Below are positions 1-50,074 of a stretch of DNA of 50,074 nucleotides, piece by piece. Location: contig SVPH01000020.1 in the NCBI GenBank assembly GCA_015065965.1, forward strand, positions 1 to 50,074, given 5' to 3'. The notes beneath the pieces are model-generated. The model searched no databases. It was given only the letters and a program-made list of their open reading frames with translations, and was not told the DNA's origin. A program made the translations under genes and the position numbers. The DNA comes from Oscillospiraceae bacterium. GTDB taxonomy: Bacteria; Bacillota; Clostridia; Oscillospirales; Acutalibacteraceae. The stretch's first letter is position 1. Each line of letters opens with the position of its first letter.

Positions 1-84
1 TTGAAAATTGCGGATTTTATAGCGGTCCCGCCCCGCTACTCGCTTATCCGGGCTCAGATTCCCCGTCGAAATCCTTTCATCCCC
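1..84 (-). ncRNA. ssrA: tmRNA (SsrA), 5' part only, cut by window edge
   Basis: Read on the minus strand, the segment from 84 downward starts GGGGATGAAAGGATTTCGAC, which matches the conserved tmRNA 5' end (GGGG-N-GGATTCGACGGGG in the family). It lies 32 bases past the smpB stop, the usual place for ssrA. tmRNA forms the upper acceptor arm with its own 3' end and rescues stalled ribosomes together with SmpB. Only about 84 of the usual 350 or so bases are here, so the tag reading frame, pseudoknots and 3' CCA end are outside the window. The apparent ORF on the plus strand over this stretch is a shadow of the RNA gene. Confidence 0.85.
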
Positions 85-116
85 GTATATATAGAAGAAC
101 ACTGCTTTGCAATATT

Positions 117-575
117 CTATCTGCGCAAATTGCGTTCAATTGCACGCTGTGCATCTTTTTTTGCGGCAACCTCACGTTTATCATAGAGTTTTTTACCCTT
201 GCAAAGACCGATTTCAACCTTTGCTCTGCCCTTTGAGAAATAGACGCTCAACGGAACGATTGCAAGACCATCCTGCTTAACCTGAGCATAAAATCTTCTG
301 ATTTCTTTTTTGTGAAGCAGAAGACGTTTTGTTCTTAAGGGGTCGCGGTTGAAAATATTGCCCTGTTCATAAGGGCTGATGTGCATTCCGTTGACAAACA
401 TTTCTCCGTCTTTAACAAAGCACCATGAATCCTTCAGGTTTATTTTGCCCTGACGGATTGATTTTACTTCCGTTCCGAACAGTTCAATGCCTGCCTCAAG
501 TTTTTCAAGCACAAAATAGTCGTGGTATGCTTTTTTGTTCTGTGCAATTATTTTAATATTGCTGTTTTTTTCCAT
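117..575 (-). CDS. smpB: SsrA-binding protein SmpB
   Basis: SmpB binds tmRNA and delivers it to ribosomes stalled on non-stop mRNA. The 152-residue product has family length and the usual features: an N-terminal AQNKKAYHDYFV segment, the GIELFGTEVKSIRQGK core, the HISPYEQGN segment, and a basic C-terminal tail (KKDAQRAIERNLRR) that mimics the anticodon arm in the A site. A GTG lies three codons upstream at 584, but the AAAGG ribosome site is 8 bases from the ATG at 575, so 575 is taken as the start. It has its own consensus promoter (600-629) and is followed by ssrA, so the two trans-translation parts are neighbours. Confidence 0.95.
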   Translation of the reverse strand: MEKNSNIKIIAQNKKAYHDYFVLEKLEAGIELFGTEVKSIRQGKINLKDSWCFVKDGEMFVNGMHISPYEQGNIFNRDPLRTKRLLLHKKEIRRFYAQVKQDGLAIVPLSVYFSKGRAKVEIGLCKGKKLYDKREVAAKKDAQRAIERNLRR

Positions 576-599
576 TTTTTGCACCTTTCACGGTCTGCG

Positions 600-629
600 A
601 TTATACCACACATTAAATAAGTGTGTCAA
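600..629 (-). promoter_or_regulatory. sigma-A promoter of smpB
   Basis: The minus strand shows TTGACA (629-624), an 18 bp spacer and TATAAT (605-600), both consensus hexamers, 25 bases before the smpB start. The spacer contains an inverted repeat, CACAC-N9-GTGTG, which could be an operator or chance. The rest of 576-716 is AT-rich, with nothing else recognised. Confidence 0.8.
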
Positions 630-716
630 TATCTCATTTTTGTTGCAAAGAATCCGAAAAAATTTTAAATTTTTTATTTTAAGAATATTTATGGTTGGAT
701 AGAAGCAAGAAACACA

Positions 717-1148
717 TCATTTAGTGTTTTTGGAACCGTAAATTCTTTTTTTTGCGTAAAAATCTTTTTTCTTTTTCTTTTCTTCTGCTTCGCGTTTTGC
801 CGCTGCTGCTCTTTTTGCTTTGACTTTTGAGAGCGGCTTACCTTTCTTTGCAGGCTTTTTCTTTTTTTCTTCTTTATCCTTATCGGGATTTTCTTTGTAG
901 AAAACTATGCTGCCGCCTACAACCTGAACAACCTCGCTGCCCGTTGCCTCGGCAAGTTTATCCGCAAATTCTCTGGGGGTTTCGGGTGCGCTTTCAAGCA
1001 GCACTTTGATTTTTATGAGTTCTCTTTTTCTCAGTGCATCGGCAGTCTGAGCAACAAGTGCATCGGACATGCCGCCTTTTCCTATCTGGAAAAGAGGTTC
1101 AAGGCTGTTAGCCTGTGCTCTGAGTTGGGCTCTTTCTTTGCTTGTCAT
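717..1148 (-). CDS. yhbY: YhbY-type (CRM domain) RNA-binding protein with Lys-rich tail
   Basis: Residues 1-90 form a CRM/YhbY domain, the KH-like fold found in pre-50S-associated YhbY. It starts with the family pattern LR..A..LEPLFQIGKGG and carries the GKGG loop. The family binds 23S rRNA precursors during 50S assembly. From about residue 93 an unusual tail of some 50 residues is dominated by Lys, with Ala and Glu (PDKDKEEKKKKPAKKGKP and further KKKK runs). The tail is probably disordered and RNA-binding, by inference. The start codon overlaps the rdgB stop (TAATG) with GGAGG just upstream, so the two are translationally coupled. It is last in the dnaA-ftsY-rdgB-yhbY run. Confidence 0.85.
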   Translation of the reverse strand: MTSKERAQLRAQANSLEPLFQIGKGGMSDALVAQTADALRKRELIKIKVLLESAPETPREFADKLAEATGSEVVQVVGGSIVFYKENPDKDKEEKKKKPAKKGKPLSKVKAKRAAAAKREAEEKKKKKDFYAKKRIYGSKNTK

Positions 1149-1747
1149 TATTTGTCCTCCTCAATTTGCTTTGCAAGAAGGCGAACGGATTTGCCTCTGT
1201 GGCTGATTGCATCTTTTTCTTCCGCGGTGAGTTGAGCCATTGTTTTTTCACCGCCGTATTCAACGGGAAGGAAAAGAGGGTCATAGCCGAAGCCGCCGTT
1301 TCCGATTTCTTCATAGCCGATAAATCCTCTGCATTCGCCTCTGGCGATGAGTTTTTTACCATCGGGATAAACGCAGCATGCAACGCTTACGAAAGCCGCG
1401 CCTCTTTTGGAATCTTCAACGCCCTCAAGGGCTTTAAGGAGTTTTTTGTTGTTTGCGTCGTCGTTGCCGTGCTCACCTGCATACCTTGCGGAATAAACGC
1501 CGGGTGCGCCGTCAAGATAGTCGACAGCAAGACCCGAATCATCCGCTATACAGGGCATTCCGCTTTCTCTGCAGCCGCTTTCGGCTTTGATAAAAGCATT
1601 TTCTTCAAATGTTGTTCCTGTTTCTTCCGCATCGGTCAGTTCAATGCCTGCTTCTTCCGCAAGAAGAACTCTTATACCGAGAGGTGCGAGAATTCTCTGC
1701 ATCTCGTCTCTCTTTTTCATATTATGTGTTGCAATGATGTAATCCAT
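1148..1747 (-). CDS. rdgB: Non-canonical purine NTP pyrophosphatase (RdgB/HAM1)
   Basis: This enzyme hydrolyses dITP, ITP and XTP to the monophosphate plus pyrophosphate and so keeps deaminated purines out of DNA and RNA. The 199-residue product has the HAM1 marks: N-terminal IIATHNMKKRDEM (substrate-binding T-x-N-x-x-K type), GTTFEENAFIKAE, the metal/substrate loop PCIADDSGLAVDYL, GAPGVYSARYAG, and GFGYDPLF near the C-terminus, ending with a SHRGK motif. It starts 5 bases after the ftsY stop and overlaps yhbY, so it sits in the operon. Confidence 0.95.
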   Translation of the reverse strand: MDYIIATHNMKKRDEMQRILAPLGIRVLLAEEAGIELTDAEETGTTFEENAFIKAESGCRESGMPCIADDSGLAVDYLDGAPGVYSARYAGEHGNDDANNKKLLKALEGVEDSKRGAAFVSVACCVYPDGKKLIARGECRGFIGYEEIGNGGFGYDPLFLPVEYGGEKTMAQLTAEEKDAISHRGKSVRLLAKQIEEDK

Positions 1748-1752
1748 ATATA

Positions 1753-2676
1753 TTATTCCTCATCTTTGTCTTCTTCAAACAATCCGTCGGCAAAAGCCTT
1801 TGAATTAAACGGCCTGAGGTCGTCAATTCCTTCGCCTACACCGATAAATTTAACCGGTACTTTGAGGTCATTCTTGATTGCAAGAACAACGCCGCCTTTT
1901 GCAGTGCCGTCAAGTTTGGTCAGGATAATACCGGTGATTTCGGCAACATCCTTGAATTCCTTTGCCTGATTGACTGCATTCTGACCTGTTGTTGCATCAA
2001 GAACAAGCAGAATTTCTCGGTCAGCATAGGGAAGTTGACGGTCGATAACTCTGTATATCTTGGCAAGTTCTTCCATAAGATTTTTCTTGTTATGGAGTCT
2101 GCCTGCCGTGTCGCAGATAATAATATCGGCATTTCTTGCTTTACCTGCGGCGATTGTGTCAAAAACAACGGCTGCAGGGTCGGCGCCTTCTTTGTGTTTT
2201 ACAATATCAACGCCTGCACGGTCTGCCCAGATTTCAAGTTGGTCAATAGCCGCCGCTCTGAAAGTATCCGCTGCGCCGAGGATAACTTTTTTGCCTTCTG
2301 CCTTAAACATGGCAGCCATTTTGCCGATTGATGTTGTTTTGCCCACGCCGTTAACGCCGATAACAAGAATAACAGAAGGAACTGTTATCATATCAAGTTC
2401 TTCGCCGCCGCTGAGAAGTTCGGCAACGATATCCCTGATTTCTTCTTTAACATCTTTTACTTTGCGAAGATTTTTTTTAAAAACCGAGTCTCTGAGTCTT
2501 TCAACGATTTCCGTTGCGGTAGTAACACCTACATCCGCCATAACGAGGATTTCTTCAAGTTCCTCGTAAAAATCGTCATCAATTTCGTTTTTTCCGTAGA
2601 GAGCAGCGTTGATAGCACCGCTCATGCTGTCACGGGTCTTTTTCAGACCTTTGTTTATTCTTTTGAAAAGTCCCAT
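1753..2676 (-). CDS. ftsY: Signal recognition particle receptor FtsY
   Basis: FtsY is the SRP receptor GTPase that docks Ffh-ribosome complexes at the membrane and passes them to SecYEG. The 307-residue product is a short form without the long acidic A domain of E. coli. It has an amphipathic N-terminus (MGLFKRINKGLKKTRDSM) that could bind membrane, the helical N domain, then the G domain with GVNGVGKTTSIGKMA (P-loop), ADTFRAAA, DTAGR and TKLDGTAKGG. The start follows GAGG by 6 bases. It lies 25 bases after dnaA with no terminator, so co-transcription with dnaA is likely. ffh is not in the window. Confidence 0.96.
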   Translation of the reverse strand: MGLFKRINKGLKKTRDSMSGAINAALYGKNEIDDDFYEELEEILVMADVGVTTATEIVERLRDSVFKKNLRKVKDVKEEIRDIVAELLSGGEELDMITVPSVILVIGVNGVGKTTSIGKMAAMFKAEGKKVILGAADTFRAAAIDQLEIWADRAGVDIVKHKEGADPAAVVFDTIAAGKARNADIIICDTAGRLHNKKNLMEELAKIYRVIDRQLPYADREILLVLDATTGQNAVNQAKEFKDVAEITGIILTKLDGTAKGGVVLAIKNDLKVPVKFIGVGEGIDDLRPFNSKAFADGLFEEDKDEE

Positions 2677-2701
2677 AGCGTACCTCTATATATAAAATGT
2701 A

Positions 2702-4021
2702 TTACTGTTCCTGAACGTTTTTGATAATTTTGTCAATAGTTTTCTTAAGCGAAGGATCGTTTGCTGAGTCCTTTGCAATGGTTTCAACCGAGTAGAGAAT
2801 GGTTGTCCTGTCCCTGCCGCCAAAGTATTCGCTGATTTCTTTCTGAGTAAGGTCGGTAATTTCCCTTACTATGTAAATGGCAACCTGCCTTGCTCTTGCG
2901 GTTTTTGCATCTTTCTTTTTTGAAATAATATCCGCCTGAGGAACACCGAAAGTTCTTGATGTTTCCGAAATAATGTTGCTGACAATTGAGGAAACGGGTC
3001 TGCTGTCGGTCATGATATCGCGGATAGCATTCTGCGCCATTGCAATATTTATCAATGAACCCTCAATGTTAACGAGTGCATTTATCTTTTTAACCGCACC
3101 TTCAAGTTGACGGATATTTGCCTTGATTTTTTCGGCAATAAACTGAACAACATCGGGCGGAAGTTCAAGGCCGAGGGTATCGGCTTTGCGCTGAATAATA
3201 GCCATCCTTGTTTCAATATCGGGCGGCTGAATATCCGCAATAAGTCCCCATTCAAAACGGTTGCGAAGTCTTTCATCAAGAATTTCAATGTCTTTGGGCG
3301 CACGGTCAGATGCAAGAACAATTTGTTTGCCGTCCTGAGTAAGAGCATTGAAAGTGTGGAAGAACTCCTCCTGAGTAGATTCTTTGCCTGCAATAAACTG
3401 GATATCGTCAACAAGAAGAACATCGCAGTTTCTGTATTTATTATGGATTTCTTTCATTGTTTTTTCTTTGATGCCGTCAACAATAAGGCTTACGAAATCC
3501 TCGCCGCGGGTAAAAATGATATCCGCATTGGGATTTTTGCTCTTGATTTCATTGCTGATAGCGCAAAGAAGATGGGTTTTGCCAAGTCCCGAGTTGCCGT
3601 AAATAAACAAAGGGTTATATGCTGCGCCCGGAGTTGCCGCAACAGCCTGAGCCGCTGCATGGGCAAATTTATTAGATGAACCTACAACGAAAGTTTCAAA
3701 TGTATTTTTTTCAATGCTGAGCGAAGTGCTGCCTGCACCGCCCGAAGCCTGAGCGGTTGCAGCCGCCTTTGCAACGGCATTTGGGTCAACGAGGCTGATT
3801 TCAATATCAAATCCCATAACCGATTTAAAAGCATCGGCAAGGTCGCTCATAAATTTTTGCTCAATAATTCTTTTTACGAACTCGCTTGCGGAGATTTCAA
3901 CTTTTGTGCCGTCAAAACTGATTATTTCAAGAGGTTTGAACCATATATCATAAATAACTTCGCCGCATGTTGATTTAAGCCGTTCGCAAACAAGTGCCCA
4001 CATCTCTTTGAGAGATTCCAT
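2702..4021 (-). CDS. dnaA: Chromosomal replication initiator DnaA
   Basis: DnaA binds DnaA boxes at oriC, forms an ATP-dependent filament and melts the origin. The 439-residue protein has domain I at the N-terminus (MESLKEMWALVCERLK), a short Ala/Ser/Gly-rich domain II around residues 85-100, the AAA+ domain with GNSGLGKTHLL (Walker A) and LLVDDIQFI (Walker B), and the C-terminal DNA-binding domain ending with the signature GGRDRTTILYSVETI. An ATG five codons upstream is possible, but GGAGGAG lies 6 bases before the ATG at 4021. The gene is divergent from rpmH, as in many Firmicutes, but ftsY rather than dnaN follows it. Confidence 0.97.
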   Translation of the reverse strand: MESLKEMWALVCERLKSTCGEVIYDIWFKPLEIISFDGTKVEISASEFVKRIIEQKFMSDLADAFKSVMGFDIEISLVDPNAVAKAAATAQASGGAGSTSLSIEKNTFETFVVGSSNKFAHAAAQAVAATPGAAYNPLFIYGNSGLGKTHLLCAISNEIKSKNPNADIIFTRGEDFVSLIVDGIKEKTMKEIHNKYRNCDVLLVDDIQFIAGKESTQEEFFHTFNALTQDGKQIVLASDRAPKDIEILDERLRNRFEWGLIADIQPPDIETRMAIIQRKADTLGLELPPDVVQFIAEKIKANIRQLEGAVKKINALVNIEGSLINIAMAQNAIRDIMTDSRPVSSIVSNIISETSRTFGVPQADIISKKKDAKTARARQVAIYIVREITDLTQKEISEYFGGRDRTTILYSVETIAKDSANDPSLKKTIDKIIKNVQEQ

Positions 4022-4103
4022 ATCTTTCTCCTCCATGTCAATTTTTATACATCATTGAATTTAACGCAGTCTAACTCATTTTACTGATAATGATACATAA
4101 TAC

Positions 4104-4132
4104 AGTATAACACAGAGATTTTTACATTTCAA
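4104..4132 (-). promoter_or_regulatory. sigma-A promoter of dnaA
   Basis: The minus strand shows TTGAAA (4132-4127), a 17 bp spacer and TATACT (4109-4104), about 80 bases upstream of the dnaA start. The DnaA boxes at 4161-4180 lie just upstream of the -35 element, so autoregulation by DnaA is possible. Confidence 0.7.
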
Positions 4133-4160
4133 GAAGAAAAGCAAAATCTTTTCACGCACA

Positions 4161-4180
4161 GGTGGATAACTTGTGTATAA
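4161..4180 (-). promoter_or_regulatory. Two DnaA boxes in the candidate oriC (dnaA-rpmH gap)
   Basis: On the minus strand, TTATACACA (4180-4172) fits the TTATNCACA consensus fully, and TTATCCACC (4169-4161) has one mismatch. They are 2 bases apart and in the same direction. The surrounding gap (4022-4402) is very AT-rich and carries divergent promoters for dnaA and rpmH. A weaker match, TTATACATC, lies near 4045. The layout suggests an origin, but only two good boxes are seen. Confidence 0.6.
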
Positions 4181-4214
4181 AACAAAAGAAAAACAAACTT
4201 AATTGAAAAAAATG

Positions 4215-4244
4215 TTGACATTACAGGTCAAGTTGTTATATAAT
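4215..4244 (+). promoter_or_regulatory. Consensus sigma-A promoter of rpmH operon
   Basis: TTGACA (4215-4220), an 18 bp spacer and TATAAT (4239-4244) are both perfect hexamers, suiting a highly expressed ribosomal protein operon. The roughly 150-base leader to rpmH contains two small hairpins (AGGGG-TATG-CCCCT near 4255, and GATTC-GCAA-GAATC near 4352) of unknown relevance. Confidence 0.85.
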
Positions 4245-4402
4245 GTGTACTCTGAGGGGTATGCCCCTTGGTTTGTCATGCGCTTTTTTAAGTTTTGTTT
4301 AATAATCATTTTTAATTGCAGGGTACTTGCCGCATTTAATTTTGATTGTTTCTGATTCGCAAGAATCCGAAAATATATAAAAGTGAAACGGAGGTTAGCA
4401 GA

Positions 4403-4537
4403 ATGAAAAGAACTTACCAGCCCAAGAAGCGTCATCGCAAGATGGAACACGGCTTCCGCAAGAGAATGGCTGACAGAAACGGCCGCAAGGTTCTTGCTCG
4501 CCGCAGAGCAAAGGGCAGAAAGCAACTCACTTATTAA
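4403..4537 (+). CDS. rpmH: 50S ribosomal protein L34
   Basis: A 44-residue, very basic protein with the L34 signature from the first residue ([20 protein letters not shown]) and the usual ending [13 protein letters not shown]34 binds 23S rRNA in the large subunit. GGAGG lies 9 bases before the ATG. A longer in-frame reading from 4346 adds 19 residues without family support and was discarded. It is the first gene of the rpmH-rnpA-yidD-yidC-khpB run. Confidence 0.97.
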
Positions 4538-4558
4538 TCCGAAAAGGGATTGGTGAAG

Positions 4559-4918
4559 ATGCAAAAAGCAGTTACCTTAAAGCAAAACACCGAATTTCAC
4601 CGTGCCTATGGCAAGGGCAAGGTCAGAACCTCGCCCGGGCTTGTGACTTATGCTGTTAAAAACAGGGGTCAGGGCGTGCGCTTAGGCATTACTGCCGCAA
4701 AAAAACTTGGCAGTGCAGTTGAGAGAAACAGATGCCGCCGCATTATCAGGGCGGCATTCTCCTCACTCTATCCAAAATGCAGCGGTAACTACGATATCGT
4801 GTTTGTGGCAAGGTTCAAAACAAAAAAACTTAAAAGCAACGACCTTTTGCCCGTCATGCAGCAGCATTTGACGGAACTCGGCGTTGTTCGCGGCGGTGCG
4901 GAGGCTGAATCTCAATGA
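4559..4918 (+). CDS. rnpA: Ribonuclease P protein component
   Basis: RnpA is the protein cofactor of RNase P, which matures tRNA 5' ends and also tmRNA. The 119-residue product opens [20 protein letters not shown], the family start, and has the conserved basic helix [14 protein letters not shown] (RNR-type motif). The ATG at 4559 fits the family best, but in-frame TTG (4550) and GTG (4553) could also be used with the AAAGGG site at 4543. The 3' end overlaps yidD by 4 bases (ATGA), so translation is coupled. Confidence 0.95.
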
Positions 4919-5157
4919 AAAAATTCCTGCTTTCCGCAATAAGTTTTTATCAGAAGCGGATCTCCCCGCTGTTCCCGCCAAGATGCAGGTATTATCCGAC
5001 CTGTTCACATTATGCCGTTGAGGCTATTCAGGTTCACGGAGTTATCCGGGGGACCCTTTTAACTTTATTCAGATTAATGAGGTGCAACATACTTTTTCCG
5101 GGCGGATACGATCCGGTACCGCCAAAAAAGCACCGTCATTCGGAGGACAAAAAATGA
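4915..5157 (+). CDS. yidD: Membrane protein insertion efficiency factor YidD
   Basis: An 80-residue member of the YidD (DUF37) family, recognised by [32 protein letters not shown] and the [10 protein letters not shown] ending. The three Cys residues and the N-terminal amphipathic helix are kept. YidD is a peripheral inner-membrane protein thought to aid YidC-dependent insertion. It overlaps rnpA and yidC by 4 bases at each end, the order conserved across bacteria. Confidence 0.95.
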
Positions 5158-6119
5158 CCGGTATTTATGAAGTTCTCGGTGTACCCTTTGGCTTTGTACT
5201 CAGACTTATCTATGATACAATCGGTTTTGGCAACTATGCCATTGCGATTGTTTTGCTGACTTTATTTGCAAGAATTCTTATGATTCCGTCATCTGTCAGC
5301 CAGCAGAAGGGTATGGTCAAAACACAGCGAATCCAGGCAAAAATCCGTAAAATTCAAACTAAATATGCAGGAAATCAGCAGAAGATTCAGGAAGAAACCA
5401 ATGCTCTTTATCAAAGAGAAGGTTACAATCCCATGGGTGCAGGCTGTGCCCCCATGCTTATTCAGTTTGTTCTGCTTTTCGGTCTTATCGGCGCTATTTA
5501 CTATCCTCTGAGCAATTTCCTCTATGACAGTGAAATTACGAAGGAAGAAATTTCGCTGCTCACTAAGGCTGTTACAGACCTTGGCTTAACGGGTAACACA
5601 AAGAGCACCCATCTTGTTGAACTTATTATTATTCAGAACATTGATTCATTGCAGAATATTGCAGGCGTAAGCGAAACTGCTTATGAAGCAATAAAAGGCA
5701 TCAACTTCAATTTCTTCGGCCTTTTCTCACTCGGCGATATTCCCATGAATCACAAAGAAATCCATGTTATATGGGTTATTCCCGTGCTTTCCTTCCTTTC
5801 ATCAATGGCAACGGGTCTTTATTCACAACGCAAACAAAAACAGAACAATCCTGCTATGGCAAGTAACGCTATGATGACAGGCTGTATGACTTTCGGTATG
5901 CCCCTGTTCTCACTTTATTTTGTTGTTAACTACCCTGCAGGTATCGGTATTTACTGGATTGCGTCCAGTATTTTCGGATTCCTTTCAACAGTTATCATCG
6001 GCCACTTCTACAACCCCAAAAAGATGATGGCAAGGCTTATGGTTGACGAAACGGTTGAACGCCGTTCAAAAGAAAACAGCATTAAACTTGCCGCCGAAAG
6101 AAAGGAAAAAAAGAACTAA
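5154..6119 (+). CDS. yidC: Membrane insertase YidC/OxaA family
   Basis: YidC inserts and folds membrane proteins. This is the Gram-positive short form (321 residues, no large periplasmic domain). Hydrophobic segments are visible near residues 5-25 and 25-40, 95-115, 200-220 and 245-290. A Lys/Gln-rich cytoplasmic loop follows the second segment ([21 protein letters not shown]), with an Arg in RILMIP in the position of the hydrophilic-groove arginine. The tail is Lys-rich. GGAGG lies 7 bases before the ATG at 5154, and the longer reading from 5082 runs through yidD in another frame. No lipoprotein signal is seen at the start, unlike the SpoIIIJ type of Bacillus. Confidence 0.93.
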
Positions 6120-6142
6120 CACATTTCAGGTGGTGAAACATT

Positions 6143-6985
6143 TTGATAAAAGAAGCAATCGGCACAGGTTCTACTATTGACGAAGCAAAAGATGCTGCTC
6201 TCAAGGCTCTTGCAGCCCCTGAAGATGCAGATATAAAATATGATGTTATCGAAATGCCCAAAGCAAAGGTTTTTGGTCTTTTTGGCGGATCACCCGCTAA
6301 AATGAGAGCGTATTATGAGGTTGAGGATGATCCGTTTGTAAAGGCAAAAGAATATATCCTCACAATCATCAAAAGCCTCGGCATTGAGGAAGCAACAATC
6401 GAAGTTGAAGCAGATGATGAAGATGTACGCATCTCAATCAGTTGCGGTGATGATTACGGCTCGGTAATCGGCAGAAGAGGCGAAACTCTTGATGCTATCC
6501 AGTATCTCACACGCCTTGTTATCAACAGAGGTTCAGAGGATTACAAGAGAGTTTCAATCAATGTAGGCAATTACAGAGAAAAGAGAGAAAACACTCTCAG
6601 ATCTCTCGCTCGCAAGAATGCCGCAAAGGTAAGAAAGTACGGCAGAAATGTTGTGCTTGAGCCCATGAACCCCTATGAAAGAAGAATTATTCATACAACC
6701 GTTCAGGAAATCGAAGGCGTTACCTCACATTCAGTAGGCAGCGACGGCGACAGAAAGGTTGTTATCACTCTTGAAGAAGGCGTGAAGCCTACAAACGGCG
6801 GCGGTTATAATAACAGAGGCCGCGGCGGATATAACAAGGGCGGCAACAGAGGCGGCTACCGCAACGGCGGTAACAGAGGCGGTTACAGAAGAGAGAATTC
6901 AGATGCACCCGCAGCCCCCTCAAGAGCACCCCGTTCAGATTCCGCAGGTTCGCTCTACGGCAAGATTGAAATTAATAAGGACTAA
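6143..6985 (+). CDS. khpB: RNA-binding protein KhpB/Jag (EloR) with RGG-rich tail
   Basis: A 280-residue protein with a Jag_N domain (about 1-50), a type II KH domain with the loop GSVIGRRGETLDAIQYL (about 105-125), and an R3H domain with NPYERRIIH (about 175-183). In other Firmicutes KhpB/EloR pairs with KhpA and affects cell elongation and mRNA fate. From about residue 220 there is a Gly/Arg/Asn/Tyr-rich tail with repeated RGGY-type units (GGYNNRGRGGYNKGGNRGGY). The start is TTG with AGGTGG upstream. It is the last gene before a strong terminator and sits after yidC, as usual. Confidence 0.9.
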   Translation: MIKEAIGTGSTIDEAKDAALKALAAPEDADIKYDVIEMPKAKVFGLFGGSPAKMRAYYEVEDDPFVKAKEYILTIIKSLGIEEATIEVEADDEDVRISISCGDDYGSVIGRRGETLDAIQYLTRLVINRGSEDYKRVSINVGNYREKRENTLRSLARKNAAKVRKYGRNVVLEPMNPYERRIIHTTVQEIEGVTSHSVGSDGDRKVVITLEEGVKPTNGGGYNNRGRGGYNKGGNRGGYRNGGNRGGYRRENSDAPAAPSRAPRSDSAGSLYGKIEINKD

Positions 6986-6990
6986 TACAA

Positions 6991-7021
6991 AACCCTCGGT
7001 TGAAAAACCGAGGGTTTTTTG
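6991..7021. terminator. Intrinsic terminator after khpB
   Basis: The stem AACCCTCGGTT/AACCGAGGGTT has a 3-base loop and is followed by TTTTTT on the plus strand. On the other strand a shorter T run follows the stem, so it may also stop transcripts coming from the aro operon. Confidence 0.85.
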
Positions 7022-7054
7022 ACTGCCATCAAGCGGTATGTCAATTTTATAGAG

Positions 7055-7112
7055 TAGGGCGGGATGCCTTCATCCCGCCGTTTTTTCGGCGGCTTGTGGG
7101 CAAGCCGCCCTA
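7055..7112. repeat. Double-hairpin palindromic element (REP-like)
   Basis: Two 9-bp hairpins, GGCGGGATG-CCTT-CATCCCGCC and GGCGGCTTG-TGGG-CAAGCCGCC, are separated by a T run and bounded by TAGGGCGG ... CCGCCCTA. The first hairpin plus TTTTTT would also end plus-strand transcription. The design resembles short interspersed palindromes of Clostridia genomes. Only one copy is in the window. Confidence 0.6.
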
Positions 7113-7124
7113 CACGGGTTAAAT

Positions 7125-7550
7125 TTATTTACTCAACAAATGGTCAATTGCTCTGAGGTAACCGTCAAAGCCGAGACCTATGAAGGCTTTTTCGCACGCC
7201 ATGCCGGCGTATGAGATTTGCCTGAAATCTTCTCTTGACGAAACATCGGAGATATGCACCTCAACGGCAGGCAGAGCAACCGATTTGAGTGCATCAAGAA
7301 TAGCAATGCTTGTGTGAGTGTATGCTGCGGGATTAATGACGATTCCGTCAAAGTTATCGTATGCTTTCTGAATTTTATCAACAATATCTCCTTCGTGGTT
7401 TGACTGAAAAAGTTCAACCTCAGCATCTTTTTCGGCGGCATAATCCGATATTAGGGAGCAGAGTTCGGCATAGGAATTTTTGCCGTATATGCCGGGTTCT
7501 CTGATGCCGAGCATATTTATATTAGGGCCGTTGATTACAAGGATACGCAT
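7125..7550 (-). CDS. aroQ: 3-Dehydroquinate dehydratase, type II
   Basis: AroQ converts 3-dehydroquinate to 3-dehydroshikimate (third shikimate step). The 141-residue product shows the type II signatures: ILVINGPNINMLGIREPGIYG with the catalytic Tyr, QSNHEGDIVDKIQ, VINPAAYTHTS, and VEVHISDVSSREDFR with the catalytic His. Its length is normal for the small dodecameric enzyme. The first 16 bases overlap the end of the aroE-aroK fusion. It is the last gene of the operon. Confidence 0.96.
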   Translation of the reverse strand: MRILVINGPNINMLGIREPGIYGKNSYAELCSLISDYAAEKDAEVELFQSNHEGDIVDKIQKAYDNFDGIVINPAAYTHTSIAILDALKSVALPAVEVHISDVSSREDFRQISYAGMACEKAFIGLGFDGYLRAIDHLLSK

Positions 7551-8758
7551 GATAAAATCCTCCTTACGGTGATTTTGGGGTCAGGGTCAACTTCTACAGT
7601 GAAGTCAGCAGTTTCATTATATAAAGGCAGCCTTTGTGCCAGCATTTTTTGCAGAGTTTCGGCATCTTTCGAAAGCGGTCTGCCGTCTGTTGCAAGTGTA
7701 TCAACAGGTGCTTTGAGGAAGATAACCGTTGAATTTTCTTTAAGAGCAATGCGGTTTTCTTTTCGCAGAATTGCGCCGCCGCCCGTTGCAATAATATTAT
7801 TTGTGCCTTTGCCGGCGTTTTTAACGGCTTCGGTTTCACGATTGCGAAATTCGGTTTCTCCGTATTTGGCAAAGATATCGGGAATGTTTTCACCCGATGT
7901 TTCAACAACAAGGGCATCGGTGTCAAGGCATTTTCTGCCTGTTTTTTTTGAAAGCAGAGCCGCGCAGGTTGATTTGCCGCAGCCCGGCATGCCGATAAGC
8001 ACAATGTTTTTTTGCTCGGATATGATTGCATCATAGATTTCGTCAATGCGTGAGAGCGGAATGCTTTTGCCTGTGAAGATTTCAGCGGCACGCAAAGCCT
8101 GAGCAACGAGCATATAAAGACCGTTTATGCAGTCGATGCCGAGTTTCTGCGCATCAAGCAGGAAAACCGTTCTTGCGGGATTATAAATAAGGTCGAGCGC
8201 TTTTTTGCATTTTGTGAATTTTGAAAGGTCAATGAGCCTCTCGCCGTTGTTGGGGTACATGCCGACGGGCGTTGTGTTGACGATTATATCCGCATCATAG
8301 TGGCGGCTGATGTTGCCGTAATTATCCTCACCCGAGCGAGAAACAACAACAATTTCTTTTGCACCTTCGTCACGGGCAACATGATAAACCGTAAGGCTTG
8401 CACCGCCTGAGCCGAGGATGAGAACTTTTTTATCTTTAAAATCGCAGTTGCATTTTTTTGCCATATAAAGAAAACCGAAATAATCCGTGTTGTCGCCGTA
8501 AAGTGAGCCGTCACTGCGGCGGACAATAGTGTTTACACTGCCGACTTTTTCTGCAGTTTCGGAGCGCTCATCGCAGCGGTTGAATGCTTCGATTTTATAT
8601 GGAATAGTTATGTTGAAACCATTGAGCCTTGTGTCAGAGAAAAATTCATCAAGATTTTCCGGCTCGGTAGGGTAGAGTTTGTATTCGTAGTCGCACAGAT
8701 GTGCGTGTATCTGCGGCGAAAGGGAGTGACCCAACTTTCTGCCTAAAAGACCAAACAT
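7535..8758 (-). CDS. Fused shikimate dehydrogenase - shikimate kinase (AroE-AroK)
   Basis: One 407-residue frame carries two consecutive enzymes of the pathway. Residues 1 to about 245 are AroE: LGRKLGHSLSPQIH at the start, NGFNITIPYK with the catalytic Lys, DNTDYFGF, and the NADPH loop LILGSGGASLTV. Residues about 250-407 are AroK: LIGMPGCGKSTCAALLSKKTG (P-loop), the DTDALV shikimate-binding Asp, FRNRETEAV, and ATGGGAILRKENR. The join (SEQKNIVLIGM) is short, with no frameshift or internal stop. The start is the ATG at 8758 with GGAGG 9 bases upstream inside the end of pheA. Readings from further upstream run through pheA in another frame. The fusion channels steps 4 and 5 into one polypeptide. 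Confidence 0.93.
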   Translation of the reverse strand: MFGLLGRKLGHSLSPQIHAHLCDYEYKLYPTEPENLDEFFSDTRLNGFNITIPYKIEAFNRCDERSETAEKVGSVNTIVRRSDGSLYGDNTDYFGFLYMAKKCNCDFKDKKVLILGSGGASLTVYHVARDEGAKEIVVVSRSGEDNYGNISRHYDADIIVNTTPVGMYPNNGERLIDLSKFTKCKKALDLIYNPARTVFLLDAQKLGIDCINGLYMLVAQALRAAEIFTGKSIPLSRIDEIYDAIISEQKNIVLIGMPGCGKSTCAALLSKKTGRKCLDTDALVVETSGENIPDIFAKYGETEFRNRETEAVKNAGKGTNNIIATGGGAILRKENRIALKENSTVIFLKAPVDTLATDGRPLSKDAETLQKMLAQRLPLYNETADFTVEVDPDPKITVRRILSCVSL

Positions 8759-8762
8759 AGCA

Positions 8763-9899
8763 TCAGTCCTCCGTATAACTGCCGAGGTAACTGAATTGCT
8801 CGGCATCGTGTTCAAGTTCGTTAAGCAGAACTTTGAGGTTATCCGAGTAAACGGAAGCATCAATATCAAAATAGAACATGAACTCAAAGTTTGTTCCGGG
8901 GAGAGGACGGCTTTCAAGTTTTGTCATGTTAAGACCAAGAGCGGCAAAACTTGAGATTATGTTATAAAGCGAACCGGGTTTATGGGGAATGGTCATCATT
9001 ATGCTGGTTTTGTTTGCCCCGGGATAAATTTCAAGATTTTTGGAAATGCAGATAAAACGGGTGTAGTTGTTGTCGGTGTTCTGAATTCCGCTTTCAACGA
9101 TGCGAAGCCCGTAAAGTTCTGCGCAGTCTTTGGAACCGATTGCGGCGCAGTCTTTTCTGCCGCTGTTTGCAACCATTTTTGCAGCAGCCGCAGTGTTTTC
9201 ACAAACGGTGATTTTTACGCCGAGCGATGCAAGATATTCCGAGCACTGATTGAGCGCCTGCTCATGTGAAAATACTTCTTTGATATCGCTGAGGGCAACG
9301 CCATCAGGCGCAAGAAGTGTATGACCGATAAATAGTTTAAGGCTGTGGGTAATGTAAAATTTGTATTTGTTCATCAGGTCATATACTTTATTTACCGAAC
9401 CTGCAGTGCTGTTTTCAACCGGGAGAATTCCGTAGCGGCAAAGTCCGCTGTCAACGGCTTTGAAAACATCTTCAAAGCCCGAAAAATACATGATTGAGGG
9501 ATAAGTGAACATCTTGTCGCATGCGAACTGCGAATATGCACCCTCAACGCCCTGACATGCAACAGAGGCTCTCTCGGGTCTTGCAACGGGAGTGCCCGAG
9601 GTTGCTTCATCAAGCATTTTAGAAAATTTTGACTGGGGATAAATTATCCTTTTCTGATACGAACGGCTCAGTTCAAAAATAGTCTGGTAAAGAGTTTTTG
9701 TGTAACTCTGCAGTTCTTCGGAAACATTTGCCGTTGCGTTATTGAGAACTTCTCTTTCACGCTGTCTGTTGAAAACGGGAACATTGTTCTCCTGCTTATA
9801 TTTACCGACAAGGGCGGCGGTTTTCATTCTTTCTTCAAAAAGTTTTGTGAGTTCGCCGTCAATCTCATCTATTCTGTTTCTAAGTTCAAGTAAATCCAT
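8763..9899 (-). CDS. pheA: Bifunctional chorismate mutase / prephenate dehydratase (P-protein)
   Basis: It makes phenylpyruvate from chorismate by way of prephenate. The 378-residue product has an AroQ-type chorismate mutase at 1-85 (LLELRNRIDEIDGELTKLF), a prephenate dehydratase domain at about 110-285 (QGVEGAYSQFACDKMF, GILPVENSTAGSVNKVYDLM, and the catalytic TRF in NNYTRFICIS), and a C-terminal ACT domain at about 293-370 (HKPGSLYNIISSFAALGLNMTKLESRP). The ESRP motif is linked to Phe binding, so feedback inhibition by Phe is likely. It lies between aroC and the aroE-aroK fusion. Confidence 0.95.
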   Translation of the reverse strand: MDLLELRNRIDEIDGELTKLFEERMKTAALVGKYKQENNVPVFNRQREREVLNNATANVSEELQSYTKTLYQTIFELSRSYQKRIIYPQSKFSKMLDEATSGTPVARPERASVACQGVEGAYSQFACDKMFTYPSIMYFSGFEDVFKAVDSGLCRYGILPVENSTAGSVNKVYDLMNKYKFYITHSLKLFIGHTLLAPDGVALSDIKEVFSHEQALNQCSEYLASLGVKITVCENTAAAAKMVANSGRKDCAAIGSKDCAELYGLRIVESGIQNTDNNYTRFICISKNLEIYPGANKTSIMMTIPHKPGSLYNIISSFAALGLNMTKLESRPLPGTNFEFMFYFDIDASVYSDNLKVLLNELEHDAEQFSYLGSYTED

Positions 9900-9930
9900 T
9901 TTTATACCTCTTTATAAAGAAATATGCTTT

Positions 9931-11004
9931 TTATAAAAGAAAATCTGCTATCACAACCGCCGCTGCCGCTTCAATGCAAGGCACTGCTCTGGGAACGATG
10001 CAAGGGTCGTGCCTGCCGCCGATGACAAGGCTTTCTTCTTCACCTGTTTCAGTGTTGACCGACTGCTGCTGCATTCCGATTGACGGGGTGGGTTTTACCG
10101 CACAGCGGAAAACGATGGGCATGCCTGATGAAATTCCGCCGAGGATGCCGCCGTGGTTATTGGTCGCAGTTTTGATTTTGCCGTTTTCACTTATAAAATC
10201 ATCGTTATTTTGGCTGCCCGTAAGTCTGCTGCCGTCAAAGCCCGAGCCGAATTCAATTCCCTTGATTGCAGGAATGCCGAATATAGCCGCGGCAAGTCTG
10301 TTTTCTATTCCGTCAAAAATCGGGTCGCCTATGCCGACGGGCATACCGATAACGGCGCATTCGATTGTTCCGCCGACGGAATCGCCGCTGCCTTTTGCAT
10401 CGTAAATCTCTTTGCGCATGAGTTCGCCCTGTTTATCGTTAATAACGGGGAATGCTTTTACAAGCAATGAATCAAAATCATCTGCGCTGACATTAACGGG
10501 GTCAAATTGCTTGTCATCAACTTTACCGATTGAGGAAATGTGTGCGCCTATGCGTATGCCTTTTTCCTCAAGCATCTGCATGCAGACAGCGCCGGCAAAG
10601 CAGAGCGGAGCGGTGAGTCTGCCGCTGAAGTTGCCGCCGCCGCGGATATCGTTAAAGCCGTTGTGCTTCATCATGGCGGCAAAGTCGCTGTGAGAGGGTC
10701 TCGGCAGTTTGCGCAGTTTATCATAATCGCCTGAGCGAGTGTTAGTGTTTTCAATAACTGCGCAGAGTGGTGCGCCGCAGGTTATGTTATCAACAACGCC
10801 TGAGAGGATTTTTACTTCGTCAGCCTCTTTTCTCGGTGTTGAAAGGTCATTTTTGCCGGGGGCACGCCTTGCCATGAATGCGGCGGTTTTTTTGGTATCA
10901 ATCTTAAAGCCTGCGGGCAGACCGTCAATGATAACTCCGATTGCCTCGGAATGCGACTGACCGAAAATAGTTATTTTAATTTTGTTTCCGAAATTACAGG
11001 ACAC
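9931..11004 (-). CDS. aroC: Chorismate synthase
   Basis: AroC makes chorismate from EPSP with reduced FMN as cofactor. The 357-residue product has FGQSHSEAIGVIIDGLPAGF at the start, MARRAPGKNDLSTPRKEADEV, the HSDFAAMMKHNGFNDIRGGGNFSGRLTA region that carries signature residues, and GGRHDPCIVPRAVPCIEA near the end. No flavin reductase domain is fused. It overlaps the end of aroA by 11 bases, so translation is coupled. Confidence 0.97.
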   Translation of the reverse strand: MSCNFGNKIKITIFGQSHSEAIGVIIDGLPAGFKIDTKKTAAFMARRAPGKNDLSTPRKEADEVKILSGVVDNITCGAPLCAVIENTNTRSGDYDKLRKLPRPSHSDFAAMMKHNGFNDIRGGGNFSGRLTAPLCFAGAVCMQMLEEKGIRIGAHISSIGKVDDKQFDPVNVSADDFDSLLVKAFPVINDKQGELMRKEIYDAKGSGDSVGGTIECAVIGMPVGIGDPIFDGIENRLAAAIFGIPAIKGIEFGSGFDGSRLTGSQNNDDFISENGKIKTATNNHGGILGGISSGMPIVFRCAVKPTPSIGMQQQSVNTETGEEESLVIGGRHDPCIVPRAVPCIEAAAAVVIADFLL

Positions 11005-12214
11005 GGGCGTTTCCTCCCAACTTGTTATAATCTTTAAAAAATGCGGGGTATGATTTGTTGACCGCTTCGGCGTTGCGTATTATAACATCGCCTTCGCATC
11101 TGACGGCCGCAACAGCCGCCGCCATTGCGATTCTGTGGTCATGGAACGACAACGTTTCGCCGCCCGAAAGGCTTTTTTTACCGCGGATTATCATGCCGTC
11201 ATCGGTTTCGGTAATATCTGCGCCGAGCGAGCGGAGCATTTCGCAGGTGGTCTGAATTCTGTCGCTTTCTTTTATGCGGAGTCTTTCGCCGTTGAAAATA
11301 ACGGTTTCGCCCTCGGCGGTTGCCGCAATTGCTGCGATAACTGGCACTGCATCGGGGATATCCGCCGCATCAACTCTGCAGCCGTGCAAAGCGGAAACAT
11401 CGGCTTTGTAATTACCGCTGATTTTTGCGCCCATGCGTTTGAGCACTTCGATAATCGCCTTGTCGCCTTGGGTTGAATAGGGATTAAGCCCCGTAACCTC
11501 TGCACCCATGCACAGAGGAAAAGCGGCGTTTGACCAGTCGGCTTCAACCGTGAAGCCGCAGCCCGTGAGTGGACTTGGATTTATATAAAACGTATTATTT
11601 TCTTCTTTAATATCCGCGCCGAAAGTGCGCAGAACCTGTAATGTTATATCAATATAAGGTCTTGACTGAACGGGCGGAAGCAGATTGATTTTGCCGCCGC
11701 CGAGATATGCCAGAGCCATGAGCAGACCCGTTACGAACTGCGAACTTACATCGCCGCGCAGGGTGAATTCGCCTGCCATGATTCTGCCCGAAACATTGAG
11801 CGGAAAATCATCCGAAATGTATGCACCCATGCGGATTAACTCCTCTTTTAAGGGGGAAAGTGGTCTCTCGGGCAGCCTGCCCGAGCCGTGGATTTCGGTA
11901 TTTATGCCCAGAGCGCAGATTACGGGGAGCAAAAAACGGATTGTTGAGCCGCTTTCGCCGCAATCAATGGATGCCTTTTTGGGAATATTTTCAATTGGCG
12001 TTACGCTGTAGAGCGTACCCTCCTGCTCAATAACCGCGCCGAGATTGCGCAGGCAGTTGAGCGTTGCTTCGATATCCGCAGAGGTTGTGTTTATTCTGAT
12101 TTGGCTTTTACCTTTTGCAAGGCAGGCGCAGATTAATGCTCTGTGCGCAAAAGATTTTGAGGCAATGCCCTCAATGCTGCCCGATATCGGCGCAGGAGTG
12201 ATTTGAATATCCAT
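10994..12214 (-). CDS. aroA: 3-Phosphoshikimate 1-carboxyvinyltransferase (EPSP synthase)
   Basis: AroA joins phosphoenolpyruvate to shikimate 3-phosphate. The 406-residue product has the SKSFAHRALICACLAKG N-terminal substrate motif, CGESGSTIRFLLPVI in place of the more usual CGNAGTAMR-type loop, GRLPERPLSPL, and the C-terminal RIKESDRI and DHRIAMAAAVAA motifs. The altered CGESGS loop is typical of class II-like EPSP synthases of Firmicutes and may affect glyphosate response, by inference. It overlaps aroC and follows aroB across an 84-base gap holding a palindromic repeat. Confidence 0.95.
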   Translation of the reverse strand: MDIQITPAPISGSIEGIASKSFAHRALICACLAKGKSQIRINTTSADIEATLNCLRNLGAVIEQEGTLYSVTPIENIPKKASIDCGESGSTIRFLLPVICALGINTEIHGSGRLPERPLSPLKEELIRMGAYISDDFPLNVSGRIMAGEFTLRGDVSSQFVTGLLMALAYLGGGKINLLPPVQSRPYIDITLQVLRTFGADIKEENNTFYINPSPLTGCGFTVEADWSNAAFPLCMGAEVTGLNPYSTQGDKAIIEVLKRMGAKISGNYKADVSALHGCRVDAADIPDAVPVIAAIAATAEGETVIFNGERLRIKESDRIQTTCEMLRSLGADITETDDGMIIRGKKSLSGGETLSFHDHRIAMAAAVAAVRCEGDVIIRNAEAVNKSYPAFFKDYNKLGGNARVL

Positions 12215-12244
12215 TATGTTTTAACTCCGTGAAAATTTTGTCTT

Positions 12245-12292
12245 ACACCTCATCCGTCACTGCGGTGACACCTTCTCCTCAAGGAGAAGGCA
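12245..12292. repeat. Palindromic repeat in the aroB-aroA gap
   Basis: Two small palindromes in tandem: GTCAC-TGCG-GTGAC (12256-12269) and CCTTCTCCT-CA-AGGAGAAGG (12271-12290). It looks like an interspersed Clostridia repeat inserted inside the operon. There is no T run for termination, so read-through is expected. Confidence 0.5.
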
Positions 12293-12298
12293 GGAAGA

Positions 12299-13348
12299 TT
12301 ATGTATATTCTGCAATCTGATAAAGAGTTTCAACGGGGATTTTCTTGAGAATGCAGTTGCCCATAACCTCGGGCACAACAAAATTGATTGTGCCGCCTGT
12401 GCGCTTCTTATCCGAGAGGGCAACGTCCGCAAGGTCGTTCGGCGCAAAGCCGCATTCAACGGGCAAACCGTTATTTTTGTTTGCCTCAATAATTGCCTGC
12501 GTGCAGTCCTCATTGCTCCAGCCGAGAGCGGCGCTTGCCTTTGCGGCAATAACCATGCCGATTGCAACGGCACTGCCGTGAGAGATTTCAAAGTTACTGC
12601 ATTTTTCGATTGAATGAGCCATTGTGTGGCCGAAATTGAGCAGTTGCCTGTCGCCTTTGTCAAACTCGTCCTTTGCAACGACATCTCTTTTAAGTTCAAC
12701 GCAGCGTGCAATGATGCTTTCAATATCTGATTTTACATCTCCGCTTTGCACCTTGTCAAATAAATCCTTATCAAAAATAACGCCGTATTTGATAACTTCT
12801 GCCATGCCGTCTGCAAAGATGCTCTCGGGCAGAGTGCCAAGCGTGCGTGTATCGCAGAGCACAAGTTCGGGCTGATAGAATGCGCCCATGAGGTTTTTGC
12901 CTGCAGTAAGGTTAACTGCTGTTTTGCCGCCGACGGAAGAATCAACCGCCGCAAGCAGTGTTGTGGGAACCTGAACAAACGGAATGCCTCTAAGGTAAAG
13001 CGATGCGGCAAGACCGGTCATATCGCCTGTTACGCCGCCGCCGAGAGCAACTGCAAAATCGCTCCTTGTGAGTTTGTTTTCCGCCATAAATTCAAGCAGA
13101 GCAAAGAGAGTTTCTTTGCTCTTGGATTCTTCGCCTGCGGGGAAAATAAACTCAATTGTTTCTATTCCTGCGCTCTCAAGGCTTGACTTTGTTTCGGCAA
13201 GCCAGAGGGGCGCAACGTTGCTGTCCGTTACGATAACCGCCTTGCTTTTGCCGAGGAGCGAAACGCATTTCTCCCCGAGTGAGGGGAGAATGCCGCTGCC
13301 GATAATAACCTCATATTCTTTTGAAGCGTTAACTTTGATAATTTTCAT
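12299..13348 (-). CDS. aroB: 3-Dehydroquinate synthase
   Basis: AroB cyclises DAHP to 3-dehydroquinate using NAD and a divalent metal. The 349-residue product has the NAD-binding PAGEESKSKETLF and ALGGGVTGDMTGLAASLYLRG, followed by PTTLLAAVDSSVGGKTAVNL, and the metal ligands within KYGVI, LLNFGHTMAHSIE and HGSAVAIGM. Its length is normal. It lies 9 bases after tyrA. Confidence 0.97.
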   Translation of the reverse strand: MKIIKVNASKEYEVIIGSGILPSLGEKCVSLLGKSKAVIVTDSNVAPLWLAETKSSLESAGIETIEFIFPAGEESKSKETLFALLEFMAENKLTRSDFAVALGGGVTGDMTGLAASLYLRGIPFVQVPTTLLAAVDSSVGGKTAVNLTAGKNLMGAFYQPELVLCDTRTLGTLPESIFADGMAEVIKYGVIFDKDLFDKVQSGDVKSDIESIIARCVELKRDVVAKDEFDKGDRQLLNFGHTMAHSIEKCSNFEISHGSAVAIGMVIAAKASAALGWSNEDCTQAIIEANKNNGLPVECGFAPNDLADVALSDKKRTGGTINFVVPEVMGNCILKKIPVETLYQIAEYT

Positions 13349-13357
13349 TTTCGTTTC

Positions 13358-14188
13358 CTACTTTGCCTGTTTTTTGCTGTCGGTGCCTTCTTTAAGCAGG
13401 GCAACAAGCCCCTCTCTGTCATCCGCTTTGAGAGCGGCGCTGTATTCGCTGAGCCTTTCAACAAGGAAGTCAATTTCAGCGCAGAGATTATCTTTATTTT
13501 CAAAGAAAAGTTCCGACCACATCTTTTCGTTGAGTTTTGAAACCCTTGTCAAATCTCTGTAACTGCCTGCGGAAAAGCCCTTTTGCTTGACCGCCGTATG
13601 GCTCTTTACATAAGCGTTTGAGATTATGTGAGGAAGTTGAGATGTGAATGCTATTACTTTATCATGTTCTTCAGGAGTTGTAAAGTTAATTGCGCCGAAA
13701 CCTGCATCATTAAGAGCATTTCTGAGTTTTTCAAGAATGCGGATATCCGTGTTTTCTTTGGGAGTAATAATCATTGTTGCATTTTTGAAAAGATTGCCCC
13801 TTGAAGCGTTGAAGCCCGAAAACTGAGTGCCTGCCATGGGATGAGCACCGATGAAAATAAAGCCGTTTTCCTCTGCAAGTTTTTCGCATGGAGTACAAAT
13901 CGGTCTTTTAACACCGCCGCAGTCCGCTACAATGGCGTCTTTTTTTATTTTTGATGCGTTTGCCTCAACAAATTCAACGGTTGCCTGCGGATAAAGAGCA
14001 ATGAATATCATATCCATTTCGCCGATATTTTCGTCCGTCATTTCGTCCTTGATTGCCTCAACCATTTTTGCTGCAAGGAGAGAACTTCTGTTACGGTCTG
14101 CACCGTAAACCTCGTGCTTGCCGCTTTCGGTCAGCGCCCTTGCAAGAGAGCCGCCGATAAGACCCAAGCCGACTATTCCGATTTTCAT
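13358..14188 (-). CDS. tyrA: Prephenate dehydrogenase
   Basis: TyrA oxidises prephenate to 4-hydroxyphenylpyruvate for Tyr synthesis. The 276-residue product has an N-terminal Rossmann motif (GIVGLGLIGGSLARAL), the GAHPMAGTQFSGF segment with the catalytic His, and the helical C-terminal dimer domain. There is no fused chorismate mutase and no ACT domain, so feedback control by Tyr through an ACT domain is not expected. It follows aroF by 25 bases in the operon. Confidence 0.93.
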   Translation of the reverse strand: MKIGIVGLGLIGGSLARALTESGKHEVYGADRNRSSLLAAKMVEAIKDEMTDENIGEMDMIFIALYPQATVEFVEANASKIKKDAIVADCGGVKRPICTPCEKLAEENGFIFIGAHPMAGTQFSGFNASRGNLFKNATMIITPKENTDIRILEKLRNALNDAGFGAINFTTPEEHDKVIAFTSQLPHIISNAYVKSHTAVKQKGFSAGSYRDLTRVSKLNEKMWSELFFENKDNLCAEIDFLVERLSEYSAALKADDREGLVALLKEGTDSKKQAK

Positions 14189-14213
14189 AATATCACCTTT
14201 TTTCAGCGGTTAC

Positions 14214-15221
14214 TCAAAATTTTGTCATGATTTCTCTGATTGCGTTTGCTTCCTTAACAACCTTTGCAAATTCCTCGGGGCGCAGAGCCTGAGGACCGTC
14301 GCACAGAGCATGTGCAGGGTCGTTATGAACTTCAATCATCAGTCCGTCTGCGCCTGCGGCTACGGCTGCAAGGGCGAGAGGACGAACCATTCTTGCCATG
14401 CCTGCTGCGTGACTGGGGTCTGCAATAACGGGCAGATGAGTTTTCTCTTTAAGCAGGGCAATTGCGGAAATATCCATTGTGTTTCTTGTGTAATGCTCAA
14501 AGGTTCTTATGCCTCTTTCGCAGAGCATAACTTTGTTGTTGCCGCCTGCCATGATGTATTCTGCGCTCATGAGAAGTTCTTCCATTGTTGCGGCAAGACC
14601 TCTCTTGAGAAGAATGGGTTTATCCGTTTTGCCGAGTTCTTTGAGAAGTTCAAAGTTCTGCATATTCCTTGCGCCTACCTGAATTACATCAACATTTTCA
14701 AACAGGGGCAAGTGAGAAAGGTCCATGATTTCGGTGACGATGGGTGTGCCTGTTTCTTCCTTTGCTTTCTGAAGAAGTTCAAGACCCTCTGCTCTCATGC
14801 CCTGGAAAGCGTAGGGTGATGTTCTGGGTTTGAAAGCACCGCCTCTGAGAAGGTTTGCGCCTGCCGCCTTGATGTCATTTGCGATTGAGCAAATCTGCTC
14901 GGGTGATTCAACGGAACAGGGACCTGCGATAAACTGGAAGTTGCCGCCGCCGATTTTATGACCGCAGATATCAATAACGGTATCATCGGGATGAAATTTT
15001 CTGTTTGCGTTTTTATAAGGCTCGCTGATACGGGCAACATTGCTTACAATATTAAGACCTTCAATGAGGTCGATATCAACATGGCTTGTGTCGCCTACAA
15101 GACCGAGGATGGTTTCATACTGACCTTCGCTGCGGTGAATTTCAAGATTAAGGCTTTTAAGCCATTCAACAAGATTCTGTAACTGAACTTCGTCTGTTCC
15201 TTTTTTAATAGATACAATCAT
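14214..15221 (-). CDS. aroF: 3-Deoxy-7-phosphoheptulonate (DAHP) synthase, type I-beta
   Basis: It condenses PEP with erythrose 4-phosphate, the first committed step. The 335-residue product has an N-terminal ferredoxin-like regulatory domain of about 70 residues (MIVSIKKGTDEVQLQNLVEW), known in relatives such as Thermotoga to bind Tyr or Phe. The barrel follows, with FIAGPCSVES, GAFKPRTSPYAFQG, KRG, and DPSHAAGM near the end. GGAGG lies 9 bases before the ATG. It is first in the eight-gene aro operon and directly follows the leader-peptide attenuator. Confidence 0.95.
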   Translation of the reverse strand: MIVSIKKGTDEVQLQNLVEWLKSLNLEIHRSEGQYETILGLVGDTSHVDIDLIEGLNIVSNVARISEPYKNANRKFHPDDTVIDICGHKIGGGNFQFIAGPCSVESPEQICSIANDIKAAGANLLRGGAFKPRTSPYAFQGMRAEGLELLQKAKEETGTPIVTEIMDLSHLPLFENVDVIQVGARNMQNFELLKELGKTDKPILLKRGLAATMEELLMSAEYIMAGGNNKVMLCERGIRTFEHYTRNTMDISAIALLKEKTHLPVIADPSHAAGMARMVRPLALAAVAAGADGLMIEVHNDPAHALCDGPQALRPEEFAKVVKEANAIREIMTKF

Positions 15222-15255
15222 TTTAAATTACCTCCGAAAATTTAGCAACCGTTTT

Positions 15256-15300
15256 TTCAAAAAAATGAACCCCGCAGTGTAAATTTCACTGCGGGGTTTT
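15256..15300 (-). terminator. Intrinsic terminator in the aroF leader (attenuator)
   Basis: On the minus strand a perfect 12-bp stem, AACCCCGCAGTG/CACTGCGGGGTT (15298-15287 with 15276-15268 and neighbours), has a 7-base loop and is followed after two bases by seven Ts. It lies between the aroF promoter and the aroF start, so it must be bypassed for operon expression. AAACCC at its base (15299-15294) can pair instead with GGGTTT at 15341-15336, a possible antiterminator. Confidence 0.85.
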
Positions 15301-15348
15301 ATAAACCTCATTAATGTTTTTCAGCAAAACTTACCAAACCCTATCAAA

Positions 15349-15402
15349 TTACTTGATAAAGTAAAAGTAAAAATATGCTGCTGAAAAAACATTCTTAATC
15401 AT
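15349..15402 (-). CDS. Aromatic-rich leader peptide of the aro operon
   Basis: A 17-codon frame reads MIKNVFSAAYFYFYFIK and then TAA. AGAGG lies 9 bases before its ATG. Seven of its 17 codons are Tyr or Phe, six of them in one run. It lies 35 bases downstream of the -10 element and upstream of the intrinsic terminator. This is the arrangement of classical attenuators such as pheA or pheST leaders in enterics. A 14-bp helix can form between codons 4-8 (15393-15379) and 15326-15313, with the Tyr/Phe codons in its loop. Too short for ordinary gene calling. The peptide itself probably has no other job. Confidence 0.75.
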   Translation of the reverse strand: MIKNVFSAAYFYFYFIK

Positions 15403-15436
15403 TGAAAATAACCTCTGTTGCTTTGAATATGGGTAT

Positions 15437-15465
15437 AGAATAGCACTCTGAAAACCGTTTGTCAA
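15437..15465 (-). promoter_or_regulatory. sigma-A promoter of the aro operon
   Basis: The minus strand shows TTGACA (15465-15460), a 17 bp spacer and TATTCT (15442-15437). Transcription would start near 15430, giving a leader of about 210 bases that holds the leader peptide and terminator. Confidence 0.8.
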
Positions 15466-15513
15466 GGCTTTTTTGCAAAAAACTTTAGCGATTTAAAGTT
15501 TTTAATCGTCAAA

Positions 15514-16038
15514 TCAAAGATTTTCAACTTTTATCTGGCACATTTGCATTGCTTTAAGCGCATTTTGGTGGCTTTCGGGGGTGACGCCTGCGCAGCAGGA
15601 AGCATCAACAATAACGGGAATTTCGGGCAGGAAAGCCTTGATAATCATAGCGTTTGAGATAACGCAGATATCGGTGCAAAGACCTATAAGGGTTATGCTT
15701 TCGATTTTTTCGTCATAAGTATCGTATGCTTTTAAAAGTTGACCGAGAGCAATGCTGCCGAAGGTCGGTTTGTCAACGGGTTCTTCTTTGCGAAGAGCAT
15801 CGAGCGATTCGTTTATCTGCCAGCCGTCAGAGCCTTTTATGCAGTGCTCAACGGGCAGATTTTTGCCCTCCTGAGAAGAAAGATAATCTTCTTCATGAGT
15901 ATCACGGGTGAAGATGACTCTGCCGTCAAAGCCTTCGATTTTTGTCTTTACTGCAGGGAGAATTGCAACAGCCTCTTTTGTGCCGAGAGCGCCGTCAATA
16001 AAATCATTCTGCATATCAACTACAATTAAAAATTTCAT
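15514..16038 (-). CDS. Isochorismatase-family cysteine hydrolase, nicotinamidase-like
   Basis: A 174-residue cytoplasmic hydrolase of the isochorismatase-like fold. The N-terminal LIVVDMQNDFIDGAL carries the catalytic Asp. FTRDTHEEDY followed by VEHCIKG gives the D-x-H...H metal site found in nicotinamidases. GLCTDICVISNA carries the nucleophilic Cys, and KPTFGS the active-site Lys. Nicotinamidase (nicotinamide to nicotinate, NAD salvage) is the best guess because the metal ligands are kept, which true isochorismatases lack. The symbol pncA is not assigned because substrate specificity is hard to read. It lies 12 bases after the pseudokinase-sortase gene, so the two are probably co-transcribed. 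Confidence 0.8.
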   Translation of the reverse strand: MKFLIVVDMQNDFIDGALGTKEAVAILPAVKTKIEGFDGRVIFTRDTHEEDYLSSQEGKNLPVEHCIKGSDGWQINESLDALRKEEPVDKPTFGSIALGQLLKAYDTYDEKIESITLIGLCTDICVISNAMIIKAFLPEIPVIVDASCCAGVTPESHQNALKAMQMCQIKVENL

Positions 16039-16050
16039 AATTTATCACCT

Positions 16051-17901
16051 TTATTCAAACAAATCGGGGTCATTGATATATGGGTTTTGGATGCGTTTTG
16101 CATCATAATATGCCTGTGGGAATTTGGGGTTTTCGTTCATGACGGGAAGAGATGCGTTGATTTCTTCGCTTTCGCCGTTACGCAGCAGTCTGCCTACAAC
16201 AACAAGCCTTGCATCCTCAAAATCATAGCAGCAGGTGGATAGGGTAACGATTTTGTCAGTTTCATTTATATCAACGCCTGTTGTGTAAAGTTTTCGTTTG
16301 TCAACCTCGGCAACATAGTCCATGAATTGCGAGTTGCCTGCGGCTGTAAATATATAATTGAAAACATGATTGTTATCGTCAATTGCCTTGCTGTTGGAGA
16401 TAAACACGGCATAGATTTTGAATTTATATTCGCCGTATAAGGTGTTGACCGTTATAATCGGCGCTTTCAGAAAACCGTCGATTTCCCTGTACTGTTCCAG
16501 CGTGCCGAAAATTTTATCGTCATGGCGCATGTTGTGACCGTAGATAATTGTGTTGCGGCTTAGAGATATCAAAGAATTGCGGTAATCAAAGAAAGGAGCA
16601 CCGTAATTCGTGCTGTTGCCGTAAAAATCCCTGCGTTCATAATAAACATTGTCTTCACATTGAACAACGGAAAAATCAATGTTCATTTCGGGTATGGAAA
16701 TCCAGCCCGCAAAATCGGGATTTGCGGCATAGAGTTCCGCATATGCCGGATTCATGCCATCCGGAAACTGAACATCGGGATGTTTTGCTCTTATATCTTC
16801 CCAAGGGTCTTTTTCTGCATTTGTTGTCTGAACAACCATTGATGCTAAGTCGGATGCCTGTTTTTGCTCTCGGTAAGGTTCGATTACATAGTAGTTCAGC
16901 AGAAACGCAAGGCTTGCAATCAAAGTAATTGTGGCTGTGACCAGCACTATACGGCGTATAATTTCTCTGTGGGGAAGTTTTTCTTTTCCGGCTTTTTTAC
17001 CGCTGATATCAAAAAGGAATTCTTCCGCTGAAGAATATCTCTCGGTTTTATCAAGAGCAAGAGATTTTTCGATAATTTTTTTCTCGTTTTCGGAAAGGGA
17101 TGCAGGCAATTTAAGTGCTGCCCCTTTCTTTCTTTGTTCGGCGGAAGGAGGCAGAGTGCCCGTTACGGCTTCGTAGAGAACAGCACCTATTGAATATATA
17201 TCTGTGTAAGTGCCGCAATGCTTTGCACCGAGTTCTTTTTCGGGCGCATCAAACGGCGAGAGCATGCTTTTGGGCGGATAGGTATAGCCTGTTAAAGAAG
17301 TGATTTTGTTATCATTTGTGATAATGGAATACGGCGATATACAGCCGTGCCATTTGCCTGATTTTTCGAGTTTGCAAACGCAGTCGGTAACGGGAGCGAG
17401 CAGGGCAACCGCCTTTGAAAACGACATCTTTTTGCCGTTGCCTATAAGTGATGACAGCGGAGTGCCGGAACTGATTTTGCTTACATAGTATATGGTTGAA
17501 TTTTCCGCAAAGCAGTCTGCGAATTCAAGAACACTGATTTTTGATACGGCACAGAGTTTTACAAAATGTGCGTAATATGCAGCAATCTCTTTGTCACCTC
17601 TAACGCTGCATTTTTCGTCATGATATTTGATGATGTATTCATCAGGCAGGCGATACATAAGCCTTGTTGGCAGATATTCATATATTTTAACTCTTTTGCG
17701 CTCCTGAGTATCCAGCGCATAATAAACAAGAAAGGAATTTGCCCTTGAAAAAGCACCGCCAAGCACATATCTGCCGCCGAGTTTTGTGCCGACGGGCAGT
17801 GAATATTCAAAATCGTTTTTGTTTGTACCGTTATAACCGCATTCAGGGCAGACTTTAACGGAATCGTCGCATTCGGACAGGCAGTTTATGCAGCGTTTCA
17901 A
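16051..17901 (-). CDS. Zinc ribbon - pseudokinase - TM - class B sortase fusion
   Basis: A 616-residue single-pass membrane protein. Residues 4-21 are a zinc ribbon (C4, C7, C18, C21). Residues 40-300 are a protein-kinase-like fold of the VAIKEYFP type: K72 is kept in RVKIYEYLP, but the Gly loop is degenerate, the HRD-to-N loop reads HGCISPYSI (185-193, no catalytic Asp) and DFG is replaced near 204 by LTG. It should therefore be a pseudokinase. Residues 317-340 are the only clear TM helix. Residues 375-575 are a sortase with H456 (IIYGHNM), C557 (TLSTC) and R565, and the spacing suits class B. The expected topology is kinase domain inside and sortase outside. The start is TTG with GGAGG 6 bases upstream. 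No LPxTG- or NPxTN-type substrate was seen in the window. Confidence 0.88.
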   Translation of the reverse strand: MKRCINCLSECDDSVKVCPECGYNGTNKNDFEYSLPVGTKLGGRYVLGGAFSRANSFLVYYALDTQERKRVKIYEYLPTRLMYRLPDEYIIKYHDEKCSVRGDKEIAAYYAHFVKLCAVSKISVLEFADCFAENSTIYYVSKISSGTPLSSLIGNGKKMSFSKAVALLAPVTDCVCKLEKSGKWHGCISPYSIITNDNKITSLTGYTYPPKSMLSPFDAPEKELGAKHCGTYTDIYSIGAVLYEAVTGTLPPSAEQRKKGAALKLPASLSENEKKIIEKSLALDKTERYSSAEEFLFDISGKKAGKEKLPHREIIRRIVLVTATITLIASLAFLLNYYVIEPYREQKQASDLASMVVQTTNAEKDPWEDIRAKHPDVQFPDGMNPAYAELYAANPDFAGWISIPEMNIDFSVVQCEDNVYYERRDFYGNSTNYGAPFFDYRNSLISLSRNTIIYGHNMRHDDKIFGTLEQYREIDGFLKAPIITVNTLYGEYKFKIYAVFISNSKAIDDNNHVFNYIFTAAGNSQFMDYVAEVDKRKLYTTGVDINETDKIVTLSTCCYDFEDARLVVVGRLLRNGESEEINASLPVMNENPKFPQAYYDAKRIQNPYINDPDLFE

Positions 17902-17980
17902 AGCAATCCTCCTTTCTTTTGTTGCATTAAATTAAAAATTGTGATATATTTAATCCACAAATCGTGATTAAGGTGATTTT

Positions 17981-18562
17981 ATGGATAACGGATTTTTTGC
18001 AATGGTTTCAAGAATGAAATATATTAACCGCTGGGCGCTCATGAGGAACGAACACAGCGAAAATCTCTGTGAGCACAGTTTTGAGGTCGCGGTTATTGCT
18101 CATGCGCTTGCCGTAATCGGCAACAAGCGTTTCGGCAAAAATTTAAACGGTGAGAGAGCGGCTCTTATCGGTCTTTATCACGATGCGCCCGAAACTCTTA
18201 CGGGCGATATGCCGACTCCCGTCAAATATTACAGCGAGGAAGTGCGTAATGCATATAAAACCGTTGAGGAAAATGCGTGCAAGAGCCTTGTTGCAATGCT
18301 GCCCGAGGATTTCAGAGAGGATTATTCCGCAATGTTCTTGCCCGAAAACGGTGATGAAGAACTCTGGAAAATTGTTAAGGCTGCCGATAAAATCAGCGCG
18401 CTGATAAAGTGCATTGAAGAGAAAAAGGCGGGCAACAGCGAGTTTGTCAAAGCAGGCGAAGGAATAAAGACAGCAATCGAAAATCTTGATTTGCCCGAGG
18501 CAAAGGTTTTTGTTGAGGAATTCCTGCCTGCATATGAAATGACACTTGATGAATTAAGATAG
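17981..18562 (+). CDS. yfbR: HD-domain 5'-deoxynucleotidase, YfbR type
   Basis: A 193-residue metal-dependent phosphohydrolase. The N-terminal MVSRMKYINRWALMRNEHSENLCEHSFEVA and ALIGLYHDAPETLTGDMPTPVKYY match YfbR closely, giving the HD-superfamily ligands H (EHS), HD (YHD) and a later D in VKAADKISALIKC. YfbR removes phosphate from deoxynucleoside 5'-monophosphates, which matters for dNTP balance. It is divergent from the sortase gene and converges with the amidohydrolase gene 1 base away, with no terminator between them. Confidence 0.9.
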   Translation: MDNGFFAMVSRMKYINRWALMRNEHSENLCEHSFEVAVIAHALAVIGNKRFGKNLNGERAALIGLYHDAPETLTGDMPTPVKYYSEEVRNAYKTVEENACKSLVAMLPEDFREDYSAMFLPENGDEELWKIVKAADKISALIKCIEEKKAGNSEFVKAGEGIKTAIENLDLPEAKVFVEEFLPAYEMTLDELR

Positions 18563-18563
18563 T

Positions 18564-19367
18564 TTACAGACCGAGCAGTCTTTGTGCGTTACCGCCGAGG
18601 ACTGCTTTTTCTTCTTCCGCAGTCAGACCGAAACATTTGATGAGTTCCATATCCTGTGAGGGTGCATTCCACGGTGCATCGCTGCCGAAAAGGATTTTGT
18701 CCGCTCCGTGCATATCAATGATTTCTTTTGCATATCGGGGTGTGATTGTGCCGTAGCAATAGGCGGTGTCAAGATAAACATTTTTGCCTGCAAGATGCTT
18801 GCGTGTTTCGGGGAGTGACCATATTCCGCCGAAGTGAGCCGCAACAACAGGCGAGCCGCCGAATACGGGCAGAACTTTTGCGAGCGCTTCGGCTGTGCAG
18901 TGAACGGGTTCGGGGTAGCCGATATCGTAGCCGCAGTGGAAAAGGGTTATCAGACCGAGTTCGCCGATTTTTTCGTATATAGGCAGCATTCTTTTTTCGT
19001 CAACAAAAAAGCCCTGATAATCGGGGTGAAGTTTTACTCCTTTTATGCCGTTTGCCTTGAGTCTTTCAAGTTCACTGAGTGCATCGGCGCTGTCCGGATG
19101 AACGCTGCCGAAAGGTATTATTCCGTCAACTTCTTTAAGCGAGATTGCAAAATTATTAACGCTTGTCTGCTGATGAGGATTTGTTGCGATGTTAAGCACA
19201 ACCGAATAATCAACGCCGTCGCCTTTTTGCAGTTCAAGCAGGCTGTTGACAGTGCCGCGGTGAAACGGTCTTGTTATACCTGAGCGAAGCCTTAACTGTT
19301 CGATTGCTTTTTCTGCAATTTTATCGGGAAAACAGTGGGTATGGAAATCTATTATCACATATTTCAC
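18564..19367 (-). CDS. Amidohydrolase family protein (amidohydro_2 type)
   Basis: A 267-residue TIM-barrel hydrolase. The metal-binding motif is DFHTHCFPD at the N-terminus. Further ligands are seen in GVKLHPDYQGF (His), TLFHCGYD (His), VVAAHFGG (His) and LFGSDAPW (Asp), followed by the family ending GGNAQRLLGL. Relatives include decarboxylases such as ACMSD and various hydrolases, so the substrate cannot be told. No clear partner lies next to it. It has its own start at the edge of the 210-base gap before rimP. Confidence 0.8.
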   Translation of the reverse strand: MKYVIIDFHTHCFPDKIAEKAIEQLRLRSGITRPFHRGTVNSLLELQKGDGVDYSVVLNIATNPHQQTSVNNFAISLKEVDGIIPFGSVHPDSADALSELERLKANGIKGVKLHPDYQGFFVDEKRMLPIYEKIGELGLITLFHCGYDIGYPEPVHCTAEALAKVLPVFGGSPVVAAHFGGIWSLPETRKHLAGKNVYLDTAYCYGTITPRYAKEIIDMHGADKILFGSDAPWNAPSQDMELIKCFGLTAEEEKAVLGGNAQRLLGL

Positions 19368-19450
19368 GCTTTCATTTTTGTGTATTCTATCTTATTTTAC
19401 ACCCAAAATAAGACCATATCAATAACAAAATATAAAATTTTAAAAAATAC

Positions 19451-19479
19451 TTGATATTTATAATAATGTGTGTTAAAAT
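19451..19479 (+). promoter_or_regulatory. sigma-A promoter of the rimP-nusA-infB operon
   Basis: TTGATA (19451-19456), a 17 bp spacer and TAAAAT (19474-19479) lie about 100 bases upstream of rimP. They precede the leader hairpin at 19507. Confidence 0.75.
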
Positions 19480-19506
19480 ATCGACAGTAGGATTATGTAT
19501 TTCATG

Positions 19507-19533
19507 AGAGTGGGGCGACCCGCTCTTTTGTTT
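19507..19533 (+). terminator. Leader hairpin with T run before rimP (probable NusA-sensitive attenuator)
   Basis: AGAGTGGG/CCCGCTCT closes over a GCGA tetraloop and is followed by TTTTGTTT. It sits 20 bases after the expected transcription start and before rimP. In Bacillus subtilis the rimP-nusA operon is autoregulated by a weak, NusA-stimulated terminator in the leader, and this hairpin has the right place and shape. The functional link here is inference. Confidence 0.6.
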
Positions 19534-19577
19534 ATGCAGAAAACATTTTTCACAAAAAGAAAAAAGGAGAATAACTC

Positions 19578-20054
19578 ATGGCAAAAGGTAAGGGCGGCAA
19601 CACCGTAGCCGCTGTTTGGGAAATTGCACAGCCCATAGCCGAAGAACTCGGTCTTGAGATTTGGGATATACGCTTTGTCAAGGAAGGTGCAGATTGGTTT
19701 TTGCGTATCTTTATTGATAAAGAGGGCGGAGTCGGTATTACAGACTGTGAGAATATGAGCCGCGCAATTGATAAACCTCTTGATGATGCAGACCCGATTG
19801 AGCAGAGTTACTGCCTTGAGGTTTCATCACCCGGTGTTGAAAGGGAACTCACAAGAGAAACCCATTTTGAAGCCTGCAAAGGTGAAAAAATCAAAGTGAA
19901 GTTTATCAGAGCAATTGAGGGTGTGCGTGAATTCGCAGGCGTGCTTGAGGAGTTTGACGGCAAGGTTATAACCATGCGCCTTGAGGACGGCAACGCAATG
20001 TGCTTTGAGAAAAAAGAAACAAGTTACATCAAACTTGATGATTTCAGTTTTTAA
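19578..20054 (+). CDS. rimP: Ribosome maturation factor RimP
   Basis: RimP aids 30S assembly. The 158-residue product has the two-domain family form: an N-terminal alpha/beta domain with LGLEIWDIRFVKEGADWFLRIFID and the DCENMSRAID segment, the linker YCLEVSSPGVERELTRE, then a C-terminal SH3-like barrel. AAGGAG lies just upstream of the ATG. It is first in the conserved rimP-nusA-ylxR-ylxQ-infB-rbfA operon. Confidence 0.95.
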   Translation: MAKGKGGNTVAAVWEIAQPIAEELGLEIWDIRFVKEGADWFLRIFIDKEGGVGITDCENMSRAIDKPLDDADPIEQSYCLEVSSPGVERELTRETHFEACKGEKIKVKFIRAIEGVREFAGVLEEFDGKVITMRLEDGNAMCFEKKETSYIKLDDFSF

Positions 20055-20075
20055 TTGAAAGGAACGGTCAGAAAA

Positions 20076-21140
20076 ATGAAAAACAACGAATTTTTCGAGG
20101 CAGTGAAATTCCTCAGCAAAGAAAAGAAGATTGCAGAGGATGCGCTGTTTGAAGGTATTCAAAGAGCCATCGTAACAGCGGTTAAGAGAGATTATAATAA
20201 CAAGGACATCGTTTTCTGCGAAATTGACCCCGATGAGCAGAAATTCAGAGTTTTCGTTCGCAAAAATGTTGTAACGGAAGTTCTTGACCCCGATGAAGAT
20301 ATGACTGTTGAGCAGGCGCAGAGATTCAAGAAGAACGCTCTTGCAGGCGATATCGTTGAAATTGAACTTGAAACAAAAGAAGTAAGCCGTATTGCCGCTG
20401 AAAAAGGCAAGCACATTCTCCGCCAGGCAATAAGAGAGGCTGAGCACGGTCAGATTAAGGCTGAGTTTGAAACCAAGAAACAGGAAATCGTTACTGCTAA
20501 GGTTTCAAAGGTTGACCCCGAAACTCTTGATGCATTTGTTGAAATCGGCAAAATCAGCGAAAGACTTCTCAGAAGCGAGCAACTTCCCACAGATAACTTC
20601 TCGGCAGGCGATATCATCAAGGTTTATGTTGCTGAAATCAGAGAAGCAACAAAGGGCCCCAGAGCAACAATTTCAAGAACTCATCCCGGTCTTGTCCGCC
20701 GTCTTCTTGAAAGCGAAGTTCCCGAAATTTTTGACGGCACAGTTGAAATCATGTCTGTTTCGCGTGAGGCCGGTTCAAGAAGCAAGATTGCCGTTCATTC
20801 AGCCGATGAAAATGTTGATCCCGTAGGTGCATGTATCGGTCAGCGCGGCGCACGTGTCAACAAGATTGTTGATATCCTCGGCGGCGAAAAACTCGATATT
20901 GTTCGCTACAGTGAAGATCCCACTCAGTATGTTGCTGCTGCTCTTGCTCCGGCAGACGTTATTTCCGTAACTGTTGAGAACGAAGAGGAGCATTCATGCA
21001 AGGTAGTTGTTCCCAACAGCCAACTTTCACTTGCAATCGGCAACAAGGGTCAGAATGCGCGCCTTGCCGCTAAACTTACAGGCTGGAAAATAGATATCAA
21101 TCCCGAAACGGAAGAACCCGTTATCAATTTTGACGAATAA
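20076..21140 (+). CDS. nusA: Transcription termination/antitermination factor NusA
   Basis: NusA binds RNA polymerase and promotes pausing, intrinsic termination and antitermination. The 354-residue protein has the N-terminal polymerase-binding domain (FFEAVKFLSKEKKIAEDALFEGIQRAI), an S1 domain around 135-200, KH1 (GACIGQRGARVNKIVDILGGEKLDIVRYSEDP) and KH2 (LAIGNKGQNARLAAKLTGWKIDI). There is no C-terminal acidic-repeat extension, as is normal for Firmicutes. The ATG at 20076 matches the family start, and an in-frame TTG at 20055 is less likely. Confidence 0.97.
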   Translation: MKNNEFFEAVKFLSKEKKIAEDALFEGIQRAIVTAVKRDYNNKDIVFCEIDPDEQKFRVFVRKNVVTEVLDPDEDMTVEQAQRFKKNALAGDIVEIELETKEVSRIAAEKGKHILRQAIREAEHGQIKAEFETKKQEIVTAKVSKVDPETLDAFVEIGKISERLLRSEQLPTDNFSAGDIIKVYVAEIREATKGPRATISRTHPGLVRRLLESEVPEIFDGTVEIMSVSREAGSRSKIAVHSADENVDPVGACIGQRGARVNKIVDILGGEKLDIVRYSEDPTQYVAAALAPADVISVTVENEEEHSCKVVVPNSQLSLAIGNKGQNARLAAKLTGWKIDINPETEEPVINFDE

Positions 21141-21198
21141 TTAATTTTATCGAATATTTTATAAAATAATCCATAATAACCTATTAAGGAGTTGAACC

Positions 21199-21465
21199 AT
21201 GCAGACCCGTCGAATACCAATGAGAAAATGCACAGGTTGCAATGAAATGAAGCCTAAAAAAGAACTTGTCAGGGTGGTTAAAAGCCCTGAGGGTGAAATA
21301 TCGCTTGACCTTACCGGCAAAAAGCCCGGCAGAGGCGCATATGTGTGCCGTGATGCAGAGTGTCTTGTAAAAGCAAGGAAGGCAAAGAGGCTTGAGAAAG
21401 CATTCTCATGTGAAATTCCCGACGGAGTTTACGAGAGAATGGAGGAAGAGTTAAAAAATGAATGA
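21199..21465 (+). CDS. ylxR: YlxR/RnpM family RNA-binding protein
   Basis: An 88-residue protein with the YlxR signature RRIPMRKCTGCNEMKPKKELVRVV, the GRGAY loop and conserved Cys residues (C12, C15, then C49 and C54). In B. subtilis the homologue, renamed RnpM, binds and tunes RNase P. That is family knowledge and not visible here. A 58-base gap separates it from nusA. It overlaps ylxQ by 8 bases. Confidence 0.92.
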   Translation: MQTRRIPMRKCTGCNEMKPKKELVRVVKSPEGEISLDLTGKKPGRGAYVCRDAECLVKARKAKRLEKAFSCEIPDGVYERMEEELKNE

Positions 21466-21790
21466 TAACCCAAAACTCATCTCTCTTCTCGGCATGTGCC
21501 GCAGGGCAGGCCGCTTAAGTTGCGGTCATGATGCGGCGATAGGTTCGGTCAGAAGCAAAAGCGCAAAACTCTGCCTGCTGAGCAGCGATTCTTCTCAGCG
21601 GCTGAGGAAAGAGATAGAGCGTGAAGCCGCCTTTGACGGAAGGGATATCCCCGTCAGGGTGCTCACTTCAACAATAGATGAAATAGGTAAAGCCACGGGG
21701 CTTAAATCAGCAGTGGTAACCGTTAATGACGAAGGCTTTGCAAAAACAATGCTTGGGCTTCTGAACACAACAGAGGAGGTTAATCTATGA
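21458..21790 (+). CDS. ylxQ: YlxQ, L7Ae-type ribosomal/RNA-binding protein
   Basis: A 110-residue protein of the L7Ae/L30e/S12e fold, which binds kink-turn RNA. It opens [40 protein letters not shown], the standard YlxQ start. Its exact role is unknown in any organism. It overlaps ylxR and then infB (ATGA) and so is translationally coupled on both sides. Confidence 0.9.
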
Positions 21791-24276
21791 TTAATAAATA
21801 CAGAGTACATGAAGTCGCTAAAGACTTTGATATCAAGAGCAACATAGTTGTTGATTTGCTTGCAAAATATTTTGACGGGCAGAAGAAGCATATGACTGCT
21901 CTTGAAGAAGATGAACTTGATATAGTTTTTGAAACTTTTACAAAGGAAAATGAGGTTGCAGACCTCAACGAATATTTTGAGTTTATGCCTGCCGCAAAAA
22001 AGGCAAAAGAAAAGCCAGTTGAAAAGGCAGAGGAAGAAAAGGCTGAACCGGCTCCTGAAAAGAAAGCGGAGAAAGCACCTGAAAAGACTCCCGAAAAGAA
22101 GCCGGAGAAAAAGGCTGAGCCTGCAAAGAAGGCTGAGGATAAGAAACCTGCGGCTCCCGAAAAGAAAGAGCAGAAGAATGAGAAAAAACCTGTTCAGCAG
22201 CCTAAGGCGGATAAACTTCCTCCCATGCCCAAAAAGCAGCCCAAACCCGAAGTTAAAGAAAAAGAAAACAAGCCTATGCAGTCCAGAACAAAGGGTGAGA
22301 TGCGTACAATTGACACCCGTGCAGGCAATGTTGACCTTGAAAAATATAACGAGAGATATGAAAATATCGCTCCCGAAAACAAAACAAAGCAGCATGAGGG
22401 TGCGGTTAAAAAGCAGAAACTCAAGCAGAAGAGCCAGCAGTACAGAAAGCAGGGTATGCGTTCTTCAAGACGCGAAACCGAGGCTGAAAGACTCAAGAGA
22501 ATCGCTGCTGAAAGAGCAAAGAAACCTCAGATGCAACTTAAACTGCCCGAGGAAATTACAGTCGGCGAACTCGCTGCAATGCTTAAGATGACTGCCGCTG
22601 AAGTTATAAAGAAACTCTTTACACTCGGTCAGATGGCAACCGTTAACGAAGTTCTTGATTACGAAACAGCAGCCATTGTTGCAGAAGAACTCGGTGCAAA
22701 GGTTGAAAAAGAAGTTGTTGTCACCATTGAGGACAGAATCATTGACGACCATGTTGACGATGAAAGCGAACTCATTGCAAGAGACCCCGTTGTTGTTGTT
22801 ATGGGTCACGTTGACCATGGTAAAACATCGCTTCTTGATGCTATCAGAAATACATCCGTTACTTCAACCGAAGCAGGCGGTATCACTCAGCATATCGGTG
22901 CTTACAGAGTTAACCTCAACGGTTCGGATATTACTTTCCTTGACACTCCCGGTCACGCAGCGTTTACATCAATGCGTCTGAGAGGTGCAATGGCAACGGA
23001 TATTGCTATCCTTGTTGTTGCCGCTGATGACGGTATCATGCCCCAGACAATTGAGGCTATCAACCATGCAAAGGCTGCAGGTGTTCAGATTATCGTTGCC
23101 ATCAACAAGATGGATAAACCTGCCGCAAACCCCGATAGAGTTCTTCAGCAACTCACGGAATATGAACTCGTTCCCGAAGAATGGGGCGGCGAAACAATCT
23201 GCGTTCCCGTTTCCGCTCTTACAAGACAGGGTATTGATAATCTCCTTGAATCAGTTCTCCTTGTTGCTGAAATGCAGGAACTCAAGGCTAACCCCAACCG
23301 CTCGGCAAAGGGCGTAGTTATTGAAGCAAGACTTGATAAGGGCAGAGGCCCCGTTTCAACTCTCCTTGTTCAGAACGGTACTCTTAAATCAGGCGATATC
23401 ATCGTTGCGGGCACAGCAGTTGGCCGTGTAAGAGTTATGACTGACGATAAGGGCAGAAAAGTTAACGAGGCAGGTCCCTCCGTTCCCGTTGAAATCATGG
23501 GTCTTGCAGAAGTTCCTCAGGCGGGCGACGGCTTTGACGCCGTTAACGATGAACGCCTTGCAAGAGAACTTGTTGAGCAGAGAAAATCAAAGGCTAAGGA
23601 AGAGCAGTTCAAAGAGTTCCAGAAGGTTACTCTTGATAACCTCTTTGCATCAATTCAGGAAGGTCAACTCAAAGACCTTAACATCATCATCAAGGCTGAC
23701 GTTCAGGGTTCGGCAGAGGCTGTTAAGCAGAGCCTTGTCAAACTCTCAAATGATGAAGTCAGAGTTAAAGTTATCCACAGCGGTGTAGGCGCTGTTACCG
23801 AGAGCGATGTTATGCTTGCAAATGCATCCGCAGCAATCATTGTCGGCTTCAATGTAAGACCCGATAACGTTGCATCCGAGGTGGCAGAGCGTGACGGTGT
23901 TGAAATCAGAACTTACAGAGTTATTTATGACTGTATCGAAGAAGTTGAAGCCGCTATCAAGGGTATGCTTGCTCCCAAGTTCAGAGATGTTGATATCGGT
24001 AAGGCAGAAGTCCGTCAGGTTGTTAAGATTTCATCAGTCGGTAACGTTGCAGGCTGCCATGTTATAAACGGCAAAATCACCAGAGGCGCAAAAATCAGAG
24101 TTGTCCGTGACGGTATTGTTATCACCGAGGATGAAATGGCTTCTCTTAAGCGTTTCAAGGATGACGTAAAAGAAGTTGCATCGGGCTTTGACTGCGGTAT
24201 CGGTCTTAATAAGTTCAATGACATCAAGGAAGGCGACATTTTTGAAGCCTTCATCACAGAGGAGTACAGAGATTAA
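21787..24276 (+). CDS. infB: Translation initiation factor IF-2
   Basis: IF-2 is the GTPase that brings fMet-tRNA to the 30S subunit and promotes subunit joining. The 829-residue protein has a small IF2_N domain (1-55), a long Lys/Glu/Pro/Ala low-complexity linker (about 70-165), a second IF2_N domain (about 255-305), and the G domain from about 335 ([15 protein letters not shown] at 340, [18 protein letters not shown]). Domains II, III and the C-terminal fMet-tRNA-binding domain follow. The linker makes large open frames in other registers that are not genes. Confidence 0.97.
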
Positions 24277-24278
24277 TT

Positions 24279-24635
24279 ATGGCAGGATACAGAATTGACA
24301 GAGTGTCCGAAGATATAAGAAGAGAAATAGCCGCTATCATGCGTGAACTCAAAGACCCCAGAATTCAGGGCATGCTCACCGTTGTTAATGTTGAGGTAAG
24401 TTCCGATGCATCTTTTGCAAAGGTTTACGTCAGCGCAATGGAAGGCATTGAAACTGCAAAACTTGCTGTTAAGGGTCTTACCAGCGCAACGGGCTATATC
24501 CGAAGAGAGGTTGGCAAACGCCTGCATCTTCGCAAAACTCCCGAACTTAAATTTGTTGCTGATGACTCCATTGAAAGAGGCATGGGTATCGCAAAAATGC
24601 TCGGAGATATCACTTCGGACGTAAATGATGATTAA
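24279..24635 (+). CDS. rbfA: Ribosome-binding factor A
   Basis: RbfA is a KH-fold 30S assembly factor that binds near helix 1 of 16S rRNA. The 118-residue product has YRIDRVSEDIRREIAAIMRELKDPRI, VSSDASFAKVYVS and the LRKTPELKFVADDSIERG ending typical of the family. It starts 2 bases after infB and precedes nrnA. Confidence 0.95.
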   Translation: MAGYRIDRVSEDIRREIAAIMRELKDPRIQGMLTVVNVEVSSDASFAKVYVSAMEGIETAKLAVKGLTSATGYIRREVGKRLHLRKTPELKFVADDSIERGMGIAKMLGDITSDVNDD

Positions 24636-24656
24636 AATTTGTAAGGAGCGTTGATC

Positions 24657-25622
24657 ATGAGAATTGACCTGCGCGAAACTGCTGAAATTCTTCAGAATTC
24701 CGATAAAATATTGCTTTTGTGCCATTCGCATCCCGATGGCGACACTCTTGGCAGCGCAACTGCGCTTGCCCGTGCACTCACGGCGAAAGGCAAAAAGGTA
24801 AAGGTTGACTGTGCCGACCCTATTCCAAAGGATTTTTCCTTTATGTTTGAAAACCTTGCCAACGAGGATTTTGAGCCGGAACTTATTGCTGCGATTGATG
24901 TTGCTGATATAAAGTTGCTTGGTAAAGAATATGAGGGCAAGTATGGCGGCAAAATAGACCTTTGTATTGACCACCACGGTTCAAATATGCTTTATGCCGA
25001 TAAAGTCTGCCTTGAGGCGGACTCGGCTTCTGCGGCTGAAATGATATATCTGCTTCTGAAAATGATGGATGCGGATATAACTCCTGATATTGCTTCGTGC
25101 CTTTTCACGGGTGTTTCAACCGATACGGGATGTTTCCGTTTTTCAAATACAACGGTCAGAACATTTGAGATTGCCGCAGAACTTGCAAAGCACGGCGCAG
25201 ACACCTATAACATTATTCAGGTTTTCTTTGAAACAAAAACAAAGACATATGCTGCGCTTGAACGCCTTGCGTTGGACAGCATGCGCCTTTATTTCTCAGA
25301 CCGATGCGCGCTTATCTGCATAACGCAGGATATGTATGCAAAAAGCGGTTCGGATGAAAGCGAAGTTGACCGCATATCCAATCTGCCCCGTCAGATTGAG
25401 GGTGTGCTTGTAGGTGTTACCATGCGTGAACTCAAGGACGGCAACTTCAAGGCATCGGTGCGCACTCACGGCGATATCGACGCATCCGCAATCTGTAAAA
25501 GGCTTGGCGGCGGCGGTCACATGGGTGCAGCAGGCTGCACGCTTTACGGCACAAAGCAGCAGGCAATCAACTCTCTGCTTAAAGAAGTTCAGGCTGAGAT
25601 TGATGCCTATAGGATAAATTAA
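24657..25622 (+). CDS. nrnA: NrnA-type DHH phosphoesterase (nanoRNase / pAp phosphatase)
   Basis: A 321-residue DHH/DHHA1 protein. NrnA degrades short oligoribonucleotides and dephosphorylates 3'-phosphoadenosine 5'-phosphate. The metal motifs are CHSHPDGDTLGS, the Asp in AAIDVAD, IDHHGSN (the DHH itself) and a later Asp in STDTG. The C-terminal DHHA1 domain carries RLGGGGHMGAAGCTL. AAGGAG is 8 bases from the ATG at 24657, which is preferred to the TTG two codons upstream. A terminator follows directly. Confidence 0.92.
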   Translation: MRIDLRETAEILQNSDKILLLCHSHPDGDTLGSATALARALTAKGKKVKVDCADPIPKDFSFMFENLANEDFEPELIAAIDVADIKLLGKEYEGKYGGKIDLCIDHHGSNMLYADKVCLEADSASAAEMIYLLLKMMDADITPDIASCLFTGVSTDTGCFRFSNTTVRTFEIAAELAKHGADTYNIIQVFFETKTKTYAALERLALDSMRLYFSDRCALICITQDMYAKSGSDESEVDRISNLPRQIEGVLVGVTMRELKDGNFKASVRTHGDIDASAICKRLGGGGHMGAAGCTLYGTKQQAINSLLKEVQAEIDAYRIN

Positions 25623-25653
25623 AAAACGGGCAGCCTCACGGTTGCCCTTTTTT
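25623..25653 (+). terminator. Intrinsic terminator between nrnA and truB
   Basis: GGGCAGCC-TCAC-GGTTGCCC (one G-U pair) is followed by TTTTTT. It sits directly after the nrnA stop and only 17 bases before the truB start, so truB is reached only by read-through or by a promoter not seen here. Confidence 0.8.
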
Positions 25654-25669
25654 GGTGAAAGGAATTAAC

Positions 25670-26560
25670 ATGACAGGTATAATTCTTCTTGACAAACCAA
25701 AGGATATAACCTCGTTCGGCGCGGTTGCAAGGGTGCGCCGCATATGTTCGGAGAAAAAGTGCGGCCATACGGGAACGCTTGACCCGATGGCAACGGGCGT
25801 TCTGACGATTATGCTTGGCGGTGCAACACGCTTTTGTGAACTTCTGCCCAGCCATGATAAGGCGTATATCGCATCTTTCCGCCTCGGTACGGTTACTGAT
25901 ACTCTTGATATAACGGGTAAGGTGCTTGAAACAAGAGAGGTTAATGTTACCGCAGAGCAGGTAAGAGAAAAAATCAAAGATTTTGTTGGCGATATTAGCC
26001 AACTTCCGCCTATGTATTCTGCTGTTTCCGTTAACGGGCAGAGGCTCTATGACCTTGCAAGGCAGGGCATTGAGGTTGAACGCAAGGCAAGGGAAGTTAC
26101 TGTTTTTTCAATAGAAATGCTCAGCGAAAATGAGCAGGCAGGCGAATACGAAATTGTGGTTGAATGCTCATCGGGCACATATATCCGCACGCTGATTGCG
26201 GATTTGGGCGAAGCACTCGGCTGCGGAGCGGTTATGACGGAGTTGCGCCGCACAAAGGCAAACGGCTTTGATATTTCTCAGGCTGTAACGCTCGAGGAAC
26301 TTGCTCAAAAAGCGGAGAGGGGAGAACTCGGCAGCGTACTTATACCTGTTGATAAGGCGCTTGAAGAATATACACCCATAAAGGTTACCGCGGCACAGGC
26401 AAAGCGTTTCCGCAACGGCGGCGAACTTGATTTGCAGAGGCTGAAATGCCCCAAAATGCTTGGTATTTACAGAGTTTATGACCCCGAGGATAATTTTATG
26501 GGTCTTGGCGAAATCAATCAAGGCGACAGTCTGATTATCAAAAGAGTTTTTGTTGGATAA
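25670..26560 (+). CDS. truB: tRNA pseudouridine(55) synthase TruB
   Basis: TruB makes pseudouridine at position 55 in the T loop of tRNAs. The 296-residue product shows GIILLDKPKDITSFG, CGHTGTLDPMATGVLTIMLG (with the catalytic Asp), DKAYIASFRLGTVTDTLD, LPPMYSAVSVNGQRLYDLAR and CSSGTYIRTLIADLG. A C-terminal extension of about 60 residues may be a partial PUA-like region. The ATG at 25670 has AAAGGA 7 bases upstream. The family often follows rbfA or nrnA in this operon. Confidence 0.95.
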   Translation: MTGIILLDKPKDITSFGAVARVRRICSEKKCGHTGTLDPMATGVLTIMLGGATRFCELLPSHDKAYIASFRLGTVTDTLDITGKVLETREVNVTAEQVREKIKDFVGDISQLPPMYSAVSVNGQRLYDLARQGIEVERKAREVTVFSIEMLSENEQAGEYEIVVECSSGTYIRTLIADLGEALGCGAVMTELRRTKANGFDISQAVTLEELAQKAERGELGSVLIPVDKALEEYTPIKVTAAQAKRFRNGGELDLQRLKCPKMLGIYRVYDPEDNFMGLGEINQGDSLIIKRVFVG

Positions 26561-26568
26561 AAAAACAG

Positions 26569-26594
26569 ATCCCCGACGGTTGTCGGGGATTTTC
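26569..26594. terminator. Shared terminator between convergent truB and trpB
   Basis: ATCCCCGAC-GGTT-GTCGGGGAT is followed by TTTTCTC on the plus strand and, on the minus strand, by a T-rich stretch (the complement of AAAAAACAG). It can end both transcripts. Confidence 0.85.
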
Positions 26595-26596
26595 TC

Positions 26597-27817
26597 TTAT
26601 CTTATGCCGTAATTTTCAATTACATAATCCATATCCTTATCGCCTCTGCCCGAAAGGTTGATGAGCACTGAGCCGTGGTCCATTGTCTTTGCAAGTTTCA
26701 TGCCGAATGCAACTGCATGGGAACTTTCGATTGCGGGGATGATACCCTCAAGGCGTGAAAGTTTGTAGAACGCATCAATTGTTTCTTCGTCGTCGATAAC
26801 GTCATACTTAACTCTGCCGATTTCCTGAAGGAAAGCGTGTTCGGGGCCTGATGAGGGATAGTCAAGTCCGCTTGCAACGGAATAAACGGGAGCAGGTTCG
26901 CCGTTTTCGTCCTTAAGCATGATGCTGTTGAAGCCGTGCATAACGCCCTCTGTGCCGTACTTAAGGCTTGCTGCGTGGTCGCCGAGTTTGGGGCCTCTGC
27001 CGAGAGGCTCAATGCCGTAGATATCAACGGGGTCATTGAGGAAACCTGCAAAAAGACCTGCTGCGTTTGAGCCGCCGCCTACGCAGGCAACGATTGCATT
27101 GGGAAGGTGACCTGTCATTTCGATGAACTGATCCCTTGCTTCAATGCCGACAACGCTCTGGAAATCGCGAACCATCATCGGGAAGGGATGAGGGCCGAGA
27201 ACCGAACCGATGCAGTAGATTGAATCCTGATATTCCTTGCTGTATGCGTCAAATGCTGCGTCAACAGCCTCTTTAAGAGTCTGCAGACCGTGAGTTACTT
27301 CAACAACATTTGCGCCGAGAATCTTCATTCTTGCAACATTGGGAGCCTGCTTTTTGATATCAACAGAGCCCATATAAATGTCGCATTCAAGTCCGAAATA
27401 AGCCGCTGCGGTTGCAAGGGCAACACCGTGCTGACCTGCGCCTGTTTCGGCAATAACTTTCTTTTTGCCCATGTATTTTGCGAGCAGCGCCTCGCCCATG
27501 CAGTGGTTAAGTTTGTGTGCGCCCGAGTGGTTAAGGTCCTCACGCTTTGCATAGAGTTGAACCTTGCCGCCGAGAGCGTCTGAGAGTCTTTCAAGATGAG
27601 TCACGGGAGTGGGTCTGCCCTGAAATTCCTTGCGGATTCTGCGAAGTTCGGCAATGAATTTTCTTGACTGGCAGATTGAGTAATATGCTTCAGTGATTTC
27701 AGCCATGGCAGCCTTGAGTTTATCGTCAATGTAAACGCCGCCGTATTTGCCGAAATAGCCGTTTTTATCGGGATAATTGTTAAAATAGGTGTCAAAATCA
27801 ACATTATTGTAAATCAT
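26597..27817 (-). CDS. trpB: Tryptophan synthase beta chain
   Basis: TrpB joins indole and L-serine to give tryptophan with PLP. The 406-residue product has [31 protein letters not shown], the PLP-lysine motif [31 protein letters not shown], the phosphate-binding [12 protein letters not shown], and the family ending [14 protein letters not shown]. No trpA or other trp gene is nearby. It may pair with a TrpA encoded elsewhere or use free indole. A Trp T-box leader controls it. Confidence 0.95.
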
Positions 27818-27914
27818 TATATTTTCCTCCGTTAAAATTACAGTTTATTAATTCAGGTTTTGTTTCGGCATCGCCATCGTTTTGTGAGCAGTATCATAAA
27901 AATCATCCACCTCA

Positions 27915-28205
27915 AAAATAAAAGTCCTTGACAGAAATCTCTCTCTGTCAAGGACGAATAAACATTATCCGTGGTGCCACCTTGATTCGCTGCCGAAGCC
28001 GCGCACTTTGCAGGATACTTACATATCCCCGGCAACTAACGTATGCCGACACGTTGCAGAATACTCAACGCACATGTATGCGTTTTTGACTGCACCCTCA
28101 GCGGCCCATTTGACGAATTGTTTCTTACCTGACTCTCAGCAACGCAGGCTCTCTGTGAAGGCATCAACGCCTTTATCTCCGCTTCAACGGTTTGGTATAT
28201 TAATT
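27915..28205 (-). promoter_or_regulatory. Tryptophan T-box riboswitch leader of trpB
   Basis: The minus strand carries AAGGTGGCACCACGG (27983-27971 and flanks), a match to the T-box sequence AGGGTGGNACCGCG. The variable base is C, which pairs with discriminator G73 of tRNA-Trp. Upstream, the candidate specifier UGG (28108-28106) sits in an AAA-UGG-G context before the stem I 3' side. Downstream, GTCCTTGACAG/CTGTCAAGGAC plus TTTTATTTTT (27953-27915) is the terminator. Uncharged tRNA-Trp would stabilise the antiterminator and switch trpB on. Confidence 0.88.
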
Positions 28206-28211
28206 TTCTGT

Positions 28212-28240
28212 ATTATATCACCGCAAAATAATCTTGTCAA
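28212..28240 (-). promoter_or_regulatory. Consensus sigma-A promoter of the T-box/trpB unit
   Basis: The minus strand shows TTGACA (28240-28235), a 17 bp spacer and TATAAT (28217-28212). Both hexamers are perfect. It overlaps the 3' end region of the adjacent patB-like gene's downstream flank. Confidence 0.85.
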
Positions 28241-28262
28241 GTGGATTTTTGTGGATACGGAA

Positions 28263-30029
28263 TTATGATTTTAAACCCTCTGCAAGTTCTTTAATATTGG
28301 GGAAATCCGCAATTGTTTTGCAGTAATGCGAATAAATGACATTCATTTCAGGGTCAACGGCAACAAAAGCGCAGAGTTGAAGTTCACGTTTTCCGTTGCC
28401 GGAATTCGGGTTCATATAACTTCTGAAAATTTCGGTGTTGAATATTTTTTTGATGTCTTTGCCAACTGCTGCTTCAAAGAGTCTGTCGCCTGCAGCGAGG
28501 TTAACGGCGCTGTCTGCCTCAAAAATATTATAGCGGTCATAGAGGACTGCGTCTTTATCGGAAATCAGTTCGAAAGGATATTTTGTCTGAGCATATGAGA
28601 TTGTTCCGATATCGGACTGCATAACAACTTTGATGTCGCAGCCTGCGGCTTTAAGCAGCGGATATGCTGTTTTAAGCAGGGTGAGAATTTTTTGAGTGAT
28701 CTCGCATTCATAGTACCTTGCAAAAACAATAAGCGTGTTTTTCTTTATTGTTTCTTCAAGTTTGCGGTCATTACCCTTTGCCGAGTTGTAGACAAATCCC
28801 TCAAGCGTTTCGCCTACTGTAAGGGTCTGATGATAAGGTTTGCCCTCTGCTGCCCATTTTGCACGCACTTCATTAACTGCGTTTTCAAAGCGGACAAGCA
28901 TTTTTTCAAGGGTTGATTTAGCACAGGCAAGGTTGATTCTTTGGAAACCTCTGCCGAGCGCGCCGAACATCTCGCCGTTATCAAGATAGATGTTTGCACC
29001 CTCAAGCATTTCACGAAGTTCGCAATGAGTCATGCCGAGTGAGCGCATATCAAGCCACTGAAGGTATGTGCCTTCAAGCGGATAAACTTTGATTTCGGGG
29101 AATTTCTCCGCCATAAAGTCTTCAACGCATTTTGCATTATCGGCAATAACGGTTATCAATTCATCAAGCCAGTCCTCGCATTTGTTGTAAGCCGAAGTGC
29201 ATGCGGTATAAGCAAAAATATTGAGATGCATCTGCATGTTAATTTTGTTGCATGCTTCAGCCCTTGCTCTGATATTATCGTTGGGGATAATTATGTTTGA
29301 GCATTGAAGCCCCGCAAGGTTAAATGTTTTGCTCGGCGCAGTACAAACGGCAATATTGTTCTTTGTTTTTTCGTTGACGGTTGCCATTACGGTGTGAGTA
29401 TAGCCGGGCATGATAAGGTCATTATGGATTTCATCGTCAATGATAAAAACACCGTTATTGCAGCAGATATCCGCTACTTTTTCAAGTTCTTCTTTAGTCC
29501 ATACTCTGCCGATGGGATTATGGGGATTACAGAAAAGAATGGCGGTGTTTTTTGCTGACTTAGCCTTTTCTTCAAGTTCGGTATAGTTGATTTCATATCT
29601 GTCACCGGTGTTGATGAGCGGGCAGTAAACAGCGCGCCTGCTCCTTGCAAGAACCGTAACATCAAACGGATAGTAAACGGGTGACATGATTATAACGCCG
29701 TCGCCGGGTTTTGTGGTCGCTTCAATAAGAAGCGAAAGAGCGTTGATAACGCCGGGTGTCTGGATGATCCATTCTTTTTTTATGTCAAAATTATGCCGAC
29801 GCTTCATCCATGAGATGACGGCATCGTTATATTCTTCCGTAGGGGAAGTATAGCCGAGGATTGCTTCATCGGCGAGTTTCTTTATGTCGTCAACAATTGG
29901 TTTTGCAGTTGGGAATTCCATATCCGCAACCGAAAGGGGAACATATTCAACCGAGGCATTTTTTGCGCCGTTCCATTTTGCAGAGCCGAATTTGCTGCGG
30001 TCAGGGATGCTTGTAAAATCGTGTTTCAT
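28263..30029 (-). CDS. PatB/MalY-type C-S lyase (aminotransferase fold) fused to a peroxiredoxin-like domain
   Basis: A 588-residue protein in two parts. Residues 1-395 are a fold-type I PLP enzyme of the MalY/PatB group: SVADMEFPTAKPI at the start, CNPHNPIGRVWT, IIDDEIHNDLI, and K234 in APSKTFNLAGLQ as the PLP lysine. These enzymes usually cleave cystathionine or cysteine, releasing sulfide or a thiol. Residues about 402-588 resemble thioredoxin-fold AhpC/TSA-like (Prx-like2) proteins: NTLIVFARYYECEITQ, VVMQSDIGTISYAQTKYPFELISDKDAVLYDRYNI. Only the first Cys (C442) of the usual CxxC site is kept. AGGAG precedes the ATG by 8 bases. It is alone in its transcription unit. Confidence 0.82.
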   Translation of the reverse strand: MKHDFTSIPDRSKFGSAKWNGAKNASVEYVPLSVADMEFPTAKPIVDDIKKLADEAILGYTSPTEEYNDAVISWMKRRHNFDIKKEWIIQTPGVINALSLLIEATTKPGDGVIIMSPVYYPFDVTVLARSRRAVYCPLINTGDRYEINYTELEEKAKSAKNTAILFCNPHNPIGRVWTKEELEKVADICCNNGVFIIDDEIHNDLIMPGYTHTVMATVNEKTKNNIAVCTAPSKTFNLAGLQCSNIIIPNDNIRARAEACNKINMQMHLNIFAYTACTSAYNKCEDWLDELITVIADNAKCVEDFMAEKFPEIKVYPLEGTYLQWLDMRSLGMTHCELREMLEGANIYLDNGEMFGALGRGFQRINLACAKSTLEKMLVRFENAVNEVRAKWAAEGKPYHQTLTVGETLEGFVYNSAKGNDRKLEETIKKNTLIVFARYYECEITQKILTLLKTAYPLLKAAGCDIKVVMQSDIGTISYAQTKYPFELISDKDAVLYDRYNIFEADSAVNLAAGDRLFEAAVGKDIKKIFNTEIFRSYMNPNSGNGKRELQLCAFVAVDPEMNVIYSHYCKTIADFPNIKELAEGLKS

Positions 30030-30062
30030 CGGTATTTCTCCTGTATATGCTTTGATAAAATA

Positions 30063-30091
30063 ACTTTATCATACTGAAATTGCAATGTCAA
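30063..30091 (-). promoter_or_regulatory. Probable promoter of the PatB-like fusion gene
   Basis: The minus strand shows TTGACA (30091-30086), a 17 bp spacer and TAAAGT (30068-30063). The -10 element is weak, 4 of 6. Confidence 0.5.
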
Positions 30092-30100
30092 TCATCTGCC

Positions 30101-30142
30101 GAAAAGAAAACAGACACCGCTGTTTTAAGCGATGCCTGTTTT
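30101..30142 (-). terminator. Terminator of the small-peptide unit
   Basis: On the minus strand, AAAACAGGCATCGCT/AGCGGTGTCTGTTTT pairs over 15 positions with two G-T pairs and a 6-base loop, followed by CTTTTC. It lies 54 bases after the stop of the 27-residue frame at 30196-30279. Confidence 0.7.
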
Positions 30143-30195
30143 GAGGTATGTATCAGAAAATATGCGGATAATTAAATTAGCATTTTCTGACGGCG

Positions 30196-30279
30196 TTATG
30201 CCGTTACGGTTCCGTCTTTTGAAATGAGAACGATTACCGTAACTGCAAGACCGAGTGCAATTGTTGCAAGTACTACCAT
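30196..30279 (-). CDS. 27-residue hydrophobic peptide
   Basis: A short frame encodes MVVLATIALGLAVTVIVLIS followed by KDGTVTA. It is a single hydrophobic helix of about 19 residues with a short, mostly polar tail. GGGGGG lies 7 bases before the ATG. A consensus TATAAT is at 30358-30353 (minus strand), although its -35 region is poor. A strong terminator at 30101-30142 follows. The frame thus sits in what looks like its own transcription unit. The product resembles small single-pass membrane proteins or type I toxin peptides, but no antisense RNA or family was recognised. A non-coding small RNA is the alternative. Confidence 0.5.
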   Translation of the reverse strand: MVVLATIALGLAVTVIVLISKDGTVTA

Positions 30280-30442
30280 CTTTGTTCCCCCCGTTTGATA
30301 TTTTGTTTTGTCCCTTAAATCCGTTTTTCTGTATGGAACGGTTAACCCTTACATTATATAAGTGTTTGATTGTTTCAATTTTGTTGCATATAAATCCAAA
30401 AAATTTTTTATATTTTCCGATGAGATATATTTATAAAAAAAG

Positions 30443-30497
30443 TCATCCCGAACGCAGTGAAGTATCTTAAAAAGATTTTTCGCTGCGTTCAGAATGA
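30443..30497. repeat. Imperfect long inverted repeat
   Basis: Arms of 26 bases (30443-30468 and 30472-30497) match at about 20 positions around GAACGCAGTGAA / CGCTGCGTTC. The design resembles a common interspersed element of gut Clostridia of the TCATCCTGAACGCAG type. It lies between the small-peptide unit and the GH43-like gene. The rest of 30280-30525 is AT-rich and holds nothing else recognised. Confidence 0.55.
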
Positions 30498-30525
30498 TAA
30501 GTCAACTCTTAACATTTTTTGTTTG

Positions 30526-31566
30526 TTATTTTTCAACCCCGTATGCATCAACGAGGGCGAAATATTCAGCCTCTGTAATTGCCGTTACCGAGCCGTGACG
30601 GGGTTTAAGATGGTTTACGGAATATGTTGACCTTTGCACCTGTCTGAAGTTCTTGAAATCCCTTGTCATTTGTGCAAAGAATGAACCTTCGCTGTATTCG
30701 TCCATTATCATCATCCATGCATCCGTGCCGTTTATGCGGTACATGGTGCTGCCCTCAACACCCCACCAGTTAAGCGAGCATATTGTATAATCCTGATTAT
30801 ACGGACCTGTGAGGTTTTCAGATTTGACATAAGCAATTTTCTGGGTCAGATCCTCTTTGAAATAAAGGTAGTAATATCCGTCTTTTTCATTATATATTAT
30901 ATCGCCGTCAATGCACTGAATGTTTCTTGTTTCGCCCGTTGCGGGGTCAACCTCATTCCAGCGCCCGAAGAGAACCTTAGGTTCGGTGACAAAAGTTTTG
31001 AAGTCTTTGGTGTATGCATAATAATGGCCGGCACAGTCATTTTCAGCGGTTGAATTTGCCCAGTAGACCATATACATTTTTTTGTCATTATCCCATATTG
31101 CCTGAGGTGCCCAAGCACGGTTTGTTGTTTCAAAGCCTTTAAATTGGCGGATATCAATAACGGTTTCGTCAAACCAATTTATAAGGTCATATGATTTCCA
31201 TGTGATAAGGCAGTGGTTGGATGTCCAGCCATCAAGCGCATTCATATCTGTTGCAATAATGTAGTAGCAGTCTTTTCCGTTTTCGTCAACCGCTTTGAGA
31301 ATATAAGGGTCACGCACGCAGCCCGTGCCTTTGGTCTGATCTATAACAGCATTATTGCCGTTGAGCGCCTTGAAATTATAACCGTCTGTGCTTACGGCAA
31401 AATGAATTGTCTGTTCGTTAACCTCATTGCCGACAAAGTAGCAGAAAAGATATGCGCCTTCTGTGCTTACGGCAGGGTAGGCATAGTCATTGAAAGCATA
31501 GTTGAAAAGATAATACGGAATCATAATTATTGCGGTTAAAATGCGGATGAATGACATAAAGGTCAT
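30526..31566 (-). CDS. GH43-like five-bladed beta-propeller protein, membrane-anchored or secreted
   Basis: A 346-residue protein with an N-terminal hydrophobic segment (residues 5-25, FIRILTAIIMIPYYLFNYAF) acting as a signal or anchor. A propeller follows of the kind shared by GH43 arabinosidase/xylosidase-like enzymes: IHFAVSTDGYNF, CVRDPYILKA, ITWKSYDLINW, WAPQAIWDNDKKMYMVYW, DGDIIYNEKDGYYYLYFKED. The RDPYI and WAPQ motifs are typical of the clan. The general acid is not certain, because the usual EGP is read as DGD. Substrate unknown, probably plant or host glycan side chains. It lies 6 bases after the XRE regulator gene and is probably co-transcribed. Confidence 0.7.
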   Translation of the reverse strand: MTFMSFIRILTAIIMIPYYLFNYAFNDYAYPAVSTEGAYLFCYFVGNEVNEQTIHFAVSTDGYNFKALNGNNAVIDQTKGTGCVRDPYILKAVDENGKDCYYIIATDMNALDGWTSNHCLITWKSYDLINWFDETVIDIRQFKGFETTNRAWAPQAIWDNDKKMYMVYWANSTAENDCAGHYYAYTKDFKTFVTEPKVLFGRWNEVDPATGETRNIQCIDGDIIYNEKDGYYYLYFKEDLTQKIAYVKSENLTGPYNQDYTICSLNWWGVEGSTMYRINGTDAWMMIMDEYSEGSFFAQMTRDFKNFRQVQRSTYSVNHLKPRHGSVTAITEAEYFALVDAYGVEK

Positions 31567-31572
31567 AGATAA

Positions 31573-32544
31573 TTACTCCTTGTTTTTGTTTAAAACATGT
31601 TTGTAAATAATGTTAACTATGGGATAGAGCAATCCGGCAAAGGGCCACAAAACCCAAGTGTAATCCCATTTGTTTGTTATAAGGGAACTTAACAGATAAA
31701 CTGCGGTTGCGGTAAGCCAATAAACGGTAGCAAATTTACCTGAAGATTCGCTCTTTCGGCAATTCGGATTTTTGGAAAATTCTCCGTCTTTGAGCAATCT
31801 GTGCATGCTCGTGCTGCGAACCGTTCCGATAATATAAAGCATAACACCGATTCCGATTAAAATCAATGCCGCTGCAACAGAAATACATACTTCAAAGCCG
31901 TTGCCGAGAAAAGCGGCAACAATAATCGGTAAAGGAGAGAGTACGCAAAGGCAGGTTGCAATAAGATTTGATGCAATGCCGAAAGGTGTAAACTCCTTGT
32001 CTTTTTCTTTTACCATGCCCGCTACACCGTATTCTGTTTCAAATTCATCGGACAGATAGGCAAAAGCCGCATTTTTGAATCCGCAATAAGAAAACATTAC
32101 AACAGCGGCGGCAACAAGAAGGAGCAGAAAAACTATTCCGAATGAAACGGAAACAGCGGCTGAAATGCCGTAATAATACGATGCGCCGGAGAGGACGATA
32201 AGTGCTGCAGGCGAGATGATGCATAAAAGCACGCCAAGCCCGATAAGAACAGCAGCCTTTTTTCTGCATTCAATGTATTCGTTTGCTTCCGCCATGGTAA
32301 CGCGTCTGATTCCTTCATCAGTTCCGTCGGTATATTCCTCAATTTCAATTTCGTCTTTGAGAAGATAATCTGTTGTTACACCGAAGAGGTTGCTGAGAAG
32401 TAAAAACTTATCAATGTCGGGAACAGATTGAGCACTTTCCCATTTTGAAACGGCCTGCCTTGATACATTCATTTTCTCGGCAAGTTCTTCCTGTGACCAG
32501 CCGTTCTTTTTACGCAGTCTGATTATTTTGTCTGCAAAGATCAT
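31573..32544 (-). CDS. XRE-family regulator with C-terminal membrane domain (1)
   Basis: A 323-residue protein. Residues 1-60 form a Cro/CI-type helix-turn-helix (IIRLRKKNGWSQEELAEKMNVSRQAVSKWESAQSVPDI). After an acidic linker there are at least four to five hydrophobic segments (about 95-118, 125-155, 195-215, 220-245, 285-305). Membrane-tethered XRE regulators of this layout are common in Clostridia, and their signals are mostly unknown. The ATG has GAGGTGA upstream. A promoter whose -10 lies inside a palindrome is found about 230 bases upstream, so autoregulation is plausible. It heads a unit with the GH43-like gene. Confidence 0.85.
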   Translation of the reverse strand: MIFADKIIRLRKKNGWSQEELAEKMNVSRQAVSKWESAQSVPDIDKFLLLSNLFGVTTDYLLKDEIEIEEYTDGTDEGIRRVTMAEANEYIECRKKAAVLIGLGVLLCIISPAALIVLSGASYYYGISAAVSVSFGIVFLLLLVAAAVVMFSYCGFKNAAFAYLSDEFETEYGVAGMVKEKDKEFTPFGIASNLIATCLCVLSPLPIIVAAFLGNGFEVCISVAAALILIGIGVMLYIIGTVRSTSMHRLLKDGEFSKNPNCRKSESSGKFATVYWLTATAVYLLSSLITNKWDYTWVLWPFAGLLYPIVNIIYKHVLNKNKE

Positions 32545-32774
32545 AATATCACCTCGTATTCTGTGTGTCTGAACTGTGCGGATTTACTGTGCTTTTTCGC
32601 TCTCTCCCAAAAAACTTAGTGCATCATTTTTCGGAAGAGAGCATTTGCAGGGCGAGAAGGAAAATGCATGCTTTCCGTTCCTTGCAATTGCATTGTATAT
32701 TATTTTCACGGTTGCAACCACCAAACAGCAGTTTGAAATGTGTCAACCAACGGTTGCTTTTTCACTTTTCAGTT

Positions 32775-32806
32775 TAAAGTATACTTTATTTGTTCGATTT
32801 TCTCAA
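32775..32806 (-). promoter_or_regulatory. Promoter with palindromic operator, upstream of XRE regulator 1
   Basis: The minus strand shows TTGAGA (32806-32801), a 17 bp spacer and TATACT (32783-32778). The -10 lies inside the perfect palindrome TAAAGTATACTTTA (32775-32788), a good candidate repressor site. The leader to 32544 also holds GGTTGCAACC (near 32711) and CAACC-AAC-GGTTG (near 32744). Nothing else was recognised in 32545-32911 apart from the plus-strand promoter at 32851. Confidence 0.6.
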
Positions 32807-32850
32807 CCGTAACGGCAAATTTTTTATAAATAATTATCTTTTAACAAGGA

Positions 32851-32879
32851 TTGAGTTTTTGGTATATATAAAGTATAAT
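32851..32879 (+). promoter_or_regulatory. sigma-A promoter of the GH110-like gene
   Basis: TTGAGT (32851-32856), a 17 bp spacer and TATAAT (32874-32879) lie 33 bases before the ATG. Confidence 0.75.
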
Positions 32880-32911
32880 ATAGCACAACAATTATTTGGA
32901 GGCATTGTCTT

Positions 32912-34546
32912 ATGAATGAACTCAGCGGACTTTTTCTTAATATCTATGACGGTGATACGGTAGTTCTTGAAAAAGGCAAAACATATCATGTGCGTCAGGA
33001 TGATTCGTTTGAGTTTACGGGATATTACTGTTCAAACACCGCAAAAAAGCATGAAAATCCGAACGGACTGCGCAGAACGGCAATATATTTAAAAGATAAA
33101 AAGAATGTAACAATCAACGGCAACGGCGCAACTCTGACTGTTCACGGAAAAATGACACCGCTGCTTTTTGACGGCTGCGAAAATATAACCGTAAGGAATC
33201 TCACTGTTGATTATGCCTGCCCGACGATGGCTGAGTTTACCGTTGTTTCAAATAATGAAGGTGAAATTGTTATAAAAATCAATTCCGACTGCCTTTTCAG
33301 AGTTGAGGGGAATGAAATAATCTGGCAGGGTGAAAACAGCGCAGAGGGCAAGCCTTATTGGGAGGACAGCCACATAGGCAACCGCAGGCATATAAAGGTC
33401 TATAACCCTGAAACTCAGCAGTGCAAAGATTTCAGCAGAGATAATCTGCACTTTGAAAAGGCAGAACAGATTGATGCGGCAACAGTTAAAGCGGTTCTCA
33501 AAAACAGAAAAGCAGATCTGCCTGCAGGCAGTGTTGTTCAGACACGGAATATTGTACGCGACCAGACGGGCAGCCTTTTTCAAAGATGTAAGAATCTTAA
33601 CTTTGAAAACCTGCGTATTAAGTTTATGCACGGTTTGGGCATGGTTTCGCAGTTTTGCGAAAATGTTACTTACAGAAATTGCGATTTTACTCCGGCAGAG
33701 GGCAGAACAATTGCAAGCACCGCCGATTTCTTTCAGTTTTCGGGCTGCAGGGGCAATATCACAGTTGAAAACTGTAAAGCATACGGCGCACAGGATGATT
33801 ACATAAACGTTCACGGAACGCATTTGCAGATTACAAAAAAGAATGATGAAGAAAACAGCATTGATGTACGCTTTATGCATGCCGAATCATGGGGATTTCA
33901 GGCGTTTGAAGTTGGCGACGAACTTGAATTTATCAAGTGGAATACGCTCATACCATTTGGCAGTACAAAGGTTACCGCTTACAGCCGTTTGAGCGATACC
34001 GATATCAGGCTTTGGCTTGACACGCCGTTACCCGATTTGGAAATAGAAAAGGATGTTGTTGAAAACGCAACATGGACTCCGAATCTCTATGTCAGAAACT
34101 GTGATTTCGGTCCGACCTCGGGCAGAGGAATCCTTTGCACAACGAGGGGCGAAGTTGTAATCGAAAACAATAATTTCCACAATCTCTGGGGTCCTGCCCT
34201 GCTGATTGAAGATGACTGCAATTTTTGGTTTGAATCGGGTTACACGAAAGAGATTGTTTTCAGAAACAACACGGTAACAGCCTGCGAATATGCCGAAATG
34301 TGGCAGGGTGCGCCGTCAATTCGTTATTCACCCAAGGTTATGAGTGAAAATTCTAAAGAGTTTATTCACGGCAAACTAACCCTTACAGGCAATACTTTCG
34401 GCAAAGCACGCAACGGAGAGCACCTCATATGGCTTGAGTACCTGAGAGAAGCGGAGATTTCAGGCAACAAGTTTGATGCACCGTATCGCATAAACGCAAA
34501 TTGTGTCGGCAGAATTACGGAGGAAAATAACATAACAGAGCAGTAA
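32912..34546 (+). CDS. Right-handed beta-helix glycosidase, GH110-like (alpha-1,3-galactosidase type)
   Basis: A 544-residue parallel beta-helix protein without a signal peptide. Its start (GDTVVLEKGKTYHVRQDD) and helix repeats (KNVTINGNGATLTVHG, CENITVRNLTVDYA) fit the fold. The block MHGLGMVSQFCENVTYRNC, STADFFQFSGCRGNITVENC and GAQDDYINVHGTHLQI recalls GH110 alpha-1,3-galactosidases, in which adjacent Asp residues of the QDD motif (here D295, D296) are catalytic. RGILCTTRGEVVIENNNF and LIEDDCNFWFESG further on also fit. Substrates in the family are blood-group-B-type or linear alpha-1,3-galactosides. Intracellular location implies imported oligosaccharides. A different beta-helix lyase or glycosidase family remains possible. 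Confidence 0.65.
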   Translation: MNELSGLFLNIYDGDTVVLEKGKTYHVRQDDSFEFTGYYCSNTAKKHENPNGLRRTAIYLKDKKNVTINGNGATLTVHGKMTPLLFDGCENITVRNLTVDYACPTMAEFTVVSNNEGEIVIKINSDCLFRVEGNEIIWQGENSAEGKPYWEDSHIGNRRHIKVYNPETQQCKDFSRDNLHFEKAEQIDAATVKAVLKNRKADLPAGSVVQTRNIVRDQTGSLFQRCKNLNFENLRIKFMHGLGMVSQFCENVTYRNCDFTPAEGRTIASTADFFQFSGCRGNITVENCKAYGAQDDYINVHGTHLQITKKNDEENSIDVRFMHAESWGFQAFEVGDELEFIKWNTLIPFGSTKVTAYSRLSDTDIRLWLDTPLPDLEIEKDVVENATWTPNLYVRNCDFGPTSGRGILCTTRGEVVIENNNFHNLWGPALLIEDDCNFWFESGYTKEIVFRNNTVTACEYAEMWQGAPSIRYSPKVMSENSKEFIHGKLTLTGNTFGKARNGEHLIWLEYLREAEISGNKFDAPYRINANCVGRITEENNITEQ

Positions 34547-34551
34547 AAAAT

Positions 34552-34582
34552 AAAGGACAGACATCATCAGTCTGTCCTTTTG
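34552..34582. terminator. Terminator between GH110-like gene and XRE regulator 2
   Basis: AAAGGACAGAC-ATCATCA-GTCTGTCCTTT is followed by a short T run. An A run precedes the stem, so it can serve both convergent genes. Confidence 0.8.
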
Positions 34583-34597
34583 AAATTATGGTGCAAT

Positions 34598-35947
34598 TTA
34601 AACTTTGGATGCCTTTTTCTTTTTAAAGTAAATTGCAACAGAAATTAAAAGTTCGGCTGTTGCGGCAATACAGCAGATCAATACGGCAACCGATGCAATG
34701 TCGGCAACTTTTGTCATGTAGTCTCCATCAATTCCGCTTGAAACGGTGTAAGTTTCATCGTCAAAGCGTATATCTTTTTTCAGAGAACCGAAAACAGTGT
34801 AAAAATCAACAACGTTTTCGTATATATATTTCTGCGCCTGTTCGTAAGTGTCAAAATCAATGCTTTTATATGCACTTTCATTAATATACATTGTTCGCTC
34901 GATATCACCGATAACCTGATATCCGTTTTTATCTTTTGAGAAATCAACACGGATTTCATCAACAATAAGTCTGTAACCGTTTTCAACAGGGTATTCGTTA
35001 ATAAGAGTATAAAGTTTATCATTGTTTTCAAAGAAGTTTTTCAGTTTATAATAATCGTTAATTGCTTCTTCGTCCGTATCGTACTGATATCCGACGCCAT
35101 ACAGAAAACAAAATTCATTGCGCATGTCTTGGCTGAGAGTAGCAGATACAAACGGAAAAACGGCTGTTGCCAATATGGAGACAGCGATAATAACCGCTGT
35201 TATTTTAATGTGCTTTTTTCGGTATAATCTGAATTCATCAGACATTTCTTCGTTGTCCAAGGAGAATTTCTTTTTGATTACCGAATAAATGACGGGGAAA
35301 GCCAATGCACTCAATAACAAAGAGATTACAAAAAGAAAATAGGAGTAATAGATAAATGTTACTGCCGTGCAGAGTATAACCGCAATAACCATAGTGATTA
35401 CGGCGGAAAGGAAAAGAGCGGCTTTTCTTTTGGTTTTATCTGTTTCGGCAACATCAAATTCAATACAGTCTGATTTTATGCTTGAGAAAAAACTGTTTAG
35501 GGCAATTCCCTCAACAATTATGCTTGCTGCAGATAGAATAATTGCAAAAATACATACAATAAGTGTTTTGTCATAACTGAAATTGCCCATAATGCACGAT
35601 ATGATTGTTGCAACAGCACCGAGAGCGATGGATATAATCGAAAAATTGGTAAGTTTTGTTGATGCTTTTTCAAACAAATACCTTGCTCTTTTTTCTGCTC
35701 TAATGTTTTTATCTGTGCCGGCAACATCTTCCCTTATAACTCTTTCGCCTCTTAAAATTTCATCAACGGTAACTGAAAAAAGTTCCGCTATGGCAGGGAG
35801 CATCATTATCTCCGGGCAGCCTTCATCACGTTCCCATTTACTTACCGTTTTGTTTGATACATTGAGAATATCGGCAACTTCCTGCTGAGTCATGCCGTTG
35901 GCTTTTCTCAGTGCAGCAAGGAATGCGCCCATAGTTTTTTTATCCAT
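34598..35947 (-). CDS. XRE-family regulator with large membrane domain (2)
   Basis: A 449-residue protein. The N-terminal helix-turn-helix is MGAFLAALRKANGMTQQEVADILNVSNKTVSKWERDEGCPEI, and ILRGER follows. From about residue 95 there are paired hydrophobic segments (about 95-115, 125-150, 185-205, 210-230, 255-275). A soluble, probably extracytoplasmic region of about 140 residues follows (280-415) and then a last TM helix near 420-440 with a Lys-rich end. The outer region suggests signal sensing. No family name is known to me for it. It is convergent with the GH110-like gene and divergent from GH31. The RBS is AAGGAGG. Confidence 0.8.
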   Translation of the reverse strand: MDKKTMGAFLAALRKANGMTQQEVADILNVSNKTVSKWERDEGCPEIMMLPAIAELFSVTVDEILRGERVIREDVAGTDKNIRAEKRARYLFEKASTKLTNFSIISIALGAVATIISCIMGNFSYDKTLIVCIFAIILSAASIIVEGIALNSFFSSIKSDCIEFDVAETDKTKRKAALFLSAVITMVIAVILCTAVTFIYYSYFLFVISLLLSALAFPVIYSVIKKKFSLDNEEMSDEFRLYRKKHIKITAVIIAVSILATAVFPFVSATLSQDMRNEFCFLYGVGYQYDTDEEAINDYYKLKNFFENNDKLYTLINEYPVENGYRLIVDEIRVDFSKDKNGYQVIGDIERTMYINESAYKSIDFDTYEQAQKYIYENVVDFYTVFGSLKKDIRFDDETYTVSSGIDGDYMTKVADIASVAVLICCIAATAELLISVAIYFKKKKASKV

Positions 35948-35992
35948 TGTTAAAGCCTCCTTTTTCGAAAAGGTATGTGTCTTTCCGTCTTT

Positions 35993-36021
35993 ATTCTGCG
36001 CTTGGCAGACATGTTTTTCAA
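35993..36021 (-). promoter_or_regulatory. Probable promoter of XRE regulator 2
   Basis: The minus strand shows TTGAAA (36021-36016), a 17 bp spacer and CAGAAT (35998-35993). An inverted repeat GCAGACA (36005-36011) and TGTCTGC (36040-36046) flanks the -35 and may be an operator. Confidence 0.5.
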
Positions 36022-36129
36022 CCCACAGGCAGTAGAAAGTGTCTGCGAATCGTAGAAAAATGCTTTATATTTACAGTATATCATTTTGTTTTATAAAAAT
36101 AAATAGTTTTGATGCATCCATCTGTTTTG

Positions 36130-36158
36130 TTGACTTTAACAGATATAAGATATATAAT
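36130..36158 (+). promoter_or_regulatory. sigma-A promoter of the GH31 gene
   Basis: TTGACT (36130-36135), a 17 bp spacer and TATAAT (36153-36158) lie 34 bases before the GH31 ATG. Confidence 0.75.
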
Positions 36159-36191
36159 TTACAGGAGATAATTTACATTGAGGAGGATATC

Positions 36192-38591
36192 ATGGATCAG
36201 TTTGCACAGAGATTCGGCATAGAATGCTCTCCTAAAGCAGATGAAAAGCAGGTAATTGTATGCGGAAACACAAGGTTTACAGTTATTGCACCCTGCCTTT
36301 TGAGAGTTGAAGTTCAGAGTGAGGGCAAATTCTGTGATGAGCCTACGCAGAGCGTGTGGTTCAGGGACTTTTGCGAGGCGGAATATGAAATTTCCCAATC
36401 GAAAAATACAGTTGAAATAAAAACCGAGAAAGTTACATTTGTTTATTCACTTAAGTCTCAGAAAATGCTCCGCATAAAACTCGGTGACGGCAGAACTGTT
36501 ACAAATTTCAAAGCAGGTAACCTTAAAGGTACATGCAGAACGCTTGATATCACCGCAGGCATAATTACCCTTAATGACGGCGTGTGCTCAAAGGGCGGAG
36601 TGGCTGTTCTTGATGACAGCAAAACCCTTGTTCTCAAGTCAGACGGTTCAATTCTTCCCCGTGATAACAAGGAGAAAGACGAATATTATTTTGCCTACGG
36701 TAACGATTACATCGGCGCAACAACCGACCTTTATAAACTTACGGGCAAAGTTCCGCTCATTCCCAGATACGCACTTTCAAACTGGTGGAGCAGATACAAG
36801 GCATATACACAGGAAGAATACCTGAGCCTTATGGACAGATTTAAGGCGGAGGAAGTGCCCATAACCGTTGCAACGGTTGATATGGACTGGCACTGGGTTG
36901 ATATAAAGAAAAAATTCGGCAAGGACAGCCATAAAATCAGCAAACATAAAAATTTTATGGAGTATGTTTATGATTTCTGGTCAGTCGGCTGGACGGGTTA
37001 CAGTTTCAACACCGACCTTTTCCCCGACCCCGAAGGTTTCATAAAAAAACTTAAAGACGATAACTATCATGTTACATTCAATATTCATCCGTCAATGGGC
37101 GTGCGCTGGTTTGAGAATCAGTATAAGGAAATGTGCGAAGCAATGGGTCAGAATCCTGCTGAGAAAAAGCCCGTTGCGTTTGATATAACCGATAAAAAGT
37201 TCACCGAAAAGTATTTCGATATTCTTCACCGTCCTTTTGAGAAGATGGGCGTTGATTTCTGGTGGATTGACTGGCAGCAGGGCACAAAAACCAATGTTCC
37301 CGGTCTTGACCCTCTGTGGGCGCTCAACCATTATCATTTCCTTGACAACGCAAAGGATAATCACAGACCTCTTATTCTTTCCCGCTTCTGCGGTGCAGGC
37401 AGCCAGCGTTATCCGCTCGGTTTCAGCGGAGATACAACGCAGACATGGAAGAGTCTTGACTTTCAGCCGGGCTTTACAGCAACCGCATCAAACATCGCTT
37501 ATCCGTGGTGGAGCCATGATATAGGCGGTCACTGCATGGGCAAAAAGGATGATGAACTCTATCTTCGCTGGGTTCAACTCGGCGTTTTCAGCCCTGTTAT
37601 GCGACTTCACTCAACAAACAATGAGTTTGCTGGCAAAGAGCCGTGGAATTACAGCGGTCCCGTGGAGCGGACTGCAAAGGATGCCCTCAGATTAAGGCAT
37701 AAACTTCTTCCGTATATCTATACCATGAACTACCGCACCCATACCGAGTGCAGAGCCATCTGCGAGCCGATGTATTACGCATATCCAGAGGATAAGAACG
37801 CCTATGAATGCAAAAACGAGTTCTTCTTCGGCACGGAACTTATTGTTGCGCCCATTACTCAGCACACATCGCTCAAAACAAACCTTGCAGGCGTAAAAGT
37901 ATGGATTCCCAAGGGCAGATATACCGATATCTTCACGGGCAGAATTTACAGCGGCAATCAGGTTGTTGAGATGTTCCGTGATATTGAAACAATTCCTGTC
38001 CTTGCAAAAGAGGGCGCAATTATTCCAATGAGCGCAAATGACAGAACAAACGACTGTTCAAACCCCGAAACGCTTGAACTGCTTGTTTACAGAGGTAACA
38101 ACACATTCACTCTTTATGAGGATGACGGTGAAACTCTTTCTTACAAAAGCGGCGAATACCTCAAAACTGCGTTCACCGTTGCGGAAAGCGGCAACAAGGT
38201 TTCGTTCATCATTTCAAAGTCAGAGGGCGACAGCGGCGTTGTGCCTGCGGAAAGAAACTATATTGTTAAGTTAAAAGATTTAGTTGACGGCAATATAACC
38301 GTAACGGTTAACGGCAGCAAGATTGATGCGGAAATCGTAAAGGATAACACGGTTGAAGTGCGAGTTACCGCAAGCCCCGAAGCAACGGTTGAAATCACGG
38401 CAGAGAATTGCAGATGTCTTGAAAATGCCGATAAAAAACAGGCGCTTACAAATGTTATTTCAAAGTTCCAGATGTCAACCGACCGTAAGGGAATGATTTA
38501 TAATTCTTTCATCAAAAACGGCAGATCTGTTCCCAATGTTTCAAAAGATTTCAAAGGACCTATAACCGAAATTATGAAACTGCACAGATAA
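36192..38591 (+). CDS. Glycoside hydrolase family 31 (alpha-glucosidase/alpha-xylosidase clan)
   Basis: A 799-residue cytoplasmic-type enzyme with no signal peptide. It has an N-terminal beta-sandwich (to about residue 185) and then a TIM barrel with NWWSRYKAYTQEEY, VDMDWHWVDI, WWIDWQQG (D360 as likely nucleophile), SRFCGAGSQRYPLGFSGDTTQTW (D414 as likely acid/base), and PWWSHDIGGHCMG. C-terminal beta domains follow (IPVLAKEGAIIPM, FTLYEDDGETLSYKSG). The retaining mechanism is family knowledge. The exact glycoside (glucose, xylose or galactose) cannot be told. The ATG at 36192 has GAGGAGG upstream, and the longer reading from 36039 is unsupported. The gene stands alone between its own promoter and terminator. 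Confidence 0.9.
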   Translation: MDQFAQRFGIECSPKADEKQVIVCGNTRFTVIAPCLLRVEVQSEGKFCDEPTQSVWFRDFCEAEYEISQSKNTVEIKTEKVTFVYSLKSQKMLRIKLGDGRTVTNFKAGNLKGTCRTLDITAGIITLNDGVCSKGGVAVLDDSKTLVLKSDGSILPRDNKEKDEYYFAYGNDYIGATTDLYKLTGKVPLIPRYALSNWWSRYKAYTQEEYLSLMDRFKAEEVPITVATVDMDWHWVDIKKKFGKDSHKISKHKNFMEYVYDFWSVGWTGYSFNTDLFPDPEGFIKKLKDDNYHVTFNIHPSMGVRWFENQYKEMCEAMGQNPAEKKPVAFDITDKKFTEKYFDILHRPFEKMGVDFWWIDWQQGTKTNVPGLDPLWALNHYHFLDNAKDNHRPLILSRFCGAGSQRYPLGFSGDTTQTWKSLDFQPGFTATASNIAYPWWSHDIGGHCMGKKDDELYLRWVQLGVFSPVMRLHSTNNEFAGKEPWNYSGPVERTAKDALRLRHKLLPYIYTMNYRTHTECRAICEPMYYAYPEDKNAYECKNEFFFGTELIVAPITQHTSLKTNLAGVKVWIPKGRYTDIFTGRIYSGNQVVEMFRDIETIPVLAKEGAIIPMSANDRTNDCSNPETLELLVYRGNNTFTLYEDDGETLSYKSGEYLKTAFTVAESGNKVSFIISKSEGDSGVVPAERNYIVKLKDLVDGNITVTVNGSKIDAEIVKDNTVEVRVTASPEATVEITAENCRCLENADKKQALTNVISKFQMSTDRKGMIYNSFIKNGRSVPNVSKDFKGPITEIMKLHR

Positions 38592-38632
38592 AAGCAAAAA
38601 CCTCCTTGTGTTTTACAAGGAGGTTTTGCTTT
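38592..38632. terminator. Long-stem terminator after GH31
   Basis: AAAGCAAAAACCTCCTTGT and ACAAGGAGGTTTTGCTTT pair over nearly 18 bp with a GTTTT loop. It ends with TTTG and has an A-rich 5' arm, so it suits both convergent genes (GH31 and the PnuC-like gene). Confidence 0.8.
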
Positions 38633-38633
38633 G

Positions 38634-39344
38634 TTAAGTAACGGTTTCTTTGTTTTCCTCGTTTTCCGCCTTTTTCTGGCTGCCGTAAATTTTTTTTGCC
38701 TCAAAGAACGCAAAGACAATGCATATGAAAGAATAAACCGAGAAAATGAGATATGTTGCAGTTTCGGGCGTATCCCTGAGCATTGTTACATAGAGCGCCG
38801 TGCCCAGCACGCCGTTGATAATCATTAAAAATGTGTATTCAACATAAGCAAACATCGTCAGGAAATATATCAGTATGCCAAGCAGGTTGGTTACGCTGTC
38901 CAGAAAAACATATTGCGAGCCTATAAGCGGAAGCAAAACCCACATAGCAGCCAGCGCAATGACATAACCGACCATAATCAATATGCGCTGCTTTACGCTC
39001 AGTTTGCGCAGAACGGTTGAATGCTGCCATTTGTTTTTGTTCCAACGCATGAAGGTTAAAAGTTGAATCGGAAACGAAAACAGCACCGCTGAAAAAGCCG
39101 AAGCATAAAGATTATAATAAAAATAAACTGCGCCGTAAAGCAGTGAGTTAATGCTGCCGAGCAGGCTTGCGTAGCGGTTAACGCGGGATTGAAGCATGCC
39201 GATTATAATAGAAATATATAAAGGCAGTATCCGCAGAAAACTTTGGTGAAAGTAAACGCCCGCAACGGTGATAAGTATCGCCGTGCATCCCATGAGTATA
39301 AAAATGAATATATCTTTTTTTGATAACTGTGCTTTTCTGAGCAA
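38634..39344 (-). CDS. PnuC-like membrane transporter (nicotinamide riboside family)
   Basis: A 236-residue membrane protein with about seven hydrophobic helices. SLLGSINSLLYGAVYFYYNLYASA, FSFPIQLLTFMRWNKNKW, and NLLGILIYFLTMFAYVEY with MIINGVLGTALYV resemble the PnuC family, whose members take up vitamin-derived compounds (nicotinamide riboside, and thiamine or riboflavin in variants) by facilitated diffusion. The exact substrate is open, and no riboswitch marks it. The start is TTG with AGAGGAG upstream. It is third in a unit after the phosphodiesterase-like and sialidase-like genes, 26 bases from the latter. The Lys/Glu-rich tail is cytoplasmic. Confidence 0.75.
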   Translation of the reverse strand: MLRKAQLSKKDIFIFILMGCTAILITVAGVYFHQSFLRILPLYISIIIGMLQSRVNRYASLLGSINSLLYGAVYFYYNLYASAFSAVLFSFPIQLLTFMRWNKNKWQHSTVLRKLSVKQRILIMVGYVIALAAMWVLLPLIGSQYVFLDSVTNLLGILIYFLTMFAYVEYTFLMIINGVLGTALYVTMLRDTPETATYLIFSVYSFICIVFAFFEAKKIYGSQKKAENEENKETVT

Positions 39345-39370
39345 GGCAGTTTACTCCTCTCTTTAGCGGA

Positions 39371-40462
39371 TCACACGAATCTCCACTTTTGCTGCATGAT
39401 TTTGCAAGGCTTTTCCTCGCTGTCGGTTGCATAAAAGACGGTGAGCAGCGTTCCGTCACTGAGTTCAACCGTTGAAGGATAGCCGATATCATCACTTGCG
39501 AGGTTTTCATAAATACGAATATCTTTTTCCCAACTATTTCCGCCGTCATGGCTTATCATCGCCATGATTCCGTAGGGTTGTTTCCTTCTGCCGTAGGTTG
39601 AAAGGAGAACGCCTGAACTTAACTGAATAAGATGCGGCGGCGCACCGCCCGTTTCATCAAGCAGCATTTCGGGTGCAGACCATGTTCTGCCCTTGTCTTC
39701 AGAAACACTCTGAAAAACAGTGAACAGGGTTTCTTCTCCATCGTTAAAAAGTTCTGAGTTTTCACACCTCATATGACAGATAAGCCTGCCGTTTGGCAAC
39801 TCAATCATATGAGGCTCATTAAGTACAAGATTTCTGTTTGGGGTTGTTATTTTTCCAACAAGTTCGGTTTCTCCGCTTTCTGTATCAAGGCGCCGCACTT
39901 CAATGCCGCCAAAAACATCGTCAAATCTTGTTCCTGCCCATAAAACCGTTCCGTCTTTAAGTTCAGTAGGGCCGTGAGGAGATGTGACGGGCGATGAAAA
40001 AATCTTTCCGAAAGTAATTCCGCAGTCACGGCTTATGCGGAAGTTTGAGCCGAGATATTTTTCTTCATCTTCTTTGGTGATTGTATTTATGTAACTTTGA
40101 GCATATTCGTTTTCTTTGTTGTATTGTTTCTGCATGGCTGCGGAGTTGTTGAACGAAGTAAAAATGACTCCGTTTTTGCCGAATGGACAAATTCCTGCAT
40201 CTCTGTCATCAAGAGGTGTGTCAATTACAGGCGCAGGCAAAGTGTAAGTTTCGCCGCCGTCAAAACTGTAGGAAATTACGGCTTTTCCGAAAGGACATAC
40301 ATGTTCAATTCTGAAACCTGATGCACCGACAGCAATTTTGCCGTCCTGCAAAAGAGAAACGGTAGGCCATGCGAAATATCCGTGGCGGCTGTCAGGGTTT
40401 GAGATTATTGTTTTGGGCTTTCCTATAAGTTCGATTTTTATGCCGTCACCGTTTATGTTCAT
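39371..40462 (-). CDS. Sialidase-like beta-propeller (BNR/Asp-box) protein
   Basis: A 363-residue protein without a signal peptide. Asp-box repeats are clear: SFDGGETYT, SRDCGITFG, SEDKGRTWS, SHDGGNSWE, spaced as in a six-bladed sialidase fold. NEPHMIELPNGRLICHMR and YPSTVELSDGTLLTVFYA also fit the fold. The Arg triad of true sialidases (GH33) is not certain, so activity could be on another sugar. The ATG at 40462 overlaps the stop of the upstream phosphodiesterase-like gene (ATGA), so translation is coupled. Cytoplasmic location implies an imported substrate. Confidence 0.75.
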   Translation of the reverse strand: MNINGDGIKIELIGKPKTIISNPDSRHGYFAWPTVSLLQDGKIAVGASGFRIEHVCPFGKAVISYSFDGGETYTLPAPVIDTPLDDRDAGICPFGKNGVIFTSFNNSAAMQKQYNKENEYAQSYINTITKEDEEKYLGSNFRISRDCGITFGKIFSSPVTSPHGPTELKDGTVLWAGTRFDDVFGGIEVRRLDTESGETELVGKITTPNRNLVLNEPHMIELPNGRLICHMRCENSELFNDGEETLFTVFQSVSEDKGRTWSAPEMLLDETGGAPPHLIQLSSGVLLSTYGRRKQPYGIMAMISHDGGNSWEKDIRIYENLASDDIGYPSTVELSDGTLLTVFYATDSEEKPCKIMQQKWRFV

Positions 40463-41223
40463 ATCAGTGCCCTGCCTTCCCATTCTTCGTCAGGTGTTAC
40501 TCCTAAGATTTTGGTAACCGTCGGTGCGATATCCATAATATTGACATTTTCAAGGATTTTTCCCGCATCGAAACCTTTGCCTTTTATGATTACGGGAATA
40601 ACCATATCTTCCGGCATGTCGCTGCCGTGAGTTCTGTCATGACCGCCGTGGTCTGCCGTGATGATGTATGTGTATTCATCGCCGAGTTCAGCCATGAGTT
40701 TTTCAATGTTATCCCAACTGCTTTGTATGGCTTGCAAATATTCTTCGGTCATCCAGCCGTACTTATGACCTGCCCAGTCGGGGTAGCCAAAATAGATAAA
40801 AGTGAAATCTGTATCATATTTTTTCAAATATCCGATTGCATCTGCCGTCAGTGCTTCGCCTGCCTCTTTGTAGCCTATCCTGCGGCCGGCATAAAAACAG
40901 GAATGAGCAAGTGAATTCGGGCGTGAAACATCTCGGATTTCTTCCCAGTTATAAAAAATCGCACATTTTTTATCCGCCTGTTTGAGAACTTCGCATAAGC
41001 CGTTTATGGGTCTTACCTGAGGCGCATAAGTATTTGTGGTTGTTCCGTGCCTCTGAGGTGTTACACTGTGGAAAAGCGAGATATGGCAGGGCAGAGTTAC
41101 GGATGGCGACACCGTTTCTCCGCTGAGAGTGTATGCGGATTCCTTTATCAGTTTTTGCGCCTGAGGAATATTTGTGAGTGAGTCAGGGCGCATGCCGTCT
41201 GCCAAAATCAACAGAACCTTCAT
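40459..41223 (-). CDS. Alkaline-phosphatase-superfamily phosphodiesterase/phosphatase
   Basis: A 254-residue protein of the type I phosphodiesterase / nucleotide pyrophosphatase group. The metal and nucleophile residues are ILADGMRPDSL (Asp at 8) and SPSVTLPCHISLF (nucleophilic Thr or Ser), with the second metal site in GYPDWAGHKYG and ITADHGGHDRTHG. There is no signal peptide. Relatives include nucleotide pyrophosphatases, phosphonoacetate hydrolase and phosphoglycerate mutase-like enzymes, so the substrate is unknown. It heads a three-gene unit with the sialidase-like and PnuC-like genes. Confidence 0.8.
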   Translation of the reverse strand: MKVLLILADGMRPDSLTNIPQAQKLIKESAYTLSGETVSPSVTLPCHISLFHSVTPQRHGTTTNTYAPQVRPINGLCEVLKQADKKCAIFYNWEEIRDVSRPNSLAHSCFYAGRRIGYKEAGEALTADAIGYLKKYDTDFTFIYFGYPDWAGHKYGWMTEEYLQAIQSSWDNIEKLMAELGDEYTYIITADHGGHDRTHGSDMPEDMVIPVIIKGKGFDAGKILENVNIMDIAPTVTKILGVTPDEEWEGRALI

Positions 41224-41256
41224 TACAAAGCACTCCTTTGAAGTATTTACGGTTTT

Positions 41257-41285
41257 AATATATCATTATATTCCGAAAACTTCAA
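41257..41285 (-). promoter_or_regulatory. Promoter of the phosphodiesterase/sialidase-like/PnuC unit
   Basis: The minus strand shows TTGAAG (41285-41280), a 17 bp spacer and TATATT (41262-41257), 34 bases upstream of the start codon. Confidence 0.6.
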
Positions 41286-41287
41286 CG

Positions 41288-42181
41288 CTAAAATTTATAC
41301 GAATTCTCATCAAAGAAATCTTTGTATACTTTTACACACTCGAGTTCTGTCCACTTGCTTGTAATTACAGGAACGGAATCAATATCATAAATCCGTGCAC
41401 CTTTGAGCGAGAGGAGGAATGGAGAGTGGGTGGAAACAATAAACTGGCAGCCGTGATTTCTGACGCAGTCTTCCAAAAAATATTTAAGTTCAAGTTGGTT
41501 TGAGGGGGAAAGACTGTTTTCCGGTTCATCAAGCAGATATAAGGCGTTATCGGCAATTGCATCAACAAAAAGCGAGAGTGCGCTTTCGCCGTTTGAGCGC
41601 TCAGCCACATTTCGCATCAGACGGGAACGGATATATTGCGATTGGCTCATTTTTCTGTTTCTGGCATCTTTGACCTTTTTCCAGCGGTCATAGTCATCAA
41701 TTCCGTGAAGTCTGGCATCTGCATCCTCGCTGTTGCTTTCTATCCATTCACGCAGCAGGTCGTTGCGCTTGCTGTCGATGCCGTCGTTAATGCGTCGGAT
41801 ATCGAGAACTCGGTCAAACACATCATCGCTTGTTATAATCGAACTGTCTAAAGGCAAGGTTTTTTCCGTCTTACAGCGGCACAGACCGACGTAATCTTCA
41901 AAAAAATCGCTGCGGTTAAAAGGTGCGTTACGCTTAAGATTCAGTTTATCTGCAATAACATTGAGGATTGTGCTTTTGCCGCTGCCGTTGTTTCCGCAAA
42001 AGACAGTGATATCACGGAACTCAAATTCATCGGGCAAACCGCGTTCGCGAAACATTCCGAACGGATATTGCGATGTATAACATGTGCGGAAATTTTTTGC
42101 GCTGAAATTTTTGCTGTGAACATTGAAGAAATCCTCATCCTCATCGCGCGACGGAAAATGAAAAGATTTAAGATAAATCAT
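41288..42181 (-). CDS. AAA/ABC-type ATPase (RecF/OLD-like), orphan
   Basis: A 297-residue ABC-class ATPase. Walker A is VFCGNNGSGKSTILN near residue 85-98. A signature-like SNGESALSLF precedes Walker B in ALYLLDEPENSLSPS, and the H-loop is FIVSTHSPFLL. The helical insert between them is short (about 90 residues), with no coiled coil. Such stand-alone predicted ATPases occur in defence pairs (with nucleases) and in housekeeping roles. Here no toxin, nuclease or TOPRIM gene is beside it, so no system is claimed. It lies between a MerR gene and the phosphodiesterase unit, both in the same direction. Confidence 0.8.
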   Translation of the reverse strand: MIYLKSFHFPSRDEDEDFFNVHSKNFSAKNFRTCYTSQYPFGMFRERGLPDEFEFRDITVFCGNNGSGKSTILNVIADKLNLKRNAPFNRSDFFEDYVGLCRCKTEKTLPLDSSIITSDDVFDRVLDIRRINDGIDSKRNDLLREWIESNSEDADARLHGIDDYDRWKKVKDARNRKMSQSQYIRSRLMRNVAERSNGESALSLFVDAIADNALYLLDEPENSLSPSNQLELKYFLEDCVRNHGCQFIVSTHSPFLLSLKGARIYDIDSVPVITSKWTELECVKVYKDFFDENSYKF

Positions 42182-42209
42182 GCAGAAACAACTCCTTACA
42201 GTTTTTGTA

Positions 42210-42237
42210 ATAATATTTTATTACATTAATAGTACAA
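42210..42237 (-). promoter_or_regulatory. Possible promoter of the AAA ATPase gene
   Basis: The minus strand shows TTGTAC (42237-42232), a 16 bp spacer and TATTAT (42215-42210), just before the AAGGAG site at 42196. The region is AT-rich, so chance is possible. Confidence 0.4.
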
Positions 42238-42286
42238 TAAAAAGGACACTTAATATGTTTTTTCAGTCTGCAGATTTATTACGATT

Positions 42287-43018
42287 TTAGTTGCAATAGA
42301 ATTTTATTGATTTTGATATATATTCTGCAGTGCCGATGCCGTTTTTGTCTATGTTGGTTTTAAAACGGTTATCGGCTGTATACATCTGCCCTAACCCTTT
42401 GAGGATTTCGGGAGTACAGGTATAGAAATTATCTGTTATATATTGCTGAAGTTTTTTTACGAGTGACTGCGCAGTTTCGCTTTCGGGTGCTGCACCGCTT
42501 TTGAGTGCATCTGCAAATTCAGCAAGGACTGCGTTTAAGCCAGCATTGACATCGTTCCACTTATCAGCGGAATAATCGGCGGTCTTTTGCTCGCTTTCCT
42601 TGTAGGCATCCGTGCTGCCCCAACGCTGTTTTGCTTCGTCAGCATACTGCTTGCGTGCGTTTTCATATTCGTTATTATTAAATGTGTCCATGGGTATCTT
42701 TCCTTTCTCGGCTTCATCAAGGGCGGAAATCAGCCTGTCTAAACGCTCTTTTTTGAGTATCAGAAGTTCTTTCTGCCTGCGGATTGCCGCCGTTTTATCG
42801 TAATCGGATGACGAAAGAATTCGGAGTATGCTTTTCAGCGGAAAATCAAGTTCACGGTAAAACAGAATTTCAACCATCCGCTCAAGCGATTTTTCGTCAT
42901 AATCTCTGTAACCGTTTTGTTCGTCAACATACGCAGGCTTCAACAGCCCTATTTCATCGTAATAATGCAATGTCCTTATACTGACACCCGTCAGTTTTGC
43001 AAATTCTTTGATATGCAT
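42287..43018 (-). CDS. MerR-family regulator with TipAS domain
   Basis: A 243-residue regulator. Residues 1-70 are a MerR winged helix (MHIKEFAKLTGVSIRTLHYY, GLLKPAYVDEQNGYRDYDEKSL), followed by the dimer coiled coil (RQKELLILKKERLDRLISALDEAE). Residues about 120-243 match the TipAS drug-binding domain (YADEAKQRWGSTDAYKES, TCTPEILKGLGQMYTADNRFKTNID). Family members sense cyclic thiopeptides or other amphiphilic drugs and activate efflux or defence genes. The ATG at 43018 has AGGAG 8 bases upstream, and a longer upstream reading is unsupported. Its own promoter has the 19 bp spacer typical of MerR control. No efflux gene is next to it. Confidence 0.88.
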   Translation of the reverse strand: MHIKEFAKLTGVSIRTLHYYDEIGLLKPAYVDEQNGYRDYDEKSLERMVEILFYRELDFPLKSILRILSSSDYDKTAAIRRQKELLILKKERLDRLISALDEAEKGKIPMDTFNNNEYENARKQYADEAKQRWGSTDAYKESEQKTADYSADKWNDVNAGLNAVLAEFADALKSGAAPESETAQSLVKKLQQYITDNFYTCTPEILKGLGQMYTADNRFKTNIDKNGIGTAEYISKSIKFYCN

Positions 43019-43040
43019 ACCATCAACTCCTGATATGTTT

Positions 43041-43071
43041 ATTATAAACCATAACGTAACGTGAGAGTCAA
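43041..43071 (-). promoter_or_regulatory. MerR-type promoter with 19 bp spacer
   Basis: The minus strand shows TTGACT (43071-43066), a 19 bp spacer and TATAAT (43046-43041). The spacer carries CACGTTACGTTATG, a near-palindrome around ACGT-T-ACGT. An overlong spacer that needs MerR twisting is the family rule, which points to autoregulation. Confidence 0.75.
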
Positions 43072-43157
43072 GAGTTTTACACATATATAAATTGTTTATT
43101 TGCATTTTTCTTCTTTTTTGTGTCCTGTTCTGAAAAGGAATGTTTTAATGCAGACTA

Positions 43158-43186
43158 TTGCAAAACTTTAATTTGAAAGATATAAT
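43158..43186 (+). promoter_or_regulatory. sigma-A promoter of the pectate-lyase-like gene
   Basis: TTGCAA (43158-43163), a 17 bp spacer and TATAAT (43181-43186) are 74 bases before the ATG. The leader between them shows no known riboswitch pattern. Confidence 0.65.
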
Positions 43187-43260
43187 AAAAATACAGCAAG
43201 TCTTTTCAGGCAAGTTACCCAAAAGGCTATAGCAAAAAAGCAGTTTGAAGGTGATGAAAA

Positions 43261-45183
43261 ATGTTTTCACGAATAATTGCGGTAATAATGTGCATTGTTT
43301 CTTTTTTTACTGCTCCGTTTTCGCAACTTTTTTCTGAAATTGATCTTAAAAGTGAACTCGCAAAGGGAAACTATGAAAGCCCGTATATTGTCAGACCTCT
43401 TGACGGGATAACCGTTAACGGTGTGTCAGTTGATGAATATACCGTTGTTGTTCCGCAAGGCACGCTGTACGCCAATGCAGCACAGACACTTTGCAATGAG
43501 TTTTATAAGGCTTGCGGCAAAAAGATTGCCGTAACCGAAAACGCTGCTCAAAAAGCCTTTATAATTGATGAGGTTCTGAATGATTCGGATATGTTCAGCC
43601 TTAAGGTTGAAAACGGTAATGTTTATATTACAGGCAGTTTGTGCGCAGGAATTTCAAGAGGAATAACTGCTTTTGCAGATGAGGTTTTGTTAAAATCGCA
43701 AGGTGTTTATGATTTCCAAAACGGTTATGAGTATAATAAAACTTTCTCGGATTATGTAACATATGAGGATTTCGGCGCTGTGGGTGACGGCAAAACCGAT
43801 GATTTTGAAGCAGTTGTGAAAACCCATGAATACGCAAACACAAACGGGTTAAGTGTTTTTGCAAATGAAACCGCAACTTATTATATCGGCGGTGCAAACA
43901 AAACCGCTTGTATTATGACCGATACCGATTGGTCAACCGCACGCTTTATAATTGATGATACTCAGGTTGAAAACAGAAGTGCATGGATATTTAACATTGC
44001 CCCGTCGCAGGGAGGAATAAATATAACCGATAAAGTTTCTCCTCTTAAATCCGATGCGAAAAATATAGGCTCGCCTCTTGACGGTAAAAGTTTGGTTGTG
44101 CTTACAGATTCCAACGTTAAGCGATATATACGCAAGGGCGCAAACCAAAATTCAGGCAGCAATCAGACAGATGTTATCCTTGTTGATGAAAACGGAAATA
44201 TTTCACCCGATACTCCGCTTATATGGGATTTTGATTCAATCACTTCTGCAACGGCTTATCCCATCGACACCGAAAAATTAACCGTTAAAGGCGGCAAATT
44301 CACAACTCTTGCAAACAATGCTGCTTCGGAGTATAACTATTATGCAAGAGGAATTCAGGTAAGACGTTCAAACACCGTTGTTGACGGATTATATCACGAT
44401 ATTAAAAATGAGGGTAAAACCGGCGCACCGTATTCGGCTTTTGTCAGCCTTTCATGCTGCGCCGATGTAACGGTAAAGAACTGCACGTTTACGGGTCATA
44501 AAAAGTATTCAACAACGGGCTCTGCAGGAACATCCGTAGCAATGGGTACTTACGATATAGGTGCAGCGACTGCTGTTAATGCAAGATTTATTAATTGCAA
44601 CCAGACAAACGATATAACCGATAATGATTATTGGGGAATTGCTGGTACGAACTACTGCAAAAATCTTGTATATGACGGCTGCGCACTTTCGCGATTTGAT
44701 GCACATCAGGGTGTTCTCAACGCAACGGTTAAAAACTCTGTTCTCGGTCATCACGGAATAAAACTGATAGGAAGCGGAACGGCATTGATTGAGAATACAA
44801 CCGTTTTATCCGACAGTTTTATTGCTCTCCGCTCAGATTACGGCTCAACATGGAACGGAGAACTTATTATCCGCAACTGTAAGTTCTATCCGACAGGCAT
44901 ATCAAGCCATATTATTGATGCTGAAAATTCGGAGGACCATGATTTCGGCTATACCTGCTACCTGCCACAAAGAATAGCAGTTGACGGCTTCTATGTTCAC
45001 AGAACAGGAAATAATTATCTTTTTACCAAGGTTAATTCAAAGCATAATTCCGATTCATACGATGCGGAATATCCCGTTGTTCCTCCGCAGGAAATAACCG
45101 TTAAGGATTTCAGTTGTTTGTTATTCGGAGAAATATTCGTTTCAAAAAACAAGGCAATATTTAAGACTGAAATTTCATCATAA
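43261..45183 (+). CDS. Secreted pectate-lyase-superfamily beta-helix protein
   Basis: A 640-residue exported protein. A signal sequence or anchor covers residues 3-25 (FSRIIAVIMCIVSFFTAPFSQLF). A region of about 145 residues follows that resembles an accessory domain before carbohydrate-active modules (GTLYANAAQTLCNEFYKACGKK). The beta-helix begins with VTYEDFGAVGDGKTDDFEAV, a hallmark of the Pectate_lyase_3 group, which also includes glycosidases and phage tail spikes. Later coils include ADVTVKNCTFTG, CKNLVYDGCALS and GELIIRNCKFYP. The catalytic class is not readable. AAGGTGATG precedes the start. It has its own promoter and is followed 80 bases later by the metallophosphoesterase gene, which also has one. 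Confidence 0.75.
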   Translation: MFSRIIAVIMCIVSFFTAPFSQLFSEIDLKSELAKGNYESPYIVRPLDGITVNGVSVDEYTVVVPQGTLYANAAQTLCNEFYKACGKKIAVTENAAQKAFIIDEVLNDSDMFSLKVENGNVYITGSLCAGISRGITAFADEVLLKSQGVYDFQNGYEYNKTFSDYVTYEDFGAVGDGKTDDFEAVVKTHEYANTNGLSVFANETATYYIGGANKTACIMTDTDWSTARFIIDDTQVENRSAWIFNIAPSQGGINITDKVSPLKSDAKNIGSPLDGKSLVVLTDSNVKRYIRKGANQNSGSNQTDVILVDENGNISPDTPLIWDFDSITSATAYPIDTEKLTVKGGKFTTLANNAASEYNYYARGIQVRRSNTVVDGLYHDIKNEGKTGAPYSAFVSLSCCADVTVKNCTFTGHKKYSTTGSAGTSVAMGTYDIGAATAVNARFINCNQTNDITDNDYWGIAGTNYCKNLVYDGCALSRFDAHQGVLNATVKNSVLGHHGIKLIGSGTALIENTTVLSDSFIALRSDYGSTWNGELIIRNCKFYPTGISSHIIDAENSEDHDFGYTCYLPQRIAVDGFYVHRTGNNYLFTKVNSKHNSDSYDAEYPVVPPQEITVKDFSCLLFGEIFVSKNKAIFKTEISS

Positions 45184-45205
45184 TTTATTTCAGCAGATAT
45201 GTGTG

Positions 45206-45234
45206 TTGACAGTTTAGGATTTTGGATTTATAAT
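45206..45234 (+). promoter_or_regulatory. Consensus sigma-A promoter of the metallophosphoesterase gene
   Basis: TTGACA (45206-45211), a 17 bp spacer and TATAAT (45229-45234) are both perfect and lie 28 bases before the ATG. Confidence 0.8.
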
Positions 45235-45262
45235 CAAAAAAAATAGTATTCAGAGGTGCAAT

Positions 45263-46327
45263 ATGGCAACTGTAAAACTTGTTTTAGCCTTTTTTCTTTC
45301 ACTGTTTCAGATTCTTTCGCCCGTAGCAGCGCTTGTTGTGAATTTCGGCGAAAGCAGTTTCTTTGACGAGTGGTCGGCAGAGGATAAATTTACTGCAGAT
45401 TATTGTGCGGAAATCGAAAAGAACCCCGATGAAGATTTCATTATCCTCAACCTTGCCGATGTACAACTTAAAGATGATTTGGTTTATGAGGATCAGGGTG
45501 AGAAAACAGCAGAAATGATTGACAACCTTGTCAGGGAAACCGAGCCGGACCTTATCACTCTGACAGGCGATAATGCTTGGGGCACAATTGCTTATATCAA
45601 ACTTATTAATCAGATTGATTCTTACGGTATTCCGTGGGCACCTGTTATGGGCAACCATGATGGTCAGTGCCTGATAAATGAATTCTGGGCAGCATATCTT
45701 CTCTACAAGGCTGAAAATTGTCTTTTTGAGTTTGGCCCCGAAAACATGGGTTACGGAAACTATATCATAAACATTACCGAAAAAGGAAAAATTATCCATA
45801 CACTTTTCATGCTTGACACTCATAACGGCGCAGAGTTTACTCTTGAAGACGGCACAAAAGTAAGCGGTTATGACCATCTTTGGGATAATCAGATTGAATG
45901 GTACAAGTGGGCTGTTAACGGAATTTCCGAAATTTCGGGAAGAACGGTTGAAAGTTCGGTATTCATACACATTCCCGTTTATGAATACAAAGACGCATGG
46001 ATAAAAGCCTACGGCAGCAATGAGACCGGAACTCTTTCTCCTGAACTTGCACCCGCTGCACTCGGTATTCGCGGCGAAGATGTATGCTGCTCGCCTGTTA
46101 ATAATGGTTTCTTTGGTGTTTGCAAAGAACTCGGAAGCACAAAAAATATATTTGCAGGTCACGATCACTCAAATAATTTCCAGATTTATTACGAGGGCAT
46201 CAGACTCAACTATACACTTAAAACCGGATACGGTGCTTATTATACCGACGGTCTTATCGGCGGAACTGTGATATCACTTGACTCCGACGGTGCGGCATAT
46301 GCAGAGCATTGCTATATGTCAAAGTGA
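45263..46327 (+). CDS. Exported calcineurin-like metallophosphoesterase
   Basis: A 354-residue protein with an N-terminal hydrophobic segment (residues 4-28) for export. The calcineurin-type motifs are partial at the first site (LNLADVQLKDD, where D-x-H is usual, so the His is replaced by Gln), then LTGDNAWG (GDN), VMGNHDGQ (GNHD), FIHIPVYEY (His) and FAGHDHSNNF (GHDH). Family members cleave phosphomonoesters or diesters, including purple-acid-type and sphingomyelinase-like enzymes. The altered first motif could change metal use. RBS AGAGGTG. It ends in front of a strong bidirectional terminator. Confidence 0.82.
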   Translation: MATVKLVLAFFLSLFQILSPVAALVVNFGESSFFDEWSAEDKFTADYCAEIEKNPDEDFIILNLADVQLKDDLVYEDQGEKTAEMIDNLVRETEPDLITLTGDNAWGTIAYIKLINQIDSYGIPWAPVMGNHDGQCLINEFWAAYLLYKAENCLFEFGPENMGYGNYIINITEKGKIIHTLFMLDTHNGAEFTLEDGTKVSGYDHLWDNQIEWYKWAVNGISEISGRTVESSVFIHIPVYEYKDAWIKAYGSNETGTLSPELAPAALGIRGEDVCCSPVNNGFFGVCKELGSTKNIFAGHDHSNNFQIYYEGIRLNYTLKTGYGAYYTDGLIGGTVISLDSDGAAYAEHCYMSK

Positions 46328-46392
46328 TAAACGGCAAAGATTTTCTTTCGCATTAAACTCTGAGAAAAATGTTCCGGCATATAACTGTATTA

Positions 46393-46431
46393 AAAATGCT
46401 CGAAATCCGAAAAGGATTTCGAGCATTTTGT
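46393..46431. terminator. Bidirectional terminator
   Basis: AATGCTCGAAATCC-GAAAA-GGATTTCGAGCATT is followed by TTGTTTTG on the plus strand, with an A run on the 5' side. It separates the metallophosphoesterase gene from the convergent membrane protein gene. Confidence 0.85.
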
Positions 46432-46466
46432 TTTGATGACCTACAGCCAGACGCGGTTTGACGGCT

Positions 46467-48164
46467 TCAGCCTGTACTCTGTTTGCATGATAAAATTTTT
46501 GAACCTGAGCAGGAAAGTTCAACCGTATCGCCTGCTTCAAGGAGCAGCATATTCTCATGCTCCGATGCTTTTGCTTTAAAGATATTGTTTTCAGTATCAA
46601 TAAGGTAAATATAGGTGTTTCCGTCAATGTCAATATATTTTACGGAAGCAATTGTAGCGGTAACACTATTTATTTTATCTGTCGGAGTCTGAATTTCGCT
46701 TATGCCGAGCATTGATTTGTATTTTGCAATGCATTCCGCCTGAGTTGCAGCAGTTGTTACGATATTGTACTGTTCAACATTGACTGCGGCATAAAGTTTT
46801 ACAAGTCCGCCGGAATCCTTAAGCACCATAATATATGTGGGATTTCCATCAACGTTAATCAAAGAGGGGAACGATGCCTGATAGCCTTTTTCCTGAACCT
46901 CACCCTCTGCGGCTGCCATTGCGGATTTTTCATCGGCACCTGCAATCGCATAGTAGCGGCTTTCGCCCGTTCTTTCGTTGGCAAGGAGGAAGCCTATGTT
47001 TGAACTGTCGCCGTTAACCGAAGTTACGCCGGTATATATCCATATATCGCCGTCTTTGGCAATATAACCGTAATCGGAAACAGGCTTTTCATCTGAGGAA
47101 TCATCTTCGGAACTGTATGTTGTAACCTGCTTGCAGCCCTTTTTGGTAAACAGGCTGTTCATATATCCGTTCTGATACATTCCGTACCAATTATACTGCT
47201 CGCAGATAAGGTCGCCGTAGAATACAACATCAATCCATCTCGGAATATCCGCAACATCATATCTGACGGTTTCGCCCGATACAGGGTCAAGTACGATACA
47301 ACCGCTGACGGTTTTTCCGCCAAAGAGAGAAATTGTTTTTTCAACGATAGATGCAACATAATAAGGCTTTCCGTTTTCGTCGATTTCAAAATGAAGGTTT
47401 TCGGTCATCAATGTCGGATATTTAAACCAGATGTGTCTTTTGGCGTTTTCCATAAGATGTGCCGAGGGAATATATTTCATTCCCTCAGATTTTTCAAATG
47501 AAGCCGACATTGAAACAGGGTCAACGGTAACATACCCCTTTACACCGGAGTTTCTATTATTTATCCATTTAAAAAAATCTGCATATTCAAGAGCGGAAAC
47601 CTTTATGGGCTTTCCGTTATAGTCAATTTGCATGTAATCGTTTGAAACATCAAACTGGCTGACAACATCAGAAAGAGCGCCTATTTCACGGTCACCGAGC
47701 ATTCGCGCAGATGCCGTATCCATAAGAGCAATGGAGTCTGTTCCGACAGACTCTGATAAATCGGATGCAAAATCCGAATCGTCAACTTTCAAAATCTTTG
47801 CATAAGAGGTTGCGTTGAACATTGTGCTGCCGGCAACGCCTGCACCTATAAGAATAACGCACAGAGCGATAGGCAGAATGTAGGGAAGAACAGTGAAATT
47901 GAATTTTGTATATTTTTTTGTGCGGCCCTTTGAACCGACATTTTTTGAAAAGGTTACCCATTCAAAGTCCCTGCAGCCGTTTGCTAATCTTCCGAAATAA
48001 ATTGAGAAAGTCAACGCAAGAATAACGATAACCCAGAAAACGTGGTTGTGAATGTTAATTGCTGTGCAGGAAACAAACAATCCTATTCCGATTATTATCA
48101 GACCTGTAAGAATACCGACAACCCACGGAAGAATTTTAATTTTTTTAGTGTTTGACTTTTTCAT
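46467..48164 (-). CDS. Membrane protein of unknown function with large outer domain
   Basis: A 565-residue protein not assigned to a family. TM helices are visible at about 11-33, 41-59 and 91-114. The remaining 450 residues are soluble and should face outside if the N-terminus is inside. The soluble part has blocks such as PTLMTENLHFEIDENGKPYY, VLDPVSGETVRYDVADIPRW, IGFLLANERTGESRYYAIAG and PTYIMVLKDSGGLVKLYAAV, which look like repeated PepSY-like or similar beta-rich modules. This is only an impression. The ATG at 48164 has AAGGAG 8 bases upstream, and a consensus-like promoter lies at 48185-48213. Confidence 0.75.
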   Translation of the reverse strand: MKKSNTKKIKILPWVVGILTGLIIIGIGLFVSCTAINIHNHVFWVIVILALTFSIYFGRLANGCRDFEWVTFSKNVGSKGRTKKYTKFNFTVLPYILPIALCVILIGAGVAGSTMFNATSYAKILKVDDSDFASDLSESVGTDSIALMDTASARMLGDREIGALSDVVSQFDVSNDYMQIDYNGKPIKVSALEYADFFKWINNRNSGVKGYVTVDPVSMSASFEKSEGMKYIPSAHLMENAKRHIWFKYPTLMTENLHFEIDENGKPYYVASIVEKTISLFGGKTVSGCIVLDPVSGETVRYDVADIPRWIDVVFYGDLICEQYNWYGMYQNGYMNSLFTKKGCKQVTTYSSEDDSSDEKPVSDYGYIAKDGDIWIYTGVTSVNGDSSNIGFLLANERTGESRYYAIAGADEKSAMAAAEGEVQEKGYQASFPSLINVDGNPTYIMVLKDSGGLVKLYAAVNVEQYNIVTTAATQAECIAKYKSMLGISEIQTPTDKINSVTATIASVKYIDIDGNTYIYLIDTENNIFKAKASEHENMLLLEAGDTVELSCSGSKILSCKQSTG

Positions 48165-48184
48165 ACTGTCAACTCCTTTTCTTG

Positions 48185-48213
48185 ATTTTATCACGAACAA
48201 TACCGTAAATCAA
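48185..48213 (-). promoter_or_regulatory. Promoter of the large membrane protein gene
   Basis: The minus strand shows TTGATT (48213-48208), a 17 bp spacer and TAAAAT (48190-48185), 21 bases before the start codon. Confidence 0.65.
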
Positions 48214-48227
48214 TATGCCTGCAAAGT

Positions 48228-48452
48228 TTAACTGCACGCCTTCAGCAATCCTGCTGCACCTGCAATTAATGCAATGGGTATGAGCAGCAGGAATCCGCCT
48301 GTGAAAATTGCAAGCAAGATAAATACGGGGACTGCGATTGCAAGCAGTACAGTTGCAACGATTTTAGCCGCACCCCAGGTTATTTTAAATGCCAACCCGA
48401 TTGCCTTAAAGAAAAGCCATACTGCAAGAATCGTAAAAATTATTTCTAACAA
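48228..48452 (-). CDS. Small membrane protein, two TM helices
   Basis: A 74-residue hydrophobic protein. Starting at the TTG at 48452, which has AAGGAG 8 bases upstream, it reads LLEIIFTILAVWLFFKAIGL and continues with a second hydrophobic stretch, VATVLLAIAVPVFILLAIFTGGF, and a Gly/Ala-rich end (LIAGAAGLLKACS). A longer reading from 48590 lacks a ribosome site and includes a Cys-rich, unlikely N-terminus. No function recognised. Confidence 0.65.
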   Translation of the reverse strand: MLEIIFTILAVWLFFKAIGLAFKITWGAAKIVATVLLAIAVPVFILLAIFTGGFLLLIPIALIAGAAGLLKACS

Positions 48453-48558
48453 TGTAATCACTCCTTGTTTTTTCTTTTGCCTATATGATAACTCTATGCA
48501 ACAAAAAACTGAATGACACTTTGTGCGAAAATCACACCCTGTTTTTTCACAATAAATG

Positions 48559-48593
48559 CAAAAAACGGTGCCCGATTCGATTCCGGACACCGT
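48559..48593 (-). terminator. Terminator after XRE regulator 3
   Basis: On the minus strand, ACGGTGTCCG/CGGGCACCGT (one G-T pair) with a 9-base loop is followed by TTTTTT. It lies directly after the stop of the gene at 48600-49100. Confidence 0.8.
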
Positions 48594-48599
48594 AATTTC

Positions 48600-49100
48600 T
48601 TATTCACCTTTGATTTGGTTGTATTTTTCAATATTGATTTTCTTGTCTGCAAGCATCTGTTCAACCCATAACTGCAGGGCTTCAACCGTGATTGATATTC
48701 TTTCAAGTTCCTTTTGGATGAAAACAAAATCCTTGATTTCATCGTCATCAATCATGCCGTCTGCGGTGATTTCAATGAGCCTTTCCTGGCTCTTTTTCAT
48801 CGAGTTGAGAGATGAAAGCATTTCGAGCACAATCTGTGCGAGGTCTTTTACCTTGACTTCCGGCACATATTTTTCGCCGATGGGACATTCCTTTGAACAA
48901 TAATGGTTGCAAAGAGTCGGCTCGCCGTAGATTTCGGCAAGCAGCATTACCTCATCGGGAGTTATCGGGAATTTGCCGTTTTCAATTCTTTCAAGGCGCT
49001 CGGGCTGAATGGGCATATTCATAAGAGATGCTTTGTCGCAAACATCATCCCTTGTTAAGTCGTGATTTTTACGAATTTCTTTATAAACAGTGTCTGACAT
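48600..49100 (-). CDS. XRE-type helix-turn-helix protein (3) with Cys cluster
   Basis: A 166-residue protein. Residues 3-60 form a helix-turn-helix of a Cro/CI-like kind (YKEIRKNHDLTRDDVCDKAS, RLERIENGKFPITPDEVMLLAEIYG). A compact Cys group follows (CNHYCSKECPIG, near residues 64-74), which may bind metal. The C-terminal half is predicted helical (LAQIVLEMLSSLNSMKKSQERL, FIQKELERISITVEALQLWVEQML) and likely forms a dimer. Similar proteins are common in Clostridia, with unknown targets. It starts 17 bases after the zinc-ribbon membrane protein gene and ends at a terminator. Confidence 0.8.
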   Translation of the reverse strand: MSDTVYKEIRKNHDLTRDDVCDKASLMNMPIQPERLERIENGKFPITPDEVMLLAEIYGEPTLCNHYCSKECPIGEKYVPEVKVKDLAQIVLEMLSSLNSMKKSQERLIEITADGMIDDDEIKDFVFIQKELERISITVEALQLWVEQMLADKKINIEKYNQIKGE

Positions 49101-49117
49101 ATTATCTCTCCGTTTGT

Positions 49118-49510
49118 TTAAGGATTCAACACAGATACAATTACGATGTAAGTCATACCAAGAACAATGAAAACTGCATATGCAGCAAGAACATACAGTA
49201 CAACCTTCTTGGCGATTGCGCCGTCATCAATTTTTTTAACGGCATTTCCGCATACAGAGCAAAAGGAATTGTTATTTTTAACCTTTGTTCCGCATGAACT
49301 GCATTTCAAACAAGCAATTTTTATTCTTACAATTATATAAACAGGCACAGCATAGAAACTGAACAGCAGTACCATGACTGCCCAAAGGACAGTCTTCATT
49401 TTATGGCGATATGCATCAATCGAAATTATGGCGGTTAATAACAGGTTCATAATGATAAAGCAAATCCACGCAATACCGCCTGTTATCATGCCGATAAGCA
49501 TCGCACCCAT
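49118..49510 (-). CDS. Membrane protein with zinc ribbon
   Basis: A 130-residue protein with TM helices at about 4-30, 40-62 and 104-126. A zinc ribbon lies between the second and third helices: CSSC at 70-73 and CSVC at 84-87. AAGGGAG is 7 bases before the ATG at 49510, which is preferred to a further upstream ATG. Function unknown. It is probably co-transcribed with the XRE regulator downstream (17-base gap), so it may be a membrane partner of that regulator, by inference. Confidence 0.75.
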   Translation of the reverse strand: MGAMLIGMITGGIAWICFIIMNLLLTAIISIDAYRHKMKTVLWAVMVLLFSFYAVPVYIIVRIKIACLKCSSCGTKVKNNNSFCSVCGNAVKKIDDGAIAKKVVLYVLAAYAVFIVLGMTYIVIVSVLNP

Positions 49511-49541
49511 TTCATGACTCCCTTGCTGTTTTTTGTATTTT

Positions 49542-49570
49542 AACATATTGTTGCTGATTATTCAACTCAA
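49542..49570 (-). promoter_or_regulatory. Possible promoter of the zinc-ribbon gene
   Basis: The minus strand shows TTGAGT (49570-49565), a 17 bp spacer and TATGTT (49547-49542), 31 bases before the start. Both hexamers differ from consensus. Confidence 0.4.
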
Positions 49571-49658
49571 AACGGCAAAAACTCGTTCTGCGGCAATTAA
49601 TCTCTTGCCAAAAGGTTGTATATTAAATTCTCCTTTCTTTTCTGATAATGATTTTGCC

Positions 49659-49707
49659 CTCCAACCATATACGACATAAAGAAGTCAAAATGTTCCTAAG
49701 GTTGGAG
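49659..49707. repeat. Inverted repeat in the 49511-49815 gap
   Basis: Perfect 8-bp arms CTCCAACC (49659-49666) and GGTTGGAG (49700-49707) are 33 bases apart. There is no T run. It could be a protein-binding site or a stem-loop. Apart from this and the flanking promoter elements, nothing was recognised in 49571-49770. Confidence 0.4.
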
Positions 49708-49815
49708 AAAAATTTTATAACAAATCCAAGTAAGCGGTACAAAAATCACGGTGGAAATTTTCTCTTTACTGTGGTATGATTAGAGCGACAAATAAGAATT
49801 TGACGAGGTAACATT

Positions 49816-50074
49816 ATGATTACATATTCGATAATTATGTTTTTGACAGCGACACTTTTTGGTGTGATTGGTGTTGCAATATATCGGGGAAAAACCAATT
49901 TGATTCATGATTATCATCAAACAAACGTTACCGATAAATCCGCATACGGAAAATCTTTCGGAAAAGCTATGTTTGTTATCTCAACGGCACTTTTGCTCAG
50001 CGGAATAGTAAGTCTGCTGGGAGATTCGGAAAAGATTACATTGGTTGCGGTTGCAGTATTAATTGTTGGATTAA
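49816..50074 (+). CDS. DUF3784-like membrane protein, cut by window end
   Basis: An open frame from the ATG at 49816 (GAGG 7 bases upstream) runs off the window with 86 residues visible and no stop. Two hydrophobic segments are seen (residues 3-22 and about 53-72, with a third beginning near 76), separated by YRGKTNLIHDYHQTNVTDKS. The pattern helix, GK-x-x-L-I-x-x-Y, polar loop, helix recalls the DUF3784 family of small Firmicutes membrane proteins of unknown role. A TG-TATGAT extended -10 element lies at 49771-49779. Confidence 0.65.
   Translation, partial: MITYSIIMFLTATLFGVIGVAIYRGKTNLIHDYHQTNVTDKSAYGKSFGKAMFVISTALLLSGIVSLLGDSEKITLVAVAVLIVGL

Follow-up and report, generated by a model that had tools for sequence, protein, structure and literature searches.

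A predicted Tyr/Phe leader-peptide attenuator before the aromatic amino acid genes of an Oscillospiraceae bacterium, with related leaders across its order

T-boxes and repressors are the mechanisms usually invoked for the amino acid operons of Firmicutes, and the attenuators of Escherichia coli follow a four-segment logic. In Corynebacterium glutamicum, an AroR leader peptide before aroF was reportedly described by Neshat et al. in 2014. AroR is described as a short peptide containing Phe-Tyr-Phe before an operon with DAHP synthase, with attenuation by ribosome stalling (PMC11802643, PMC4046766), and the leaders of E. coli pheL/pheA, pheST and trpL as peptides with end-product codons that act by attenuation (PMC11802643). 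In Acholeplasma, uORFC-13-1 is described as a frame upstream of aroF that has one or more Phe codons and lies beside an apparent intrinsic terminator (PMC8632094). Ribosome-mediated attenuation in a Firmicute has experimental support for the rli60 leader of ilv-leu in Listeria monocytogenes (PMC5864092), His-leader attenuators have been predicted by comparison in three Firmicutes lineages (PMC9413887), and attenuators of Actinobacteria have also been treated (PMC1262725).

A leader of this general kind is found in the window, by which we mean the whole 50,074-nt stretch of DNA analysed (contig SVPH01000020.1 of assembly GCA_015065965.1, an Oscillospiraceae bacterium). Its minus strand holds, from 15470 to 7125, a promoter, a short frame, hairpins and a terminator, followed by aroF-tyrA-aroB-aroA-aroC-pheA-aroE/aroK-aroQ (Table 1). 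The leader very probably controls transcription before aroF by ribosome-mediated attenuation in response to charged tRNA-Tyr and tRNA-Phe. This reading rests on sequence and computation, which show the parts and that they are conserved, two pairings that exclude each other, and a fold that changes with the codon at which a modelled ribosome stands; from these we infer translation of the frame, stalling, kinetic control and the direction of the response.

Compared by description with these accounts, the leader resembles AroR in placing a Tyr/Phe peptide before an operon with DAHP synthase, and differs in that AroR belongs to another phylum, has three aromatic residues and is reported to respond to limitation of Phe, not Tyr. 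It shares a Phe-codon frame and a terminator before aroF with uORFC-13-1, an element described from 24 examples in one genus and environmental sequences, in a passage that describes no antiterminator. Unlike the E. coli leaders as there described, mixed Tyr/Phe codons would here govern the common pathway, and the terminator loop is part of region 3. The rli60 leader, again by description, differs in its branched-chain codons and operon, and the predicted His leaders, likewise classical attenuation, differ in their histidine codons and his operons. The kind of attenuator is known; the aroF leader family, its spread and its re-coding appear unreported as far as searches of open-licence PMC papers reach (subscription papers lie outside this scope), in which we recognised no report of this leader in Clostridia.

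Table 1 Leader parts and aromatic genes on the minus strand of the window
Feature	Positions	Strand	Description	Basis
Promoter, sigma-A type	15437–15465	-	TTGACA 15465–15460, 17-nt spacer, TATTCT 15442–15437; TG before -10 (extended -10)	10/12
Ribosome-binding site of leader peptide	15412–15416	-	AGAGG	read in sequence; alignment A1
Leader peptide frame	15349–15402	-	MIKNVFSAAYFYFYFIK; ATG 15402 to TAA, stop codon 15351–15349	sequence; alignment
Sensing run	15358–15375	-	codons 10–15, Tyr-Phe-Tyr-Phe-Tyr-Phe	alignment; codon scan
Region 1	15378–15393	-	5' arm of protector helix, within codons 4–9	fold; pair counts
Stop-codon hairpin	15338–15362	-	10 pairs, stop codon in loop, contains GGGT	fold; 96.0% of cells paired
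Region 2	15313–15333	-	15327–15313 pairs region 1 (protector); 15333–15322 pairs region 3 (antiterminator)	folds; pair counts
Region 3	15280–15291	-	last 5 nt of terminator 5' arm plus 7-nt loop, CAGUGAAAUUUA	folds; pair counts
Intrinsic terminator	15259–15298	-	12 pairs (15298–15268), 8 G-C, then CA and seven T	scan; fold; alignment
aroF	14214–15221	-	DAHP synthase (B. subtilis type), first gene after leader	NF006421 484.7 bits; TIGR01361
tyrA	13358–14188	-	prephenate dehydrogenase	PF02153; PF20463
aroB	12299–13348	-	3-dehydroquinate synthase	TIGR01357
aroA	10994–12214	-	EPSP synthase	TIGR01356
aroC	9931–11004	-	chorismate synthase	TIGR00033
pheA	8763–9899	-	chorismate mutase-prephenate dehydratase	PF01817; PF00800
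aroE-aroK	7535–8917	-	shikimate dehydrogenase and shikimate kinase fused in one frame	PF08501; PF01202
aroQ	7125–7550	-	type II 3-dehydroquinate dehydratase	TIGR01088

The enzymes encoded behind the leader lead from DAHP synthase to both prephenate dehydrogenase and prephenate dehydratase, which makes Tyr and Phe the end products of the route. Of the earlier note's claim of an aro operon behind the leader, the gene content was borne out by profile, which identified eight shikimate–Tyr–Phe genes; gene order and spacing suggest that aroF through aroQ form one operon and one transcript. An 84-nt gap precedes aroA, and a promoter-like site within aroB (12759–12730, 11/12 matches) could drive aroA and the later genes. 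The actual start of aroE-aroK probably lies within the annotated frame. Elsewhere in the window, trpB (TIGR00263) is located behind a T-box (27947–28196, minus strand, E 3.1e-19), which had been recognised previously and scores 85.5 bits, under the Rfam cut-off of 93. An isochorismatase-like gene precedes the leader, and 12 nt from it lies a gene (16051–17901, minus strand) for a 616-residue protein in which a partial protein-kinase-like match is followed by a class B sortase domain.

The promoter, ribosome site, Tyr/Phe frame and 12-bp terminator with seven Ts are all located on the minus strand where the earlier note had read them, and its first helix (15393–15379 with 15326–15313) is present in the minimum-energy fold. 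In this unconstrained fold, region 1 (15393–15378) is paired with 15327–15313, accompanied by a short helix (15371–15366 with 15335–15330), the hairpin 15362–15338 and the terminator 15298–15268. The leader fold has an energy of −51.1 kcal/mol, compared with −29.65 (sd 3.76) for shuffles (z −5.7), and the aroF terminator has the most pairs among 24 terminator-like sites in a scan of 6000–17000. On removal of region 1 and the terminator 3' arm, 15333–15322 pairs with 15291–15280 over 12 bp. The GCUG of region 2 is used in both protector and antiterminator, and the two pairings therefore exclude each other. Across 15 leaders the antiterminator pairs in 99.4% of 179 cells, versus 31–51% for slid versions; within the genus it shows one-sided changes only, none on both sides, with 8 of its 12 pairs invariant. 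Terminators do not require a particular loop sequence, and the terminator loop is almost invariant across the leaders, probably because it pairs with region 2. The features of an attenuator found at this locus are a short frame with a ribosome site between promoter and first gene, a run of codons for the end products (Tyr/Phe, with tyrA and pheA among the downstream genes), an intrinsic terminator ahead of the first gene and, by computation, a conserved, mutually exclusive protector and antiterminator.

Conservation was followed in alignment A1, which comprises 15 leaders (12 genus loci together with L019, L020 and L021) and omits two more diverged genus leaders, L015 and L016; L017 and L018 have no leader. 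The start codon and the Tyr/Phe run are retained in all 15, with one Tyr-to-Cys change (L013), and the pattern that the earlier note had named as contrary evidence, a terminator kept without its peptide, did not appear. L019 is without two codons of the run, three of the 15 leaders end at a different stop, and length changes within the run are multiples of three (minus 6 in L019, plus 3 in L021). The promoter is similar in the genus alignment. The protector–hairpin–terminator structure pairs in 89.2% of 641 cells and contains 14 pairs changed on both sides; for the terminator, 91.6% of cells are paired and 7 such pairs are found. All 500 shuffles fell short of this structure in pairing, in both-side changes and in covariation score; the number of pair types, a weak covariation control, was matched by 52 of 500. 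In the 12 genus leaders L003–L014 the frame ends 13–14 nt before region 2, and in many distant leaders it extends 20–55 nt into or past region 2, so that a finishing ribosome may itself cover region 2, a second route to the same end.

The dependence of the fold on ribosome position was modelled with the RNA ended at 15279, 15277 or 15276 and one ribosome footprint per codon, in three footprint sizes. The antiterminator probability in this truncated RNA was 0.00 without a ribosome, 0.54–1.00 with the A site at codons 8–13, 0.12–0.99 at codon 14 and 0.01–0.21 at codon 15; from codon 16 to the stop it was at most 0.09 (0.02 or less at the stop codon), and the protector was favoured from codon 15 to the stop. 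In the model, then, covering region 1 opens the RNA, which closes again towards the end of the aromatic run. The antiterminator was also high at codons 5–7 in most settings, ahead of the aromatic run, which indicates that the RNA alone does not single out aromatic codons. The finished terminator forms at equilibrium for each ribosome position modelled, and likewise when 15400–15345 is masked, a check proposed in the earlier note that failed to abolish it. With a ribosome at codon 10 and RNA ends at 15280, 15276, 15272 and 15268, the minimum-energy structure contained the antiterminator only at 15276. Since the complete terminator wins at equilibrium and the antiterminator appears only at this end, the decision must be kinetic and the time window short. 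A coarser measure, region 3 paired with anything upstream, was applied to 109 loci, for which a perfect-stem terminator and a frame were required. By this measure pairing rises at aromatic codons, relative to no ribosome, in 15/15, 33/40 and 43/54 loci, the latter two groups being distant loci; it is already at least 0.5 without a ribosome in 2/15, 27/40 and 28/54, and at least 0.5 at the stop codon in 9/15, 24/40 and 20/54.

Leaders with Tyr/Phe runs are found before aroF well beyond the genus. Of 96 aroF upstream regions, 65 contain a frame that follows a ribosome site and carries five or more Tyr/Phe within 8 codons; dinucleotide shuffles average 0.65 and the antisense strand gives 0. Together with leader conservation, this count supports the claim, already made in the earlier note, of a Tyr/Phe peptide frame coupled to a terminator before aro genes. 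The 65 comprise 15 from the 17 genus loci and 50 from the 79 named GTDB loci, a set made up of the best matches to the window aroF and not a random sample (the duplicate L023, identical to L007, was dropped). With the ribosome-site condition dropped, 59 of the 79 GTDB loci carry a Tyr/Phe frame, a figure without a shuffle control. By the strict test 31 of the 96 regions have no peptide, and 20 of these searched with Rfam matched no family, which suggests that no T-box stands in for the leader there. Trp joins Tyr and Phe in the leader peptides of L016, L057 and L070, which would suit sensing of all three aromatic amino acids. The aroF leaders read include those of Angelakisella massiliensis (L027), Sporobacter termitidis (L070) and Yanshouia hominis (L081). 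Tyr/Phe leaders before aroF also occur on Treponema and Treponemataceae MAG contigs (L038 and L059), through either horizontal transfer or wrong binning.

Within the genus, 17 of 45 genomes match the window aroF, one of them across just 45 residues, and the genus leader model R1 has matches in 16 of the 45; 13 of these 16 supplied training sequences, the other three being G008, G010 and G035. R1 finds 30 of 81 untrained loci at E below 0.01, all just upstream of aroF; away from the training sites it has one other match at this threshold, on the reverse strand of a locus used in training. A second model, R2, was built from 36 aroF leaders in an alignment (A3) that was fitted to R1 and leans towards the R1 structure. 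R2 matches 83 of 295 genomes of the order (62/225 of good quality; 50/149 genera) and 13 of 398 genomes of the phylum, the window's own included in both. The earlier note had held such attenuation to be unusual in Firmicutes, where T-boxes dominate; T-boxes are indeed common here (all 30 genomes searched have matches, 26 of them over the cut-off, and the window genome has 12), but this type of leader is found widely in the order. Among 58 loci that have a perfect-stem terminator and a frame, the fit of region 2 to region 3 has a mean z of −2.7 and that of region 1 to region 2 a mean z of −1.4, relative to shuffles that keep single-base content only; L050 in this set is an artefact that did not fold, without which the means are −2.77 and −1.46. 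Overlapping letters of region 2 serve both pairings in 52 of the 58. Among 43 thinned distant loci the locus's own region 3 is in the top 5% for 18 (2.15 expected), and a median of 7% of foreign region 3s beat it, the worst cases being L049 (65%) and L024 (49%).

Besides the window's own, R2 has 94 matches in the order, of which 69 were read, plus G107 as L248. Among the 69, a Tyr/Phe peptide precedes aroF in 52 and tyrA in 5, one lies before ilvB (L194), and 11, scoring 38.1–44.4 bits, fit no such peptide and gene. Nine of the 13 phylum loci are located before aroF and 4 fit nothing. At L174 aroF comes first, with 66% identity. The tyrA leaders (L168, L183, L184, L188 and L190) encode more Tyr than Phe in all five peptides, strongly so in three (5/4, 7/2, 9/1, 7/2 and 6/5), and four of these genomes also carry an aroF copy. 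In the four genomes with both leaders the aroF peptides have Tyr 17/Phe 25 and the tyrA peptides Tyr 29/Phe 10 (Fisher p 0.003, a post hoc comparison of genomes that are not independent). In G008, which has no aroF match, an element with the peptide MNNIFATAYFYFYFCSEK (L140, 2870–3022) lies before aroB-aroA-aroC.

The gene behind L194 is ilvB (TIGR00118); 50 loci matching its protein were fetched, of which we read 36, the best or close to the best. In 14 of these 36 regions a frame behind a ribosome site has six or more Ile/Leu/Val within 8 codons (0.60 in shuffles). The aroF-trained R2 finds 8 of the 36 at E below 0.01, all directly before ilvB, and the two highest-scoring (56.8 and 41.7 bits) were already among the order-search matches. 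Seven loci (L223, L248, L249, L255–L257 and L259) have Ile/Leu/Val-rich peptides before ilvB, 6 of which R2 finds at the same threshold. In L248 the parts are readable by eye: GCAGCGTAAAC, then GCGTTACGCTGC, then CCGCAGCGAACGCTGCGG. The window genome's own ilvB (L263) has no Ile/Leu/Val peptide in the 330 nt upstream. That a model trained on aroF leaders finds those of ilvB suggests their common descent, with convergence as the alternative. We lean towards the view that one RNA design has spread and been duplicated in the clostridial order and some relatives, its codon run being swapped to match the downstream gene. Such a re-codable scaffold would consist of region 1, a sensing run, a hairpin, region 2 and a terminator whose loop is the antiterminator target, with Tyr/Phe (in some cases with Trp) as the input before aroF, mainly Tyr before tyrA and Ile/Leu/Val before ilvB.

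The identity of the antiterminator is where the analysis departs from the earlier note, according to which release from the first helix's loop lets GGGTTT (15341–15336) pair with AAACCC (15299–15294) at the terminator base. Both motifs are present in the window, and in 15 leaders 77.8% of 90 cells pair, above every slid version; slid versions nevertheless reach up to 64%, the fifth of the six pairs is broken in 11 of the 15 leaders and two others in 4 each, and no pair is changed on both sides. In the fold, moreover, GGGT is engaged in the stop-codon hairpin with ACUU, letters from the last Tyr and Phe codons. This pairing was rejected as improbable in favour of the conserved competitor, the nearly invariant 12-bp pairing of 15333–15322 with 15291–15280.

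The role of the peptide admits other readings as well. TnaC and Erm leaders are peptides that stall the ribosome in response to a ligand, and nascent-chain arrest of this type, here in response to a free ligand, would suit a short peptide conserved in the genus ahead of a structured leader. We consider it very improbable: aromatic content is kept across loci while order and length vary widely, and related leaders are richer in Tyr before tyrA and carry Ile/Leu/Val runs before ilvB, so that codon sensing fits better. Slightly less credible still is that the U-rich tract is itself a signal, for RNA or protein, and that its sequence yields the peptide incidentally. The tract is partly paired in the stop-codon hairpin and the neighbouring helix, but a ribosome-site-led frame over the run occurs in +1 in 2 of 65 loci and in +2 in 1 of 65 (frame 0 being present by selection), run lengths change by multiples of three, and the ilvB copies carry different codons; the frame specificity of the run in the 65 loci led us to discard this candidate. 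Rfam leader families include those for Phe, Trp, His, Leu and Thr, and T-boxes are frequent in these genomes. Membership of such a family or of the T-box family (RF00230), or of any other known riboswitch, was nevertheless rejected, and we give it next to no credence: no Rfam covariance model reached its cut-off anywhere in the window, and the 17 sub-threshold matches up to E 5 at 14900–15700 contain no T-box. In the leader region His_leader reaches 19.3 bits on the other strand (cut-off 49) and the trpB motif RF04312 24.9 (cut-off 59). An Rfam search of 16 relatives gave one match, an SRP RNA.

In the preferred reading, ribosome-mediated attenuation by codon sensing, a ribosome supplied with plentiful Tyr and Phe would pass the six aromatic codons and reach the stop. 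Region 1 would then be uncovered, the region 1–region 2 helix and the stop-codon hairpin would form, and region 2 would be locked away, allowing the terminator to form and transcription to end before aroF. A ribosome waiting at the Tyr/Phe run would instead cover region 1 and leave region 2 free to pair with region 3 as soon as region 3 emerges; the terminator could not nucleate, and the downstream genes would be transcribed.

A predicted leader-peptide attenuator without an Rfam match thus lies before the gene for the first step of aromatic synthesis in a sizeable part of the order, many bacteria of which come from animal guts, and the leader seems to be re-used with other codons. The attenuator would explain how the shikimate genes are tuned to Tyr and Phe, and would provide re-codable amino acid sensors. 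With one scaffold and several inputs, the evolution of a codon-counting switch becomes directly testable. If the proposal is true, codon-counting would stand beside T-boxes in these gut bacteria as a major mechanism that has gone unrecognised.
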